Assembly (NCBI RefSeq): GCF_039830145.1
Contig: NZ_CP156082.1
Location: 2,312,001 to 2,376,000, forward strand
Source of the DNA: Croceibacterium sp. TMG7-5b_MA50
Lineage (GTDB): Bacteria > Pseudomonadota > Alphaproteobacteria > Sphingomonadales > Sphingomonadaceae
Direction of reading: 5' to 3'
DNA: 64,000 nucleotides
Part shown: positions 1 through 64,000 of the stretch, piece after piece
Numbering within the stretch: position 1 is the first letter of the stretch
Layout of the letters: each line of letters opens with the position of its first letter
The notes under the pieces: generated by a model
Seen by the model: the letters and a program-made list of their open reading frames with translations, nothing else
Told to the model about the DNA's origin: nothing
Databases searched by the model: none
Position numbers and translations under genes: made by a program

Positions 1-753
1 TCCACCTCAAGATGATCGGGCCGGCGATCCACCCGGCCCAGCCGGCCGCCCGCATCCAGCAGCTCGCCCATCTGCCCGCGCGCTTGTGCGCCGGCGACCA
101 CTGTGTCGCGCGCCGCCACCACGCCGCCGCGCGCCAGCCGGTTGGCCGCGACCATCGCGCGCTGCCCTTCCAGCAGGTTCGCCGCCCCTTGCGGCAGGCG
201 GCGGGCGAGGCCTACCTCGACCTGCTTCAGCGCATCGGCCAGCGGCGCGCCGATCGTGCGCGGGCCGGGGATCAGCACCGGCGGCACGGCGGCGGGCTGC
301 GCGGAAGGGGCCACGACCATGGGCCAGCGCCCGATCGCCGCCAGCAATCCAGCAACCGACCATTCGACCATCTCGCCCGCCGGGATCTCCAGCACCAGCC
401 GGCTCTGCCCGGCGGCGCGTACCGGCACGGGCGGGGTGATGCCGCCCGGCGCCGGATCGCTTAGTGGTGGTGGTGCGGCGAACAGCGCCTGTTCGGCCAT
501 GTGCTGGAAATCGAACCGGACCCGCAGCAGGCCGCCGTCGGCCCCTGCCACCAGCGCGTCGCCCTCGCGCCCACGCCCGCCGGGGAAGCTGCCGAGGCCA
601 CCCTGCCGCCGCAATTCCAGCCCGCGCCAGCTGACCCACAACGCCACCAGATCACGCGCGCGGGTGACGCGGCGCCAAGCGGTGAAGGCTGGTCTTCCGG
701 GTACGGGTATCCGCTGCCGTCCGATCGGGTCAGCATCAGGTCGTGTCGCCATG
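1..753 (-). CDS. Hypothetical protein, 3' end beyond left edge
   Basis: An open frame of 251 codons runs leftwards from an ATG at 753 to the window edge with no stop, so the protein is truncated here. A purine-rich ribosome-binding site (GGAGAGGGG) lies just upstream. The start reads MATRPDADPIGRQ; the visible part is Arg-, Ala- and Pro-rich, with a hydrophobic stretch around residues 125-150, and no signal peptide. I do not recognise a family. It is separated from the hexuronate operon by a strong terminator, so it is probably an independent unit. Codon use resembles the neighbours. Competing frames here look like GC-rich shadows. Confidence 0.55.
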
Positions 754-883
754 GCCCCTCTCCCATCCGGCGTCGCTTGTGTGCGGCGCGACCGGTTTGT
801 CTGGCGACCTGACGATTCTTTTCAGCAGCGCAGCTTGTGCGCCGTGCCCTGGAACTTAGCAAGCTCTCGATTACGCAAAATCA

Positions 884-922
884 GTAAAAAAGAAGGCGCC
901 CTGCCGGCCACGGCAGGGCGCC
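884..922 (-). terminator. Rho-independent terminator after exuT
   Basis: An 11-bp perfect inverted repeat (GGCGCCCTGCC / GGCAGGGCGCC) has a short loop and, read on the minus strand, is followed by TTCTTTTTTAC. It lies 30 bp beyond the exuT stop codon and would end the leftward uxaA-uxuB-exuT transcript. Confidence 0.85.
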
Positions 923-951
923 TCCTTTCAACCCCGCGGAATTGCCTACCG

Positions 952-2262
<1,311 letters not shown>

Positions 2263-2284
2263 CAGTTTCCTCTCCCTCCGAAAA

Positions 2285-3733
2285 TCACAGTGCCGTTTTC
2301 AGCGTGCTGCGGATCGCCGATTCGTCGGCCAATCCCGCATGCGCCTGCCGCAGCGCGGCCACGAATTCTCCATCCCCGGCCAGTGTGCGCGGGAACACCG
2401 CGTCTATCGCCAGCAGCGCGTCGATGTCGCCGGCGGCGGCCAGCGGCGCCAGCTTGCCGCCCAGCGGGTCGACCAGCTTCTCGCCATCACTATGCCGCAA
2501 TGCCAGGAAACGGAACCACGCCGCGACCGGCACCGCCAGCCGCCCGGTCGGCAGCCCGGCGGCGCGCCGGTCGGCGATCGTGCCCAGGATGCGGAACGGC
2601 AGCTTCTGCGACCCATCCCAGGCGATCTGCGCCAGCAGGTGGCGGATCGCCGGATTGCGGAAGCGTTCCAGCACGCTTTCGGCATAATCGCCCACATCCA
2701 TGCCCTCCAGCGGGCGCAGCGTGGGCGCGATATCCTCGTGCATCATGGTGCGGACGAAATCGGCGAGGTCGGCGTCGCGCATCGCATCCGCCACGGTCTC
2801 GTGCCCCAGCAGCACCCCCAGATAGGCGAGCGTGGAGTGCGGCCCGTTCAGCAGGCGCAGCTTCGCTTCCTCGAACGGGGCGACGTCGCTGACGAACTGC
2901 ACGCCCGCGGCATCAAAGGGGGGACGCGCGCCCTTGAAGTCGTTCTCGACCACCCATTGGGTGAAACGCTCGCGCTGGATCGGCCAGGCATCTTCCAGCC
3001 CGGTCGCCTCCGCCACCTGCTCGCGCACGGCATCGGTCGTGGCGGGCGTGATCGAATCGACCATGGAGCTGGGAAAGCTGACATTGCTGGCGACCCATTC
3101 GGCCAGCGCCGGATCGGTCGCCTGCGCATATTCGGTCACCGCCCGGCCCAGCCGGCGGCCATTATGCGCCAGATTGTCGCACGACAGCACGGTCAGCGGC
3201 CCGCCGCCTTCCGCCATGCGGCGGGCGAGGCCCGCGGCCAGCCAGCCGATGAAGGTGGTGGGCGCACCGCCCGCCAGCTCCGCCGCGATGCCCGGATGGT
3301 TCATGTCCAACCCGCCTTCGGGCGAAAGGCAGTACCCCTTCTCCGTCACGGTGGAGGTGACCAGCTGCGTGGTCGGCGCGGCCAGTCGCTGCAGGATCGT
3401 CTCGCCGTCGGTGCGCGCGGACAGCAGTTCCGTGATGGAACCGATGATGCAATATTCGGGCTCGGCGGACAGCAGGGCCAGCACGTACAGCCCGTCCTGC
3501 GGGCCCAGCGCATCCGCCGTGCCGGTCGAATTCAGCGCCACTTCGCAGATGGACCACCGCGGATCGCTATCCAGCACCGCATCGGCATAGGCTGCCTGGT
3601 GCGCCCGGTGGAAGGCGCCGGGGCCGAAATGCACGATTCCGGGCAAGCGCCCTTCCAACTGGTAGGCGGGAGCCGCGATGCCGGGTTTGCGCTGCGCCAG
3701 CGTGGCGCGCGACAGACGGGGATGTTCGCTCAA
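2285..3733 (-). CDS. uxuB: Fructuronate reductase (mannitol dehydrogenase family)
   Basis: A 482-residue NAD-dependent polyol-specific long-chain dehydrogenase. UxuB-type enzymes interconvert D-fructuronate and D-mannonate in the cytosol. An N-terminal Rossmann region begins near GIVHFGPGAFHRAHQ (residues ~31-45). The family motif KLRLLNGPHSTLAYLG, carrying the catalytic Lys and conserved Asn/His, sits near residues 291-306. The length matches UxuB and mannitol 2-dehydrogenases. Its start overlaps the uxaA stop by 4 bp, indicating translational coupling. No separate tagaturonate reductase (uxaB) is seen in the window, although an altronate dehydratase is present; this protein could act on both, or uxaB lies elsewhere. 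Confidence 0.85.
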   Translation of the reverse strand: MSEHPRLSRATLAQRKPGIAAPAYQLEGRLPGIVHFGPGAFHRAHQAAYADAVLDSDPRWSICEVALNSTGTADALGPQDGLYVLALLSAEPEYCIIGSITELLSARTDGETILQRLAAPTTQLVTSTVTEKGYCLSPEGGLDMNHPGIAAELAGGAPTTFIGWLAAGLARRMAEGGGPLTVLSCDNLAHNGRRLGRAVTEYAQATDPALAEWVASNVSFPSSMVDSITPATTDAVREQVAEATGLEDAWPIQRERFTQWVVENDFKGARPPFDAAGVQFVSDVAPFEEAKLRLLNGPHSTLAYLGVLLGHETVADAMRDADLADFVRTMMHEDIAPTLRPLEGMDVGDYAESVLERFRNPAIRHLLAQIAWDGSQKLPFRILGTIADRRAAGLPTGRLAVPVAAWFRFLALRHSDGEKLVDPLGGKLAPLAAAGDIDALLAIDAVFPRTLAGDGEFVAALRQAHAGLADESAIRSTLKTAL

Positions 3734-5247
3734 AGGGTCACGCCCCGCTTCCAGATGGCAATGTCACGCTCCTCGTGCACCTCGTTACGCGCTGGTTCGC
3801 CGCTGGCAACCTCGCAGATGCGCGCCAGCAGCGCTTCCGCCGTGGCATCCATGCCCCCTTCCGGCGCGGGGTCCAGCACGGAACCCGCGTCGAAGTCGAT
3901 CCAGTCGGGCTTCCTGGCGGCGAGGCCGTGATTGGTCGCCAGCTTCATGGTCGGCACCGGGCTGCCCAGCGGGGTGCCGCGGCCGGTGGAAAACAGCGTC
4001 AGCGTGGCGCCCGCCGCCGCCAGCGCGGTGGTGGAGACGGCATCGTTGCCCGGCGCCTCCAGGATGGACAGGCCGGTCCGCCGCAGCCGTTCGCCGTAAC
4101 GCAGCACATCGACCACCGCCGCGCGGCCGCCCTTCTGCACCGCGCCCAGCGACTTCTCCTCCAGCGTGGTGATCCCGCCCGCGACATTGCCGGGGCTGGG
4201 ATTTTCGCTGATCGGCTCGCCATGCTTCAGGAAATACGCCTTGAAGCCGTTCACCAGCTCCACCAGCGCGTGAAACGTCCCCTCATCCTCCGCACGCGCC
4301 ATCAGCAGGCGCTCCGCGCCGAACACCTCGGGAATCTCGGTCAGGACGGCGGTGCCGCCCGCAGCCACGACCGCATCGGCCGCGCGCCCGATCAGCGGAT
4401 TGGCGGTGAGGCCGCTGAACCCGTCGGACCCGCCGCATTTCAGGCCGAGGCGCAGCGATTCGAGACCCACCTGCGTACGCGTATCGGCGGCGGCCTGTTC
4501 CACCAGCTCGTCGATCGCCTTTGCACCATCGGCCATCTCGTCCAGGCTGAACTGCGCGCCAAGCGTCCGCATCCGGGTGCGGTAGGGTTCGGGGATGCGT
4601 TCGATCAGGGCCGACAGCTGGTTCTCCTCGCACCCCAAGCCCAGCAGCAGCACGCCGCCGGCATTGGGATGGCAGGCGAGCGCCGCCAGGATGCGCGCCG
4701 TGCCGTCCAGATCGTCGCCCAGCTGCGAACAGCCGAACGGATGCGCGAAGGCGAGCGCGCCGTCGATCTTGCCGCCATGGCGGGCGTTGGCCTGCGCGGC
4801 CAGCCGCTGCGCCGTGCGGCCGACGCAGCCGACCGTGGGGATGATCCAAACCTGGTTGCGCGTGCCGACGCTGCCATCGGCGCGGCGATAGCCGTCAAAG
4901 GTCCAGCGATTGGCCGCGGGGACCGGCGCTGCCGGGGCGGCGGGCTCGTACCGGTACGGCTCCTCCCCCTTCAGGTTGGTGTGGACGTTGTGGCTGTGGA
5001 CATGGGCGCCGGCGGGGATGGCCTGCGTCGCGCTGCCGATCGGCCAGCCGTACCGCAGCACCTGTTCCCCCGGTGTCATTTCCACCAGCGCGATCTTGTG
5101 CCCCTGTTCGATCGATTCGGTGGCGACCACGCTGGCACCAGCCACATCCACCCGTTCGCCGGGGGCGATGGGACGCAATGCCACGGCGACATTGTCCTGC
5201 GGGGCAACGCGCACGGCGGCGATGCCGATCTGCTCGATAACGCTCAT
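3730..5247 (-). CDS. uxaA: Altronate dehydratase
   Basis: A 505-residue UxaA/GarD family lyase that dehydrates D-altronate to 2-keto-3-deoxygluconate in galacturonate catabolism. An N-terminal SAF domain (about residues 1-100, with HVHSHNVHTN in it) is followed by the catalytic part, with GLGCEENQ near 200, KCGGSDGFSGLTANP near 270 and NPSPGNVAGGITTLEEKSLG near 347. The frame stays open upstream, but the ATG at 5247 gives the family-standard N-terminus and length and leaves the operator outside the gene. It is the first gene of the leftward operon and is coupled to uxuB by a 4-bp overlap. Confidence 0.9.
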   Translation of the reverse strand: MSVIEQIGIAAVRVAPQDNVAVALRPIAPGERVDVAGASVVATESIEQGHKIALVEMTPGEQVLRYGWPIGSATQAIPAGAHVHSHNVHTNLKGEEPYRYEPAAPAAPVPAANRWTFDGYRRADGSVGTRNQVWIIPTVGCVGRTAQRLAAQANARHGGKIDGALAFAHPFGCSQLGDDLDGTARILAALACHPNAGGVLLLGLGCEENQLSALIERIPEPYRTRMRTLGAQFSLDEMADGAKAIDELVEQAAADTRTQVGLESLRLGLKCGGSDGFSGLTANPLIGRAADAVVAAGGTAVLTEIPEVFGAERLLMARAEDEGTFHALVELVNGFKAYFLKHGEPISENPSPGNVAGGITTLEEKSLGAVQKGGRAAVVDVLRYGERLRRTGLSILEAPGNDAVSTTALAAAGATLTLFSTGRGTPLGSPVPTMKLATNHGLAARKPDWIDFDAGSVLDPAPEGGMDATAEALLARICEVASGEPARNEVHEERDIAIWKRGVTL

Positions 5248-5264
5248 TTGCAGCGTGCTACCAT

Positions 5265-5284
5265 TTGTGCCAACGCTGGCACAA
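5265..5284. promoter_or_regulatory. LacI-family operator between uxaA and uxaC
   Basis: TTGTGCCAACGCTGGCACAA is an inverted repeat with 9-bp half-sites around a central CG and one mismatch, the classic layout of a LacI-family operator. It lies 18 bp upstream of the uxaA start and 31 bp upstream of the uxaC start, so one bound repressor could control both directions. The likely ligand is the LacI-type protein encoded just after uxaC; that pairing is inferred from position. Confidence 0.7.
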
Positions 5285-5314
5285 GTCGTTTGCCCCCTGT
5301 TAGACGAGGATTTC

Positions 5315-6730
5315 ATGCGTCCATTGGTGTTGCACGAAGATCGCCTGCTGCCAGCCGATCCCACCACCCGCGCCATTGCGCGGGAACTGTATTCCGGCAT
5401 CGCCGGCCTGCCGATCGTCAGCCCGCACGGGCATACCGATCCTGCCTGGTTCGCCACCAACGACCCGTGGACCAACGCGACGGAACTGCTGCTGGCGCCC
5501 GACCATTACCTGTACCGCATGCTCTACTCGCAGGGCATCGCGCTGGACGTGCTGGGCGTGCCCGCGCACGGCAAGGCGCCGGCGCATGATCCGCGTGCCG
5601 GCTGGCGGGTGTTCGCCGAGAACTACCACCTGTTCCGCGGCACCCCGTCGCGCATGTGGCTGGACTACACCTTCGCCACCGTGTTCGGGATGGATGTCGC
5701 GCTGGAAGGGGCGAGCGCCGACCTGTATTACGACACCATCACCAACGCGCTGGCGACGCCGGAATTCCGCCCCCGCGCGCTGTTCGACCGATTCAACATC
5801 GATTTCCTGGCCACCACCGAAGGCGCGCAGGACAGCCTCGCCCATCACGAGGCGATCCTGGCATCGGGCTGGAAGGGCCGCGTGACCACCACCTACCGCC
5901 CCGACGGCGTGATCGACGTGGAGCACGAGGCGTTCCGCCCGGCGATGCAGCGCCTCGCCGAACTGACGGGGGAGGATGTGTGGAGCTGGCAGGGCTACCT
6001 CGCCGCCCATCGCAAGCGCCGCGCCGACTTCCGCGCCGTTGGCGCGACCGCCACCGACCACGGCTTCCCCACGGCGCAGACCGCCAACCTCTCGCCCGCG
6101 GAGTGCGAGGCGCTGTTCCGTAAGGTGACGGGTGACGACTGGACCGCGGCCGATGCCGAGCTGTTCCGCGCGCAGATGCTGACGGAGATGGCGGGCATGA
6201 GCGCGGAGGACGGCATGGTGATGCAGATCCACCCCGGCGCCTTCCGCAACCACAATGGCGGCCTGTTCGCCAGCCACGGGCGTGACAAGGGGGCGGACAT
6301 CCCCACCCGCACCGATTACGTCCACGCGCTGAAGCCGCTGCTGGACCGGTTCGGCACCAGCACCACGCTGTCGATCATCCTGTTCACGCTGGACGAAAGC
6401 ACCTACGCCCGCGAGCTGGCGCCGCTGGCCGGGCATTACCCCTGCCTGAAGCTGGGCCCGCCATGGTGGTTCCACGACAGCCCGGAGGGCATGCTGCGCT
6501 TCCGCGAGATGGCGACGGAGACGGCCGGCTTCTACAACACGGTCGGCTTCAACGACGATACGCGCGCCTTCCTGTCGATCCCGGCGCGCCACGACGTCGC
6601 CCGCCGGGTCGATTGCGCGTTCCTGGCGCGGCTGGTGGCCGAACACCGGCTGGAGGATTGGGAGGCCGCCGACCTGGCGCAGGAACTGACCAGCGGGTTC
6701 GTGCGGCGCGCCTACCGCCTGGACGATTGA
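5315..6730 (+). CDS. uxaC: Glucuronate (uronate) isomerase
   Basis: A 471-residue amidohydrolase-fold isomerase that converts D-glucuronate to D-fructuronate and D-galacturonate to D-tagaturonate. Metal and substrate motifs typical of UxaC are visible: SPHGHTDP near residue 35, HPGAFRNHN near 306, an RTDYVHAL motif near 332, and a C-terminal KLGPPWWFHDSPEGM segment. The ATG at 5315 is preceded by GACGAGGA and gives the usual family length, although the frame continues upstream. It is divergent from uxaA across the operator and is followed after 14 bp by the LacI regulator. Confidence 0.95.
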   Translation: MRPLVLHEDRLLPADPTTRAIARELYSGIAGLPIVSPHGHTDPAWFATNDPWTNATELLLAPDHYLYRMLYSQGIALDVLGVPAHGKAPAHDPRAGWRVFAENYHLFRGTPSRMWLDYTFATVFGMDVALEGASADLYYDTITNALATPEFRPRALFDRFNIDFLATTEGAQDSLAHHEAILASGWKGRVTTTYRPDGVIDVEHEAFRPAMQRLAELTGEDVWSWQGYLAAHRKRRADFRAVGATATDHGFPTAQTANLSPAECEALFRKVTGDDWTAADAELFRAQMLTEMAGMSAEDGMVMQIHPGAFRNHNGGLFASHGRDKGADIPTRTDYVHALKPLLDRFGTSTTLSIILFTLDESTYARELAPLAGHYPCLKLGPPWWFHDSPEGMLRFREMATETAGFYNTVGFNDDTRAFLSIPARHDVARRVDCAFLARLVAEHRLEDWEAADLAQELTSGFVRRAYRLDD

Positions 6731-6744
6731 CCCACTCGCCATCC

Positions 6745-7761
6745 ATGGGCGCGCCCACCATCATCGACGTGGCGGCGGCGGCGGGCGTGTCCGTGCGCAC
6801 CGTCAGCCGCGTCATCAACCGGTCGCCGAAGGTGGGCGCGCGCACCCGCGACACGGTGGAGCAGGCGATCGCAGGTCTTGGCTTCGCCCCCAGCGCGCGG
6901 GCGCAGGCACTGGCCAGCGGCCGCTCGCACCTGATCGGGGTGATCCAGGGGGACGAGAACACCCAGGTCCTCGGCCCCGTCCAGCGCGGCATCGTGGAGG
7001 CGTGCTCCGGCAGCGGGTACGAACTGGTGGTTCGCCCGGCGCAGGCCGCCGATGCCGATCTGGTCCGGCAGTTGAGCGACTTCGCCCGCCGCAGCCGGGT
7101 GGACGGGCTGGTGGTCCTGTCGCCCGTGTCGGAGGTCGAGGGACTGGCCGAGGCGCTGGAGCGGCTGGGCGTGCCGGCGGTGGCGCTCGCCAGCCGGCCG
7201 CTGGCGGGATACCGTGCGATGCTGTGGACCGACGATGCCCGCGCCACCGCCGCGCTGGGCGAACACCTGGCGATGCACGGCCACCGGCGCATCGCCATGA
7301 TCGCCGGCCCGGCGGCGCGCGCCTCCGCGCAGGAGCGCGCGTCCGGGTTCCGCGACGGGCTCGCCGCCAATCACCTGACGCTGGACCCCGCGCTGGTGGT
7401 GGAAAGTGACTACACCTTTGCAGGTGGGCTCGCCGCCGCGGCGCAATTGCTCGACCGGGCGCAGCGGCCGACCGCGATCTTCGCCTGCAACGACCTGATG
7501 GCCGCGGGCGTGCTGAAGGCGGCGGAGCAGCGCGGCCTCAGCGTGCCCGCCGACCTGTCGGTCGCGGGTTTCGATGGCGGCGATGTCGCGGCCCTCGTCA
7601 CGCCCGCGCTTACCACCGTGCGCCGACCCATGCGGCTGATCGCGCGGCGCGCAACGCAGGCGCTGCTGGCGAATATCGGCCAGACCGCGGCGCAACCGCA
7701 GCAGACGCTGATCCCGCTGGAGATCATTCACGGCGAGTCCACCGGCCCCGCATCAGCCTGA
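6745..7761 (+). CDS. LacI-family repressor of hexuronate genes
   Basis: A 338-residue transcription regulator. Residues 4-50 form the LacI helix-turn-helix (TIIDVAAAAGVSVRTVSRVI) with its hinge region, followed by a periplasmic-binding-protein-like effector domain containing the typical FACNDLMAAGVLKA and SVAGFDGGD stretches. The upstream frame is open, but the ATG at 6745, 14 bp after the uxaC stop, gives the standard LacI N-terminus. Its neighbours and the operator at 5265-5284 suggest a repressor relieved by a hexuronate or pathway intermediate; the effector is not visible from sequence. Confidence 0.9.
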   Translation: MGAPTIIDVAAAAGVSVRTVSRVINRSPKVGARTRDTVEQAIAGLGFAPSARAQALASGRSHLIGVIQGDENTQVLGPVQRGIVEACSGSGYELVVRPAQAADADLVRQLSDFARRSRVDGLVVLSPVSEVEGLAEALERLGVPAVALASRPLAGYRAMLWTDDARATAALGEHLAMHGHRRIAMIAGPAARASAQERASGFRDGLAANHLTLDPALVVESDYTFAGGLAAAAQLLDRAQRPTAIFACNDLMAAGVLKAAEQRGLSVPADLSVAGFDGGDVAALVTPALTTVRRPMRLIARRATQALLANIGQTAAQPQQTLIPLEIIHGESTGPASA

Positions 7762-7832
7762 CCGGACACGGACTGGCGCCGGCCGAGACCTTGCGATACC
7801 TGCTGGTCGGATAATTGAAGGGGACCGGACAC

Positions 7833-10313
7833 ATGGCAGTCGCACGGCGTGACCTGATCGCAAATGCGGTGCTGGCCGGGGCGGTATTGCCCTTGGCGGG
7901 CCTGCCGCTGCGGGCGGCGGCGCAGGACCGCGCGGAGCGTCCGCCCGCGCGGCAGGTCACCCGGCTGGCCGAATGGCGGTTCCATCTGGGCCATGCCGCC
8001 GATGTGGAGGCGGATTTCGGCTGGGGTCGCAACCAGCGCACCTACGCCAAGGCCGGCGCGGCCACCGCCGATGCGGCGCAGGCGAACTTCGACGACAAGG
8101 GGTGGCGGCAGGTGCGGGTGCCGCATGACTGGGCGGTGGAACTGCCCTTCGCCCCGCCCGCCGACCGCGCGCCGGAGGAAACCGCCGATGCCGCCGCCGC
8201 CCACGGCTTCAAGGCGATCGGCCGGGCGCACCCCGCCAATTCGATCGGCTGGTATCGCGCCGCCCTGCCGATCGAGAAGACGGACCGCGACCGGGTGATC
8301 TGGCTCGCCTTCGATGGCGTGTTCCGCGACGCGACCGTGTTCGTGAACGGCTATGTCGTGGGCACGAACGAAAGCGGCTATGCCCCGTTCACCGTCTCCA
8401 TCGGGGACTTCCTGGATTATGACGGCGGTCCCAACGTGGTCACCGTCCGGGTCGATGCGACGCTGGGCGAAGGATGGTTCTACGAAGGGGCCGGCATCTA
8501 CCGCCATGTGGAGCTGGTGCGCGCCAATGCCGTCCACGTGCCCCAATGGGGCAGCTACGTCCGCTGCACCACGCAGAGTGCCGGGGCCGAGGTCGCCGCC
8601 ACGCTGGAGCTGCGCAACGATGGCGCGGAACCCGCCACCCTGACGCTGCGCCAGCGGATCGAGGGCGCCGATGGTCGGCTGGCCGTGCGGCTGGACGATC
8701 AGACGCTGACCGTGCCCGCGCGCGACAGCCTCAGCGCCGAGGCGACGGTGTTGCTGCCCGCCCCGCGCCTGTGGTCCCCGGCGGACCCGGCCATGTACCG
8801 CCTCGTCAGCGAGGTGCTGGTGGGGGAGGCGATGGTCGACCGCTACGTCACCCCGTTCGGCGTGCGCACCGTCAAGTTCGATGCCCGGCGCGGTTTCCTG
8901 CTGAACGGCGCGGTGACGAAGCTGCTGGGCGTGTGCAACCATCAGGACCACGCCGGCGTCGGCACCGGCATCCCCGACGCGCTGCACCGCTGGCGGATCG
9001 CGCGGATGCAGGAGATGGGCTGCAACGCCTGGCGCAGCGCGCACAACCCGCCCGCCGCCGCCTTCCTGGATGCGGCGGACGAGATGGGCATGATGACGGT
9101 GGTGGAGACACGCCGGAACAGCAGCGATCCCGTCGCCATGGACGAGCTTGACCGCATCCTGCGCCGCGATCGCAACCACCCGTCGATCATCGCCTGGTCG
9201 CTGGGGAACGAGGAGCCGCACCAGGGCAATGCCCGCGGCGCGCGGATCACCAACGTGCAGCAGGATCTGGTGCGCGAACTGGACCCGACCCGCCCCACGA
9301 CCTTCGCCATGGACAATAGCTGGGACAAGGGCGTGGGGGAGGTGGTCGACGTGGTCGGCTTCAATTACCGCACCGACCGGATGGATGCGTTCCACGCCGC
9401 GCATCCCAACGTGCCGGTCTATGGCAGCGAGACGGGCAGCACCGTCGCCACGCGCGGCGCCTACGTCAACGATGCCACCGCCCAGGTGGTGCGCGCCTAC
9501 GATACGGAGCATCCGTGGTGGGCGAGCACGGCGGAGGATTGGTGGCGCATCGCCGCGACCCGGCCGTGGATCGCGGGCGGCTTCATCTGGACCGGATTCG
9601 ATTACCGGGGGGAGCCGACGCCCTACCCGCATTTCCCCTCCATCTCCTCCTATTTCGGGGTGACCGACACCTGCGGCTTCCCCAAGGACAATTTCTATTA
9701 CTACCGCGCCTGGTGGCGCCCGGCGGAGCCGCTGGTTCACCTGCTGCCGCACTGGAACTGGCCGGGGCGCGAGGGCGAGGAGATCGAGGTCTGGGTCCAC
9801 GGCAACACGCCGGAGGTGGAGCTGCTGCTGAACGGCGATTCCATCGGCCGCAAGCCGATGCCGGTGGACGGGCACCTGGTCTGGCAGGTCCCCTACGAAC
9901 CCGGCCGGCTGGAGGCGCGCGGCATGGACGGGAAGCTGCGCACGGCCCGGGCCATCGTGCAGACGGCGGACGTGCCGCACCGGATCGAGCTGACCGCCGA
10001 CCGGCGCCGACTGGCGGCGAGCGGCGACGACGTGGCGATCCTGCGGGCGGAAGTGCTGGACCGGCGCGGCAACCGGGTGCCGACGGGTGACAACCTGATC
10101 CGCTTCAAGGTGGATGGCCGCGCCGCGATCATCGGCGTTGGCAACGGCAACCCCACCAGCCTGGAGGCGGACGCGGCCAGCGAACGGCGCGCCTTCAACG
10201 GCCTGTGCCAGGCCATCCTGCGCGCCGGGTCACGCAGCGGCACGGTGGTTGTGCGCGCGGAGGCAGAGGGGCTGCAGGCGGGCGAGGTGACGCTGGCGGT
10301 GGGCCCGGGCTGA
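7833..10313 (+). CDS. Exported GH2 glycoside hydrolase (beta-galactosidase/glucuronidase-like)
   Basis: An 826-residue glycoside hydrolase family 2 protein. The N-terminus (MAVARRDLIANAVLAG...) looks like a Tat-type or Sec signal ending near AAAQD, so it probably acts in the periplasm. A jelly-roll sugar-binding domain (about residues 30-210), an immunoglobulin-like domain, a TIM barrel and C-terminal beta domains follow. The acid/base Glu is E460 in SLGNEEP and the nucleophile Glu is E533 in YGSETGS; RSAHNPP is also conserved. GAAGGGGA precedes the ATG at 7833; a TTG at 7815 is less likely. Its place next to the hexuronate genes suggests release of uronic acids or galactosides from a polysaccharide, but the specificity is not settled. 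Confidence 0.88.
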   Translation: MAVARRDLIANAVLAGAVLPLAGLPLRAAAQDRAERPPARQVTRLAEWRFHLGHAADVEADFGWGRNQRTYAKAGAATADAAQANFDDKGWRQVRVPHDWAVELPFAPPADRAPEETADAAAAHGFKAIGRAHPANSIGWYRAALPIEKTDRDRVIWLAFDGVFRDATVFVNGYVVGTNESGYAPFTVSIGDFLDYDGGPNVVTVRVDATLGEGWFYEGAGIYRHVELVRANAVHVPQWGSYVRCTTQSAGAEVAATLELRNDGAEPATLTLRQRIEGADGRLAVRLDDQTLTVPARDSLSAEATVLLPAPRLWSPADPAMYRLVSEVLVGEAMVDRYVTPFGVRTVKFDARRGFLLNGAVTKLLGVCNHQDHAGVGTGIPDALHRWRIARMQEMGCNAWRSAHNPPAAAFLDAADEMGMMTVVETRRNSSDPVAMDELDRILRRDRNHPSIIAWSLGNEEPHQGNARGARITNVQQDLVRELDPTRPTTFAMDNSWDKGVGEVVDVVGFNYRTDRMDAFHAAHPNVPVYGSETGSTVATRGAYVNDATAQVVRAYDTEHPWWASTAEDWWRIAATRPWIAGGFIWTGFDYRGEPTPYPHFPSISSYFGVTDTCGFPKDNFYYYRAWWRPAEPLVHLLPHWNWPGREGEEIEVWVHGNTPEVELLLNGDSIGRKPMPVDGHLVWQVPYEPGRLEARGMDGKLRTARAIVQTADVPHRIELTADRRRLAASGDDVAILRAEVLDRRGNRVPTGDNLIRFKVDGRAAIIGVGNGNPTSLEADAASERRAFNGLCQAILRAGSRSGTVVVRAEAEGLQAGEVTLAVGPG

Positions 10314-10344
10314 GGGACGGCTGCTTGCGCCCCTTAGCGGGCCT

Positions 10345-10743
10345 TCAGTCCTCCCCGTGCGCAGCATGGGGAGGGGGACCAGCCGCAGGCTGGTGGAGGG
10401 GTGTGGCGCAGCATCTGACGATGGCGCCGGCCACGCGGTCCAGGTCGTTCAGGATGTCTGCTGCGGCAATGCGGATGACCTCAATCCCCTGCTGTCGCAA
10501 CCAGCTATCCCGGTCGATGTCGCGCGCCGGATTGTCGCCCATGTCGTGGACGATGCCGTCCACCTCCACAGCAATGCGGCAGGCCGGGCAGTAGAAGTCG
10601 AGCACGAAGGGCCCGACCGGATGCTGTCGCCTGAACTTGAGACCCGCCGAACGGGTGCGCAGCACGCCCCAGAGCATCAGTTCCGGCTTGGTCATCGTCC
10701 GGCGTAAGCGTCGGGCGGTCAGGACTGTCGTGCGCCGTGCCAT
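10345..10743 (-). CDS. DUF559 protein (Vsr-like nuclease fold) within inverted repeats
   Basis: A 132-residue DUF559 protein, a family related to Vsr and PD-(D/E)xK endonucleases. The core shows FRRQHPVGPFVLDFYCP followed by IAVEVDGIVHD (acidic E-x-D motif) and a later Asp/Arg-rich helix, so the catalytic carboxylates look intact. The gene starts inside one copy of a roughly 57-bp repeat, and its last ~19 codons are encoded by the inverted copy, which explains the Pro/Gly/His-rich tail. It is convergent with the GH2 gene and unrelated to the sugar pathways. The biological role of stand-alone DUF559 proteins is unknown to me. Confidence 0.8.
   Translation of the reverse strand: MARRTTVLTARRLRRTMTKPELMLWGVLRTRSAGLKFRRQHPVGPFVLDFYCPACRIAVEVDGIVHDMGDNPARDIDRDSWLRQQGIEVIRIAAADILNDLDRVAGAIVRCCATPLHQPAAGPPPHAAHGED
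10349..10406 (+). repeat. Inverted repeat copy, left of DUF559 gene
   Basis: A roughly 58-bp segment reading TCCTCCCCGTGCGCAGCATG, then GGGAGGGGGACC, CAGCCGCAGGCTGG and TGGAGGGGTGTGG. It matches, with few differences, the reverse complement of 10740-10795. Each copy contains its own small palindromes (CTCCCC/GGGGAG and CAGCC/GGCTG). Confidence 0.8.
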
Positions 10744-10795
10744 ACCCCTCCACCACCCTGCGGGTGGTCCCCCTCCCCATCTGCGATGGGGAGGA
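10740..10795 (-). repeat. Inverted repeat copy, right of DUF559 gene
   Basis: The inverted partner of 10349-10406. On the minus strand it also begins TCCTCCCC and continues GGGGAGGGGGACCACC and GCAGGGTGGTGGAGGGGTATGG. It contains the start codon of the DUF559 gene. Confidence 0.8.
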
Positions 10796-10865
10796 TTAAG
10801 CCGCCTCGGCTAAAAGCAGTGTCCGCTCTCCACCCATAAAGGACATTGCCGGCGAACAGGCAGCG

Positions 10866-11495
10866 TTACCCCAGCGCGGCGATGAAGGCGTCGGCCCGCG
10901 CGCGCACCTCAGCCGCGCTCAGCCCCTTGGCATAGAGCGCGGAACCGAGGCCGAAGCCCGCCGCGCCCGCCGCGTTCCACGGACCCATATTGTCCGGCGC
11001 GATGCCGCCCACCGGCAGCACGCGGGTGCCGGCGGGCAGGACGGCGCGCATCGCCTTCAGCACGGCGGGGCTGGCAGCCTCCGCCGGGAACAGCTTCAGC
11101 GCGGCGGCCCCGGCGGCGAGCGCGGCAAACGCCTCCGTCGGGGTGACGATGCCTGGCAGCGCGACCAGGCCGCGGCGCGCGGCCTCCGCGATCACCGCCG
11201 TATCGGCGTTGGGCGCGATCACCAGCGTGCCGTCGGCGGCCTCCACGCCCGCGACCTGCTCCACCGTCAGCACCGTGCCCGCCCCGATCACCGCACGGCC
11301 GTCCAGCCGCTTCGCCAGCCTGGCGATGCTGTCCAGCGGATCGGGCGAGTTCATCGGCACCTCGATGATCGTGAAGCCGGCGGCGACCAGTTCCTCGCCG
11401 ATGGCCTCCACCTCGTCCGGCTTCACGCCGCGCAGGATGGCGATCAGCGGGCAGCGGGCGAAGGCGGCGTCGAAGGTGTCGCGATGAATATTCAT
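10866..11495 (-). CDS. dgoA: KDPG/KDPGal aldolase
   Basis: A 209-residue class I aldolase that splits 2-keto-3-deoxy-6-phospho-galactonate (or -gluconate) into pyruvate and glyceraldehyde 3-phosphate. The catalytic Glu is E45 in IIEVPMNSP and the Schiff-base Lys is K134 in AALKLFPAE; RGVKPDE and the glycine-rich PVGGIAPDN phosphate site are present. It overlaps the dgoK stop by 4 bp, so kinase and aldolase are made together. With ManD and the hexuronate genes nearby it probably serves the final steps of uronate breakdown; the 4-epimer preference (gluconate or galactonate) cannot be read from sequence. Confidence 0.9.
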   Translation of the reverse strand: MNIHRDTFDAAFARCPLIAILRGVKPDEVEAIGEELVAAGFTIIEVPMNSPDPLDSIARLAKRLDGRAVIGAGTVLTVEQVAGVEAADGTLVIAPNADTAVIAEAARRGLVALPGIVTPTEAFAALAAGAAALKLFPAEAASPAVLKAMRAVLPAGTRVLPVGGIAPDNMGPWNAAGAAGFGLGSALYAKGLSAAEVRARADAFIAALG

Positions 11496-12352
11496 TGGGC
11501 AAGCTCCCGGATGCGGGTGATCCCCGCCAGGAAGGCGGGCTGGCTGTCATGCAGATGGGCGGTGCCGCCCAGTTCGGCCACGGCGGCGTGGTACAGGCCG
11601 CCGAGTGTGGGATCGGACAGGATATGGACCGCCTGCCCGCCCGCCTCTTCCAATCGGGCGGCGACATCGGCGCCGATCAGCAGCCCGCTGCAATGCGCGG
11701 CGGCATCGGCATCGGCGCGCAGGCCCAGCACGCCGGCGGCGCGGATCGCGAACAGGCTGGCGGCAAGGTCACGCCGCGCCCCTTCCGCGACCCCGGCGCG
11801 GAAAGCGGGACCGTCCGCCACCTGCCCGGTCAGTTGCGCCGCCAGCAGGCCGTGGCCGCGCAGCAGGGCGAACAGTTCGCCGGTCATCGCGGTGACGAAG
11901 CGGCCGATGCGGCCACCTGTCAGCTCGACCCATTTGCAATGGGTGCCCGGCTGGCACAGCAGCGCGTCAGGCGGCACGGCGCCGCTGGCGACCGCGCCCA
12001 GTAGCTGCACCTCCTCGCCCCGCATCACGTCCGCACGGCCAGCGATGTCACAGGATACGCCCGGCACGATGAACACGCCCGGCGCCACCTCGTCCAGCGC
12101 GGCGGCCAGATCTTCCGCCCCGGCGGGCGCGGCGGCGTAGGGGACGGCGCGCCAGCCGATATTCGATCCGACCATGCCGGCCAGCAACAGGGGATGATCG
12201 CCGAAGCGCGCGCGGATGGCCGCGACCTCCGCCGGATAGTCCGCCACGCTGGTCGCCCCACGATCGTCACGCTGCGTGTCGATCACCGCGCCGTCAGCGT
12301 CGATCAGGTAGATGCGGCGGTTGGTGGTGCCCCAGTCGGCGGCGATGAACAT
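11492..12352 (-). CDS. dgoK: 2-keto-3-deoxy-galactonokinase
   Basis: A 286-residue DgoK-type sugar-acid kinase of the actin/ASKHA fold that phosphorylates 2-keto-3-deoxy-galactonate on C6 with ATP. It opens with FIAADWGTTNRR, the phosphate-1 motif, and carries GMVGSNIGW, QPGTHCKWV and MTGELFALL, typical of DgoK. The ATG at 12352 is chosen because GAGAGGGG precedes it and because the longer form from 12385 would run into the promoter palindrome. It is the first gene of a two-gene leftward operon and divergent from a GntR regulator. No PfkB-type KDG kinase is present, so this enzyme may also serve the KDG made by UxaA and ManD. Confidence 0.88.
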   Translation of the reverse strand: MFIAADWGTTNRRIYLIDADGAVIDTQRDDRGATSVADYPAEVAAIRARFGDHPLLLAGMVGSNIGWRAVPYAAAPAGAEDLAAALDEVAPGVFIVPGVSCDIAGRADVMRGEEVQLLGAVASGAVPPDALLCQPGTHCKWVELTGGRIGRFVTAMTGELFALLRGHGLLAAQLTGQVADGPAFRAGVAEGARRDLAASLFAIRAAGVLGLRADADAAAHCSGLLIGADVAARLEEAGGQAVHILSDPTLGGLYHAAVAELGGTAHLHDSQPAFLAGITRIRELAQ

Positions 12353-12385
12353 GGCGGATGGTGCCCCTCTCTTGCCGTCCCGCAT

Positions 12386-12396
12386 TTATACGATAA
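12386..12396. promoter_or_regulatory. Candidate GntR/FadR-type operator
   Basis: TTATACGATAA is an imperfect palindrome (TTAT-N3-ATAA) in an otherwise GC-rich 106-bp region between dgoK and the divergent GntR gene. Its position fits an operator for that regulator, but the match is short. Confidence 0.35.
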
Positions 12397-12458
12397 CCGC
12401 CGCCCGTCCAGTTGCGGCGGCGTGACAGACGACGGCGGATGCGGCAAAAGCGCCACCA

Positions 12459-13187
12459 ATGGACAGCGATCTCACAAGCCTGCGCCCCGCGCCCAATCTG
12501 GTGCTGGGCCGCAACCTGACCCACGGCATGCTCGACACGCTGGGCAAGGCGATCGTCGTCGGCCGGTACGAGACGCGGCCCTTCCCGACCGAGGCGGAGA
12601 TCGCCAAGACCTTCGGCGTCAGCCGCTCCGTCACGCGGGAGGCGGTGAAGATGCTGACGGCCAAGGGGCTGGTCAGCGCGCGGCCCAGGCAGGGCACGGT
12701 GGTGCAGCCACCGTCGAGCTGGAACCTGTTCGACACCGACGTGCTGCGCTGGCTGCTGGAACGCAAGTTCTCCATCGACCTGCTGCGCCAGTTCAACCAG
12801 CTGCGCATCGCGATCGAGCCGGAGGCGGCGGCGCTGGCCGCGCTGCACCACACGGCAGAGGACCTTACCGCGATCCGCGACGGGCTCGACCGGATGGAGC
12901 GGGCCGATGCGGGCGACGGCGACCCGCTGGAGGCGGACATCGCGTTCCACATGGCGGTGCTGCGCGCGTCGGGCAATCCGTTCTATGCCCAGTTCCAGCA
13001 GATGGTGGCAACGGCGCTCAGGACCTCCATCCGCTTCACCAACCGGATCAAGGGCCGCACCGCCAGCATCGCCGATCATACGGCGGTGGCCGACGCGATC
13101 GCCGCGCGCGATGCGGCGGGCAGCCGGGTGGCGATGCAGCGGCTGATCGGCGACGTGCTGGCGCTGATCGGCGACGCCGAGGAATAG
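12459..13187 (+). CDS. GntR family regulator, FadR subfamily
   Basis: A 242-residue repressor-type protein. Residues about 20-85 form the winged helix (FPTEAEIAKTFGVSRSVTREAVKML, then RPRQGTVV), and residues 95-235 form an all-helical FCD ligand domain with the Asp/His residues (ADIAFHMAV, IADHTAVADA) that usually bind a metal and a carboxylic acid. It is divergent from dgoK-dgoA, which it probably controls in response to a sugar acid; DgoR is the closest functional analogue I can suggest. The next gene, trmL, starts 15 bp downstream and may be co-transcribed. Confidence 0.88.
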   Translation: MDSDLTSLRPAPNLVLGRNLTHGMLDTLGKAIVVGRYETRPFPTEAEIAKTFGVSRSVTREAVKMLTAKGLVSARPRQGTVVQPPSSWNLFDTDVLRWLLERKFSIDLLRQFNQLRIAIEPEAAALAALHHTAEDLTAIRDGLDRMERADAGDGDPLEADIAFHMAVLRASGNPFYAQFQQMVATALRTSIRFTNRIKGRTASIADHTAVADAIAARDAAGSRVAMQRLIGDVLALIGDAEE

Positions 13188-13202
13188 TCGGCGCCCTCCG
13201 CC

Positions 13203-13655
13203 ATGCGTGTCGCCTTGTTCGAACCGGAGATCGCCGGCAATGTCGGCGCGGTGCTGCGGCTGGGCGCGTGCCTAGGCGCGGACATCGACCTGATCGAGCC
13301 GCTGGGCTTCCAGTGGGACGACCGCCGCGTGCGGCGCACGGCGATGGATTACATCGATCATGTCGGCGTGACCCGGCACGCCGGGTTCGGTGCCTTCCGG
13401 CAGACGGTCGCGGGCCGGCGGCTGGTGCTGTTCACCACCCGCGCGACCGCCTCGCCCTACTCCTTCGCCTTCCGCCCTGACGATGTGCTGCTGTTCGGCA
13501 AGGAAAGCGCCGGCGTGCCGGCGCATGTGGCGGAGGTAGTGGATGAGATGCTGCGCATTCCCATCCGGCGCGAGGTCCGCTCCCTCAATCTCGCCACCTC
13601 CGTGACGCTGGCGCTGGGGGAGGCGCTGCGGCAGACCGGCGGCCTGCCGGGCTAG
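13203..13655 (+). CDS. trmL: tRNA (cytidine/uridine-34-2'-O)-methyltransferase
   Basis: A 150-residue minimal SPOUT methyltransferase that methylates the ribose of the tRNA wobble base. It has the family start (MRVALFEPEIAGNVGAVLRL), the knot-region motifs LLFGKESAGVP and IPIRREVRSLNLATSVTLAL, and the length of E. coli TrmL. It ends 1 bp from the convergent manD stop. It is a housekeeping gene set between two sugar-acid genes, with no obvious functional link to them. Confidence 0.93.
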   Translation: MRVALFEPEIAGNVGAVLRLGACLGADIDLIEPLGFQWDDRRVRRTAMDYIDHVGVTRHAGFGAFRQTVAGRRLVLFTTRATASPYSFAFRPDDVLLFGKESAGVPAHVAEVVDEMLRIPIRREVRSLNLATSVTLALGEALRQTGGLPG

Positions 13656-13656
13656 C

Positions 13657-14865
13657 TCACCAATTCCACAATTGCCCGTCGGCAAGGCGCGCGACCGGCA
13701 GGTAGGCGCGCTGATACGGGTACTTGGCCGCCAGCTCCTCGTCGATGTCGACGCCATGGCCCGGCTGCTCGCTGCAGAACAGGTATCCATCCTTGTAATG
13801 GTAATCGTGCGGGAAGACCGCGTCGGTCTCCTCCGTATGGCGCATATATTCCTGAATGCCGAAATTGGGCACCCAGGTGTCGAAATGCAGCGCGGTGCCT
13901 AGGGTGACCGGCGACAGGTCGGTCGCCCCGTGGCAGCCGGTGCGGATCTGGTACAGGCCGGCAAGGTCGGCGATGCGGCGCAGATGAGTCAGCCCGCCCG
14001 CGCCCACGATGGTCGCGCGAATGTAGTCGATCAGCTGGTTCTGGATCAGGTCCTTCGCATCCCAGATGGAATTGAAAATCTCCCCCACGGCGAGCGGCGT
14101 CACCGTGTGCTGGCGGATCAGGCGGAATGCCTCCTGGTTCTCCGCCGGGGTCGCATCCTCCAGCCAGAACAGCTGGTATGGCTCCAGCATCTTCCCCAGG
14201 TTCGCCGCTTCCTGCGGGGTGTAGCGGTGATGCGCATCATGCAGCAGGTGGTAATCGAAGCCGAACGTGTCGCGCAGCCTGGCGAACAATTGCGGCACGT
14301 GATTCAGCGCCTTGCGGGTATCCCAGCCGGTCACGGTCGGCAGGTCGGCATCGGCGGGCTCGTAATGCAGCGTCCCGCCGCTGACGCCGTAGGCCTTCTC
14401 CACGCCCGGCACGCCGCTCTGTGCCCGGATCGCCTTGTAGCCCATGTCGATATAGGTGGCGACCGCCGCCACCGTGCGGTCGATGTCGGCGCCGTTGGCG
14501 TGGCCATAGACCATGATGCCGTCGCGGCTGCGCCCGCCCAGCAACTGATAGAGCGGCATCCCGGCCATCTTCGCCTTGATGTCCCACAACGCCACGTCCA
14601 CCGCCGCGATGGCGCGCATCGTCACCGGACCGCGCCGCCAGTATGCCCCACGATAGAGGTACTGCCAGATGTCCTCGACCCGGCGTGGGTCCATCCCGAT
14701 CAGGCAGGGGATCACGTGGTCTTCCAGGTAGGAGACCACCGACAGTTCCCGCCCGTTCAGCGTACCGTCGCCGATGCCGTGAACGCCCTGGTCCGTCTCG
14801 ATCTTCAGGGTGACGAAGTTGCGCCCCGGACAGGTAACGATGACGCGGGCGGAGGTGATCTTCAC
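13657..14865 (-). CDS. manD: D-mannonate dehydratase, enolase superfamily
   Basis: A 402-residue ManD enzyme that converts D-mannonate to 2-keto-3-deoxygluconate. The metal ligands D210, E236 and E262 and the catalytic R147, Y159, H212 and H312 fall at the positions known for Novosphingobium ManD, which supports both function and taxonomy. It replaces the unrelated UxuA of enterobacteria, and its substrate is the product of UxuB encoded 10 kb away. It is monocistronic; an operator-like palindrome lies 78 bp upstream. The conserved residues argue for the high-activity ManD class rather than a promiscuous RspA homologue. Confidence 0.93.
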
Positions 14866-14942
14866 AGGTGCTCTCCCCTTCCGGCATTCAGCCGATGGGG
14901 AGCATGTACGTTGGCCTGCCCGGCGCTGGCAAGATCGTTCTT

Positions 14943-14954
14943 GTTAGCGCTAAC
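14943..14954. promoter_or_regulatory. Palindromic operator upstream of manD
   Basis: GTTAGCGCTAAC is a perfect 12-bp palindrome with a central GC, resembling LacI-family operators. It sits 78 bp upstream of manD, directly against the sufA stop codon. It differs from the uxaA/uxaC operator, so a different regulator may bind it. Confidence 0.55.
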
Positions 14955-15314
14955 TCAGACCATGAAGCTCTCGCCGCAGCCACAGGCGCCCTTGGCGTTG
15001 GGGTTGGTGAACACAAAGCCGGCGGTGAAGTCGTCCTCCACCCAGTCCATCGTGCTGCCGACCAGATACAGGACGCTGGCCCCATCGATGTAGAAGGTGC
15101 CGCCGGGCGTGGCGATCTTCTCGTCGAACGCCTGTTCCGCGGTCACGTAATCGACCGAATAGGCGAGGCCCGAGCAGCCACGCCGGGGCGTGGACAGCTT
15201 CACGCCGATGGCGTTGGCCGGCGCCTTGCCCATCAGTTCGGCGATGCGCGCCTCCGCCGAGGACGTCAGGGTCACCGCGGCAGGCCGCGCGCGAGCAGGT
15301 GCAGTCGTCGCCAT
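14955..15314 (-). CDS. sufA: A-type Fe-S carrier protein (HesB/IscA family)
   Basis: A 119-residue A-type carrier that receives a nascent Fe-S cluster from the SufBCD scaffold and passes it to apoproteins. The three conserved cysteines are C47 (RRGCSG) and C111/C113 (GACGCGESF) near the C-terminus. The ATG at 15314 overlaps the sufT stop by one base; the open frame upstream is not used. It is the last gene of the suf operon, and no terminator is obvious before manD's promoter region. Confidence 0.92.
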   Translation of the reverse strand: MATTAPARARPAAVTLTSSAEARIAELMGKAPANAIGVKLSTPRRGCSGLAYSVDYVTAEQAFDEKIATPGGTFYIDGASVLYLVGSTMDWVEDDFTAGFVFTNPNAKGACGCGESFMV

Positions 15315-15766
15315 CACAGCATCCCCAGTTCGAGGCGCGCCTCGTCGCTCATCTTGGACGGGTCCCATGGCGGATCCCAGGTGACGTTGACCTGCGCATC
15401 GCGGACGCCCGGCAGGTTGCCGACGCGCAGCTCGATCTCGCCCGGCATGGTCTCGGCCACCGGGCAATGCGGGGTGGTCAGCGTCATGGTGATCGCGACG
15501 TCCGCATCAGGGGTGATGTCGACGCCGTAGATCAGACCCAGATCGTAGATGTTCACCGGAATCTCGGGGTCGAAGATGTCCTTTAGTGCCTCGATCACCG
15601 CATCGTACATCTCGCCGCCCGGCTCGCCCGCCGATTGTTCCACCGGCTTCTGCGCCAGGAAGCCGGCGAGATAATCCTTCTCGCGCGGAGCCTCGCTTTC
15701 CGGCAGCGGCGCATCCGACACGCGGGCGCGGGGGGGCTTCGCCAGTTGCTGTTCGTCCGGGGTCAT
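15314..15766 (-). CDS. sufT: SUF-associated DUF59/MIP18 protein
   Basis: A 150-residue protein whose C-terminal 100 residues are a DUF59 (MIP18/SufT) domain, with DPEIPVNIYDLGLIYGV near 67-82 and the conserved Cys C101 in TTPHCPVAETM. Such proteins assist Fe-S cluster maturation or transfer. The first ~50 residues are a charged, probably disordered extension. Its start lies 4 bp inside the end of sufS and its stop touches sufA, so it is an integral part of the operon. Confidence 0.88.
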   Translation of the reverse strand: MTPDEQQLAKPPRARVSDAPLPESEAPREKDYLAGFLAQKPVEQSAGEPGGEMYDAVIEALKDIFDPEIPVNIYDLGLIYGVDITPDADVAITMTLTTPHCPVAETMPGEIELRVGNLPGVRDAQVNVTWDPPWDPSKMSDEARLELGML

Positions 15767-16950
15767 CCAAAGATCCTTCTGGTCCGCGCGATGCCGCGCA
15801 GCAGCGCGGCGACGTCGTCCTCGTCGCTGTAGAGGCCGAAGCTGGCGCGGGCCGTGGCCGGCACGTCCAGCAGCTCCATCAGCGGCTGGGCGCAATGATG
15901 CCCGGCGCGGATGGCGACGTCCTCCTCGTCCAATATGGTGCCCAGATCGTGCGGGTGAACCCCATGCATCGCGAAGGAGACGATCCCGGCGCTGTCCTCC
16001 GGCCCGAACAGCGTGATGTCGTTGTGCTGGCGCAGCCCATCGCGCAACTGCGCCACCAGCTTCGCCTCATGCGCGTGGATCGCCGGGCGCCCGATCGCGT
16101 CCACGTAATCGCACGCCATGGCAAGACCGATCGCCTCGACGATGGCCGGCGTGCCCGCCTCGAACCGGGTGGGCGCGGGCAGGTAGGTGGATTTCGCGAA
16201 CGTCACCTTCTCGATCATCGACCCGCCGCCCTGCCATGGCGGCATGCGGTCCAACAGCTCGGCCCGGCCCCACAGCGCGCCGATCCCGGTCGGCCCGTAC
16301 AGCTTGTGGCCCGACAGCGCGTAGAAGTCGCAGCCGAGCGCCGCCACGTCCACCGGCAGGCGCGCGGCGGACTGGCACCCGTCCAGCAGCAGCAGCGCAC
16401 CAACATTGTGCGCCAGCTCCGCCGCGCGGGGCGCGTCCAGCACGCTGCCCAGCACGTTGGAGACATGGGCGAAGGCCACCATCCGGTGCTCCGTCGTCAG
16501 CATCCGCTCCGCCGCGTCGAGGTCGATCAGGCCATCGGCGGTCAGCGGGCAGACATCGACCTGCCAGCCGGCGAGCTGCCAAGGCACGATGTTCGAATGA
16601 TGCTCCAGGGCGGAGACCAGCACGCGGCCCTTGTCCGGCCATTGGCGCGCGACCAGGTTGATCGCCTCCGTCGCGCCGCGGGTGAAGACCAGCTCGTCTT
16701 CCTTGCCGCCGATGAACGCCGCAACGCGCCGCCGCGCCGCCTCGTAACCCAGCGTCATCTCGGCCGAGCGGCCATAGACCCCGCGATGCACGGTGGCGTA
16801 ATCGGCGCCGATCGCCTTCGTCACCGCGTCGATCACCACTTGCGGCTTCTGCGCGGTGGCGGCGGTGTCGAGGTAATGCCACGGCCCGCCGCTGCCGGTC
16901 AGCAGGCCGGGAAAGTCGGCCTTGCGCGACAGGAGCGTGGCCTCGCTCAC
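15763..16950 (-). CDS. sufS: Cysteine desulfurase
   Basis: A 395-residue PLP-dependent group II cysteine desulfurase that supplies sulfur for Fe-S assembly. The PLP Lys is K216 in SGHKLYGP, and the persulfide Cys is C353 in RAGHHCAQP on a short loop, as in SufS rather than IscS. The start is a GTG at 16950 overlapping the sufD stop (GTGA). No SufE is present in this operon; the sulfur-accepting partner is probably encoded elsewhere. Confidence 0.94.
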   Translation of the reverse strand: MSEATLLSRKADFPGLLTGSGGPWHYLDTAATAQKPQVVIDAVTKAIGADYATVHRGVYGRSAEMTLGYEAARRRVAAFIGGKEDELVFTRGATEAINLVARQWPDKGRVLVSALEHHSNIVPWQLAGWQVDVCPLTADGLIDLDAAERMLTTEHRMVAFAHVSNVLGSVLDAPRAAELAHNVGALLLLDGCQSAARLPVDVAALGCDFYALSGHKLYGPTGIGALWGRAELLDRMPPWQGGGSMIEKVTFAKSTYLPAPTRFEAGTPAIVEAIGLAMACDYVDAIGRPAIHAHEAKLVAQLRDGLRQHNDITLFGPEDSAGIVSFAMHGVHPHDLGTILDEEDVAIRAGHHCAQPLMELLDVPATARASFGLYSDEDDVAALLRGIARTRRIFG

Positions 16951-17693
16951 GCCCGGTCCCCCAGCGCCGCCAGCGCGATGTCCATCAGCCGGGCCTGCTC
17001 GCTTTCGTCCTCGAGGGCGGCGAAGGCGTCGCCGATGAAGGCCTGCACCAGCAGCCGCTTGGCAACGTCCGGCGCCAGGCCGCGCGCCGCCATGTAGAAC
17101 CGCGCCTGTTCGTCCAGCTGGCCGATGGAGGCGCCGTGGGCGCACTTCACGTCGTCGGCGTATATCTCCAGCTCCGGCCGGGCATTCGCCGCCGCACCGC
17201 GTTCCAGCAGCAGGCCCTTGAAATCCTGCGCGGCGTCGGTCTTCTGCGCATGGCGCGCGACGTCGATCCTGCCTAGGAAATTGCCGGTTGCGCTGTCCCA
17301 GTGGACCGCGCGGATCACCTGGTCGCTGGTCGCGTCCGGCAGCGCATGGTCCATCCGGGTCACGATCTCCCGCACGGCATCGCCGCCGCCGATGGTGACG
17401 CCGCCGAACTGGAAATGCGCAGCCTTGCCCAGCGACACGACCACCTCCAGCCGGGCATAGGCCTCGCCCGCGACCACCGCGAACAGCTCCGCAGTGGCGC
17501 CGTCACCCACGGTGACGCGCACGCGGATCAGCTCCGGTCCGGCACCGCCGGCCTTGATGGTCCGTCGGGCGCTCTCGCCGGCGGGTACGTCGAAGTCGTC
17601 CCACTGCTCCAGCACATCGGGATCGAGCGCCGCCAGCACCGCGCCATCGGCGTAGCGCCAGTTCTCGTCACGCGTTGTGGGAAGCGTGGCCAT
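16947..17693 (-). CDS. sufD: SufD-type scaffold protein, short form
   Basis: A 248-residue SufB/SufD-family beta-helix protein that partners SufB and SufC in the SufBC2D scaffold. It retains the C-terminal core, including YADDVKCAHGASIGQLDE (with the conserved His equivalent to E. coli SufD H360) and the FYMAARGL helix region, but it is far shorter than the ~420 residues of E. coli SufD and lacks most of the N-terminal domain. The ATG at 17693 overlaps the sufC stop; a GTG at 17696 is an alternative. Because the gene is coupled on both sides, the short form looks native rather than broken. Confidence 0.88.
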   Translation of the reverse strand: MATLPTTRDENWRYADGAVLAALDPDVLEQWDDFDVPAGESARRTIKAGGAGPELIRVRVTVGDGATAELFAVVAGEAYARLEVVVSLGKAAHFQFGGVTIGGGDAVREIVTRMDHALPDATSDQVIRAVHWDSATGNFLGRIDVARHAQKTDAAQDFKGLLLERGAAANARPELEIYADDVKCAHGASIGQLDEQARFYMAARGLAPDVAKRLLVQAFIGDAFAALEDESEQARLMDIALAALGDRA

Positions 17694-18433
17694 CACGCGA
17701 CTGCCTCGTAACCCTCGTGCTCCAGCCGCTGCGCCAGTTCCGGCCCGCCGCTGGTGACGATGCGCCCGGCGGCAAGCACATGCACATGGTCCGGCTTCAC
17801 GTAATCGAGCAGCCGCTGGTAGTGCGTGATGAGCAGCACCGCCTTATCCGGCCGGCGCATGATGGCATTGATCCCCTCGCCCACCACGCGCAGGGCATCG
17901 ATGTCGAGGCCGCTATCGGTCTCGTCCAGCACGGCGAACGCGGGGTCGAGGATGCCCATCTGCACCATCTCCGCCCGCTTCTTCTCGCCGCCGGAGAAGC
18001 CGACATTCACGTTACGCTTCAGCATCTCCATGTCGAGCCTGAGCAGCCCGGCCTTCTCCCGCGCCAGCTTCAGGAAGTCGCCGCCCGACAGCGGATCAAG
18101 TCCGTTGGCCTTACGCTGGCTGTTCAGCGCCTCGCGCAGGAACTGCACATTGCTGACGCCGGGGATCTCCACCGGGTACTGGAAGCCCAGGAACATGCCG
18201 GCGGCGGCCCGCTCATGCGGTTCCATGTCGAGGAGGTCCTGCCCGTTGAAGCTGACGGAGCCGCCCGTCACCTCGTAACCGGGCCGGCCGCCCAGCACAT
18301 AGGCGAGCGTGGACTTGCCCGCGCCGTTCGGGCCCATGATCGCGTGAACCTCCCCGGCATTGACCGTCAGGGTCAGGCCCTTGAGGATCGGCTTGCCGTC
18401 GATCTCGGCATGGAGGTCATCGATTACGAGCAT
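17693..18433 (-). CDS. sufC: Fe-S assembly ATPase
   Basis: A 246-residue ABC-type ATPase that energises the SufBCD scaffold. Walker A is GPNGAGKST (residues 34-42), the signature is FSGGEKKRAEM, Walker B is FAVLDETDSGLDID, and the switch His is in LLITHYQRLL. The TDSGLDID sequence is characteristic of SufC compared with transporter ATPases. Its start lies 17 bp inside the end of the preceding DUF559 gene. Confidence 0.95.
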   Translation of the reverse strand: MLVIDDLHAEIDGKPILKGLTLTVNAGEVHAIMGPNGAGKSTLAYVLGGRPGYEVTGGSVSFNGQDLLDMEPHERAAAGMFLGFQYPVEIPGVSNVQFLREALNSQRKANGLDPLSGGDFLKLAREKAGLLRLDMEMLKRNVNVGFSGGEKKRAEMVQMGILDPAFAVLDETDSGLDIDALRVVGEGINAIMRRPDKAVLLITHYQRLLDYVKPDHVHVLAAGRIVTSGGPELAQRLEHEGYEAVA

Positions 18434-18952
18434 TGGGGGTCCTGTCGGTGTTCTTGCGGGGCCCGCGATAAGTGCGGCCCGATGTCTGGTTGGGATTGGC
18501 CTGGTGATGCGCGCGGCGGGCCGATTGCTTGTCGCCGATCCGCATGCGCATGCCCGCGGCGATGCGCGGCAGCACCGCGTCGAGATCGGTCAGGATCTCC
18601 TCCGCCTTCAGATGCATGGTGCGGATGCCGACCGCCTCCAGCGACTTGTCGCGCCGGGTGGCGAGCGGATCGCCCTCTTCATCGATGGCGATCGCCATGC
18701 CCAGTTGCAGGCAGGCGAAATCGACGATGGCGCTGCCGATCACCGGAAACTGCTTCCAGCTATATTGCCCGAAATCGGCGGTGGCGAACCGGTCGGCCAG
18801 CGCCTTGTGCGCTTCAGTCGGATGCCGCTTCATGTCGCGCGCGCGGTCGTGCAGCTGGTCCAGCCGCGCATCGCTGATCTCCCAGCCGCGGCCCTTCTTC
18901 TTGATGGCAGGCTCCGCCGTGGCGGCGCGCAGGCCCAGGGTCTTGCGTTCGG

Positions 18953-18956
<4 letters not shown>
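18417..18956 (-). CDS. DUF559-like protein in the suf operon
   Basis: A 179-residue protein with a DUF559 (Vsr-like) core between about residues 35 and 130: [14 protein letters not shown], then [19 protein letters not shown], then [18 protein letters not shown]. The E-x-D carboxylate pair seen in the other DUF559 gene here (AVEVDG) is replaced by AIAIDEEGD, so the first Glu is missing and nuclease activity is doubtful. It overlaps sufB by 4 bp and sufC by 17 bp, so it is translated with them. The C-terminal ~45 residues are Arg/Asn-rich and probably disordered. Any role in Fe-S assembly is inference from position alone. Confidence 0.8.
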
Positions 18957-20448
<1,492 letters not shown>

Positions 20449-20452
<4 letters not shown>

Positions 20453-20874
20453 GCCGGTACTTCCATCTGTGCCAGGCGGGTCAGCGGCACATCGGCCAGC
20501 GCCCCCCGCAGGGCATCGTTCACAGCGCCCCAGTGCGGGCGCACGGTGCAGCAGCCGTCCAGCGCGCATTCGTGGCGCTGGTGCTGCGTGCAATTGGTCA
20601 ACGCGATCGGGCCATCCACGGCCTCCACGATCTGCGCCAGCGTGATCTCCCCCGCCGGGCGCGCCAGCAGCAGGCCGCCACGCGCGCCGCGTTCGGATTG
20701 CAGCAGGCCCGCCGCGGCCAGCTTGCCCGCCAGCTTCTGCATGGTCGGCAACGGTACCTGCGTCTCCGCCGCCAGGCTGGCCGCCGAAAAGCGCACCCCC
20801 GCCGGCTGGCGCGCCGCCGCGGTCATCGCGACTACCGCATAATCGGCAAGGTTGGACAGGCGCACGGCGTTCAC
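20449..20874 (-). CDS. Rrf2-family Fe-S regulator (IscR/SufR-like)
   Basis: A 141-residue Rrf2-type transcription factor. An N-terminal winged helix ([15 protein letters not shown] through [24 protein letters not shown]) is followed by a cysteine cluster C95, C103, C108 and C109, able to bind an Fe-S cluster as in IscR. It probably senses Fe-S status and represses or activates the suf operon it heads. The start is a GTG at 20874; a second GTG nine bases downstream (giving MRLSNLADY) fits the family start even better. A 23-bp inverted repeat upstream is a candidate binding site. Confidence 0.9.
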
Positions 20875-20909
20875 GGATCCCGGAAGTGGCAGAAGGGGCA
20901 GCGAATCCG

Positions 20910-20932
20910 AATAGGACCGCTGCGGTCCGATT
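20910..20932. promoter_or_regulatory. Inverted repeat, candidate suf operator
   Basis: The sequence runs AATAGGACCGC, T, GCGGTCCGATT: 11-bp arms with one mismatch around a single central base, 36 bp upstream of the rrf2 start. Its place fits autoregulation of the suf operon by the Rrf2 protein. The sequence is not a match to an IscR consensus I know. Confidence 0.5.
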
Positions 20933-20976
20933 TCACCTAAGCCGCGTGGCCTGCCTTTTCAACGGCTGCAATGCGC

Positions 20977-21013
20977 AAAAAAAGCGGCCCGCGCCACGGA
21001 TGGCGGGGCCGCT
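20977..21013 (-). terminator. Rho-independent terminator upstream of suf operon
   Basis: On the minus strand a GC-rich hairpin (AGCGGCCCCGCCA / TGGCGCGGGCCGCT, one bulge, loop TCCG) is followed directly by seven T residues. There is no protein gene on the minus strand just upstream of it, so it ends either a small RNA or a prematurely terminated suf leader. Confidence 0.8.
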
Positions 21014-21120
21014 TGAAAGTGAGAACTCGCCGCATTGCTGCTTCGAGCCCTTCGGGTCGCAAGGGTGATGTACCCGATTCGACCCGGCGCGGCTTGTAGA
21101 AATGCGACAATCGATAGAGG
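20977..21120 (-). ncRNA. Candidate structured small RNA or suf leader
   Basis: The 380 bp between rrf2 and pyrD hold no convincing protein gene. Read on the minus strand the region has a nested hairpin (GGGTCG-N4-GGGT-N5-ACCC-N3-CGACCC, about 21056-21087), a second small hairpin (CTCG...CGAG, about 21026-21047), and then the U-tailed terminator at 20977-21013. This order is what a small RNA or an attenuator leader would show. It does not fit SRP RNA, tmRNA, a tRNA or a riboswitch I recognise. The 5' end is a guess; no clear promoter is visible. Confidence 0.35.
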
Positions 21121-21254
21121 CAGACTATTGCAGTGGTAACGTTTGCCAGCGTTTTTCCGGCCATTTCGCCCGATTCCGGCATTTATGACCGATGGAAGGC
21201 ACCCGGTCGCGGCAATCGACAGAACAGGCCGGCTTTGCCATAGGCGCGGCCACC

Positions 21255-22280
21255 ATGCTCTATCGCCTGCTCCGGCCTGCCCTGTTCACGCTCGACCCCG
21301 AACAGGCGCACGAACTGTCCCTGAAATGGCTCGAACACCGCCCGGCAGGGCCACCGCCCGTTGCCGGCCCGCTGGCAACGGACGTGGCCGGCATTTGCTT
21401 CCCCAATCCGGTGGGCCTTGCCGCCGGGTACGACAAGGATGCGCGCGTGCCCGACGCCATGCTGGGCGCCGGCTTCGGCTTCGTGGAGGTCGGCTCCATC
21501 ACCCCGCGCCCGCAGGCGGGCAATCCGAAGCCCCGCCTGTTTCGGTTGGCGGCTGATCGGGCGGTGGTCAACCGCATGGGTTTCAATAATGGCGGGGCGG
21601 AGGCGGCGGCGGCGCGGCTGGCGCGGCGTACCGGAACCGGCATCGTCGGCGTGAACCTTGGCGCCAACAAGGACTCGCCTGACTGGATCGCCGATTACAG
21701 CCACATGGCGCGGGTCATGGCGCCGTTCGCCACCTATCTGGCGGTCAATGTCTCTAGCCCTAACACCCCCGGCCTGCGCGCATTGCAGGATGCGGGGGCG
21801 CTGGGCGCGCTGCTGGACGCGGTGCTGGCCGCCCGTGGAGCCGACGGCCCGCCGGTGTTCCTGAAGGTCGCGCCCGACCTGCAGCCAGCCGACATCGACG
21901 ACATCGCCCGCATCGCGCTGGAACGGCGGCTGGGTGCGCTGATCGTGTCCAACACCACGATCACCCGCCCGCCGATGAAGTCGGTGCAGGCGGCGGAGAC
22001 CGGCGGCCTGTCGGGCGCGCCGCTGCTGCCGCTGGCATTGCAGGCGTTGCGCGACTTTCGCCGCGCGACCGGCGGCGAGATCCCGCTGGTGGGCGTCGGC
22101 GGCATCACCAGCGGCGTCGATGCTTGGCAGCGGATCCGCGCCGGCGCCAGCCTGGTGCAGTTGTACAGTGCGCTGGTCTACCGCGGCCCCAACATCGCCC
22201 GCACCATCGCCGACGACCTGGAACGGCTGATGCACCGCGACGGGTTCGCCACGATCGCCGAGGCCGTGGGCACCGAATAG
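21255..22280 (+). CDS. pyrD: Dihydroorotate dehydrogenase (quinone), class 2
   Basis: A 341-residue FMN enzyme that oxidises dihydroorotate to orotate in pyrimidine synthesis and passes electrons to quinone at the inner membrane. The N-terminal helix MLYRLLRPALFTLDPEQAHEL is the class 2 membrane-association segment. NPVGLAAGYDKD, NRMGFNN, the catalytic-Ser region NVSSPNTPGLR and the FMN phosphate site GVGGITSG are all present. The ATG at 21255 is chosen by alignment to the family N-terminus; an in-frame ATG at 21192 would add 21 residues. It is monocistronic and convergent with ggt. Confidence 0.94.
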   Translation: MLYRLLRPALFTLDPEQAHELSLKWLEHRPAGPPPVAGPLATDVAGICFPNPVGLAAGYDKDARVPDAMLGAGFGFVEVGSITPRPQAGNPKPRLFRLAADRAVVNRMGFNNGGAEAAAARLARRTGTGIVGVNLGANKDSPDWIADYSHMARVMAPFATYLAVNVSSPNTPGLRALQDAGALGALLDAVLAARGADGPPVFLKVAPDLQPADIDDIARIALERRLGALIVSNTTITRPPMKSVQAAETGGLSGAPLLPLALQALRDFRRATGGEIPLVGVGGITSGVDAWQRIRAGASLVQLYSALVYRGPNIARTIADDLERLMHRDGFATIAEAVGTE

Positions 22281-22297
22281 CCCAACGCGGCAGGGCC

Positions 22298-24037
22298 CTA
22301 AGGCAGGGTCTCCGCCACCGCGCGCCCTTCGCGCCGGGGGTCGTAGCCGCCGTCGAACACGCCATCGCGGGTCATCACCGCGTGGACGCCCGAATCCTCA
22401 CCCTGGCCCGGACGCACCGTGACGCCGCGCTGCGCCAGCCCGGCCAACACATCAGCGGAGAACTTCGTCACCTCGCCCTGGAACGCCTCGCCCCTGGCAA
22501 CCAGGTTGGGCAGCGCCAGCGCTTCCTGCGTCGACAGGCCCCAGTCGATCGCGCCGACCATGCTCTTGCCCACATAGGCAAGGATCGCATTGCCCCCGGC
22601 AGAGCCGAACGCCCCGGCGAAGCGGCCCTCCCCATCGATCAGCACCAGCGGCGTCATGGACGAACGCGGACGCTTGCCCGGCGCCACCGCGTTGGCCGCC
22701 GGCGCGCCGTCAGGCGCGACCGGATCGAAGGCGAAATCGGTCATCTGGTTGTTGAGGAAGAAGCCATCGACCATCCGCCCGCTGCCGAAGATCGATTCCA
22801 CCGTGGTGGTCATCGACACGACATTGCCCGCCGCATCGCCGACGATGAAGTGGGACGTACCCGCCGGCTCCCGCGTGCGGTCGGCCCGACGCGGCGGAGC
22901 GCCCGGCGGCGTGCCGGCGGCGGGAGGCGGGCCTGCGGTCACGCCGATCAGCGCGGCGCGATCGGCGACGTAGGCAGGGTCGAGCAGCCCGGCGACCGGC
23001 ACATCGACGAAGGCGCTGTCGCCCACATACAAGTCGCGGTCGGCATACATCAGCCGGCTCGTCTCCGCGAACAGGAACCAGGCCTGTGGGTCCTCGGGGC
23101 CGCGCTCCGCGATGTCGGTCCGTTCCAGCAGGGCGAGCAATTGCAGCATGCCGACGCCGCTCGAGGGCGGCGGAGGTACGCAGACGCGATAGACGCGGTA
23201 CCGGCCACACAGCGCGTCGCGCTTGACCGGCCGGTATTCGGCGAGGTCGGTCAGCGTCATCGTGCCTGGCAGCGGGCCGGCGGTCGTGCGCGCCACGATG
23301 CGCTGCGCGGTCTCCCCGCGATACAGCGCATCGACGCCCTGCGCTGCCAGCCGGCGCAGGAAGGCGGCATAAGCGGGGTTGCGCAGCGTATCGCCGGGAT
23401 CGACCAGCGTGCCGTCCGCCTCCCCGAAATAGGCCTGCACATCCGGCGCCTGCAATTGCGGGTAACGGCCCGTCAGCATCCGGCCGAGACGCGGGGTGAC
23501 GGTGAAGCCGTCGTCCGCCGTGCGGATCGCATCGGCGAACAGGCTGTCCCAGCTCACCGCGCCATGTTCCGCCTGCACGACGGACAGCATCCCCACCGCG
23601 CCGGGAACGCCGGTGGCGCGACCGCTGGTGACGGCGGCGGGGAACGGCAGGGGGCGTCCATTGTCGTCCAGGAACATGTCCGGTGTGGCGCCCGCCGGGG
23701 CGGTTTCGCGCCCGTCATAGATGGACACTTCCCCCGTCTCGCCATCGAACCAGGTCAGGAAAGCGCCGCCGCCCATGCCGCTGCTCTGTGGCTCCACCAG
23801 CGACAGCATGGCCTGCATCGCGACCGCCGCATCGGCCGCGCTGCCGCCACGGCGCAGGACCGCCATCCCCGCTTCCACCGCCAGCGGATTGGCGGCCGAG
23901 ACGAAGATCTGCGGCTGGCGCGCGTCCGCCCGGGTGATGGCGGGTTCCGTTGTCAAAGGCGCTGCCGCCGGCAATGTCGCGCAGGCCGTCGTCGCCCATG
24001 CGCCCGCCAGCGCCGCCCATGTGCCCAGCCGTGCCAT
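22298..24037 (-). CDS. ggt: Gamma-glutamyltranspeptidase
   Basis: A 579-residue N-terminal-nucleophile hydrolase precursor that cleaves gamma-glutamyl bonds such as that of glutathione in the periplasm. An N-terminal export signal (GTWAALAGAWATTACA) is present; the Cys near its end could make it a lipoprotein, but the lipobox is poor. The large-subunit motif SSGMGGGAFLTWFDG and the autocleavage/nucleophile Thr in AGTSHFIVGD near residue 393 are clear, as are the small-subunit PRSSMTPLVL and GSAGGNAI. AGGGGA precedes the ATG at 24037. It is a stand-alone gene, divergent from the acyl-CoA ligase. Confidence 0.92.
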   Translation of the reverse strand: MARLGTWAALAGAWATTACATLPAAAPLTTEPAITRADARQPQIFVSAANPLAVEAGMAVLRRGGSAADAAVAMQAMLSLVEPQSSGMGGGAFLTWFDGETGEVSIYDGRETAPAGATPDMFLDDNGRPLPFPAAVTSGRATGVPGAVGMLSVVQAEHGAVSWDSLFADAIRTADDGFTVTPRLGRMLTGRYPQLQAPDVQAYFGEADGTLVDPGDTLRNPAYAAFLRRLAAQGVDALYRGETAQRIVARTTAGPLPGTMTLTDLAEYRPVKRDALCGRYRVYRVCVPPPPSSGVGMLQLLALLERTDIAERGPEDPQAWFLFAETSRLMYADRDLYVGDSAFVDVPVAGLLDPAYVADRAALIGVTAGPPPAAGTPPGAPPRRADRTREPAGTSHFIVGDAAGNVVSMTTTVESIFGSGRMVDGFFLNNQMTDFAFDPVAPDGAPAANAVAPGKRPRSSMTPLVLIDGEGRFAGAFGSAGGNAILAYVGKSMVGAIDWGLSTQEALALPNLVARGEAFQGEVTKFSADVLAGLAQRGVTVRPGQGEDSGVHAVMTRDGVFDGGYDPRREGRAVAETLP

Positions 24038-24185
24038 CTTCGTGTCCCCTGTCGCGATCCGGTTACGGGCTGCATGGGGCAGGCAGGCCGATGGTGCAAG
24101 GCAGCGTGCCCGATCGGATACGCCCGCTTGCCCGCGCCCCGACGGTCGCTTAACCCGTCGCACCCCGCCTTGTTCGGGCCGCAGG

Positions 24186-25994
24186 ATGAAGGGACGCCGG
24201 GTGGATATCGCCGACTTTGCCGCCGCCAGCAGCCTGGTGCGGCTGTTCCTGGATCGCGCCGACGCCGGCGGGGAACAGCCGTTCCTGTCACGCAAGCGCG
24301 CCGGCGCCTGGCAGGCGGTGAGCTGGCGACAGGCCGCCGATCGCGCCTGCCTGCTGGCGCAAGCGCTGCGCGACCTCGGCCTCGACAGCGGCGACCGTGT
24401 TCTGCTGGTGGCGGAAAACCGGCCGGAATGGTGCATCGCCGACGTCGCGATCATGGCCGCCGGCCTCGTCACCGTGCCCGCCTACACCACCAACACCGCC
24501 GCCGATCACGCGCATGTCCTGGCCGACAGCGGCGCGCGGGCGGTGATCGTCAGCGGCGGCAAGCTGCTGCCGCCTTTGCTGGACGCGATGCGGCAAACCG
24601 GCGGGGCGGAGCACCTGATCGTGATGGACGGCGACCTGCCCGCCGCTGCCGACCTCCCCTGCCCGGCCCATCGCTGGGACGAGCTGACGGGCGGGGCCGA
24701 ACCGGACGAGCATGCGGCGAAGGCCGCGCGAACCGCCGCCGAACTGCGCCAGTCGGGCGTGACGCGCGGCGACCTCGCCTGCATCATCTACACCAGCGGC
24801 ACCGGCGGGCTGCCGCGCGGGGTGATGCTGTCGCATGGTGCGATCATGGCCAATGTCGCCGGTGCGGGCGAGGTGCTGATCGGCGATTACGGGACGGGAC
24901 CGGACCGGTTCCTCTCGTTCCTGCCGCTGAGCCACGCATACGAACATACCGCCGGGCAATGGCTGCCGATCGGCCTGGGTGCGCAGATCTGGTATGCCGA
25001 AAGCCTGGAGAAGCTCGCCGCCAACATGGCGGAGGCAAGCCCCACGCTGATGGTGGTGGTGCCCCGCCTGTTCGAGGTGCTGCGCGCCCGCATGGTGAAG
25101 CAGGTGGCGGCGCAGGGGCGCATGGCGCAGCGGCTGATGGCGCAGGCGATCGCGCTGGGCGAACGGCGCGCCGCCGGGCAGTACCGCTTCGGCGACCGGC
25201 TGCTGGATATGGTGCTGGAACGCACGCTCAGGCCCAAGGTACGCGCGCGGTTCGGTGGGCGGATCAAGGCGCTGGTATCGGGCGGCGCGCCCCTGAACCC
25301 GGAGGTCGGGCGCTTCTTCCAGTCGCTCGGCATCACGATCCTGCAGGGATATGGCCAGACGGAGGCGGCCCCGGTCATAGCCTGCAACTATCCCAGCGCC
25401 GGCATTGCCATGGAGACGGTGGGCCCGCCGCTGCCCGGCGTGGAGGTGCGCGTCGCCGATGATGGCGAGCTGCTGGTCCGCGGGGAACTGGTGATGACCG
25501 GCTACTGGAACAATGCGGAGGAGACCGCGCGGGCGCTGGTCGATGGCTGGCTGCACACCGGCGACATAGGCCATTTCGACGATGCCGGCCGTATCCTCAT
25601 CACCGACCGCAAGAAGGACCTGATCGTCAACGACAAGGGCGACAATGTCGCGCCGCAGCGGGTTGAAGGCATGCTGACGCTGCAGCCGGAGATCGCGCAG
25701 GCGATGCTGTACGGCGACCGGCGCCCGTACATGGTGGCGCTGCTGGTGCCCGACGCCGACTGGCTGGCGGAACGCGGCATCACGGAGCCGGAGGCGATCC
25801 GCAGCGTGCTGGACGTCGCGGTGGAGCGGGTGAACGCCCGCCTTGGCGTGATCGAGCGCGTGCGCCGCTTCGCCGTGGCGGACGAGCCGTTCGCCATCGC
25901 CAATGGCGAGATGACCCCCAGCATGAAGATTCGCCGCCACATGATCCGCGCGCGATACGAGGGCCGACTGTCGGCCCTGTACCGCGGGGGCTGA
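24186..25994 (+). CDS. Long-chain fatty acid-CoA ligase (AMP-forming)
   Basis: A 602-residue ANL-superfamily adenylating enzyme of the FadD15/ACSL type, activating a fatty acid with ATP and CoA at the cytoplasmic membrane face. The P-loop reads YTSGTGGLPRG near residue 202, with Arg in place of the usual Lys; GYGQTEAAPV, DGWLHTGDIGHFD and TDRKKDLIVNDKGDNVAPQ follow, and the C-terminal Lys region is NGEMTPSMKIRR. A GTG at 24201 preceded by AAGGGA is an attractive alternative start. It is a single gene, divergent from ggt. The substrate chain length is not visible. Confidence 0.9.
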   Translation: MKGRRVDIADFAAASSLVRLFLDRADAGGEQPFLSRKRAGAWQAVSWRQAADRACLLAQALRDLGLDSGDRVLLVAENRPEWCIADVAIMAAGLVTVPAYTTNTAADHAHVLADSGARAVIVSGGKLLPPLLDAMRQTGGAEHLIVMDGDLPAAADLPCPAHRWDELTGGAEPDEHAAKAARTAAELRQSGVTRGDLACIIYTSGTGGLPRGVMLSHGAIMANVAGAGEVLIGDYGTGPDRFLSFLPLSHAYEHTAGQWLPIGLGAQIWYAESLEKLAANMAEASPTLMVVVPRLFEVLRARMVKQVAAQGRMAQRLMAQAIALGERRAAGQYRFGDRLLDMVLERTLRPKVRARFGGRIKALVSGGAPLNPEVGRFFQSLGITILQGYGQTEAAPVIACNYPSAGIAMETVGPPLPGVEVRVADDGELLVRGELVMTGYWNNAEETARALVDGWLHTGDIGHFDDAGRILITDRKKDLIVNDKGDNVAPQRVEGMLTLQPEIAQAMLYGDRRPYMVALLVPDADWLAERGITEPEAIRSVLDVAVERVNARLGVIERVRRFAVADEPFAIANGEMTPSMKIRRHMIRARYEGRLSALYRGG

Positions 25995-26061
25995 ACCCTC
26001 GCCCTACCGGGCGAACCGCCACCATCGGTACGATTGAATCACCTGCCTTCCGGCATGGTCC

Positions 26062-26075
26062 TGCAAACGCTTGCA
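26062..26075. promoter_or_regulatory. LacI-type operator upstream of glucoside operon
   Basis: TGCAAACGCTTGCA is a near-perfect palindrome around a central CG, 68 bp upstream of the oxidoreductase gene. A looser palindrome-like element, TGATACCGTTACCA, follows at 26090-26103. Both have the look of LacI-family sites controlling sugar genes; no cognate regulator gene lies next to the operon. Confidence 0.5.
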
Positions 26076-26143
26076 TGACTAAGCGAAGCTGATACCGTTA
26101 CCACCACTGGACCGGCCGCACAGGCCGGCCGAACGGAGCGGAG

Positions 26144-27259
26144 ATGGGGATGACGGGACAGGCGGATCGCCGGCTGGTGCTGGCCGGAATGGGTGCGACG
26201 CTGGCGGCAGGCACGCTGTGGGGCCGGGCGCGCGCGGCGGAGCCCACGCGCAGGTTCGGTTATGCCGTGGTCGGGCTCGGCTCCTACGCCACCAACCAGA
26301 TCATGCCGCGCCTCGCCGAATGCGAACATGCCCGGCTGACCGCGCTGGTCAGCGGCACGCCGGAGAAGCTGGAACGCTACGGCAGCGAATACGGCATCCC
26401 GGCGACGCACCGCTACAGCTACGCCCAGTTCGACCGCATCCGTGACAATCCCGACATCGACATCGTTTACGTCATCCTGCCCAACTCGATGCACGCCGAA
26501 TATTCGATCCGCGCGGCGCAGGCGGGCAAGCATGTGATGTGCGAGAAGCCGATGGCGGTCAGCGCGGCGGAGGCGGAGGCGATGATCGCCGCGTGCCGGC
26601 AGGCGGGGACCAAGCTGATGATCGGCTACCGCTCTCATTTCGAGCCGTACAACCTGCACGCGATGGAGGTGGCGCGATCGGGCGTGCTCGGCCCCACGCG
26701 CATCATCACCTCCGAACACGGCTTCTACGCGCAGCCGAACCAGTGGCGGCTCCACCGGCCGCTATCGGGCGGCGGGTCGCTGATGGATATCGGCATCTAC
26801 GCGCTCAACGCCGCCCGCTACCTGGCGGGGGAGGAGCCGGTGGAGGTCAGCGCGATGGAGCAGACCGACAAGTCCGACCCGCGCTTCGCCACGGTGGAGG
26901 ACCGGATCGACTTCCATCTGCGCTTCCCCGGCGGCGCGCTGGCGAGCTGCGTTAGTTCGTACAATTCCAACCACAACGCCTACCGCGTGCATGGGCAGGG
27001 TGGCTGGCTGCGGGCGGAGCCGGCAACGTCCTACACCGGGCACCAGATGTGGGTGCACCGCGATGGGGAGACGCAGCAGGTGCGCCTGCCGACCCCGGCC
27101 AAGAACCAGTTCGTGGCGCAGCTGGACCATCTTCCCGAGGCGATCATGGCCGGGACGGAGCCGCGCGCATCGGGCGAGGAGGGCCTGCGTGACATGCGCT
27201 TGATCGAGGCGATCTACCAGTCCGCCCGGGAAGGGCGCGCGATCAAGCTGACCGCCTGA
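26144..27259 (+). CDS. Exported Gfo/Idh/MocA oxidoreductase (glucose-fructose oxidoreductase-like)
   Basis: A 371-residue NAD(P)-dependent sugar oxidoreductase with a twin-arginine-type leader (ADRRLVLAGMGATLAAGTLWGRARA), implying folded, cofactor-loaded export to the periplasm as for Zymomonas glucose-fructose oxidoreductase. The Rossmann motif is AVVGLGSYATNQI (near residue 42), the conserved Lys lies in MCEKPMAVS, and the C-terminal domain carries DIGIYALNAARYL. It opens a four-gene operon; its stop overlaps the start of the GH3 gene by one base. With a lactonase-like protein and a gluconate permease downstream, oxidation of glucose to gluconolactone is a reasonable inference. Confidence 0.85.
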   Translation: MGMTGQADRRLVLAGMGATLAAGTLWGRARAAEPTRRFGYAVVGLGSYATNQIMPRLAECEHARLTALVSGTPEKLERYGSEYGIPATHRYSYAQFDRIRDNPDIDIVYVILPNSMHAEYSIRAAQAGKHVMCEKPMAVSAAEAEAMIAACRQAGTKLMIGYRSHFEPYNLHAMEVARSGVLGPTRIITSEHGFYAQPNQWRLHRPLSGGGSLMDIGIYALNAARYLAGEEPVEVSAMEQTDKSDPRFATVEDRIDFHLRFPGGALASCVSSYNSNHNAYRVHGQGGWLRAEPATSYTGHQMWVHRDGETQQVRLPTPAKNQFVAQLDHLPEAIMAGTEPRASGEEGLRDMRLIEAIYQSAREGRAIKLTA

Positions 27260-29550
27260 TGCCGGTCGAGTTGCGCCGCCGGGAGGTGCTGGTCGCCGGC
27301 ACGCTGCTGGCCGTGGCTGCGCGCTTCCCGGCGCTGGCATCCGTACCCACACCGCTGCCGGCGGCGGATCAGAGACGGATCGACCGCCTGATCGCCGCCA
27401 TGACGCTGGACGAGAAGATCGGCCAGATGGTGCAGGTCGCGGGCGGGCGGCAGGTGGCGCTGAACAGCCGGCTGGACTCCGCCGCGCTGGACCGGGTGCG
27501 CGCCGGGCGCATCGGATCGTTCCTGCATGTCGCGGGGGCGGAGCCGCTGCGCGAGTTGCAGCGTGTGGCGGTGGAGGAATCGCGCCACGGCATTCCCCTG
27601 CTGTTCGCCATGGACGTGGTCCACGGTTATCGCACCATCTTCCCCGTGCCGCTGGCGCTGGCGGCCAGCTTCGATCCCGCGGTTGCCGAGGACGCGGCGC
27701 GGGTCGCGGCGGTGGAGGCGTCGGTCAGCGGCCTGCACTGGACCTTCGCCCCGATGATCGACATCGCCCGTGACGCGCGCTGGGGCCGCGTGGTGGAAGG
27801 CGCGGGGGAGGACCCGCATCTGGGCGCGACCATGGCGGTGGCGCAGGTCCGCGGGTTTGAGGGGCGCGGTACCGATCTCGGCGAAGATGCGGTGCTCGCC
27901 TGCGTGAAGCACCTTGGCGCCTACGGGGCGGGCATGGGCGGGCGCGACTACGACACCGCCGACCTGTCCGAACGCACCCTGCGCGAGGTCTACCTGCAAC
28001 CCTTCCACGCCGCCGCGCGGGCGCGGGCGGGCACGATGATGACCGCCTTCAACGATCTGGCGGGCGTTCCCACGACCGGCAATGCCGACCTGGTGCGCGG
28101 CATCCTGCGCGATCAATGGCATTATCAGGGACTGGTCGTCAGCGATTGGAACGCGATCCGGGAACTGATCGACCACGGTGCCGCCAGCACCCCGGCGGAG
28201 GCGGCCGCGCTGGCCCTGCGCGCAAGTGTCGACATGGACATGACCAGCGACACCTATGCCGAATACCTGGCCCCGGCGGTGGCGGCCGATCCCACTCTGC
28301 TGCCGCTGGTGGACGAGGCGGTGCAGCGCATCCTGACCACCAAGACCAAGCTCGGCCTGTTCGACGATCCTTACCGCTTCGGCGACCCCGAGCGGGAACG
28401 GACCGTGCTGGGCAGCGCGGACCATCGCGCGCGGGCACGGCGAGCAGCGGAGCAATCGATCGTGCTGCTGCGCAACGAAGGCGGCGTGCTGCCGCTGCGG
28501 CCTGCGCAACGGGTGGCGCTGATCGGCGCACTGGCGGACGATGCGCGCAGCACCATTGGATCGTGGAAGGCGCGTGGCGTGCCGGAGGATTCGGTCACGC
28601 TGCGGGCCGCGCTGGGCGATGTCACCTACGCCCCCGGCGTGGCACCGCGCGGTGAAGACGTGTCGGGCATACCCGCCGCCATCGCCGCGGCGGAAGGCGC
28701 CGACGTGGTCGTGCTGGCTCTGGGGGAGGACTGGGACCATTCGGGCGAGGCGCGCAGCCGCGCCGACATCACCCTGCCGGGTGCGCAGATGACGCTGCTT
28801 GATGCGCTGAAGGCCACCGGCAAGCCGATCGTCGCGGTGCTGATGAACGGCCGCCCGCTGGCGCTGGAATCGGCGCTGGCCGACGTCCCCGCCGTGGTGG
28901 AGACGTGGTTCGGCGGCAACGAGGCGGGGGCGGCGATCGCCGCCGTGCTGCGGGGGGAGGTCAATCCCGGCGGGCGCCTGCCGATGGGCATGCCACGCAC
29001 CAGCGGGCAGGTGCCGCAATTCTATGCCCATGTGCCCACGGGGCGCCCGGCGAACCCGGACCTGTCGGTGGACAGCGCCCGGTACCACGACACCGACATC
29101 GGCCCGCTGTTCCCGTTCGGGCACGGCCTTAGCTACACCAGCTTCGAATACGCCGATCTGGCGATCACCCGGATCGATGGCGGCGCCCGGCATCGCATCG
29201 GCTGCTCCATCACCAATACCGGCCCGGTCGCGGGTGACGAGGTGGTGCAATTGTATGTGCGCGTCGCCGTGCCGGGGCTGGCCCGACCGGCGCGCGAGTT
29301 GCGCGGCTTCACGCGCCTGACGATCGCGCCGGGTGCGACGCGGCTGGTGACGTTCATCCTGCGCAACCACCATTTCGCGCACTGGGCGGATGACCAATGG
29401 CGTGTCCCGGCGGGCCGGGTCGAGGTGATGATCGGCGCATCCAGTGCGGACATCCGCCTGACGGGGGCGCTGTCGGTGGACAGGGAGTTCAACTGGCCCG
29501 CTTACGATGGCGCCGGTGCCGCCCTGTTCACCCCGGTCGAGATCCTCTGA
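27259..29550 (+). CDS. Periplasmic GH3 beta-glucosidase (BglX-like)
   Basis: A 763-residue glycoside hydrolase family 3 protein, probably releasing terminal glucose (or xylose) from beta-linked oligosaccharides. An N-terminal twin-Arg leader (ELRRREVLVAGTLLAVAARF) suggests periplasmic location. The (beta/alpha)8 domain carries DVVHGYRTIFP, KHLGAYGAG and the nucleophile D296 in VVSDWNAI. The second domain follows with GEDWDHSGEA, and the C-terminus is a fibronectin III-like domain starting near FPFGHGLSYTSF. Its start is coupled to the oxidoreductase by a TGATG junction, and gntP begins 3 bp after its stop. Confidence 0.92.
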   Translation: MPVELRRREVLVAGTLLAVAARFPALASVPTPLPAADQRRIDRLIAAMTLDEKIGQMVQVAGGRQVALNSRLDSAALDRVRAGRIGSFLHVAGAEPLRELQRVAVEESRHGIPLLFAMDVVHGYRTIFPVPLALAASFDPAVAEDAARVAAVEASVSGLHWTFAPMIDIARDARWGRVVEGAGEDPHLGATMAVAQVRGFEGRGTDLGEDAVLACVKHLGAYGAGMGGRDYDTADLSERTLREVYLQPFHAAARARAGTMMTAFNDLAGVPTTGNADLVRGILRDQWHYQGLVVSDWNAIRELIDHGAASTPAEAAALALRASVDMDMTSDTYAEYLAPAVAADPTLLPLVDEAVQRILTTKTKLGLFDDPYRFGDPERERTVLGSADHRARARRAAEQSIVLLRNEGGVLPLRPAQRVALIGALADDARSTIGSWKARGVPEDSVTLRAALGDVTYAPGVAPRGEDVSGIPAAIAAAEGADVVVLALGEDWDHSGEARSRADITLPGAQMTLLDALKATGKPIVAVLMNGRPLALESALADVPAVVETWFGGNEAGAAIAAVLRGEVNPGGRLPMGMPRTSGQVPQFYAHVPTGRPANPDLSVDSARYHDTDIGPLFPFGHGLSYTSFEYADLAITRIDGGARHRIGCSITNTGPVAGDEVVQLYVRVAVPGLARPARELRGFTRLTIAPGATRLVTFILRNHHFAHWADDQWRVPAGRVEVMIGASSADIRLTGALSVDREFNWPAYDGAGAALFTPVEIL

Positions 29551-29553
29551 CGC

Positions 29554-30894
29554 ATGGGCACCGGACCCGTCCTGCTGATCGTCGCGGGCAGCATCGCCGC
29601 GCTGATCGTGATGGTGCTGCGGCTGAAGGTGCCTGCCTTCATCGCGCTGCTGGTCGTCGCCCTCGGCACCGGTCTGGTGCTGGGCGGAGAGCCGGGCGCG
29701 GTGCTGGAGGCGGTGCGCAAGGGCACGGGGGAGGCGCTGGGCTTCGTCGCGGTGGTGATCGGCCTCGGCGCCATGCTGGGCGGCTTGCTGGAGGCGAGCG
29801 GCGGGGTCGCGGCCCTCGCCCACCGGCTGCTCGCCGCCTTTGGTGAGAAACGCGCGCCATGGGCGCTGACCGCGATCGGCATCATCGTCGGCGTGCCGCT
29901 GTTCTTCGACGTCGCCTTCATCGTGCTCGCCCCGCTGCTGACCACGCTGTCGCTGCGCGCGGGGCGGCGGGTGACGTTCTTCGCGCTGCCGCTGCTCGCC
30001 GCATTGATGACCATGCACGCGCTGCTGCCGCCGCATCCCGGCCCGGTTGCCGTGGCGGAGCTGATCGGCACCGATTATGGCCTGCTCGCCTTCTATGGGC
30101 TTCTCTGCGGCATTCCTGCGGCAATCGTCGCCGGTCCGGTCTTCGCGCTGCTGGCGCATGGGACGCCGGGCTTCGGCGACCAGGCGCCGCCGCCGCAATT
30201 CGACGAATTGACGCACAGTCTGGCGGCGATCGGCTTCGCCCCGGCGCTGGCGGGAATGCTGGTGCCGCTCGCGCTGATCATGCTGGCCGCGCTGGGCGGC
30301 AGCGCACTGCCCGATGGCGCGCTGAAATCCGCGACAGGCTTCATCGGGCATCCATTCACCGCGCTGATCCTGGCCTGCGGCTTCGTCGGGTTCTGGCTGC
30401 GGCTGGTCGCGGGCGCGCCGCTGACCACGATCTCCACCGTTATGACCCGCGCGCTGGAACCCGCCGGGCTGATGGTCCTCGTCGTCGGGGCGGGCGCGGC
30501 GTACAAGGAGGTGCTGATCCAGTCCGGCGCGGGAGAGCGAATCACGGCGCTGGTCGCCTCCGCCAACCTCAGCGCGCTGGTCTTCGCGTTCCTGCTGGCC
30601 GCCTTCGTGCGGGTGGCGCAGGGGTCGGCCACGGTGGCCATGGTCACCGCCGCCGGCCTTGCCGCCCCGCTGATCGCCGCCGCCGGGCTGACGCCGGGGC
30701 AGGTCGCGCTGGTCACGGTGGCAATCGGCGGCGGCGCCTCGGTCGCCAGCCATGTCAACGACACCGGCTTCTGGCTGGTCAAGCAGTTCCTGGGCCTGAC
30801 GGAGGCCCAGACTTTCCGGAGCTGGACGCTATGTTCGACGATCGCCGGCCTTTCCATGTTCGCCATGGCCGCCCTGCTGTGGCGCTGGGCATGA
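29554..30894 (+). CDS. Gluconate:H+ symporter, GntP family
   Basis: A 446-residue inner-membrane permease with about 12-14 hydrophobic helices. GntP-family features include FFDVAFIVLAPLL, the HALLPPHPGPVA loop near residue 150, and the C-terminal IGGGASVASHVNDTGFWLVKQF motif. It probably imports gluconate or a similar aldonate. It lies between the GH3 gene (3 bp upstream) and the lactonase-like gene (4-bp overlap), supporting a role in taking up the product of periplasmic glucose oxidation. Confidence 0.92.
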   Translation: MGTGPVLLIVAGSIAALIVMVLRLKVPAFIALLVVALGTGLVLGGEPGAVLEAVRKGTGEALGFVAVVIGLGAMLGGLLEASGGVAALAHRLLAAFGEKRAPWALTAIGIIVGVPLFFDVAFIVLAPLLTTLSLRAGRRVTFFALPLLAALMTMHALLPPHPGPVAVAELIGTDYGLLAFYGLLCGIPAAIVAGPVFALLAHGTPGFGDQAPPPQFDELTHSLAAIGFAPALAGMLVPLALIMLAALGGSALPDGALKSATGFIGHPFTALILACGFVGFWLRLVAGAPLTTISTVMTRALEPAGLMVLVVGAGAAYKEVLIQSGAGERITALVASANLSALVFAFLLAAFVRVAQGSATVAMVTAAGLAAPLIAAAGLTPGQVALVTVAIGGGASVASHVNDTGFWLVKQFLGLTEAQTFRSWTLCSTIAGLSMFAMAALLWRWA

Positions 30895-31949
30895 CCAGCC
30901 GCCGCACGTTGCTGAAAGGCGTGGGGCTGGCCGGCCTCGCCGCGCTGCCGCTGGCCGGATGTGCCCGCCTGCAGGAGGTCCGCGGCCGCATTTCCCCGCC
31001 GGCAATGGTGGGCGGGGTCGAGATGTTCGACACCGCCCTGCCCGCGATCATCGATCCCGCCGCGCGGGCGCAGGTGCTGGCGACCAACTACACCTGGGCG
31101 GAGGGGCCGGCATGGGTGGCGGACCAGTCGCCCGTCGGCGGCTACCTGCTGTTCAACGATCCCGGCAACAATGTCATGTACCGCTACCGCCCGGGCGAGG
31201 AGGTCGAGGAGTTTCTCCGCCCGTCCGGCCTGCAGACGCCTGTTCCGCCCGAGATCCGCGAGCCGGGGGCAAACGGCATGGCGATCGACGGCACCGGCCG
31301 GCTGGTGATCGCTGACAGCGGCACCCGTGCGATCGTGGCGATCGATCTTGCCACGCTGGGGCGAACCGTGCTGGCCGACCGGTTCGAAGGGCGGCGGTTC
31401 AACAGCCCCAACGACCTCACCATCGCGCGCGACGGCGCGATCTACTTCACCGATCCGCCCTACGGCTTCGCCGCGGCGGACGAGTCCCCCTTGCGGGAGG
31501 TGGGGGGCAACGGCCTGTATCGGCGGGCACCGGACGGCACGGTACGGCTGCTGGATACGCAGCGCCGTCCCAACGGTGTCGGCCTGTCGCCTGACGAGCG
31601 CACACTGTACCTGGCCCTGTCGGACGAGCAGCGACCGCAAGTGCTGGCTTACCCGCTGGGTCCGGACGGCATGCCGGCGGGCCCAGCGCGGCTGTTCCAC
31701 GACATGACCCGCTTCCATGCCGAAGGACGGCCGGGCCTGCCCGACGGGATGGATGTGGCGGCGGACGGGACGGTGTTCGCCACCGGGCCGGGCGGGGTGC
31801 ATGTGCTGACGCCGGATGGCCGGCTGCTCGGCATCATCGGCACGGGCAGCGCGGTGGCCAATTGCGCGATCGGCCGGTTGGAGGATGGCGGGCGCTGCCT
31901 GTACCTGACGGCGCACACCACCCTGGCGCGAATTGCGCTGAAGGGGTGA
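30891..31949 (+). CDS. SMP-30/gluconolactonase-like lipoprotein
   Basis: A 352-residue six-bladed beta-propeller of the SMP-30/gluconolactonase family, hydrolysing sugar lactones. The leader SRRTLLKGVGLAGLAALPLAGC combines a twin-Arg motif with a lipobox (LAGC), so it is probably a Tat-exported lipoprotein. TWAEGPAW (the metal-binding Glu), NGMAIDGTGRLVIAD, NSPNDLTIARDGAIYFTDPPYG and PDGMDVAADGTVFATG mark the metal site and blades. It ends the operon with a 4-bp overlap to gntP and would turn gluconolactone into gluconate for that permease. Confidence 0.9.
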   Translation: MTSRRTLLKGVGLAGLAALPLAGCARLQEVRGRISPPAMVGGVEMFDTALPAIIDPAARAQVLATNYTWAEGPAWVADQSPVGGYLLFNDPGNNVMYRYRPGEEVEEFLRPSGLQTPVPPEIREPGANGMAIDGTGRLVIADSGTRAIVAIDLATLGRTVLADRFEGRRFNSPNDLTIARDGAIYFTDPPYGFAAADESPLREVGGNGLYRRAPDGTVRLLDTQRRPNGVGLSPDERTLYLALSDEQRPQVLAYPLGPDGMPAGPARLFHDMTRFHAEGRPGLPDGMDVAADGTVFATGPGGVHVLTPDGRLLGIIGTGSAVANCAIGRLEDGGRCLYLTAHTTLARIALKG

Positions 31950-31951
31950 GC

Positions 31952-31973
31952 GGGGCGGCCGGACCGCCGCCCC
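31952..31973. terminator. Possible bidirectional terminator hairpin
   Basis: GGGGCGG and CCGCCCC form a 7-bp stem between the convergent lactonase-like and nuclease genes. It lacks a clear T-run on either side, so it is weak evidence. Confidence 0.35.
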
Positions 31974-31983
31974 ACCCTACCTG

Positions 31984-34900
31984 TCAGGCCCAGGCGAGGT
32001 CTTGCATCTGCACCATGGCCGCGGTCTGGCCGACCGTGCCCATCATGTCGGCGGCGGAGACGCCGATGAAGTCGGCGACCAGTTCGCCGCGGAAGAACAT
32101 CTGCGCGCCTTCGGTGCTGTCCTGGAACGTCACCTGCCGCATGGGCACGCCGAGGGCGAGGCTGTCCTCCGTCACGTCGAAGTCCAGCACCCGGTCGATG
32201 CCCTGGTTGGCGCCGCTGAAGCGGAACGTATCCGCCCCGTTGCCGCCCGACAGGATGTCGTTGCCGCGGCCGCCATCCAGGATGTCGTTGCCGTTGCCGC
32301 CTTCCAGCGTGTCGGCGCCATTGCCGCCCAGCAGGATGTCGTTGCCGGCACCGCCGAACAGCGAATCGTCGCCCCCGGCACCGTCCAGCAGATCGTCACC
32401 AGCATTGCCGAACAGGAAGTCCTGCCCGCTCTTGCCGTTGATGATGTCGTCGCCACCAAGCCCGCTGATGTTGTTGAACTGCCCGGCACGGGCGTTCAGC
32501 GTGTCCGCCTGCGCGGTGCCGTAGGCGGTGAAGCCGGCGGCCACGCCGTCGATCACGACCTCGATGGAGGAGACGCGGAACTCGTACTCCTGCGATGCCA
32601 GCACCTCGTACACGCCGGTGTCGAGGATCGTCGCCACGGCCACGTTGTTGGCATAGACGATCGTGTCGCCCTCAACCTCCTCGTACCGCACCCGGCCACC
32701 GCCCAGCGTGTCGATCCGGAAGCTGTCGCCATCCTCCCAATCGGTGATCGTGGCGTAGCTGGCGTTGAGGAACGCCCCGCTGACCACGAAGGTGTCCGCA
32801 CCCGCGCCACCTGTCAGCGTGTTGTTGCCGCGACCGGCATACAGCAGGTCGTTGCCGGCAAGACCCTGTAGCACGTCGTCGCCATCCGTCCCGGTCAGCA
32901 CGTCGTTGCCGTCCGTGCCCACCACCTGATTGCGCAGGTCGAAGTTGAAGCGCGCCACGACCGGATCGTGGTCGCTCGCCCGCTGGGCATCGCTGAATTC
33001 GGCATTGATGTGGACGATGTCGACTTCCGCGTTCTGGAACAGCCCGCCGGTTGCCAGCAGGTTGTCGAGCGACTGGGAATTGCCCTCGAACAGGTAGGAA
33101 TAGACCTCCTCCGGTGCGAGCAGCGCCTCGGGCAGGCTGGTGAACACGCCGCCCTGCGCCGGGTCGGTCAGCTGTTGCTGGAATGCCTCGAAATAGAACC
33201 CGTTGAAGTCGCCCGCGACCACGTATTCGCCGTCGGGATCGGTGGCGAGCCGGTCGTTGACCCATGCCTTCACCGCCGCCGCCTGCGCCAGACGCGCCGC
33301 CTCCCCGCCATTGGCGGGCGGCTGCGTGTCGCCATACAGCGGGTTGCTGCCGCCGCGCGACGTGAAGTGGACGTTGATGGCGGTGAATTGCTGGCCGAAG
33401 AAGTCGAACGTCGCCGCCAGTGGGTTGCGGCTGCCGTTGAAGGCCGCATCCTCGATCAGCTGCAGGCTCCCTTCCACCAGCGTGACCCGTTCCGGATTGT
33501 AGAAATATCCGTTGCGGATGTTGCCGCCGGGTTCACCCCCGGTGCTGCCGGGCACGGTCGGCGCGATCTCCGCATAGGCGTAGGTCGGGCCACCGGCATC
33601 CTGGATGGCGCGGATCAGCGCATCGGCTGTCGCCTGAGCGGACAGGTTGGGGCCAGCCCCCGCGCCGTCCGCGTCCTGCAGTTCCTGCGCGGCGATGATG
33701 TCGGGGCTCTTCAGGTTGTTGACGATATCCGCGGCCAGCGCGTCGAAGCGGTCGGGCGTGCCGTCCGTGCTCTCCTCCGTCGCGGCGAGGTTCTCCATGT
33801 TGTAATTGGCGAAGGTGAGGCTGTCGGCATCACCGACGAGGTCCGTCACCTCCCGGTTGAGCGTGGTGTCGCGCGTGACGGTCACCGCCTCCGTCACCTG
33901 CACCTCGTAATAGTTGAAGGCGTAGTTCACGACGCCCGTCACATTGGCGAGCTGGTCACCGGTGGTGAAATCGGGCGCGAAGCCTGGCAACAACCCGTCC
34001 TCCAGCTGGATCTTCTCCGGATTGTAGTCCCCGTCGGAGATGGTGATGCCGCCGCGATCGTTTAGGCCGGTCGCGCCCTGACCCAGGCTGGCGACCACGT
34101 CGGTCTCGCCAAAGCCATTGGTGCTGGCCACCACCTGCGGCGTCTCTACCGTGACGCGCATGCCTTCCAGCGCTTCCCAGAAATCGATGCCGTCGGTCGT
34201 GGGGTCGAAGCTGGTCAGGCCATCATCGTCGATCACCTCGCTCGGCGGCAGGATGCCGTTCGCGCCGATCAGCACCGCGCCGGGCAGCGCAACGCCGCTC
34301 TCCACCACGGTGACGGTCGGATTGACGATCTCCGTCAGGCTGAGTGCGCCCGGCGCAGCTTGATATTCCGCAACCTGCCCGCCGACGTTGGCTCGGTCGC
34401 CCACCGCCACGGTGGGCGCAGTGCCGGTGAACACGAACACCGCGTCGCTGGTGGCGGCATCACCGTCACCGGTGGCATCCTGCAGGTAGAAGCCGTTGCC
34501 GGCGACCGCCGTGACCACGCCCGTGGTGGTGACGACCTGCCCGGCATATTCTGACCGGTGTCCGGCGCCCTGGATCTGCATGATGGTCAGCGCCAGCGGA
34601 TCGTCATTGACGATCAGGCCGATGGCGGAACCGTCGGTGATGGTTATGGCACCCTGCGGGTTGGCGAGCACCAAGCTCAGCGTCTCGTTGCCCTCACCCG
34701 CGATGTCGCCCGCGATCTCCACGGTGACGAGCGCGCTGGTCTGGCCCGCGGCGAAGCTGACGGTGCCTGCCAGCACGGCGCCCGGCGCCAGGTCGGCGGC
34801 ATCGGCGGTGCCGTCCAGCACCACCTGCCAGTCGACGCTCGCCTCCGCGCCCAGGCCGCCCGCGCGGCGGACGGTGAACTGTAGCAGGCTGGTGCCGCTG

Positions 34901-36495
34901 TCCCCTTCGGTGACGCTGGCATCACCCACGCGCACCTGCCCGGTCTCGCCCGCGCCGATGATGTCCTGCCCGGCATTCAGCGATCCGGCGGTGGCCGTCA
35001 CCGGCCCGGTCCAGTCGAAATCGGCCCCGGCAGCGCCCGCCCCGGTGCGCTGCAGTGACAGCCCCTCCGGCTCGCCCGCTTCGGCAACGCCCATGTCGAT
35101 GCTGGTGAGCCCGGCAGCCGGACCGTCGGCGGCGGTGATGACCCCTTCGTAGGACAGGAATTCCAGCACGGTGCCATCCGGCCCGATCAGCGCCAGGCCA
35201 TCTGCGGCGCCGTTCTGGATCGCGTTGACCGGCAGCGGGAAGGCCAGCGCGCCGTAGCCCTCGCCCTCGTCATCGATCACGCCTGAGAGCGCCAGCGTGC
35301 GGTAGCTGACCGCCGCATCGGCACCGTTGCTGCCGTTGTAGAACACCACAGTATAGCCGGTCAGGTCGGTACCCGCGATACCGGCGATCTCCACCAGCTC
35401 GTCGATGTCGGTGCCGATGTCGTCGTAATGCAGCTCGTTGATCCAGATATTGGCGAGCGTGGCCGGCGGCGCGATATCATCATTGGTGATCGTGCCGGTT
35501 GCCTGCGCGGAGCCGAGCGTGGCGCCACCGACCGGATCGGACAGCGTGACGGTGAAGCTCTCGTCCGCCTCGAAAGCGGTGTCGCCGGCGATCTGCAAGG
35601 TGATCGTCGCGCTGGTCGCGCCATCGGCGAAGGCCACCGTGCCGGTCAGCGGCTGCCCGCCCGCGAAATCGGCCGCGTCCGTCGTGCCTAGGCCGAGCGT
35701 CCAAGTGGCGGAGACCGCCCCGTCGCTGCCGCCGCTGCGAGTGACGGTGAAGCTGATCGCGGTGGTACCGGCATCGCCCTCCGCAACGGAGGCATCGGCG
35801 ATCGCCAGCGTTCCCGCCGCGGGTTCCGGCGTGCCGCCGCCGGCGGCGGTAGTGACCACGATATTGTCGAGGCCGAATTCGTCCCGGCTGCCGCTGCCGC
35901 CGACATCGTCCCCGGCGAAGCGGACGTAGAACGTCGCGCCCGACGCGATGGTGCTGCCGAAGGTCAGCGTACCGGAACGGGCGAATGCCTGCACGCCCAA
36001 GCCGTCCGCCGCTTCGGGAGAGACATAGTCGAATGCGCTGGCCCTCGACCAATTAGTGCCGTCGGCGGAAATCTCCACGAACAGGCTGTTGGACCGTGCC
36101 TGATCGTTCAGGACCAGCAGGTCGTACGACAGGGCGAAGCTGGTGCCCGCCGCGCCGCTGTTGACCAGCGCCATGGTGAAGGTGCCCGGCGTCCAGTCCG
36201 TGCCGCCCGGCTGAATCCACAGTGCGGTGTCGCCCGCGCCACGGTCCAGCGCATAGAGGCCACCTGTCGTGACGCCGCCCGCCGTGATGCCGCGCGCGAA
36301 GTCGCCGCCTGCAAATGTACCGCCGAACGCGCCATCACCATCGCTCATCCCCATCAGGCGATAGGTGTCGCTGTCCAGCTGCCCGGCGCCGGGCTCCGCC
36401 GCGAACCCCGCGCCGGCAAAGCCGCTGAAATCCTGGCTCAGCAGGGTGACGATGGACGGATCGCCGATGGCGGCGAGCAGATCGAGATAGGCCAT
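31984..36495 (-). CDS. Large RTX-type extracellular nuclease (ExeM/NucH-like)
   Basis: A 1503-residue multidomain protein with no N-terminal signal peptide. In order: an N-terminal beta domain (1-220), a Calx-beta domain (~228-340), a lamin-tail-like domain (WINELHYDDIGTDIDELVEIAG, ~345-520), a second Calx-beta domain (~535-640), an OB-fold region (~650-880), an endonuclease/exonuclease/phosphatase domain (~893-1185), and two blocks of glycine/aspartate RTX repeats (~1192-1240 and ~1328-1427). The EEP catalytic motifs NYNMENL, QELQDADG, GDFNGF and SDHDPV are intact. The RTX repeats and C-terminus suggest calcium-dependent folding and type I secretion; no type I exporter genes are in the window. 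Likely roles are extracellular DNA degradation or phosphate scavenging. Confidence 0.9.
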   Translation of the reverse strand: MAYLDLLAAIGDPSIVTLLSQDFSGFAGAGFAAEPGAGQLDSDTYRLMGMSDGDGAFGGTFAGGDFARGITAGGVTTGGLYALDRGAGDTALWIQPGGTDWTPGTFTMALVNSGAAGTSFALSYDLLVLNDQARSNSLFVEISADGTNWSRASAFDYVSPEAADGLGVQAFARSGTLTFGSTIASGATFYVRFAGDDVGGSGSRDEFGLDNIVVTTAAGGGTPEPAAGTLAIADASVAEGDAGTTAISFTVTRSGGSDGAVSATWTLGLGTTDAADFAGGQPLTGTVAFADGATSATITLQIAGDTAFEADESFTVTLSDPVGGATLGSAQATGTITNDDIAPPATLANIWINELHYDDIGTDIDELVEIAGIAGTDLTGYTVVFYNGSNGADAAVSYRTLALSGVIDDEGEGYGALAFPLPVNAIQNGAADGLALIGPDGTVLEFLSYEGVITAADGPAAGLTSIDMGVAEAGEPEGLSLQRTGAGAAGADFDWTGPVTATAGSLNAGQDIIGAGETGQVRVGDASVTEGDSGTSLLQFTVRRAGGLGAEASVDWQVVLDGTADAADLAPGAVLAGTVSFAAGQTSALVTVEIAGDIAGEGNETLSLVLANPQGAITITDGSAIGLIVNDDPLALTIMQIQGAGHRSEYAGQVVTTTGVVTAVAGNGFYLQDATGDGDAATSDAVFVFTGTAPTVAVGDRANVGGQVAEYQAAPGALSLTEIVNPTVTVVESGVALPGAVLIGANGILPPSEVIDDDGLTSFDPTTDGIDFWEALEGMRVTVETPQVVASTNGFGETDVVASLGQGATGLNDRGGITISDGDYNPEKIQLEDGLLPGFAPDFTTGDQLANVTGVVNYAFNYYEVQVTEAVTVTRDTTLNREVTDLVGDADSLTFANYNMENLAATEESTDGTPDRFDALAADIVNNLKSPDIIAAQELQDADGAGAGPNLSAQATADALIRAIQDAGGPTYAYAEIAPTVPGSTGGEPGGNIRNGYFYNPERVTLVEGSLQLIEDAAFNGSRNPLAATFDFFGQQFTAINVHFTSRGGSNPLYGDTQPPANGGEAARLAQAAAVKAWVNDRLATDPDGEYVVAGDFNGFYFEAFQQQLTDPAQGGVFTSLPEALLAPEEVYSYLFEGNSQSLDNLLATGGLFQNAEVDIVHINAEFSDAQRASDHDPVVARFNFDLRNQVVGTDGNDVLTGTDGDDVLQGLAGNDLLYAGRGNNTLTGGAGADTFVVSGAFLNASYATITDWEDGDSFRIDTLGGGRVRYEEVEGDTIVYANNVAVATILDTGVYEVLASQEYEFRVSSIEVVIDGVAAGFTAYGTAQADTLNARAGQFNNISGLGGDDIINGKSGQDFLFGNAGDDLLDGAGGDDSLFGGAGNDILLGGNGADTLEGGNGNDILDGGRGNDILSGGNGADTFRFSGANQGIDRVLDFDVTEDSLALGVPMRQVTFQDSTEGAQMFFRGELVADFIGVSAADMMGTVGQTAAMVQMQDLAWA

Positions 36496-36701
36496 GAGAA
36501 ATCGTCCCCCGGGAAGGCATGCAGTGCGATTCGCGCGCGGACGGTAATCGGCGCCGCGGCAACCGGCGAGATGGTTAGAAAGGGATTAAGAAAGATATGC
36601 GACACTTTGCGTAACTGGCGGATCGCGGCACGCCCCCTGTCGTGCCGCCCGCCCCTTTGCTATGGCGCGGCCATGGATGCCGTCCCCTGCCCCGCCTGGC
36701 C

Positions 36702-37427
36702 ATGCTGACCGCGCTGATCCTGTCGGCCGCGGCGATGGTGGGCATCGTGGCGCTGCGTTATTTGCTGGTCAGCGGCGCCTTCGCGCTTGCCACCCGGCGA
36801 GTCCGCCCGGGCCTGTACCAGGGGCTGGGGCCGCAGATCCGGCGGGAGATCGCCTGGTCGCTGTCGGCCGCCCTCGTCTATGGCGTGCCGGCGGGGATCG
36901 TCGCCTGGGGCTGGCAGGAGCATGGCTGGACGCGGATCTATGCCGATGTCGACGCGTGGCCGCTGTGGTGGTTGCCCGCCTCGCTGTTCGTGTACCTGTT
37001 CGCGCACGACACCTGGTTCTACTGGACGCACCGGCTGATGCACCGGCCCCGGCTGTTCAAGGCCATGCATGCGGTGCACCACGCCAGCCGTCCGCCGACG
37101 GCGTGGGCAGCGATGGCGTTCCACTGGACCGAGTCGCTGACGGGAGCGCTGGTGATCCCGGTGCTGGTGTTCATCGTGCCGATCCACCTCGCCGTGCTGG
37201 GTCTGGTCTTGACGACGATGACGATTATGGGCGTAACCAACCATATGGGGTGGGAATTGTTCCCACGCTGGCTCGTTCACTCCCGGTTGGGCGGATGGCT
37301 GATAACGGCCAGCCACCACCAGCGGCATCATGAAGAGTACCAATGCAATTACGGCCTCTATTTCCGATTCTGGGATCGTCTGTGCGGCACGGATCGCGGC
37401 CTGTCGCGGCGGTGGCTGCCGCACTGA
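36702..37427 (+). CDS. Sterol desaturase/fatty acid hydroxylase family membrane protein
   Basis: A 241-residue integral membrane di-iron hydroxylase. The histidine boxes are HDTWFYWTHRLMH, HAVHHAS and SHHQRHHEEYQCNYG, set among four or five hydrophobic helices. Family members hydroxylate or desaturate lipids, carotenoids or sterol-like substrates; which one applies here is unknown. The ATG at 36702 gives the family N-terminus; an earlier in-frame start at 36642 is less likely. The next gene begins 85 bp before this one ends. Confidence 0.88.
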   Translation: MLTALILSAAAMVGIVALRYLLVSGAFALATRRVRPGLYQGLGPQIRREIAWSLSAALVYGVPAGIVAWGWQEHGWTRIYADVDAWPLWWLPASLFVYLFAHDTWFYWTHRLMHRPRLFKAMHAVHHASRPPTAWAAMAFHWTESLTGALVIPVLVFIVPIHLAVLGLVLTTMTIMGVTNHMGWELFPRWLVHSRLGGWLITASHHQRHHEEYQCNYGLYFRFWDRLCGTDRGLSRRWLPH

Positions 37428-37885
37428 TCTGGCTGGGGACCGGCGGTGCCGCGCCGGCTGATGATGGGGCAGATGTCGGCGCGGTCCGTGCCGCTGGGCG
37501 GGGCGTCACGGTGCGGGTGGCGGTGACCGCGCTGCGCAACCACGATGGCGTGGTGATGGCCTGCATGACCACGAACGAGGGACTGTTCCCCCGCTGCCGC
37601 GGTGATACCGCATCGTACCGCGCCAACGTGCCTGCGGGCAGCGCGCCGGAGACGGTCACCATCACCTTCACCGATGTGCGCCCCGGCACCTACGCCATCG
37701 CGCTGCTGCATGACGAGAACGGCAACGGCAAGGCCGACCGCGCCATCTCCATGATCCCGCGCGAAGGCTACGGCTTCTCCAACGATGCACCCGTGCGGAT
37801 GGGCCCGCCCAAGTTCGACGCCGCGGCCTTCACCGTCGGGGCGCAGCCGGTGCGCCAGACGATCCGCATGCGCTACATGCTGTAG
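37343..37885 (+). CDS. DUF2141 family secreted protein
   Basis: A 180-residue protein with a hydrophobic export signal around residues 18-37 (PVAAVAAALIWLGTGGAAPA) and a DUF2141 beta-sandwich domain containing DVRPGTYAIALLHDENGNGKAD and EGYGFSNDAP. The function of the family is unknown; the DENGNGKAD loop looks calcium-binding. The ATG at 37343 has GAAGAG upstream but overlaps the hydroxylase gene by 85 bp; a GTG at 37382 would shorten the overlap to 46 bp and still give a good signal peptide. The overlap suggests co-expression. Confidence 0.8.
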   Translation: MQLRPLFPILGSSVRHGSRPVAAVAAALIWLGTGGAAPADDGADVGAVRAAGRGVTVRVAVTALRNHDGVVMACMTTNEGLFPRCRGDTASYRANVPAGSAPETVTITFTDVRPGTYAIALLHDENGNGKADRAISMIPREGYGFSNDAPVRMGPPKFDAAAFTVGAQPVRQTIRMRYML

Positions 37886-37970
37886 GCAGGGCCGCTCTTT
37901 ACCGATCCTTCACCTGCGTCCCGCCATGCTGCGAGCCGGTATCATCGCCGACACGCATTGGGGCACCCGC

Positions 37971-38765
37971 ATGGAATTCCGGCCGATCGTCGCCGAAACA
38001 CAAGCTTTCCAGGAAGGTGAGGAGGATGGCGGCCTCACCTGCGGCGCCGCCTTCACCGGTCAGGGTGAGCGGCGGATGCAGGTCCGTGCCTATAACCATT
38101 GGGTCAGCCTGCTGGCCGATGCCCGTTTGCCGCAGATCGACACGCTGGACCCGGCCGCGCTGCCGGGCTTCGCCGCCAATGCCGTGCTGCTGCACGTGCC
38201 CGGCGGCACCGCCGATCCGGCGATCGCCTGGCTGGGTAGCGCCCTGGCGGAGGAGTGCGGTGCCGCCGGCCTTGCGCCCAGCCATCTGCGCGACGCGCCC
38301 GCCGGTTCGCTGTTGGCGCGGGTGGCGGATCATTACCGCGCCATCGTGGACAGCGGCGCGCCTGCCGGGTTCGAGGCGGAGTTCGTGGGCCTGCGCGGCG
38401 CGACCATGCTGTATCGCGGCATCCTGCTGCCCTTCACCGCCGATGGCCTAACCCCCACCCACGTGCTGGCGGTGATCAACTGGAAGGAGCTGGCGGGCGA
38501 GCAGCTGGAGGCGCAGATCGCGCGCGAGATGGCCCGTGCCATGCGCCGCGATCGTGCGCCGCTCAGCGCCACCCTGCTGACCGATTGGGCCGATGGCCCC
38601 GGTCTGGACTCGGTGGCATCCGCCGACATCACCGTGGTGGAGCCGGCGGGCGAGCTGGTCCTGCTGCTGGTCCGCCGCGATCCCGCAGGCGGCGAGCACC
38701 TGCTGGGCGAGGTGCCCGCCGACCCGCAACTGATCGCCGCGGCGGCGCAGCGGCTTGGCGTGTGA
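37971..38765 (+). CDS. PAS-like sensor-type protein of unknown role
   Basis: A 264-residue soluble protein. Residues ~40-70 (AYNHWVSLLADARLPQIDTLDPAALPGF) and ~135-190 (RVADHYRAIVDSGAPAGFEAEF, MLYRGILLPFTADG) resemble the PAS_5 domain of alphaproteobacterial sensory proteins. The remainder is Ala-rich and helical, without an output domain I recognise. The ATG at 37971 is preferred because the frame upstream does not look coding. It ends 1 bp from the convergent M56 protease gene. Confidence 0.65.
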   Translation: MEFRPIVAETQAFQEGEEDGGLTCGAAFTGQGERRMQVRAYNHWVSLLADARLPQIDTLDPAALPGFAANAVLLHVPGGTADPAIAWLGSALAEECGAAGLAPSHLRDAPAGSLLARVADHYRAIVDSGAPAGFEAEFVGLRGATMLYRGILLPFTADGLTPTHVLAVINWKELAGEQLEAQIAREMARAMRRDRAPLSATLLTDWADGPGLDSVASADITVVEPAGELVLLLVRRDPAGGEHLLGEVPADPQLIAAAAQRLGV

Positions 38766-38766
38766 C

Positions 38767-40341
38767 CTAGTGGTGTCCGAGGGCGGCGATCTCGCCGTCC
38801 AGCTCCTGCAATACCTCTGCTCGCACCTCGACCGACAGATGGGGATTGCCGGCGATTGAAGCGCGGGCACCGCGCAGCGCCGCAATGGTGCTGCGGTTGA
38901 CATGGGCTTCGATCGCCCGCTCCGTATCGACCATCGCCATAGCATGCGGCACGGGGCGGCGGCACTCGAACGAGGATGTGCCCGCGACATTCGCGGCCTT
39001 GATGCAATCCTCCATGGCCTGCGTGACCTTCGCCGCGGCGGCCGTCTGCCGCTCGATCATGGCATGCAGCGCACCGCCGGGTGCGAGCTGCTGCTCCATC
39101 TCCGCAGCCATCGCCTCCGCATCGCGCTCGATCATCGACTCCCTGGCGGCGACATCGCTGGCACGGGCCCCCATGCGTCGGCCCCATTCCTCCATCCGCT
39201 GGCTGAATGCGGCCCAGGCGGCGGTGTCGTGCGGCTCAGTGGGCTCGGTCTCGTCATGCTGCATGGTACCCTCCGGCAAGGTGGTATCGGGATCGACGGT
39301 GTAGAGCGGAGCGGGAATCGCGGCAGATGCCGGATCCGCCGCCGGCACTGGTTCCGGCCCGGTCGGCACTTCAGGCATCACCACGGTCACGTCCTGCTGC
39401 GCGGCATAGGAGATCGATGCGGTCAGCGGCAGCGCCAGTGCGCTCACCCCCAGCAGCATGCGCCCGGCAAGGCGACGGCGCGGTGACGCCTCCCCCCGGG
39501 CAAGGCTGCGCAGCCGCTGCACCAGCGTGCCGTCGCCCAGGATGGGGCCCGCCATCGGTGTCGCCAGCGTCATCATCCGGCTGCTCTGCGGCGCGGAATA
39601 GCCGACGATCAGCGCGGCGTAGCAGGCCCGGTCCGCCCGGCTGCGACCGGCCATGACCCGCGCATCGCACGCCGCCTCCTGATCCTGCCGCATTGCGCGC
39701 CAGCCCAGCCAGGCGACCGGGTTGCACCAGTGCAGCGCCAGCAGCAGCTGTGCCGCCATGTTCGCCAGCAGATCGTGCGCGGCGTGGTGGCTCAGCTCGT
39801 GCGCCAGCGCCAGTTCGCGCGCCTGCCGGTCGGCCTGCGTCATGAAGTGGGGCGGCAGCGCCACCACCTGATCGATCACGCCGAACGCCACGGGGGATCG
39901 CGCGGCCGGCGTTTCCACCAGCCGCACCCGGCCGACCCGCCCGACTTCCCACGCATCGGCCAGCAGCAGATGGCGCATGCGATGATAGGTGACGGTGCGC
40001 AGGAGCAGGAATGCGACGGCCCCCGCCGCCCAGACCACGGCCAGCAGGCTCAGCCACGGGAACGCGGGCGCATGTACCACGGCGGGCGCCATCATCATGG
40101 GTGCGAGACCCTCGCCGGTGCCGCTCGGCAACATCATGACCGATGACGGTGCGGGTGCGGGCAGTGCGGGCAGCACCACGGGCGGCAGCAGCAGCCGCGC
40201 AAACGGCAGCGCCCACAGCGTATAGGCGACCTGCGGCCCGCAGGCGCGCGCCACGGGGCGGCGCACCAGCAGCACCAGAGCGATCAGCAGGCCGGTCCAT
40301 AGCACGGTGTCGGCCAGCCATTCCATCCACGCAGCATTCAT
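38767..40341 (-). CDS. M56 (BlaR1/MecR1-like) membrane metalloprotease
   Basis: A 524-residue membrane protein. Three or four hydrophobic helices surround a zinc-protease motif, AHELSHHAAHD (HExxH near residue 183), with a downstream EAACDARVM glutamate. After a further helix (~300-315) comes a Pro/Ala-rich stalk and a charged helical C-terminal part, not a penicillin-binding domain. It therefore resembles the protease half of BlaR1 without the beta-lactam sensor. It overlaps blaI by 4 bp and would inactivate BlaI on receiving an unknown envelope signal. Confidence 0.88.
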   Translation of the reverse strand: MNAAWMEWLADTVLWTGLLIALVLLVRRPVARACGPQVAYTLWALPFARLLLPPVVLPALPAPAPSSVMMLPSGTGEGLAPMMMAPAVVHAPAFPWLSLLAVVWAAGAVAFLLLRTVTYHRMRHLLLADAWEVGRVGRVRLVETPAARSPVAFGVIDQVVALPPHFMTQADRQARELALAHELSHHAAHDLLANMAAQLLLALHWCNPVAWLGWRAMRQDQEAACDARVMAGRSRADRACYAALIVGYSAPQSSRMMTLATPMAGPILGDGTLVQRLRSLARGEASPRRRLAGRMLLGVSALALPLTASISYAAQQDVTVVMPEVPTGPEPVPAADPASAAIPAPLYTVDPDTTLPEGTMQHDETEPTEPHDTAAWAAFSQRMEEWGRRMGARASDVAARESMIERDAEAMAAEMEQQLAPGGALHAMIERQTAAAAKVTQAMEDCIKAANVAGTSSFECRRPVPHAMAMVDTERAIEAHVNRSTIAALRGARASIAGNPHLSVEVRAEVLQELDGEIAALGHH

Positions 40342-40733
40342 CGGCGCAGCTCCTGCAACAGGCGTTCGATCTCGCTTAGGTCACGCTCGTCCAGCGCCTC
40401 GGCCTCTGCCAGATGCGCGAACAGGGATGCGGCACTGCCGCCGAACAGCCGGTCCACCAGCCGGCGCGATTCGGCGCCGGCCCACGATTGCCGCTGTAAC
40501 AAGGGGGAATACAAGAAGCGGCGGCCATCGGGCTCCGTCGCCACCGCGCCCTTCGCCACCAGCCGGGCCAGCAGCGTCTTGACCGTCGCCATAGACCAGC
40601 CGCGTTGCCCGCAGACATCGTCGCAGACCTCCGCCGCACTCAGCGGATGGCGCGTCCACAGCGCTTCCATCACCGCATGCTCGGCATCGCTGATCCGCTC
40701 CGGCTCGGTTCTCTGGTCGTCGTCCTCGGGCAA
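40338..40733 (-). CDS. BlaI/MecI/CopY family repressor
   Basis: A 131-residue winged-helix repressor (ISDAEHAVMEALWTRHPLSAAEV, then GWSMATVKTLLARLVAKGAV and RRFLYSPLL) with a C-terminal dimerisation helix region. No ATG lies upstream of the conserved core. The TTG at 40733, preceded by AAGGAG, gives the normal family length, whereas the longer frame would begin inside the promoter and operator. It is the first gene of a two-gene leftward operon with the M56 protease, and probably regulates itself and the divergent protease operon. Confidence 0.88.
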   Translation of the reverse strand: MPEDDDQRTEPERISDAEHAVMEALWTRHPLSAAEVCDDVCGQRGWSMATVKTLLARLVAKGAVATEPDGRRFLYSPLLQRQSWAGAESRRLVDRLFGGSAASLFAHLAEAEALDERDLSEIERLLQELRR

Positions 40734-40750
40734 GGGCTTCTCCTTTACGA

Positions 40751-40783
40751 TTACAGGTGTAGTCGATTCGACTACGCTTGTAA
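40751..40783. promoter_or_regulatory. BlaI-type operator between blaI and M48 protease gene
   Basis: A 33-bp inverted repeat: arms TTACAGGTGTAGTCGA and TCGACTACGCTTGTAA around one central T, 14 of 16 positions paired. The TGTAGTCGA core resembles BlaI-family sites. On the minus strand TTGACG at 40785-40790 could be the -35 box of blaI, so a bound repressor would block it. The M48 gene starts 65 bp away on the other side. Confidence 0.7.
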
Positions 40784-40847
40784 ACGTCAAGCTGCCCAGG
40801 TGCGCTTTAACGCTGTATTCAGCCGTCCGGGTGTGGGACTTGGGGCA

Positions 40848-42218
40848 ATGCCCGCGACCTTACGCCGCCTGCCCGCGCTCGCCCTTGCCACGCTCGCCCT
40901 GCTGCTGCTCGGCACCCGACCGGTCCTGGCGCAATCCGTGCTGCGCGATGCGGAGACAGAGGCGCTGCTGCAGGAACTGATGGCGCCTTTGTCAGAGGCC
41001 GCCGGGCTGCAGCCCGACGCGGTGGATGTGGTGCTGCTGAACGATCCGAGCATCAACGCCTTCGTCGCGGGCGGTCAGCGGATCTACATCCATTCGGGCC
41101 TGATCAACGCCGCCGATACCGCCAACGAGGTTCAGGGCGTGCTGGCGCACGAGTTGGGCCATATCCAGGGCGGCCACATCGTGCGCTTTTCCGAAGGGAT
41201 GGGTGCTGCGACCAACATCTCCCTCCTGTCGATGCTGGTCGGCGTCGCCGCGGCGCTGGCGGGCGCGGGGGAGGCGGCGATGGGCGCGATGGCGCTGGGC
41301 CAGCAGGCGGCGATGGGATCGTTCCTGTCCTTCAGCCGCGCGCAGGAGGCGAGCGCCGATGCCGCCGGGGTACAGTACCTGTCCGATGCCGGCATCACCG
41401 GCAAGGGCAGCCTCGCTTTCTTCGGAAAGCTGCAGAACCTGGAATACCGGTATGGCTACAGCCAGGATGACGATGCGACCTTCAGCCGCACGCACCCGCT
41501 GTCGGGTGACCGGATCAGCCGGCTGACCGCAGATTACCAGTCCGATCCCGCGTGGAACACCACCCCCGACGCGGCGCAGCAGCAGCGGTTCGAACGGGTA
41601 AAGGCCAAGCTCTACGGCTACCTCGCGCGGCCGGCAGACACGCTGCAGCACTATCCCGAATATCTGACCGATGCGCCCGCGCGCTACGCCCGCGCCTACG
41701 CCTATCACAAGGATGCGCGCATGGATAAGGCGCTGGCGGAAACCGACGCGCTGATCGCCAGCGATCCGGACGATCCGTACTTTCTGGAACTGAAGGGTCA
41801 GGTGCTGCTGGAATCGGGTCGGCCGGCGGAAGCGCTGCCGCTGCTGCGGCAGGCAACCTTCCTGACAAACAACAATGGCCTGATCGCCGGCACGTTCGGC
41901 CATGCGCTGATCGCCACCGAAGATCCCGCCAACCTGCCGGAGGCGGAGCAGGTGCTGCGTGCCGCCGTCGGCCGTGACCGCCAGAACCCGTTCGCCTGGT
42001 ACCAACTGGGCGTGGTCTACGGGCAGAAGGGTGACATCCCGCGCGCGCAGCTCGCCAGTTCGGAACAATTGGTGATGAGCGGGCAGCCGTCCGCCGCGCT
42101 GCAGAACGCGGAGGCGGCAGAGCGGGCACTGCCGCAGGGCACGCCCGACTGGCTGCGGGCACAGGACGTGGCGATGCAGGCGCGCGCGCAGCTTGAACGG
42201 GCGCGCGACCGCGACTAG
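40848..42218 (+). CDS. Periplasmic M48 metalloprotease with TPR domain (BepA-like)
   Basis: A 456-residue protein with a signal peptide (LPALALATLALLLLGTRPVLAQ), an M48 zinc-protease domain (HELGH at residues 101-105; downstream EASADAAGVQYL Glu), and C-terminal tetratricopeptide repeats (about 280-440). The architecture matches BepA/YfgC, which degrades stalled outer-membrane proteins and assists LptD maturation. The ATG at 40848 gives the signal peptide. It starts a likely four-gene operon (protease, DsbA-like, LytS, LytTR) facing the BlaI-type operator. Confidence 0.9.
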   Translation: MPATLRRLPALALATLALLLLGTRPVLAQSVLRDAETEALLQELMAPLSEAAGLQPDAVDVVLLNDPSINAFVAGGQRIYIHSGLINAADTANEVQGVLAHELGHIQGGHIVRFSEGMGAATNISLLSMLVGVAAALAGAGEAAMGAMALGQQAAMGSFLSFSRAQEASADAAGVQYLSDAGITGKGSLAFFGKLQNLEYRYGYSQDDDATFSRTHPLSGDRISRLTADYQSDPAWNTTPDAAQQQRFERVKAKLYGYLARPADTLQHYPEYLTDAPARYARAYAYHKDARMDKALAETDALIASDPDDPYFLELKGQVLLESGRPAEALPLLRQATFLTNNNGLIAGTFGHALIATEDPANLPEAEQVLRAAVGRDRQNPFAWYQLGVVYGQKGDIPRAQLASSEQLVMSGQPSAALQNAEAAERALPQGTPDWLRAQDVAMQARAQLERARDRD

Positions 42219-42228
42219 GCGGGTCGCC

Positions 42229-42915
42229 ATGCGCTGGCTGCTGACGATCTGTGTGGCCCTGCTGGCCGGCTTTGCCGGGGCCGCGGGGTGGAGCCTGTCG
42301 GGCCTGGGCGACAGCCGCACCCGCGAATACCTGCTGGCGCACCCCGATGTGCTGCCCGAAGCGATCGCCGTGCTGGAACAGCAGCAGCAGCAGACCCGCA
42401 TCGCACCTTTGCGCGCGCAGCTGGAACGCCCGTTTCCCGGCGCGGTGCTCGGCAATCCGCAGGGTGCGGTCACGCTGGTCGCGTTCAGCGATTACGCCTG
42501 CGGCTTCTGCCGGCGAAGCATGGACGATGTCGCCGCGCTGATCGCTGCCAACCCGGACCTGAAGGTGGTGCTGCGCGAATATCCGATCCTCTCGCCCGCC
42601 AGCGGCGATGCGGCGCAGATGGCGCTCGCCGCCGCGGCGCAGGGCCGCTACGCCGCGTTCCACGATGCGATGTTCCGCCTCGGCCCGCCCTCGCCCGAAA
42701 GCATCGCCGCCGCGGCGAAGACAGCGGGCGTGACAGGCGCCGGCACGGATGATCCGGCGATCCGCCAGGAATTGCAGGCCAACGCCGCCCTCGCCGCGCA
42801 GCTCGGCATCAATGGCACGCCGGCCTGGATCGTCGGCGACCGGATGCTGAACGGCGCCGTCGGGGCCGAGGCCCTGGGCGAGGCGATCGCCGCCGCGCGC
42901 GGGGCCACGACCTGA
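42229..42915 (+). CDS. DsbA-family thiol-disulfide oxidoreductase
   Basis: A 228-residue periplasmic thioredoxin-fold protein. An N-terminal hydrophobic segment (LLTICVALLAGFAGAAGW) acts as signal or anchor; the active site is C91-G-F-C94, and the cis-Pro loop is NGTPAWIVG. An N-terminal helical region (EYLLAHPDVLPEAIAVLEQQQQ) is like that of ScsC/BdbD-type proteins. It starts 10 bp after the M48 protease gene, consistent with a shared role in envelope protein quality control. Confidence 0.9.
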   Translation: MRWLLTICVALLAGFAGAAGWSLSGLGDSRTREYLLAHPDVLPEAIAVLEQQQQQTRIAPLRAQLERPFPGAVLGNPQGAVTLVAFSDYACGFCRRSMDDVAALIAANPDLKVVLREYPILSPASGDAAQMALAAAAQGRYAAFHDAMFRLGPPSPESIAAAAKTAGVTGAGTDDPAIRQELQANAALAAQLGINGTPAWIVGDRMLNGAVGAEALGEAIAAARGATT

Positions 42916-42950
42916 GCCTGCTGTCCGCCTATGCGAGGGCGCGGGCCGGC

Positions 42951-44177
42951 ATGGGCGCCAGCGCACGGCCGCGCCTGCACTTCACCCCGGCGGCGCCGTT
43001 CTTCGCAGACAAGAACAAGGCGTTCTGGCGGCTGCAACTGATCGGCTGGGCTGGCGCCATGCTGCTGCGCGCGGTTACCAGCCTCGCCAATGGTCGGCCC
43101 TTGAGCCTGCTGGTGATCGTGCTGATCGCGACCGTTACCGGCTTTTCCATCAGTCTGATCCTGTCGGTCATCTATGGCCGGCTGATCCACCGGCGCCCGC
43201 TGGTGACGTGGAGTGCCACGGCGCTGGTGCTGGCCGTCGCGGTGATCCTGTCCGCCGGCATCAATGGCTGGGTCCTGTCGCTGTACCAGGCGCAGACCAG
43301 CGATACCGGGTTCGCCGGCTACGTGCTGGGCGTGTTCTACCTCGACCTGACGCTGCTGGGCGCATGGTCGGCGCTGTATTACGCCATCAACTACTTCCTG
43401 CAGGTGGAGGAACAGGCGGACCGGCTTGAACGGCTGGAGGCGCAGGCGACCAGCGCGCAGCTCGCCATGCTGCGTTACCAGCTCAATCCGCATTTCCTGT
43501 TCAATACGCTCAATTCCATCAGCACGCTGGTGCTGCTGAAGCAGACGGAACCCGCCAATGCGATGCTGACCCGCCTGTCCGCCTTCCTGCGGCACACGCT
43601 GGTGACGCAGGCCGGAGGCAAGGTCACCGTCGCGCAGGAGGTGCACACGCTGCAACTCTACCTCGATATCGAACGCATGCGGTTTGAGGAGCGGCTGCGG
43701 ACGCAATTCCGGATCGATCCCGCCGCGTCCAACGCGCAGATCCCCAGCCTGCTGCTGCAGCCTTTGGTCGAAAACGCCATCAAATACGCCGTCTCGCCGC
43801 AGGAGGAAGGCGCCCGCATCAGCCTGTCGGCGCAGGTGCTGGGCAATCGGCTGCGGCTGGTGGTGGCCGACACCGGGCCGGGCGCACAGGGGCGCGAACT
43901 GGCGATGGAGCAGGCAGGCAGCCACACGCAATCGACCGGCGTCGGTCTCGCCAATATCCGCAACCGGCTGGCCCAGGCCTATGGCGAGGAGCACCGGTTC
44001 GAGATCAGCACCCCGCCCGAGGGGGGCTTCACCGTCACCATCGAACTGCCGTTCGACCCGCTGCCGGAAGTCCCGATGCGGGGCACTTACCCGCCGCCTG
44101 CCGCAGCAGCGAAACCGGCTGTCGATCCGCCCGTTCACAAGCCGCCGGCCCTATGGGCAACGGAGAGCAACACATGA
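42951..44177 (+). CDS. LytS-type sensor histidine kinase
   Basis: A 408-residue membrane histidine kinase. About four transmembrane helices (residues ~30-145) lead to a short coiled coil (VEEQADRLERLEAQ), the His_kinase domain with H181 in QLNPHFLFNTLN, and an ATPase domain (LVENAIKYAVSP, DTGPGAQG, GVGLANIRNRL). The C-terminal ~40 residues are Pro/Ala-rich. It overlaps its response regulator by 4 bp. The signal is unknown; the nearby BepA- and DsbA-like genes suggest envelope state. Confidence 0.92.
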   Translation: MGASARPRLHFTPAAPFFADKNKAFWRLQLIGWAGAMLLRAVTSLANGRPLSLLVIVLIATVTGFSISLILSVIYGRLIHRRPLVTWSATALVLAVAVILSAGINGWVLSLYQAQTSDTGFAGYVLGVFYLDLTLLGAWSALYYAINYFLQVEEQADRLERLEAQATSAQLAMLRYQLNPHFLFNTLNSISTLVLLKQTEPANAMLTRLSAFLRHTLVTQAGGKVTVAQEVHTLQLYLDIERMRFEERLRTQFRIDPAASNAQIPSLLLQPLVENAIKYAVSPQEEGARISLSAQVLGNRLRLVVADTGPGAQGRELAMEQAGSHTQSTGVGLANIRNRLAQAYGEEHRFEISTPPEGGFTVTIELPFDPLPEVPMRGTYPPPAAAAKPAVDPPVHKPPALWATESNT

Positions 44178-44968
44178 CAATCCGCACCATTCTCGTCGAC
44201 GACGAAAAACTCGCCATCCAGGGCCTCCAGCTGCGGCTGGAGGCATTCCCCGACGTGGAGATCATCGCCACCTGCGCCAACGGGCGGGAGGCTATCCGCG
44301 CCATCAAGACGGAGAAGCCCGACCTCGTCTTCCTCGACATCCAGATGCCCGGCTTCGATGGCTTTTCCGTCGTGAAGGGCGTGATGGAGATCGAGCCGCC
44401 GCTGTTCGTCTTCGTCACGGCCTATGGCGAACACGCCATCCGCGCGTTCGAGGCGAATGCCGTCCATTACCTGATGAAGCCGGTCGACGCCGACCAGCTG
44501 GCCGACACGATCGAGCGGGTGCGTCAGCGCCTGGCCGAGAAGCGGTCGAGCGAGGAAGCGGAGAAGCTGAAGGACGTGCTGGCCGAGGTCGCCCCCGACG
44601 CGGTGGAGAACATGCCCCTCGATGACGAGGCGGCCGGTCGTTACGAACGGATCATCAACGTCAAGGATCGCGGGCAGATCTTCCGCGTGGACGTCGGCAG
44701 CATCGAGCATATCGAGGCGGCGGGCGACTACATGTGCATCTACACCGGCGACAATTCGCTGATCCTGCGCGAGACGATGAAGGATCTGGAACGCCGGCTG
44801 GACCCGAAGGCATTCCAGCGCGTCCACCGCTCCACCATCGTCAACCTGGATCAGGTGCGTCAGGTGAAGCCGCATACGAACGGCGAATGCTTCCTGGTGC
44901 TGCAATCGGGGGCGGAGGTGAAGGTCAGCCGGTCGTACCGCGACGTGGTGGCACGCTTCGTTCACTGA
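44174..44968 (+). CDS. LytTR-family response regulator
   Basis: A 264-residue regulator. The receiver domain (1-120) contains VDDEK, the phosphorylated Asp D55 in FLDIQMPGFDG, VTAYGEHA and a KPVDADQL Lys. The LytTR DNA-binding domain occupies about 158-262 (VDVGSIEHIEAAGDYMCIY, FQRVHRSTIVNL). The ATG at 44174 overlaps the kinase stop (ATGA). Its targets are not visible; no LytTR direct repeats were recognised in the window. Confidence 0.93.
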   Translation: MTIRTILVDDEKLAIQGLQLRLEAFPDVEIIATCANGREAIRAIKTEKPDLVFLDIQMPGFDGFSVVKGVMEIEPPLFVFVTAYGEHAIRAFEANAVHYLMKPVDADQLADTIERVRQRLAEKRSSEEAEKLKDVLAEVAPDAVENMPLDDEAAGRYERIINVKDRGQIFRVDVGSIEHIEAAGDYMCIYTGDNSLILRETMKDLERRLDPKAFQRVHRSTIVNLDQVRQVKPHTNGECFLVLQSGAEVKVSRSYRDVVARFVH

Positions 44969-44983
44969 CCGTCGGAACGACGT

Positions 44984-45670
44984 TTACAATGTAAACAGGC
45001 GCTCCTCCGTCACGCTGGAACTCGCCCGCTCCAGACCCGCGCCACCGCCGAACTGGAAGCCGATCTGCGTGGCAAAGGCGCGGCACATGGCCAGGCGGGC
45101 GGCGCGGTCCTCCGCGGTTAGGACATGGACGCGAGCGGCTTGCACGGCGGGCTGATGGATGGCGCGGGTGAGATAGGGCCAGTCCTCCCACAGCTCCACC
45201 ACCTGCCCGGTCCGTGCCAGTGCGTCGCGCACCAGCCAGTGATCGACATGGTCGCCGATCGCCATCGGCCCCAACAGCAGGTCGGGTTGCAACCGGGTGA
45301 CCTGCTCCGCCAACTGCCGGGTCAGCGGCGCCAAGGCATTGTCGTCTGGGTGCCGGGTGCCAAACAGCTCCAACGCGTTGGCGTAGCCGCGATGCGGCGC
45401 TTCCAGCAACGGCAGGTGGATCGCCTCCGCACCGATCACCGCGCACGCGGCCAGGTCCTCTGCCCGGCGCAGCGCCATGTAGTCCACATCGGACGGCAGG
45501 CCCTTGTCGAGCTGGCAGGCGAGCGCGAAGCCGGCGGGCTCAGCGACATTGCCGGTGAAGCAGGTGACGATCGTCACCTGGTCGCCGCCCCGCGCCCGCG
45601 CCGCCAGGAAGCCGCCGATCGAGAAGGCCGCATCGTCGAGGTGCGGGGAAACGGCGACGACGTGGCTCAC
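44984..45670 (-). CDS. PIG-L/LmbE family deacetylase
   Basis: A 228-residue zinc-dependent deacetylase of the family that includes MshB and BshB, which remove N-acetyl groups from glucosaminyl intermediates in mycothiol and bacillithiol synthesis. The metal motif is SPHLDDAAFSIGG (H10, D13, with D12 as likely base) and the second metal His lies in GDHVDHWL (H141-x-x-H144). It is the last gene of the nine-gene operon, overlapping the glycosyltransferase by 4 bp. Deacetylation of an N-acetylhexosaminyl-inositol is inferred from its partners. Confidence 0.88.
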   Translation of the reverse strand: MSHVVAVSPHLDDAAFSIGGFLAARARGGDQVTIVTCFTGNVAEPAGFALACQLDKGLPSDVDYMALRRAEDLAACAVIGAEAIHLPLLEAPHRGYANALELFGTRHPDDNALAPLTRQLAEQVTRLQPDLLLGPMAIGDHVDHWLVRDALARTGQVVELWEDWPYLTRAIHQPAVQAARVHVLTAEDRAARLAMCRAFATQIGFQFGGGAGLERASSSVTEERLFTL

Positions 45671-46875
45671 AGCAGATGCGGCTCAGCGCGGAAGCGGCAG
45701 GGAGCGAGCGGGATGTAGGGATCGATGCCGGTGGCCGGGCGGGTGCCTTGCAGTGCGGCGTAGATGCCGGCGATCTGTGCGCCGACCGCATGCCAGCTGT
45801 AGACCCGGCGGCATTCCGCCAGGGCGGCGTCCGCCAGCCGGTGCCGCAAGGGCGCATCGCTCACCAGCCGGGTAATGGCCGAGGCGAGCGCCGGCACGTC
45901 GCCCGGCTCCACCAGCAGGCCGTTCTCGCCGTCACGGATGCAGTCCACGACGCCCACGGCACGGCAGGACAGCACCGCATGGCGGCTCGCCATCGCCTCC
46001 AGGATCGTGTTGCTGAACCCTTCGGCATAGGTGGGCGACAGGAACACGTCGTGCTGGCGGTACGATGCTGGCACCGCGTCGTAATCGGCGTAACCGGTGA
46101 AGGTGACACGATCCTGCAGGCCCAGTTCCGCCGCCAGCGCCCGTGCCGGCTCCAGGTCCGGGCCGATGCCCGACACGGTGCAACGCCAGTCCCCCGCCAC
46201 CTGCGGCAGCGCATCGAGCATGTCGAGCACGCCTTTACGCCGGTCGACCCGCCCGTGATAGAACAGCCGCACCGGCCCGTCGGCTACCGTCTCGCCCGGA
46301 GTGAAGCGATCGGTGTCGACGGCGCCCGGCACAATGGTGAACCGCTCCATCGGGGTTTCCAGTCGTTCATGCACCTCGGCCGCGAAGCTGGTGCCGCCGA
46401 TCAGCAGCGCGCCCGCATGGTCGAGCACCCGTTCCATGGCGATGCGGTGGGTGGAGCAGCACGATCCGACCCAGTGACCGTCCCCGCCCTGGATCGACAC
46501 CACGCAGGGCACGCCCAGCACCTGCGCCGCCAGCAGCGTCGCCCAGCCGGTGGGATAGCCATATTGCGCGTGCAGGATGTCGAACCGCGTGCGCGCATGT
46601 TCGCGCACGATCGTTTCCACCATGCAGGCGATGTCACGCTCGAAATCGCCGCCGGCCTGTTCGCCCAGCGCCTCCAGCCCGATGACCCGCACACCTGGCA
46701 CGTCGGGCGGCGGACCGCCGCCGTACACCTTGGCCCGCTCAGGATCGCCGTAATACTGGCTGATCATGGTGACCTCGTGCCCGGCGGCGACCAGCTGGCG
46801 CAGCAGGTTAATGGCGTAGATCGACATGCCGGAGATCGCGGGAAAGAACCGGCGGGAGACGAAGCAGACCCTCAC
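45667..46875 (-). CDS. GT4-family glycosyltransferase
   Basis: A 402-residue GT-B retaining glycosyltransferase. The N-terminal acceptor domain begins VRVCFVSRRFFPAISGMSIYAINLLRQL; the C-terminal donor domain has FYHGRVDRRKG and the E-x7-E motif EGFSNTILE near residues 284-292. The fold and family are those of MshA, which joins GlcNAc to inositol phosphate; with an inositol-phosphate synthase in the operon a similar acceptor is plausible but unproven. The start is a GTG at 46875 overlapping the previous stop (GTGA). Confidence 0.9.
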   Translation of the reverse strand: MRVCFVSRRFFPAISGMSIYAINLLRQLVAAGHEVTMISQYYGDPERAKVYGGGPPPDVPGVRVIGLEALGEQAGGDFERDIACMVETIVREHARTRFDILHAQYGYPTGWATLLAAQVLGVPCVVSIQGGDGHWVGSCCSTHRIAMERVLDHAGALLIGGTSFAAEVHERLETPMERFTIVPGAVDTDRFTPGETVADGPVRLFYHGRVDRRKGVLDMLDALPQVAGDWRCTVSGIGPDLEPARALAAELGLQDRVTFTGYADYDAVPASYRQHDVFLSPTYAEGFSNTILEAMASRHAVLSCRAVGVVDCIRDGENGLLVEPGDVPALASAITRLVSDAPLRHRLADAALAECRRVYSWHAVGAQIAGIYAALQGTRPATGIDPYIPLAPCRFRAEPHLL

Positions 46876-47705
46876 CGTGCAACCAGCCTGGTGAGATAGC
46901 CGATCGCTTCCGGGATGGCGGCGTGGGCACGCGGGCTTTCGCGCGACAGTTCGACGCAGACCAGCCGGGCGAAACCGATCTGCTCCAGCGCGGCCAGCAC
47001 GGCGGGCATGTCCATGTCCCCCTGCCCGAACGGCAGGTGCGTGTGGTCGCCGCGCCGCATATCCTCCACCGCGACCGTGCCGATACGGGGCGCATATTCG
47101 CGGATGGCATCCGCCGGGTCGATGTCCTCGGTCACCAGGCAATGCCCGGTGTCGAGCGCCAGGCGGAGGCGCGGGTGGCGTTCGGCCAGGGCGGCATAGT
47201 CGCCGACCGTCTCCACCAGCATGCCCGGCTCCGGCTCGAAACTCGCGTCCACGCCGCGCAGCTCCGCATGGTCGAGCACGCGGGCGAGACCATCGTCCAG
47301 CCAGCGGAACGCATCTTCACGCACCACGCCGGCCTGCGGCACCCCGGCCCAGAACGACACTGTCTCGCTGCCCAGCAGCGCCGCGATGTCGAGCGCCCGG
47401 CACAGGAACTCCACCCGTCTGGCCCGCCCATCCGCCGCCGGGTTCACCAGCGTCGGCTCATGCTTTAGGCGCGGGTCGAGCAGATAGCGCGCGCCGGTTT
47501 CGATCACGCTGCCGAGCCGCAGTTCCTCCAGCAGGCGACGTACCCGTTCCGTCTCCCGCTGCCAATCCGGGGCGAAAGGGTCCAGGTGATGATGGTCCAG
47601 CGTCAGCGCCACGCCGTCATAGCCGGCATCGGCGATCAGACGCAGCGCATCGTCCAGCCGGTGATTGGCCGCGCCATTGGTGTTGTAGGCGTAGCGCAGG
47701 GTCAT
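46872..47705 (-). CDS. Xylose isomerase-like TIM-barrel protein
   Basis: A 277-residue sugar phosphate isomerase/epimerase (AP endonuclease 2 fold). Metal-site candidates are the Glu in SFEPEPGMLVE, the Asp/His in ALDTGHCL, and the HTHLPFGQGDMD loop, followed by VCVELSRES. Relatives include IolE and IolI of inositol catabolism, and epimerases in natural-product pathways; an isomerase or dehydratase acting on an inosose or sugar would fit this operon. The ATG at 47705 overlaps the YcaO stop by 4 bp. Confidence 0.85.
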   Translation of the reverse strand: MTLRYAYNTNGAANHRLDDALRLIADAGYDGVALTLDHHHLDPFAPDWQRETERVRRLLEELRLGSVIETGARYLLDPRLKHEPTLVNPAADGRARRVEFLCRALDIAALLGSETVSFWAGVPQAGVVREDAFRWLDDGLARVLDHAELRGVDASFEPEPGMLVETVGDYAALAERHPRLRLALDTGHCLVTEDIDPADAIREYAPRIGTVAVEDMRRGDHTHLPFGQGDMDMPAVLAALEQIGFARLVCVELSRESPRAHAAIPEAIGYLTRLVAR

Positions 47706-49201
47706 GCCGCAACCTCCTCCCGCTGATCCCACGCGACATGGTGCGCTTCGGGTTCGCGGTAGAGGGGGTAGAGCGGGCCGACGAGCGCATCGGCCGCGGC
47801 GGTGTCGAACAGCGGGTGGCCCAGGCGCTCGGCATCCTGCAGGGTCAGGCGCACGGGTCGCAGCGTGTCCGTTGCCTCACCGAAGCGGATCAACGGAGAA
47901 TCCAACGCCAGCAGCTTCTCCGAGTTGCGGGCGCCGATCCGATAATAGCTCATCGTCTCGACCTCCATGCCGGGCACGATCACCTTGACCACGCTGACCG
48001 CCCGGTCAGGTGGCGACAGGTCGACATAGAGCATGTCGAACCCGGCCTGCTCCACCGCCGCGCGGGCGACCTGCGCGCGTGCATGGCCATCGGTCGCTGC
48101 TTGCGACGGCAGCTCGGTAAATTCGTAAGATGACCGTTCCGCCAGCACGCTGCCTGCCAGCCAGCCGCGCAGTTCGGCGGCGTCGCGTGCGGTCCAGTCG
48201 CGCATTGCCTGGAAGGCCCGGCTGTCGGTCGACTTCGCTGCACCGCCGGCCTGCGCCATGAAGCGTTCGACATAACCGGCGGGTGCGACCTTCCGCACCA
48301 GATCGGCGGGGCCGTGGGCGAAAGCCTTGCGCGCGCGGCTGGCGGCATATTCGGTCAGGCACTTGTCCAGTGCCGCCGCGCGGTCAGGATGGCATCCTTC
48401 GCCGCAGGCCGTCACCATGATCGGCGCGGCGGGCGGCGCCCGCTCGTCCACGCCCACGCAGTACAGGTTCGGGATGCCGAACTGGTCGGTGGCGAATTTG
48501 GGCATTGCCCGGATGCCCGCCGCGTGGAACCGGCCCAGGATCGCGCGGGTGGATGGGGGCAGTCCGCCATCCCAGTCCAGCGTGACACCGCGGTCGAGCG
48601 CGCGGAACAGCAGGCCGTTGCCGTCGCGCTGCAGGATCTCGCACAGGCCATGCCCGATCGCCCAGTCGAGATCCGGCCCCGCGCCCATGCCGTTGGAGAT
48701 GATGGTGGTGAACGGCTGGTAGCCGGGCGTCAGCTCCTTCGCCGAATAGGCGGCGAGGTCGATCGGCACCAGCACCTCCGCCCCGTCCGCCCACCGGCGC
48801 GCTGCCACCCATTCCAGCACCGTATCGCGCCCCACCGGCGATCCAGCGGGCAGGCACAGCGTCAGTGGGTCGGCCACGCCACGTTCGCCCAGCGTCCGCG
48901 CCATTTCGCTATAGCTGCCGCGCGTCCGTTTCCGCCCCTGCAACGTCAGCGTCGGCCAGACCATCTCCGCGATCTCGCCCAGCCCGCCCAGCACCGCCGC
49001 CTCATCCGTCGCGCCGTAGCCCACGCCGTAGGGCATGATGCCGGCCAGCGCCGGATCGTCCGGGAACAATGCGACCACCCATACCGGCAGGCCCAGCCGG
49101 TCGAGTGGGTGGATGGGGAAGGCGACGACATCACCCGCCGGGAAGGCGTCGAGATAGGCCTGCGCCGCCGGGCCGAGCCCCTTGGGAAGACCGGACCTCA
49201 T
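47702..49201 (-). CDS. YcaO-domain protein
   Basis: A 499-residue YcaO protein, a family that uses ATP to activate amide carbonyls for azoline, thioamide or amidine formation. The nucleotide/Mg motifs are recognisable: GYGATDEAAVLGGLGEIAEM (E76, E79) and SNGMGAGPDLDWAIGHGLCE with E188-I-L-Q191-R-D, where the usual second Glu is Gln. GCHPDRAAALDKCLTEYAASR is also conserved. There is no C-terminal PxPxP tail and no fused E1-like domain, and no TfuA gene lies beside it. No precursor peptide gene fits in the fully overlapped operon, so the substrate may be a small molecule or a peptide encoded elsewhere. Confidence 0.88.
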   Translation of the reverse strand: MRSGLPKGLGPAAQAYLDAFPAGDVVAFPIHPLDRLGLPVWVVALFPDDPALAGIMPYGVGYGATDEAAVLGGLGEIAEMVWPTLTLQGRKRTRGSYSEMARTLGERGVADPLTLCLPAGSPVGRDTVLEWVAARRWADGAEVLVPIDLAAYSAKELTPGYQPFTTIISNGMGAGPDLDWAIGHGLCEILQRDGNGLLFRALDRGVTLDWDGGLPPSTRAILGRFHAAGIRAMPKFATDQFGIPNLYCVGVDERAPPAAPIMVTACGEGCHPDRAAALDKCLTEYAASRARKAFAHGPADLVRKVAPAGYVERFMAQAGGAAKSTDSRAFQAMRDWTARDAAELRGWLAGSVLAERSSYEFTELPSQAATDGHARAQVARAAVEQAGFDMLYVDLSPPDRAVSVVKVIVPGMEVETMSYYRIGARNSEKLLALDSPLIRFGEATDTLRPVRLTLQDAERLGHPLFDTAAADALVGPLYPLYREPEAHHVAWDQREEVAA

Positions 49202-50013
49202 AGCGGCAGCCTCCGCACACCCGGCGCCCGTGCCAGCCCGTCATCCAAGGCCGCAAGCGCGACCTCGCTATCGACCTCTGGCGCATATTCGAACGGGGTC
49301 AGGACCGCATCGAAGGCGAGCGGGGCGATGGTGTCGCGGTAGCGGCGCAGTTCGGCGTGTGTCAGCGGAATGTCCTTGTGAAACGCCTTGTGGCTGGAGA
49401 TGGCATGGCTGCGGCCGCCCGCATCCTGGTCGATCTTGAACATGTCGCCGCAGAACAGCCGCCTGCCGGGCACATCGTGCAGGCAGGCCTGCCCTTCGTA
49501 ATGGCCGCCGACGTGATGCAGGGTGTAGCCGGGGGCGAGTTCCAGCGTGTCGTCGAACGGGGCGGTGACGCGAAATGCCTTGGTCATCCGCAGGTCGTCG
49601 CGCTGGATAGCGACCACCGGCGGGTCGAACACCCGCTGCAACTGGAACAACGCGCCATAGCCGTGGGCGTGGCTGGCCGCGAGGCAGGCGATCCCGCCCA
49701 GCCGCTCGATCTGCACCAGCATCGCGTCCGAGTAGTATGGCGCCGCCTCGAATGCGATATTGCCGCCGGGACGCACGATCAGCCAGCCCGTGCCGGCGAG
49801 ACCCAGCGCCGGGCTGGTGGTGAACGCCCACAGGCCAGGCGCGACCTCGCGGGCAGTCCCGGTGTGCGTGGCGGCGACCTCTGCCTCCGGCAGGAAGCGC
49901 CAGCCATCCTCCGGCAGGTCGTTGCGGACATCGGTGCAGACGGGGCAGTCGGGCGGGGCGAAATGTCGTTGCCAGAATCCGCAATTGGCGCAGGCGTACC
50001 AGTTCAGAGCCAT
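49198..50013 (-). CDS. Metallo-beta-lactamase-fold protein with N-terminal zinc ribbon
   Basis: A 271-residue protein. Residues 1-30 carry a four-cysteine knuckle (C8-x2-C11 and C23-x2-C26), like a zinc ribbon or rubredoxin. The rest is an MBL fold, but the first metal motif is H115-A-H117-G-Y-G rather than HxHxDH, so the second-metal ligands are lost; H171 (GGHYEG) and D190 (FCGDMF) remain. It may bind one metal, perhaps iron with a redox role, or act as a hydrolase or thiolesterase. It overlaps YcaO by 4 bp and the oxidoreductase gene by 10 bp. Confidence 0.82.
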   Translation of the reverse strand: MALNWYACANCGFWQRHFAPPDCPVCTDVRNDLPEDGWRFLPEAEVAATHTGTAREVAPGLWAFTTSPALGLAGTGWLIVRPGGNIAFEAAPYYSDAMLVQIERLGGIACLAASHAHGYGALFQLQRVFDPPVVAIQRDDLRMTKAFRVTAPFDDTLELAPGYTLHHVGGHYEGQACLHDVPGRRLFCGDMFKIDQDAGGRSHAISSHKAFHKDIPLTHAELRRYRDTIAPLAFDAVLTPFEYAPEVDSEVALAALDDGLARAPGVRRLPL

Positions 50014-50996
50014 CGGGCAGCCTCCCGGTAGGCGCGATCGAACAACCGCATCAGCTGAAGATCACGAGCCATGGAGAAATCGTGCGGCGCGCCCCCGGCA
50101 GCGGCCATGAAGGCGGCCGCCTGCGCGGCGAACGGGCTGGTCGCGGCATCGAACGCCAGCCGCGTTTCCAGGCCGCTGACACCGCACCGACGCAGCAGCG
50201 TGCCCCCGGCGGTCTGCCCCATCGTGTCGATGGCGACCAACAGGCCACGTTCGCCCAGCACCTCCAGCCGCCGGCGGGGCAGCACCTCCGCGCAATTATA
50301 CGCGACATGGCTCTGCACCAGCACCCCGTTACCGGTGCGGCCCATCAGCATGCCGCCATCGTCCACCGGATAGGCATGGACCCGCCGCTGGAGCGCGATG
50401 GACAGGTCCGCCAGCGGTTCGTTCACCAGGTACTGCGCCAGGTCCAACCCGTGCAGCGCCAGGTCGATCACCGCGCCGCCCCCGGCACGCGCGGGATCGG
50501 TGCGCCAGTTGTCGTGCTCCCCGCCATCCGGCGACCAGGCCGGATCGAGCCAGCATGCATAGACGATCCGCACCGCCAGCACCCGGCCGATCGCATCGCG
50601 GTCGATCGCCTCCGCCATCGCCACATGCGCCGGATGGTGCCGCTGGTCGAAGGCGGTGCCGTAGAGTCCGCCGGCGACAGCTTCGGCCATCGCCTCCGCA
50701 TCCGCCAGGCTGGCGGCGATCGGCTTTTCGCACAGCACCGGCATCCCCGCTGCGGCACAGGCCTCAACCGGGGCGAGATGCGCATCGTTGGGTGTCGCGA
50801 CATAGACCAGGTCGCACGCATCCGCCGCCAGCATCTCCTGCACGGTGGCGAACGCCGCCATGCCCGCCACCTCCGCCCGCGCGCGCGCTGCCGGCGATGG
50901 ATCGACCACGGCGGACACCCTACCGCCCGCAGCGGCGATCCCCGGCGCCATGTAATCGCGCGCGACCCAGCCAAAACCGACGATACCCCAGCGCAT
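50004..50996 (-). CDS. Gfo/Idh/MocA family oxidoreductase
   Basis: A 330-residue cytosolic NAD(P)-dependent oxidoreductase without a signal peptide. The Rossmann motif is GIVGFGWVARDY (near residue 5), the catalytic Lys is in CEKPIAAS, and the second domain has VIDLALHGLDLAQYL and RVHAYPVDDGG. Many relatives oxidise inositol, inositol derivatives or nucleotide sugars. In this operon a ketone intermediate from inositol or its glycoside is a plausible product. The ATG at 50996 shares one base with the methyltransferase stop. Confidence 0.88.
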   Translation of the reverse strand: MRWGIVGFGWVARDYMAPGIAAAGGRVSAVVDPSPAARARAEVAGMAAFATVQEMLAADACDLVYVATPNDAHLAPVEACAAAGMPVLCEKPIAASLADAEAMAEAVAGGLYGTAFDQRHHPAHVAMAEAIDRDAIGRVLAVRIVYACWLDPAWSPDGGEHDNWRTDPARAGGGAVIDLALHGLDLAQYLVNEPLADLSIALQRRVHAYPVDDGGMLMGRTGNGVLVQSHVAYNCAEVLPRRRLEVLGERGLLVAIDTMGQTAGGTLLRRCGVSGLETRLAFDAATSPFAAQAAAFMAAAGGAPHDFSMARDLQLMRLFDRAYREAARWL

Positions 50997-52108
50997 CACC
51001 ACCGCTCCGGCAGATCGACCATCCGGCGCAGGCGCACCGGATCGGGCGGGAACGGCAATTCGGCATCGGGGCGCGCCCAGAAGCAGCCGGCGCCATATTC
51101 CCGCTGGTAGCGGGCGGACGGCCAATGCGTGTGCCCCTGCCCGTTCAGCAGGGGGTTCGGCCGCAGTGCAGCCGCCACCGGCGGCACCGCGATGCCGCCC
51201 ACCACCGCGCGCGGACCGGTGCTACCCTCGACCAGGGACCACGCCTCCACCGAAGGATCAGCCTGCCAGTTACCGACAGCGGGCACAGAGCCCGACAGCA
51301 GCGCATGCAGCAGGTCGCGCTCGTCATGCACCAGCGCATCTGGGAACAACGCCGCCCATTCCGCCGCCGGCCGCGCCGGGCCCAGCGCGCCCGGCGTATG
51401 GCTGGCATTGTGCAGGTGACTGATCGCCAGCACGCCGCCGGGTGCGACCTGCCGGCGCAGGGCAGCGGCGACTGCGGACTGATCGGGCAGGAAGTAGAAC
51501 GCGTCGTGACACATCACCAAGTCGGCCTGCGCGCCTTCCACCGGCCATGGCGCGGCGGCGTCGAACACCACGTAGCGGGCCGCTGGCGCGACCCAGTGCC
51601 GGGCGAGCCAGCACTTGGCAAAGACCACGTCCGCCCCGGTGCAGGCGACCCCGCACCGACCGAGGTCGCGCAGGTAATGACCGATGCCGCAGGCAAGCTC
51701 GAACGCGGTCGCGGGCGCACCCCAGTGCGCCTGCAGCAGAGCGAGGCCGGCAAGGTATGTCGGATCGCTCCAGCGATAGGCAAAGTAATCGGCCACCGGG
51801 CCAAGCTGCAGCAGCGCCATCGCCGCACGCAGGCTCAGTGCATCACGCTCCCGCACCAGCCGGGCGAGATCGTCCGGCTCGGTCGCCGGTCCGGTCCACC
51901 AATCGTCCTGGTCGGCCAGCAGCAGCAGCAATGCGGCCTGGTGCCGCCCGGCATCGAGATGATCTAGGGTGGCGGCGACCAACGCGTCGCGCCCGGTCCG
52001 CAGATAGGGGATGCCGTCCACCACCGGCCATCGCTCCCCCGCTGCCGCCAGCGAATGCGGCGTGTCGGGCGTAAGCGGCGCGCCGGAGGTGGGCGAGCGC
52101 AGGTTCAT
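50996..52108 (-). CDS. SAM-dependent methyltransferase with Trm112-like N-terminus
   Basis: A 370-residue protein. The first ~40 residues (LRSPTSGAPLTPDTPHSL, then RWPVVDGIPYLR) resemble a Trm112-type module but lack its cysteines. A helical segment follows, then a class I methyltransferase domain with motif I FELACGIGHYLRDLG near residue 138, an acidic VFDAAAP region, and the post-motif VMCHDAFYFLP. The target atom is unknown; O- or N-methylation of the operon product is inferred. It overlaps both neighbours (1 bp and 4 bp). Confidence 0.82.
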   Translation of the reverse strand: MNLRSPTSGAPLTPDTPHSLAAAGERWPVVDGIPYLRTGRDALVAATLDHLDAGRHQAALLLLLADQDDWWTGPATEPDDLARLVRERDALSLRAAMALLQLGPVADYFAYRWSDPTYLAGLALLQAHWGAPATAFELACGIGHYLRDLGRCGVACTGADVVFAKCWLARHWVAPAARYVVFDAAAPWPVEGAQADLVMCHDAFYFLPDQSAVAAALRRQVAPGGVLAISHLHNASHTPGALGPARPAAEWAALFPDALVHDERDLLHALLSGSVPAVGNWQADPSVEAWSLVEGSTGPRAVVGGIAVPPVAAALRPNPLLNGQGHTHWPSARYQREYGAGCFWARPDAELPFPPDPVRLRRMVDLPERW

Positions 52109-52992
52109 AGCAGGCCCGCATCCATCAGGATACGATCGTGGAACGGCTTCACCGGGCCATCGTGCACCAGACCGTATTCACCCAGCACAGTGTTCATCGT
52201 CAGCCGCGCGGCACGGGTGTGCTGTTCGATCTCCAGCACGCGGTCGAGCACGTCGGCCACGTGGAAGGCGCGCGCCTCCCCCGTGGCGTCACCGCCAATC
52301 GGCGCCAGCGCCGCGGAGACCTGCTGCGCCAACCCGTCAGGTAGTTGCGCCAGTGCGGCATTGCGGGCGTTGGCAATGGCCGTGTCCAGCGCATCGCCCA
52401 GCAGTATCTCCCCCGAATAGCCGCTGTCGGGCATGGCGGCATTGTGCAGGTGATGCGCCAGGCCGGACAGGAACACCGGCACGGGATCGGCATCGTGCCA
52501 CCCGCTCGCCAGCACGCCATAGACGGCGACCATCAGGCAGTGTTCGGCGTGGTTTTCCGCCGGCTGCAACATGATGCGCGGGCGGCCCGGGCACGTGACG
52601 CCCGCGCGGGGCTGGCGCGCCAATGCCGCCACGAAGGCGGGCACCTCGCCGGCGTAGGGGCGTCCCTCCGGCAAGGCGGCGCGCAGCCGGTCCCGCACCG
52701 CCGAATGAACCTCGCCAGCCACCTCTTCGAAGGCGCGGTCCAGCACCGGCAGCGGATCGAGCCCGAGCGCCTGCAACGTCCCGAAATCGAGATCGCCCAG
52801 CCGCGCCGCCACCAGCACGGCGGCCGTCACCTGTTCCATCACGCGGCCCGCCGGCTCGCCGCGCAGCAGGGCGGCCCAGGCATCCGTGAACAGCCGTTGC
52901 GCGATCGAGCCAGGCGCATTGGCCGAATGGATGCGCTTCAGATCGCCCAACTCACGGAAGAACGGCAGCGCGGCCGGAGTCAGCCCGCTCAC
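52105..52992 (-). CDS. HD-like metal-binding protein
   Basis: A 295-residue, mostly helical protein. A cluster of potential metal ligands, ENHAEHCLM (H148, H151), GLAHHLHNAAMPDSG (H180, H181, H183) and HVADVLDRV (H244, D247), has the spacing of an HD domain with the HD dyad replaced by HH. HD proteins are phosphohydrolases or, in the MIOX/PhnZ branch, di-iron oxygenases; either would suit an inositol pathway (removing the phosphate or oxidising the ring). The first ~130 residues are unassigned. The GTG start at 52992 overlaps the ino1 stop. Confidence 0.7.
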   Translation of the reverse strand: MSGLTPAALPFFRELGDLKRIHSANAPGSIAQRLFTDAWAALLRGEPAGRVMEQVTAAVLVAARLGDLDFGTLQALGLDPLPVLDRAFEEVAGEVHSAVRDRLRAALPEGRPYAGEVPAFVAALARQPRAGVTCPGRPRIMLQPAENHAEHCLMVAVYGVLASGWHDADPVPVFLSGLAHHLHNAAMPDSGYSGEILLGDALDTAIANARNAALAQLPDGLAQQVSAALAPIGGDATGEARAFHVADVLDRVLEIEQHTRAARLTMNTVLGEYGLVHDGPVKPFHDRILMDAGLL

Positions 52993-54176
52993 GCGATCTC
53001 CGGCGCACGATCCAGCCAGCGGTCCAGCATCGCCTGCTGTTCGGGGAAGCCGTGGATCGGCTCCCGCCCGTTCGCCGTCTGCGGCAGCTTGAAGAACAGG
53101 CCGAGCTGTTCCTGCACGCCGCCCTCCCCGCGCTGCTGCGCCAGATCCAGGCAGCGGGCGATCTCGATCGCCAGCGGGGCGGCGAGGATGCTGTCCTTGC
53201 ACAGGAAGTTCAGCTTCAGCTGCATCTTCTGACCCATGAAGCCGGTCAGATCGATATTGTCCCAGGCTTCCTTGTCGTCGCCGCGCGGGCGGTAATAATG
53301 GATCATCACGATGTGATCCTCCACCGGGTAGCCCAGGATCTGGTTCAGCACGCTGCCCTTGGTGCCCAGCTTCGATTGCAGGGACTTGGGATCGTCCAGC
53401 GCCAGGCCGTCCGAATTGCCCAGGATGTTGGTGGAGAACCAGCCATCCACATGCAGCGCCCGATCGCGCAGGGCGGGGGCGATGACCGTCTTGATGAAGG
53501 TCTGGCCGGTCTTGCCGTCCTTGCCCGCCACCGGCACGTTCCGCTCCGCCGCGAAGGCCGCAAGGGGGGCGATGTCGGCCGCGACGGAGGGCGTGAAATT
53601 GGCGTACGGAGTGCCGGCGTCGATCGCGGCATAGGCATAGAGCATCGCCGGGCTGATCGCGGCATCGTCGCTGTCCAGCCCACGCTCGAACCCTTCCAGC
53701 GATTGCAGCGCCGGATCGGCGGCGTCGGCCACCCGTTCGGTCGAGGCGAGGTTCACCACCACCACCCGGTCCAGCCCCTTGTCCCGGCGGAACCGCTGGA
53801 GATCGGCCTGGATCTGCTCCACCGCCGCGCGATGGCCGCCGGTCAGCTTGTTGCCGCCGTCGATATTGGCGCAGTATCCGGTGCTGCCCGCCGCCTTCCA
53901 CGGGCGCATGGTGTTGAGGGCGGAAGCGCCGTTCGACAGCTCCTTCTCCCCGATCACGCCATGGCGGATCGCGCAGGCGCCCAGCGTGTCGTCCGCCAGG
54001 TCCCAGCCACCGAACTCCAGGTCGCGGTACGCGGCCATGCCGGGCACATCGCGGTCGGCCAGCGGCAGGCCATCCAGGCTGTTGCTGCCCGCCTTGATCA
54101 TCTCGATACCGGCGATGGCCGTGGTGGCGACAGCACCGCCCACGCCCACGATCGCCACACCCAGCCGTTCAGCCAT
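52989..54176 (-). CDS. ino1: Inositol-1-phosphate synthase
   Basis: A 395-residue myo-inositol-1-phosphate synthase, converting glucose 6-phosphate to inositol phosphate with NAD. It has the N-terminal GVAIVGVGGAVATT nucleotide site, VVVNLAST, GKDGKTGQTFIKT, the signature NILGNSDGLAL, and the Lys-rich catalytic segment GFMGQKMQLKLNFLCKDSILAAPL. The ATG at 54176 is preferred over an upstream ATG for the standard N-terminus. It heads the operon, which suggests inositol phosphate is the starting material. Dedicated inositol synthesis is uncommon in Proteobacteria outside inositol-lipid producers. Confidence 0.93.
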   Translation of the reverse strand: MAERLGVAIVGVGGAVATTAIAGIEMIKAGSNSLDGLPLADRDVPGMAAYRDLEFGGWDLADDTLGACAIRHGVIGEKELSNGASALNTMRPWKAAGSTGYCANIDGGNKLTGGHRAAVEQIQADLQRFRRDKGLDRVVVVNLASTERVADAADPALQSLEGFERGLDSDDAAISPAMLYAYAAIDAGTPYANFTPSVAADIAPLAAFAAERNVPVAGKDGKTGQTFIKTVIAPALRDRALHVDGWFSTNILGNSDGLALDDPKSLQSKLGTKGSVLNQILGYPVEDHIVMIHYYRPRGDDKEAWDNIDLTGFMGQKMQLKLNFLCKDSILAAPLAIEIARCLDLAQQRGEGGVQEQLGLFFKLPQTANGREPIHGFPEQQAMLDRWLDRAPEIA

Positions 54177-54292
54177 TATCCTCAACCCCGTCCATGGACG
54201 CCCGGTACGGGTCATCCTGACGGGTCAATGGACGGGCGGAAGCGCGGGGTTCACCTTTTGGAAAGGGTTCCGGTAAAAAGTTCGCGTGCCAA

Positions 54293-55078
54293 TTACATAT
54301 GTGCCTGCGGATCGCGGCTACGCTGATCCATGTCACTTTGTGGCGAGCCGACGGGCGGCAGCCAGTCGGTCGCGACCTCGTGATGGCGGTCGTTGAACTG
54401 GACCAGAGCGGCCAGCCGATCGACATCGGTGATCCGGATCACGCGGCCGTCGCGCTCCACGAGACCAGTCTCCTCCAGCGCCTTCAGCGACCGGTTCACA
54501 TGCGTCTTGGTGAGGCCGACCGCATCGCCCAGGTCCTGCTGCGTCAACGGCAGTTCGAACCGCGAACCGTCCAGCCCATCGACCACGCGCAGGCGGGACC
54601 GAATGTCGAGCAGCAGGGTTGCGATGCGGGTGAAGCCGTCAGTCCGCCCAACGGAGGTGAGCCGGTCGGCCATCGCCACCTGTTCCGATGCCGCCACGCC
54701 GTACAGCAGCGCGGCAACGCGTGGGTGATCGCGGAACAGCCGTCCCAAATTCTCGCGCGGCACTTCGTACAGCGTCGCATCGCTGACTGCGCGCAGGGTG
54801 GCGGCGCTGCGATGCCAGGCGATGGAAAAGGTGGTGGTGATGTCGCCCACGAAATAGAATCGGAGGATCTGCCGCCCGCCATCGGGCAGGCGGACGGACC
54901 CGTGCAGCCAGCCGCTGGCGACGACATGCAACTGGTCTGTCGCCTCCCCTTCGTGCACGATCACCTCGCCCGCGCGGTACAGCCGCTCGCGCCTTTCCAG
55001 CCAGCGCAGCGCATCCCGCTCCGCAAAGGTGAGCGCCAGATGTTGCGACAGGCGAGTCTCTAGCGCGCTGGGGGTCAT
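54293..55078 (-). CDS. Crp/Fnr family transcription regulator
   Basis: A 261-residue regulator with an N-terminal cyclic-nucleotide-binding-type beta barrel (EVIVHEGEATDQLHVVASGWL, FYFVGDITTT) and a C-terminal winged helix (LTQQDLGDAVGLTKTHVNRSLKALEETGLV). No cysteines are available for an Fe-S cluster, so it is not an oxygen-sensing Fnr. It lies 116 bp upstream of ino1 on the same strand and may regulate the inositol operon; it also sits 10 bp after the RND pump gene, so pump operon read-through is possible. Confidence 0.88.
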   Translation of the reverse strand: MTPSALETRLSQHLALTFAERDALRWLERRERLYRAGEVIVHEGEATDQLHVVASGWLHGSVRLPDGGRQILRFYFVGDITTTFSIAWHRSAATLRAVSDATLYEVPRENLGRLFRDHPRVAALLYGVAASEQVAMADRLTSVGRTDGFTRIATLLLDIRSRLRVVDGLDGSRFELPLTQQDLGDAVGLTKTHVNRSLKALEETGLVERDGRVIRITDVDRLAALVQFNDRHHEVATDWLPPVGSPQSDMDQRSRDPQAHM

Positions 55079-55088
55079 GGCTGCGGCT

Positions 55089-58000
55089 TCAACCCTTCTG
55101 CCCGGCGGCGCGTTCCCCGCCGCGCTTCGTCGCCACCACGGTGTACAGCGCCGGCACGACGAACAGCGTGAACAGCGTGCCGATGGCCATGCCGACGCCC
55201 AGCACGAAGCTGATGGCGAAACGGCTGTTCGCGCCCGGACCGCTTGCCCCCACCAGCAGCGGGACGAGGCCGATCAGCGTGGCGATGGTGGTCATCAGGA
55301 TGGAGCGGAGGCGCAGCGCGGCCGCCTTCTCCATCGCCTGCCGCCGGTCGGCACCCTCCTCTTCCTGGATCTGATTGGCGAATTCCACCAGCAGGATGCC
55401 GTGGCGGATGATCGATCCGGTCAGCGCGAGCAGGCCGATCTGGGTGTAGATATTGGCGCTGACCACGCCCAGCGCGAAGAACACCAGCGCGCCCGCGAGG
55501 CTCATCGGCACGCTGACCAGCATGACGGCGGGGTCGCGGAAGCTTTCGTACTGCGCCGCCAGCGTCAGGAAGACTAGGATGACCGCCAGGCCGAAGGCCA
55601 GCAGGATGTTCGATCCTTCCTGCGTGAACTGGCGCGATTGGCCGGCATAATCGACCGTGTAGCCCTGCGGCAGGGCGGCGGCCTGCTCCTCCAGGAAGGT
55701 GATGGCCTGCCCCAGCGACACGCCGGGTGCCGGCACGCCGGACAGGATCGCGGCATTGAGCTGGTTGAACCGGCTGAGCGCGTTGGGCCGGATCTCCGTA
55801 TCGACGGTGGCGAAGGCGGATAGCGGCACCAACTGCCCGCGCCCGGCAGTGGCCTGCGCGCTGGTTGTCCCGCCGGTCGCGCCCGCCTGCCCGCCCGGTC
55901 CCGCCGGGGCAGCGGTGGCATTGCCGCCGGCGGCTGCGGCCATGGCCGGGTTGGCCCGGACATAGTAGTCGTCCAGCTGTTCCGGCGTCAGGCGGAAGCT
56001 GCGATCCACCTGCGGGATGACGCGGTAGGATCGTTCGTCCAGGCTGAAGAAGTTGACGTACCCTTCAGCCAGCAGGGTCGACAGATCCTGCCCCAGATTG
56101 GCGATGTCGACGCCCAGCGCGCTCGCCTTCTCCCGATCGATCGCGACATTGCCCTGCGCCCGGTCGAAGGTCAGGTCGCTGTCGATGAACTGAAACAGCC
56201 CGCTGGCGCGTGCGGCCGCCAGCACCTGTTCCGATTGTTCGAAGATTGCGCGCGGATCCTCGATCGAGCCCAGCACGAACTGGATCGGCGGCCCGCCGCC
56301 GCCACCGGGCAGCGTCGGCGGCTCGATCACCGTTGTCTCCAGACCCGGCACGCTGGCGACCGCTTCCTGCAATTGCGGCTGCAATTCCTGCTGCGTCTGC
56401 TCGCGGTCGGCCCAGTCCTTCATCACCGCGCCGGCGAAAGCGCTGTCGGGCGATTCCCCGCCATTGGTGACGAAGGCCAGCTGCACCGAATCCTGCTGCC
56501 GCATGATCTGCCCCAGTTCCGCCGTCCAGCGTTCCAGCTGGTCGAGCGAGCCGTTGGGGTCGCCGCTCGCCTGCACGATCAGGAAGCCGTCATCCTCCGG
56601 CGGGGACAGTTCCGCCTGCGCCGCATTGTACAGGAACCAGCAGCTGACCAGCACGGCGACGCCGAAGCCGATCACCACCCAGCGCCCGTCGAGCGCGCGG
56701 GACAGCACGCGGGCATAGCCGTCGGACGTCTTGCGGAAGCCTTTGTCGACCCAACGGGTGATGCCCTTCTTCTCGCTGCTGTTGGCCTTCAGCACCTGCG
56801 CGCACATCATCGGCGACAGGGTCAGGCCGACAATGCCCGACATCAGCGTGGCGCCAGCGACGGTGTAGGCGAACTCCGTGAACAGGCTGCCGGTCAGCCC
56901 GCCGATCAGCCCCACCGGCAGGAACACCGCCAGCACCACCACGTTCATCGCGATGATGGAGGAGGCGAGCTCCTTCACCGTGCGCTTGGCCGCCTCCTCC
57001 GGATCGGCGCCATCCTCGATATGGCGCATCGCATTCTCCACGATGACCACGCCGTCATCCACCACCGTGCCGATCGCCAGGATCAGCGCCAGCAGCGTCA
57101 GCAGGTTGATGGAATAGCCGAGCATGCTCATCAGGAAGAAGGCGCCGATGATTGACAGCGGCATGGCGATGACCGGCACCAGCGCCGACCGCCACGATCC
57201 CAGGAACAGCAGGATCACCACCGTGACGATCAGCAGCGCCTGCCACAGGGAGGAGACCACCTCGTCGATATTGGCGTTCACGGCCTCCGTCGCGTCATAG
57301 ACGATGGTGGCGGTCATGCCGGCGGGCAATTGCTCCTGCACGCGGGGGAACAGCTCGTTCACCTGGCCGATCGTGTCCAGCAGGTTGGCGTCGGGCGCGA
57401 CCTCCACCTCCATGAACACGGCGGGCTTGCCGTTGATGAAGGTGGAACTGGCGTAATCCTCCGCCCCCAGTTCGACCCGGCCGATATCCTCCAGCCGGAT
57501 CAGCGCATCGCCGGTCTGCCGCACGATCAGGCGGCGGAAGCCGTCCACGCTGGTGATGTCGGTGCCCGCGGTCAGCGGCAGGCTGACGGTGGAACCCTTG
57601 GTCTCCCCCACCGCCGACAGGTAATTGTTGCTGGCGAGCGCGGCCTGCACATCGGACGGCGCGACATCCAGCGCCGCCATCCGCCGCGGATCCAGCCAGA
57701 CGCGCAGCGCCAGGCTGGTGGAACCCTGCACCCGCGCCTGCTGCACGCCGTCAACGCCCTCGATCTGCGGGCGGATGGCGCGGTTAATGTAGTCGGTCAT
57801 CTCCGCCGGGCTCAGCGCCTGGCTCTGGAACGCGATATACATCGCGTCCGTCTCCGCCTCGCTGGTGACGTAGACGATGGAGTTCTCCGCCTCAGGCGGA
57901 AGCTGGTTCGACACCTGGTTGATCTTGGTCAGGATCTGCGCGACCGCGTCGTTCGGGTCGTAGTTCAGCTCCAGGAACGCCTCGATCCGGCTCTGCCCCT

Positions 58001-58259
58001 GCGTGCTGGTGGATTGGAGGTAGTCGATCCCCTCCGCCTCAGAAATCGCCTGTTCCAGCGGAGTGGTGATGAAGCCGCGCACCAGTTCGGCATCGGCGCC
58101 GATATAGGGCGTGTTGATGATGATCGTCGCCTGCGTCACCTCCGGATATTCGCGGGTGGTGAGGGAGGTGATCGCCTGCAGCCCCAGCAGCAGGATGACC
58201 AGGCTGACGACGCTCGCCAGCACCGGCCGCTCCACGAACCGGGTGAGAAACCGCATCAT
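55089..58259 (-). CDS. RND multidrug efflux transporter (HAE1 family)
   Basis: A 1056-residue inner-membrane proton-driven pump with twelve transmembrane helices and two large periplasmic loops. Signature segments include the N-terminal FLTRFVERPVLASVVSLVIL and the TM4 proton-relay Asp pair in GTVVDDGVVIVENAMRH, plus GSIIRHGILLVEFANQ and a C-terminal IGLVPLL. A Gly/Ala/Thr-rich insertion near residues 770-810 enlarges the second periplasmic loop. It overlaps the fusion-protein gene by 4 bp. Substrates are unknown. Confidence 0.93.
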   Translation of the reverse strand: MMRFLTRFVERPVLASVVSLVILLLGLQAITSLTTREYPEVTQATIIINTPYIGADAELVRGFITTPLEQAISEAEGIDYLQSTSTQGQSRIEAFLELNYDPNDAVAQILTKINQVSNQLPPEAENSIVYVTSEAETDAMYIAFQSQALSPAEMTDYINRAIRPQIEGVDGVQQARVQGSTSLALRVWLDPRRMAALDVAPSDVQAALASNNYLSAVGETKGSTVSLPLTAGTDITSVDGFRRLIVRQTGDALIRLEDIGRVELGAEDYASSTFINGKPAVFMEVEVAPDANLLDTIGQVNELFPRVQEQLPAGMTATIVYDATEAVNANIDEVVSSLWQALLIVTVVILLFLGSWRSALVPVIAMPLSIIGAFFLMSMLGYSINLLTLLALILAIGTVVDDGVVIVENAMRHIEDGADPEEAAKRTVKELASSIIAMNVVVLAVFLPVGLIGGLTGSLFTEFAYTVAGATLMSGIVGLTLSPMMCAQVLKANSSEKKGITRWVDKGFRKTSDGYARVLSRALDGRWVVIGFGVAVLVSCWFLYNAAQAELSPPEDDGFLIVQASGDPNGSLDQLERWTAELGQIMRQQDSVQLAFVTNGGESPDSAFAGAVMKDWADREQTQQELQPQLQEAVASVPGLETTVIEPPTLPGGGGGPPIQFVLGSIEDPRAIFEQSEQVLAAARASGLFQFIDSDLTFDRAQGNVAIDREKASALGVDIANLGQDLSTLLAEGYVNFFSLDERSYRVIPQVDRSFRLTPEQLDDYYVRANPAMAAAAGGNATAAPAGPGGQAGATGGTTSAQATAGRGQLVPLSAFATVDTEIRPNALSRFNQLNAAILSGVPAPGVSLGQAITFLEEQAAALPQGYTVDYAGQSRQFTQEGSNILLAFGLAVILVFLTLAAQYESFRDPAVMLVSVPMSLAGALVFFALGVVSANIYTQIGLLALTGSIIRHGILLVEFANQIQEEEGADRRQAMEKAAALRLRSILMTTIATLIGLVPLLVGASGPGANSRFAISFVLGVGMAIGTLFTLFVVPALYTVVATKRGGERAAGQKG

Positions 58260-59662
58260 GGCTGCTGCGGCACCTGCTCGGCCCCTTGCAGCGCGTCGCG
58301 CTTCACCACGCGGATCGGCGCGTCATCCTCCAGCTTGAGCTGCCCGGCGGTGACGACCTGCTGGCCTGCCTTCAGCCCCTTGGTGATCTCGGTATAAAGG
58401 CCGCGGGTCTCGCCGACCTCCACGAACACTGCGCGGGCGACGATCGGGGGCTGCTGCTGCTGGCCTTCCTCGCCGCCACCCTCGCCTCCGCCACCGCCCT
58501 GGCCACCGCCGCCGGCACCCTTCTCGGCTCCGCCCTTCTCCGCCGATCCGCCGCCGAACAGCCCTGACAGGAAACCGCCCTCCTGCTGTTCCGCCTCCTG
58601 CTCCTGCTGGCGGCGGCGCTGCTCGATTTCCTGTGGGGTCAGGCGATGGACGACATAGACCAGGTCGCCATAGGAATTGCGGGTCAGCGCGGTGGAGGGG
58701 ACCACCACCACCTGCCGCGATCCGGGCAGGTCCACCGTCACGTCGGCGAACATGCCGGGGCGCAGCGCCCGATCGGCATTGGCCACCGTCGCCTGCACCT
58801 GCACCGCGCGCGTGTCGGCCTCCAGATCCGGATCGATCGCGGTGATCCGCCCTGCGAAGCGGCGGTCGGCGAAGGCTTCGCTGGTCATGGTGACGCCCAA
58901 ACCCTCCCGCACGCGGGTAAAGGCGCGTTCGGGCAGCGGAAAGTTCACGAAGATCGGCGACAATTGCTGCAAGGAGACGATCGGCGTACCCGGGCTGACA
59001 TATTGCCCCAGGCTGACGCGGCGGATGCCGAGAGTGCCGGCGAACGGGGCGTCGACGCGCTTCTTCTCGATGATCGTGCCGATCTCGCGCACCTGCGCCA
59101 CCAGCGCCTGCCATTCGGCCCGGCGCAGTTCGACCTCCGCCTGCGCCACCGCACCCCGCTCCACCAGCCGCAACGCGCGTTGATAGGCCAGCCGCGCCTG
59201 TTCCGCCTGCGCGGCCAGTGCCGCGCGTTGCGCGCGTTCGGTCGTCGTGTCGAGGCGCACCAGCGTGCGCCCGGCGCCGGTCGTGCCGCCATTGGTGAAG
59301 TCGATGGACACCACCAGCCCATCGATCTGGCTGGTCACGTCGACGCCCTGCACCGCCTGTACGGTGCCGACTGCCATCAGCCGTTCCTGCCAGGTCTGCG
59401 CCTGCGCGGGCGCCGCACTGACGGAGGCGATCGGCGGACCGCCGCCGCCCTCTTCCTCGCCGCCGCCTCCCCCGCAGAACGCGGCCATCAGCGCCAGCAC
59501 CAGCAGGATACCGAGAGCCAGCCAGACCATCGGCCGGCGCCAGAATGGCCGCTCACGCTCCTCGTGATGGTCGGGCGTTGCGGTGCCCTCGGGTGCGGGC
59601 AGCGCCTTGTGCTCCTCCGGCGCGGGCAGGGCAGGCCGCCCGTCGATTGTGCGGTCGGTCAC
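58256..59662 (-). CDS. RND efflux periplasmic adaptor (membrane fusion protein)
   Basis: A 468-residue adaptor linking pump and outer-membrane channel. It has a cytoplasmic Pro/Glu-rich tail (1-40), one transmembrane helix (MVWLALGILLVLALMAAF), a Gly/Glu-rich linker, lipoyl and coiled-coil domains, and a beta-barrel (GRITAIDPDLEADTRAVQVQ). A hydrophilic Gln/Gly/Glu-rich insertion near 341-407, inside the membrane-proximal domain, is unusual. Its start overlaps the outer-membrane factor stop and its stop overlaps the pump start. Confidence 0.92.
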   Translation of the reverse strand: MTDRTIDGRPALPAPEEHKALPAPEGTATPDHHEERERPFWRRPMVWLALGILLVLALMAAFCGGGGGEEEGGGGPPIASVSAAPAQAQTWQERLMAVGTVQAVQGVDVTSQIDGLVVSIDFTNGGTTGAGRTLVRLDTTTERAQRAALAAQAEQARLAYQRALRLVERGAVAQAEVELRRAEWQALVAQVREIGTIIEKKRVDAPFAGTLGIRRVSLGQYVSPGTPIVSLQQLSPIFVNFPLPERAFTRVREGLGVTMTSEAFADRRFAGRITAIDPDLEADTRAVQVQATVANADRALRPGMFADVTVDLPGSRQVVVVPSTALTRNSYGDLVYVVHRLTPQEIEQRRRQQEQEAEQQEGGFLSGLFGGGSAEKGGAEKGAGGGGQGGGGGEGGGEEGQQQQPPIVARAVFVEVGETRGLYTEITKGLKAGQQVVTAGQLKLEDDAPIRVVKRDALQGAEQVPQQP

Positions 59663-61218
59663 AGCCCCTCCTCCGGCACGCGGCCGTCCTCCAATGCGGC
59701 GCGTGTCGCATCCAGGTATCCGCGCGCGGTGATCCCGCTCAGCTGCTCGTCCGTCAGTGGGCCAGGGCCGAGCGCGGCGAACAGGGCCGCCGTGCCCTGC
59801 AGCCGGGTGGCGACCGCCTCCACATAGGCGAAGCGTGCATCCTGATACGCCTGCTGCACCACCAACACGTCGATCACGTTGATCGCCCCCTCGTCGAAGC
59901 GGAAGCGGGCCAGTTCCAGGCTCTCCTCCGCCGCGGCCAGCGCGATCCGCTGTTCGGCCAGCGCCTCGGCATTGGCCTCCAGCGTGCGGATGCCGTCGGC
60001 CACCTCGGTAAAGGCGGTCAGCACCTGTTCGCGGTACAGAGCCAGTGCCTCCTGATAGGCCGCCACCGCCGCGTCGCGGTTCGCCCGCCGCCGGCCACCA
60101 TCGAAGATCGGCGCCAGCAGGTCAGCGCCAAGATCGAACACCGGGGACGGCGACGGCAGCGACAGGCCCGGCGCGCCACCGGCGATGCCGAACGCCGCAT
60201 TGAGCGTCAGGTTGGGATACAGATCCGCCGTCGCCACGCCGACCTCGGCACTGGCCGTGGCCAGCACCGCCTCCGCCGCCAGGATGTCCGGTCGCCGGCG
60301 AACCAAACTGGACGGCAGGCTGATCGGCACCGCCTGCGGCAGGCGGATAGTGTCGAGGGCGAGTGGCGGAATGCCGGCACCGGCCGGCGGCTCACCCACC
60401 AGCAGCGCGAGCCGGTTCTCCGCTGCGGCCAATTGGCCGCGCAATGGCGGCACGCTGGCGCGCAGCGACGCGATCTCCGCCTCCTGCGTCACCAGGTCGG
60501 CACGGGCATCCTCCCCTTCCGCGACGCGGATGCGCAGCAATTCCAGCCGCTCCGCCTGCACCGCCAGCAGTTCCTCGCGCGTGGCGATCTGCGCCCGCAG
60601 GCCGGCGGCATCCAGCGCGGCGCTGACGATGTTACCCGCCAGCGCCAGGTAGGCCGCCTGCACCTCCTGCGCTTGCCGCTGGTATTGGGCCACGGCCGCC
60701 TCCACCAGCCGGCGGTTGCGGCCGGCAAGGTCGAGGTCGTAGGTCACCGCCCCGCCGGCGGTATAGACGGTGAAGTCGCTGTCGGCGGCGCCCTGGTTGC
60801 TGCCGCCGCCGCTGGAATTGGCACTGTAGGATGCGGTGCCCTGCGCGCCCACTTCGGGCACCAGCACGCCGCGCTGCGCCCGCAATTGCGCCTCCGCTCC
60901 ACGCAACCGCGCCCGTGCCGCGGCGAGCGTCGGGCTGCGGGCGAAGCCGCGTTCCACCAGCGTGACGATCTCCGGCGTGCCGAACCAGTGCCACCAGCCG
61001 GGCGGCAGATCCTGCCCCGGCACGAAATATTGCGAGGCGCCGGCGGGACCGTCGGTGGCGGCGGTGATGGTGGGGGTCTCGCCTGCGACATAGGCGGGAA
61101 CGGAGGGCGGAGTGGGGCGGGTGAAGTCCGGCCCGGCGACACAACCCGCCAGCGGCAGCACGGCGGCGCCCATCAGGACAAGATGATGCGCGTGCCGGGC
61201 GCGCGGATGACCCCCCAT
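59659..61218 (-). CDS. NodT/OprM-type outer-membrane efflux lipoprotein
   Basis: A 519-residue TolC-superfamily channel. The signal peptide ends in a lipobox (VLPLAGC), so it is a lipidated NodT-type factor. The mature part has the paired long helices of the family, with repeated Ala/Glu-rich coiled-coil segments and LVRRRPDILAAEA near residue 305. It is the first gene of the leftward RND operon. The 80 bp separating it from divergent nadC must hold both promoters. Confidence 0.92.
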   Translation of the reverse strand: MGGHPRARHAHHLVLMGAAVLPLAGCVAGPDFTRPTPPSVPAYVAGETPTITAATDGPAGASQYFVPGQDLPPGWWHWFGTPEIVTLVERGFARSPTLAAARARLRGAEAQLRAQRGVLVPEVGAQGTASYSANSSGGGSNQGAADSDFTVYTAGGAVTYDLDLAGRNRRLVEAAVAQYQRQAQEVQAAYLALAGNIVSAALDAAGLRAQIATREELLAVQAERLELLRIRVAEGEDARADLVTQEAEIASLRASVPPLRGQLAAAENRLALLVGEPPAGAGIPPLALDTIRLPQAVPISLPSSLVRRRPDILAAEAVLATASAEVGVATADLYPNLTLNAAFGIAGGAPGLSLPSPSPVFDLGADLLAPIFDGGRRRANRDAAVAAYQEALALYREQVLTAFTEVADGIRTLEANAEALAEQRIALAAAEESLELARFRFDEGAINVIDVLVVQQAYQDARFAYVEAVATRLQGTAALFAALGPGPLTDEQLSGITARGYLDATRAALEDGRVPEEGL

Positions 61219-61298
61219 AAACTTGGCAAGCTACGAGAATGGTTAGTGTTCCCGGGAAATGCTTGAGAGGCCGGGCAAAAGTCGCCATCGCACGGGTT

Positions 61299-62159
61299 AT
61301 GCACTTCGACCTGCCCGGCTTCGACCTTCCCCGGTTCGTCCAGACCACGCTGGCGGAGGATCTGGGCACCGGCTGGCCGGGCGGCGGGCAGGACGTCACG
61401 GCGCAGAGCGTGATTCCAGCGGAGGCGCGCTTCGCCGGGATCATGGACAGCCGCGATGCGGTAACCGTCGCTGGCCTGGCGCTCGCCGCCGCGTTCTTCC
61501 GCGCGCTGGACCCGAACGTGACGATAGAACCGCTGGTTGCCGATGGCGAACAGGTGCCGGCCGGCACCGCGTTGATGCGTCTGGAAGGCCGTGCGCGGGC
61601 GCTGCTGACGGCGGAACGGTCCGCGCTCAACACGCTGCAGCACCTGTCCGGCATCGCCACGCTGACCCGCCGCTACGTCGATGCGATGGGCGATACACAC
61701 TGCATCCTGCTCGACACACGCAAGACCATCCCGGGGCTGCGGGTGCTGGAGAAATACGCCACCACTATGGGCGGGGCGCAGAACCATAGGATGGGCTTAT
61801 GGGACGCGGCGATGATCAAGGACAACCATATCGCCGTCGCAGGTGACGTGGGCGAAGCGGTCCGCCGGGCGCGCGCCGCCGGGGTCGCGCGGATCATCTG
61901 CGAGGTCGACCGGATCGACCAGATCGAACCCGCGCTGCAGGCCGGCGCCGACCACCTGCTGCTCGACAACATGGCGCCGCCTATGCTGCGGCAGGCGGTC
62001 GCACTGATTGCCGGGCGCGCCGCGACGGAGGCATCGGGCGGCGTCACGCTGGACACCATCGCCGCCATCGCCGCCACTGGTGTGGACTACGTCTCCGTTG
62101 GTCGCCTGACGCAGAGCGCACCGGCGGCCGATATCGGGCTCGACTTCACGCCCCTGTAA
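61299..62159 (+). CDS. nadC: Quinolinate phosphoribosyltransferase
   Basis: A 286-residue enzyme making nicotinate mononucleotide from quinolinate and PRPP in NAD synthesis. Family landmarks include the AEDLGTG N-terminus, ERSALNTLQHLSGIATLT, LDTRKTIPGLRVLEKYA, GAQNHRMGLWDAAMIKDNH and LLLDNM, with GVDYVSVGRLTQSA at the C-terminus. The ATG at 61299 is chosen for the normal length; the frame is open 60 bp further upstream. A small membrane-protein gene follows after 4 bp. Confidence 0.95.
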   Translation: MHFDLPGFDLPRFVQTTLAEDLGTGWPGGGQDVTAQSVIPAEARFAGIMDSRDAVTVAGLALAAAFFRALDPNVTIEPLVADGEQVPAGTALMRLEGRARALLTAERSALNTLQHLSGIATLTRRYVDAMGDTHCILLDTRKTIPGLRVLEKYATTMGGAQNHRMGLWDAAMIKDNHIAVAGDVGEAVRRARAAGVARIICEVDRIDQIEPALQAGADHLLLDNMAPPMLRQAVALIAGRAATEASGGVTLDTIAAIAATGVDYVSVGRLTQSAPAADIGLDFTPL

Positions 62160-62163
62160 GCCG

Positions 62164-62559
62164 GTGCCTGTGATCCAGATGGTGAGCCGGCCGGCCTCCA
62201 TTCGCGCCTTTGCCCTGCTGTTCATCGCGCAGGGGCTGATCGCTTTCGCTGCCTCTCTGGCCGACCTGTCGGCGACACAGGCTGCTTACGCGCAGATGAC
62301 CGGTATGCCGGTAACCCGCGATGGCGCGATCATTGCCGGCAGCGCGCGATTGACGATCGTGCTGATCCCGGTGGCGCTGGCATGGTGGCGACGGGCACGC
62401 CTGGTGCGCTGGCTGGTCCCGGCGATGGTGACGTTGCGCATCGTGCTGGCCGGGCCGGATATGCCGCTGGTGGAATGGATCACCCTTCCCATGGCGATGG
62501 CCGCCGCCGCCTGCCTGTTCCTGCCGGGCGCGCGCCGCTGGTTCAGCGCCGTTCGCTGA
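62164..62559 (+). CDS. Small integral membrane protein, unknown function
   Basis: A 131-residue protein with about four hydrophobic segments ([56 protein letters not shown]) and basic loops, so probably an inner-membrane protein. I do not recognise a family. The start could be the GTG at 62164, a GTG at 62170 or the ATG at 62179. Its end overlaps the convergent tadA stop by 17 bp. It is probably co-transcribed with nadC, but a link to NAD synthesis is not evident. Confidence 0.7.
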
Positions 62560-62998
62560 AGAAGGCGCGCAGCAGCGCGGCCGATTCGCCTTCACCCATG
62601 CCGAAATAGACGTCGGGCCGGTGCAGACAACTGGGCTGGTCGAACAACCGCGCCCCGTGCGCCACCGCGCCGCCCTTCGGGTCGGGTGCCGCGTAATAGA
62701 CCCGGTCCAGCCGGGCATGGGTGATCGCGCCCGCGCACATCGGGCACGGTTCCAGCGTGACCCACAGCTCGCACCCGGTCAGCCGCTCGCGGCCGAGCGC
62801 CGCCGCTGCCTGCCGGATGGCGACGATCTCCGCATGGGCGGTGGGATCATGGGTAGCCCGCGGTGCGTTGCGCCCTTCCCCGACGATCCGCCCCGCGTGT
62901 ACCACTACCGCGCCGACCGGCACCTCGCCCGCGTGTGCAGCCTCCGCCGCCAGGTCCAGCGCGCGGCGCATCGGCGGGGGGAGCGGCCAGCGGGTCAT
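62543..62998 (-). CDS. tadA: tRNA-specific adenosine deaminase
   Basis: A 151-residue zinc deaminase converting A34 to inosine in the tRNA-Arg(ACG) anticodon. The zinc site is H55-A-E57 and P-C85-P-M-C88, with the typical [20 protein letters not shown] context and the C-terminal [10 protein letters not shown]. The ATG at 62998 gives the normal length; an open extension beyond it is not coding-like. It is convergent with, and slightly overlaps, the small membrane-protein gene. Confidence 0.95.
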
Positions 62999-63025
62999 CG
63001 CGCCTGTCGCTATCGCCCCGCTTGC

Positions 63026-63054
63026 TTGACGGCAACCGCCCTCGCCGCTATGCG
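63026..63054 (+). promoter_or_regulatory. Candidate housekeeping promoter of rpmB
   Basis: A TTGACG -35 box at 63026-63031 and a TATGCG -10 box at 63049-63054 are separated by exactly 17 bp and lie 67 bp upstream of the rpmB start codon. Confidence 0.5.
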
Positions 63055-63121
63055 CGCCGCTTTCCACGAGCCCAGGCCGCCCGCCGCAGCCACATGGCTC
63101 AGTCTGATTCGAGAGAGAACC

Positions 63122-63412
63122 ATGTCGCGCATCTGCGAACTGACCGGCAAGGGCCGCCTGACCGGCCACAATGTGAGCCACGCCAACAACAAGACCAAGC
63201 GCGTCTATCTGCCCAACCTGCAGAACGTCACGCTGATGAGCGAAGGCCTGGACCGCAGCTTCAAGTTCCGCGTGTCGACCCATGGCTTGCGCTCTGTCGA
63301 GCACAATGGCGGCCTCGACAACTGGCTGCTGAAGACCAACGACACGAAGCTTAGCCCGCGCGCCCTGAAGGTGAAGCGCGAGCTGAAGAAGGCCGCTGCC
63401 CCGGCCGCCTGA
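63122..63412 (+). CDS. rpmB: 50S ribosomal protein L28
   Basis: A 96-residue L28 of the large ribosomal subunit. The start [27 protein letters not shown] is the family pattern (CELTGK...GNNVSHA-type), followed by the basic LYLP-like region and a Lys/Ala-rich tail seen in alphaproteobacterial forms. A GAGAGAGAACC purine tract precedes the ATG. It is a single gene with its own promoter and a downstream hairpin. Confidence 0.97.
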
Positions 63413-63434
63413 TCGGCCCGACAGCCTGCCGACC

Positions 63435-63468
63435 AAGGGCCGGTTCCCCAGCGGGGGAGCCGGCCCTT
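63435..63468 (+). terminator. Hairpin terminator after rpmB
   Basis: AAGGGCCGG and CCGGCCCTT form a 9-bp stem extended by TCCCC/GGGGG pairing around a 3-4 base loop, 22 bp after the rpmB stop. Only a short T-rich stretch follows, so it may be a weak intrinsic terminator. Confidence 0.6.
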
Positions 63469-63589
63469 GTCGTATCCGCGGCGCATTTTCGCGCTGCCAC
63501 CAATCTGCAACAGATCGGCCGCGTCGCTGTAACAAACCCCCGGTAGCGGCGCGGGCACTGGCCAAGGGCCTTTCGGGGGTAATCACAAC

Positions 63590-64000
63590 ATGTCACGCCA
63601 TCTGCGCCTGCTCGGCGCGCCGCTTCCGCTCGCCTGCGTTCTGCTGGCCGCTCAACCCGTGCTGGCCCAGTCGGCCACTCCGGCATCGTCCGCGCCGCCG
63701 GTCGCCGACGGGGGCGAGATCGTCGTCACCGGCACCTATGCCCGCAGCATCGCCGCCGCGACGGAGACGAAGCGCAACGCGGCCTTCGGCGTCGATTCGA
63801 TCGCTTCCACCGATATCGGCAAGTTCCCGACGCAGAACGTGGCGGAGGCGCTGCAGCTCGTCACCGGTGTCGCCATCACCCGCCCGCGTGGCGAAGGGCT
63901 GTATGTCAGCGTCCGTGGCCTTGGCCCGCAATTCCAGAGCACGCTGGTCAACGGCCGCACCGTGGCGATCAACGACCTGATCGAGAATGGCGGCGCGGCC
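63590..64000 (+). CDS. TonB-dependent receptor, N-terminal part
   Basis: The first 137 codons of an outer-membrane TonB-dependent receptor that continues past the right edge. A signal peptide (LPLACVLLAAQPVLAQ) is followed by a TonB-box-like stretch (GGEIVVTGTYARS), then the plug domain with DIGKFPTQNVAEALQLVTGVAITR and SVRGLGPQFQSTLVNGR. The IGKFPxQNVAEAL motif is typical of the large sugar- and oligomer-uptake receptors abundant in Sphingomonadales and Caulobacter. The substrate cannot be told from this part. Confidence 0.92.
   Translation, partial: MSRHLRLLGAPLPLACVLLAAQPVLAQSATPASSAPPVADGGEIVVTGTYARSIAAATETKRNAAFGVDSIASTDIGKFPTQNVAEALQLVTGVAITRPRGEGLYVSVRGLGPQFQSTLVNGRTVAINDLIENGGAA

Follow-up and report, generated by a model that had tools for sequence, protein, structure and literature searches.

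A conserved nine-gene operon linking a YcaO gene to inositol and amino-sugar enzymes, a candidate small-molecule pathway

Several described systems resemble parts of the operon reported here. Mycothiol synthesis (Ino1, MshA, MshB, MshC, MshD) likewise combines inositol-phosphate synthase, GT4 glycosyltransferase and PIG-L deacetylase steps. Bacillithiol synthesis uses BshA, BshB and BshC and takes malate as its acceptor. The actinobacterial variant of the ebo cluster (ino1-UbiA-TIM-eboA-TatD-eboE-eboF) has a TIM-barrel gene adjoining ino1, two genes that the present operon also contains, and the ebo product has been proposed to derive from a cyclitol (PMC5133447). YcaO enzymes are known from YcaO-TfuA thioamidation (archaeal McrA, the thioviridamide family) and from TOMM or azoline-forming pathways with an E1-like or ocin-ThiF partner. 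Elsewhere YcaO is chiefly a modifier of peptides and proteins. The characterised examples act mostly on peptides, and the TfuA-associated type is linked to thioamides (PMC5589413). The operon described below combines elements of these systems, and searches of the open-access literature returned no described pathway with its gene set, in agreement with an earlier note on this DNA.

We analysed a 64-kb window, by which we mean the whole stretch of DNA under study. Nine minus-strand genes occupy positions 54176–44984, in the order ino1, HD-like, methyltransferase, Gfo/Idh, metallo-beta-lactamase (MBL)/zinc-ribbon, YcaO, TIM barrel, GT4 and PIG-L. Families were assigned by Pfam and NCBIfam profile searches of the nine proteins. 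Seven of the earlier family calls were borne out in this way; the MBL call was marginal in Pfam, and the HD-like protein had no Pfam match and was matched by fold using Foldseek. The nine genes and an adjacent regulator gene are as follows.

54293..55078, minus strand: Crp/Fnr-type regulator, probably cognate (cNMP_binding and HTH_Crp_2)
52989..54176, minus strand: ino1, myo-inositol-1-phosphate synthase, 395 aa (PF07994, E 4e-55; PF01658, E 1.5e-32)
52105..52992, minus strand: HD-like protein, 295 aa (no Pfam match; AlphaFold model pLDDT 87)
50996..52108, minus strand: SAM-dependent methyltransferase, 370 aa (PF08241, E 3e-10)
50004..50999, minus strand: Gfo/Idh/MocA oxidoreductase, 331 aa (PF01408/PF22725)
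49198..50013, minus strand: zinc-ribbon and degenerate metallo-beta-lactamase-fold protein, 271 aa (PF00753, E 0.004, below cut-off)
47702..49201, minus strand: YcaO ATP-dependent amide-activating enzyme, 499 aa (PF02624, E 4e-53)
46872..47705, minus strand: xylose-isomerase-like TIM barrel, 277 aa (PF01261, AP_endonuc_2, E 6e-39)
45667..46875, minus strand: GT4 glycosyltransferase, 402 aa (PF13692/PF00534, E 1e-32)
44984..45670, minus strand: PIG-L deacetylase, 228 aa (PF02585, E 9e-15)

The open reading frames overlap at all eight junctions, by 4, 4, 4, 10, 4, 4, 4 and 4 bp from ino1 to PIG-L. Overlaps of 1-10 bp at every junction had been reported previously; the overlaps stand, and the range narrows to 4 bp at seven junctions and 10 bp at one. 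All nine genes are under purifying selection (dN/dS 0.09-0.27), and their pairwise distances correlate with one another (r 0.62-0.96). The Crp-family gene lies 116 bp upstream of the ino1 start (54176) in the same orientation, and the operon unit may therefore reach slightly past that position. In 16 Sphingomonas contigs, too, ino1 is immediately preceded by a Crp-family regulator gene despite differing flanking genes, and this gene probably encodes the cognate regulator of the operon. A scan of open reading frames of at least 90 aa revealed no further conserved gene common to all cluster loci. An RND pump was considered as part of the operon and rejected, as it does not adjoin the other loci. 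A defence system was also rejected, with PADLOC giving no support beyond one generic methyltransferase match.

The operon recurs well beyond the window. All nine genes are present in identical order in 27 Sphingomonas contigs (2 further Sphingomonas contigs are cut off), and the same order with 9/9 genes is found on a Roseomonas plasmid and in two more alphaproteobacterial genomes. Ten Methylobacterium contigs carry eight of the nine genes, again in the same order, with the MBL gene missing. A plasmid from a Hymenobacter air isolate (Bacteroidota) also carries eight, and is the one cluster locus examined that lacks the methyltransferase; carriers thus span two phyla. Co-occurrence of the genes elsewhere had been set beforehand as a test, and it was observed in two separate surveys: among 99 relatives, ino1, YcaO and the TIM-barrel gene share one set of four carriers, and among 72,556 plasmids the four with the HD-like gene are precisely the four with the GT4 gene. 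Given the order kept in Sphingomonas, Methylobacterium, Roseomonas and Hymenobacter, together with the low dN/dS values, the arrangement goes far beyond what chance would produce. The nine genes are one conserved, co-inherited, dedicated and horizontally mobile biosynthetic unit, and the earlier proposal of a single operon with a dedicated pathway is upheld by the overlaps, the conserved order and the co-occurrence. Carriage is patchy, which suggests that the product is an accessory metabolite and not a core redox buffer. The carriers live on leaves, in air and on surfaces: strains include Leaf20/208/230 as well as the air isolate, and leaves and air are common habitats of the genera Sphingomonas, Methylobacterium and Hymenobacter.

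The Ino1, GT4 and PIG-L proteins form the part of the operon that most resembles mycothiol synthesis. Judged by sequence, Ino1 belongs to the myo-inositol-phosphate synthase family and is closely related to members with solved structures: its best solved structure is 7nwr (Inositol-3-phosphate synthase), matched over nearly the full length at E 3e-77, and the region GKDxKxGQT is conserved. The GT4 protein has the motif EGFSNTILE (EX7E) and, in the alignment, a conserved CRFRxxPHLL C-terminus. PIG-L has the metal motifs PHLDD and HVDH, with H10, D12, D13, H141 and H144 invariant. The three proteins were previously described as belonging to the families of the first mycothiol steps, which holds at the level of superfamilies and fails at the level of the specific models. 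The MshA model (TIGR03449) gives 84 bits against GT4 (cut-off 462), the MshB model (TIGR03445) 18 bits against PIG-L (cut-off 224), and the mycothiol Ino1 model 39 bits against Ino1 (cut-off 638). Also as described earlier, no MshC was recognised in the genome, where the best match to TIGR03447 reaches 165 bits against a cut-off of 485. Matches below the cut-off appear in control genomes too, and are expected from cysteinyl-tRNA synthetase. No MshD-like acetyltransferase (TIGR03448) was detected among the nine operon genes by Pfam or NCBIfam. Unlike the mycothiol genes, the operon adds YcaO, Gfo/Idh, TIM-barrel, methyltransferase, HD-like and MBL proteins. Because MshC is absent, and with the MshA, MshB and Ino1 cut-offs failed, we rejected a mycothiol pathway.

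Bacillithiol offers a second comparison. BshA aligns with GT4 over its full length, whereas MshA aligns mainly with the C-terminal domain, and PIG-L weakly matches the BshB models. However, the BshA model (TIGR03999) gives 82 bits against a cut-off of 274, the BshB models (TIGR04000/TIGR04001) give 19-20 bits against cut-offs of 182-195, the operon has no BshC-like gene, and its implied acceptor source is Ino1 rather than malate. For GT4 the BshA model scores on a par with the MshA model, and other GT4 families, one of them of polysaccharide type, score slightly higher. The protein stands equally far from BshA, from MshA and from polysaccharide enzymes, and none of its residues speaks for inositol phosphate.

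The TIM barrel provides a link to ebo. It shares 48-51% identity with the TIM protein encoded next to ino1 in the ebo clusters of Streptomyces, and its residues E157-D185-H221-E252 are invariant; it is likely a cyclitol or sugar isomerase or epimerase. Its presence in both the operon and the ino1-containing actinobacterial ebo clusters suggests an inositol-derived substrate. The resemblance is confined to two genes. In blastp searches against the Streptomyces ebo locus proteins only the TIM barrel and ino1 match, the other seven operon proteins are unrelated, and the operon lacks UbiA (EboC), EboA, TatD (EboB), EboE and EboF. The same searches rejected the HD-like protein as a candidate EboA.

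The YcaO protein is distinctive in both sequence and context. Its closest solved structure by profile is MJ1094 (6pe3, E 3e-27), an archaeal YcaO of the McrA-thioamidation type, and TfuA association is seen in several relatives from outside the cluster. The ATP/Mg-binding glutamates E76, E79 and E188 are invariant in cluster sequences. The usual ERD motif is changed to QRD, with Q191 invariant in 13/13 cluster sequences, while five other YcaOs keep ERD, and the extended C-terminus ends in a conserved YPLYREPE tail. None of the nine operon genes encodes a TfuA, E1-like or ocin-ThiF partner. The protein thus differs from YcaO-TfuA systems in its motif, C-terminus and sugar-enzyme neighbours, and from both these and TOMM pathways in having no partner and no precursor peptide in the operon. 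Owing to the QRD metal-site motif and the missing TfuA/E1 partner, it may not perform standard amide activation.

The HD-like, Gfo/Idh and MBL proteins were compared with known families by motif and profile. The HD-like protein has a helical N-terminal part and a C-terminal HD-domain fold in the AF2 model. This C-terminal half matches HD phosphohydrolases (YfbR/HDDC2-type 2cqz, 1xx7, 4dmb) with a Foldseek probability of 1.00, all E-values being >0.04, and a weak profile alignment to 2cqz was also obtained. In 15 sequences H151, D189, D247 and D250 are invariant and HH (H180-H181) replaces HD; phosphatase activity is doubtful because the aspartate of the HD motif is lost. The Gfo/Idh protein is nearest to IolG/levoglucosan dehydrogenase models (TIGR04380 IolG, 83 bits against a cut-off of 355), with C90-E-K-P and D179..H183 invariant. 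The MBL protein has an invariant zinc ribbon CxxC...CxxC (C8, C11, C23, C26), invariant H171 and D190, and a weak profile match to PqsE. It has SHxH followed by G/V-(Y/F)-G in 13/13 sequences, in place of the dinuclear metal motif HxHxDH. Its AlphaFold model (pLDDT 34, from a shallow, near-identical alignment) was not used.

We consider it fairly probable that the operon encodes a pathway for a small amino-sugar-cyclitol metabolite, a pseudodisaccharide altered by amide chemistry through YcaO, by oxidation/isomerisation and by methylation. Ino1 would very probably convert glucose-6-phosphate to myo-inositol phosphate, as its family does, and GT4 would attach an N-acetylamino sugar to the cyclitol (or its phosphate). 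The HD-like protein may remove the phosphate, in the slot of the mycothiol phosphatase, for which we know of no identified enzyme. PIG-L would carry out the deacetylation step, and the Gfo/Idh protein and IolE/IolI-like TIM barrel would oxidise and isomerise the ring or the sugar; PIG-L, GT4, Gfo/Idh and the TIM barrel all retain their motif residues. ATP-driven activation of an amide on the scaffold by YcaO would give a thioamide, amidine or azoline. The methyltransferase may perform the final capping, with the MBL/zinc-ribbon protein as an optional helper. More tentatively, YcaO may act through its QRD site and without a partner on a soluble amino-sugar-inositol scaffold, where an amide (e.g. 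N-acetyl) would become a thioamide, amidine or oxazoline; the product would then be a new metabolite class.

Two other readings are unlikely. The product could be a low-molecular-weight thiol or thioamide cofactor resembling mycothiol or bacillithiol, in which a GlcN-inositol core carries YcaO-installed sulfur in place of the cysteine added by MshC. The shared superfamilies of the first mycothiol steps fit this idea, as do the thioamide-linked, TfuA-associated type of several outside YcaO relatives (PMC5589413) and the three NCBIfam matches of PIG-L, all of them thiol deacetylases and all far below cut-off. It is opposed by the wide misses of all three enzymes, the absence of MshC from the genome, the lack of a sulfur-relay gene in the operon, and a distribution that suggests an accessory metabolite. 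A comparably low probability attaches to surface glycan or glycolipid modification, with GT4 and PIG-L serving polysaccharide assembly and the other genes decorating the glycan. A polysaccharide-type block (GT2/pyruvyl transferase/GT2) lies beside PIG-L in 12/29 Sphingomonas contigs, with an extra GT4 in 11, an MdoH-like GT2 follows the operon in Roseomonas, and EpsE is among the best NCBIfam matches of GT4. However, the GT2/pyruvyl-transferase block is missing from the window and most loci, where the operon is intact, the core genes encode neither a flippase nor a polymerase nor a lipid-linked initiating enzyme, and polysaccharide pathways would not be expected to include a committed Ino1 and YcaO.

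A catabolic cassette for glycosylated inositols, built from the dehydrogenase, the isomerase and hydrolases, is very improbable. Pairs of Gfo/Idh and TIM-barrel proteins are known from inositol and glycoside catabolism, consistent with the IolG/IolE-like scores, but neither Ino1, which makes inositol phosphate, nor GT4, which consumes activated sugar, fits such a role, and the cluster loci compared have no dedicated sugar importer conserved alongside the operon. We give hardly any credence to a RiPP-type pathway, in which YcaO would modify a ribosomal peptide that the sugar enzymes then decorate. The peptide substrates of most characterised YcaOs speak for it, whereas the operon has neither of the usual partner types and, among open reading frames of at least 90 aa, no extra conserved gene, and the end-to-end overlaps leave no space within it for a precursor gene.

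A UVA-absorbing compound of Methylobacterium has been described (Yoshida et al. 2017, cited in PMC12573535); nothing links it to the operon, and we record the compound as a lead only.

The preferred reading, an amino-sugar-cyclitol metabolite, is open to experiment. Several carrier strains are cultivable, and deletion combined with metabolomics is therefore directly feasible. The TIM/ino1 link could inform the product of ebo, which is still unsolved. To our knowledge, YcaO enzymes outside peptide pathways have hardly been explored, and a conserved, mobile operon in which YcaO accompanies inositol and amino-sugar enzymes is a testable route to a new natural product. If the carbohydrate-scaffold reading is true, it would represent YcaO chemistry on a carbohydrate, in bacteria of sun-exposed surfaces.

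The operon comprises nine minus-strand genes, each listed here with a refined start.

54176–52989, minus strand, ino1
52992–52105, minus strand, HD-like protein
52108–50996, minus strand, methyltransferase
50999–50004, minus strand, Gfo/Idh
50013–49198, minus strand, MBL/zinc ribbon
49201–47702, minus strand, YcaO
47705–46872, minus strand, TIM barrel
46875–45667, minus strand, GT4
45670–44984, minus strand, PIG-L

The nine leftward genes overlap at every junction, as the earlier note had described; the overlap measures 4 bp at seven junctions and 10 bp at one. GC content is 69.7% in the operon and matches the 69.2% of the window, so base composition gives no hint of a very recent import. Measured against two Sphingomonas relatives, dN/dS is 0.09–0.27 across all nine genes.

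A scan of bacterial genomes by YcaO gave 39 contigs, 29 of Sphingomonas type and 10 from Methylobacterium. The complete set is present in unchanged order in 27 of the 29 Sphingomonas contigs, and contig ends cut off the operon in the other two (L012 and L020). All ten Methylobacterium contigs keep the gene order and lack the MBL gene. Nine of nine genes are also found on plasmid p546-2 of Roseomonas haemaphysalidis and in two further alphaproteobacterial genomes (L054 and L055), while plasmid unnamed6 of Hymenobacter volaticus, an air isolate of the Bacteroidota, carries the operon without the methyltransferase. Two Methylobacterium replicons recorded as plasmids bear it as well. Occurrence is patchy: the operon was found in 4 of 99 relatives, in 3 of 387 genomes sampled from the class and in 6 of 397 sampled from the phylum. 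A lack of co-occurrence elsewhere, given in the earlier note as a refuting result, is not what is seen: ino1, YcaO and TIM are confined to the identical four genomes among the 99 relatives, and among 72,556 plasmids matches to the HD protein (E<1e-5) and to GT4 (E<1e-40) are restricted to the four that bear the operon. Pairwise distances for the nine proteins are correlated (r 0.62–0.96). Conserved order, co-occurrence and correlated distances therefore show that the operon is one functional, horizontally mobile unit.

Some copies carry broken frames, reflecting decay or sequencing error: Gfo and GT4 in Hymenobacter (L044:10093-11120 and 14341-15572) and the HD gene in L054 (4442-5316) are each split over two frames. 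In L055, YcaO (8314-9816) is 48-50% identical to the window protein, and ino1, MBL, TIM and GT4 are 72-80% identical; judged by these identities, gene replacement or altered specificity of YcaO is possible. Several operon-bearing genomes come from leaves, air and similar surfaces, according to record titles.

In the window, a regulator of the Crp type is encoded 116 bp upstream of ino1; 16 Sphingomonas contigs have one at the equivalent site, the remaining flanks differing. An RND efflux pump (window:55089-58259), found in the window only, lies 10 bp upstream of the regulator, and EmrA/EmrB-like exporter genes lie upstream of the operon in most Methylobacterium loci. On the Roseomonas plasmid, two spore-photoproduct-lyase-family genes adjoin the operon (L045:17786-19907), possibly a UV-related context. 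A further block adjoins PIG-L in 12 Sphingomonas contigs, with an extra GT4 in 11 and the block inverted in L008:

L005:14282-18264 (Sphingomonas contig), GT2/PS_pyruv_trans (pyruvyl transferase)/GT2 block, equivalents in 11 other Sphingomonas loci

This block may extend or decorate the operon product, and it makes a glycan-linked product possible.

By its sequence, Ino1 is a genuine MIPS-type enzyme; its nearest solved structure is 7nwr. It scores 39 bits against the mycothiol INO1 model, far under the cut-off of 638. GT4 has an intact EX7E motif and a conserved CRFRxxPHLL tail, and scores 84 bits against the mycothiol MshA model (cut-off 462) and 82 against the bacillithiol BshA model (cut-off 274). 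Since these scores are nearly equal and the BshA alignment spans the full length, neither donor nor acceptor can be called. The PHLDD and HVDH motifs of PIG-L are intact, as are the EKP motif and D…H dyad of Gfo/Idh.

The nearest solved structure to YcaO is MJ1094 (6pe3), which we take to be an archaeal McrA-thioamidation YcaO. TfuA-like genes are annotated beside three of the five outside relatives examined (Paracoccus, Kitasatospora and Mycetohabitans), whereas no TfuA or E1 partner was found for the operon YcaOs. The operon proteins have an extended C-terminus ending YPLYREPE and carry QRD, whereas the five outside relatives and the solved enzymes have ERD, a motif whose glutamate contributes to the Mg/ATP site. 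The glutamates E76, E79 and E188 are kept. With dN/dS of 0.13 against the two Sphingomonas relatives, YcaO function is likely under selection.

The HD-like protein matches no Pfam family. In its AlphaFold model (pLDDT 87), the C-terminal half appears to resemble YfbR/HDDC2-type phosphohydrolases (Foldseek probability 1.00, with no match reaching E 0.001), and HH replaces the HD motif in all 15 sequences. In the MBL protein the four cysteines of the ribbon are invariant and the metal motif is kept only in part. This protein is probably a helper, since remote relatives are widespread in other gene contexts and the Methylobacterium operons dispense with it.

The TIM barrel retains the E-D-H-E positions that we would expect in metal-dependent isomerases. 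Its nearest plasmid relatives outside the operon (48–51% identical) adjoin ino1 in actinobacterial ebo clusters, ordered ino1-UbiA-TIM-eboA-TatD-eboE-eboF. Such clusters are present on four Streptomyces plasmids (L062, L063, L064 and L066) and, by tblastn, in identical order in Nonomuraea (L065); an annotated ScyD/ScyE-family gene lies immediately upstream in L062 and L063. An isoprenoid-cyclitol product has been proposed for the ebo operon (PMC5133447), and the ebo-function work of PMC5133447 and PMC6282210 does not mention inositol. In the actinobacterial clusters, Ino1 possibly takes the place of the EboD sugar-phosphate cyclase. Only Ino1 and TIM are common to the ebo clusters and the nine-gene operon, which suggests an inositol-derived intermediate as the substrate of TIM.

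The defining features tested rule out mycothiol, bacillithiol, ebo and RiPP identities. In the most likely pathway, whose step order is not fixed, Ino1 would convert glucose-6-phosphate to inositol phosphate, from which GT4 would form an amino-sugar–inositol phosphate. The HD protein would dephosphorylate this compound and PIG-L would then deacetylate it; Gfo/Idh and TIM would carry out ring oxidation and isomerisation, YcaO an ATP-driven amide modification, and the methyltransferase methylation. The Ino1 assignment and the status of the operon as a unit are well supported, and the remaining steps are predicted from protein families. No description of the nine-gene set was found in open-access papers. 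The proposal of a new small-molecule pathway stands, and the operon is a strong candidate to encode an undescribed one.
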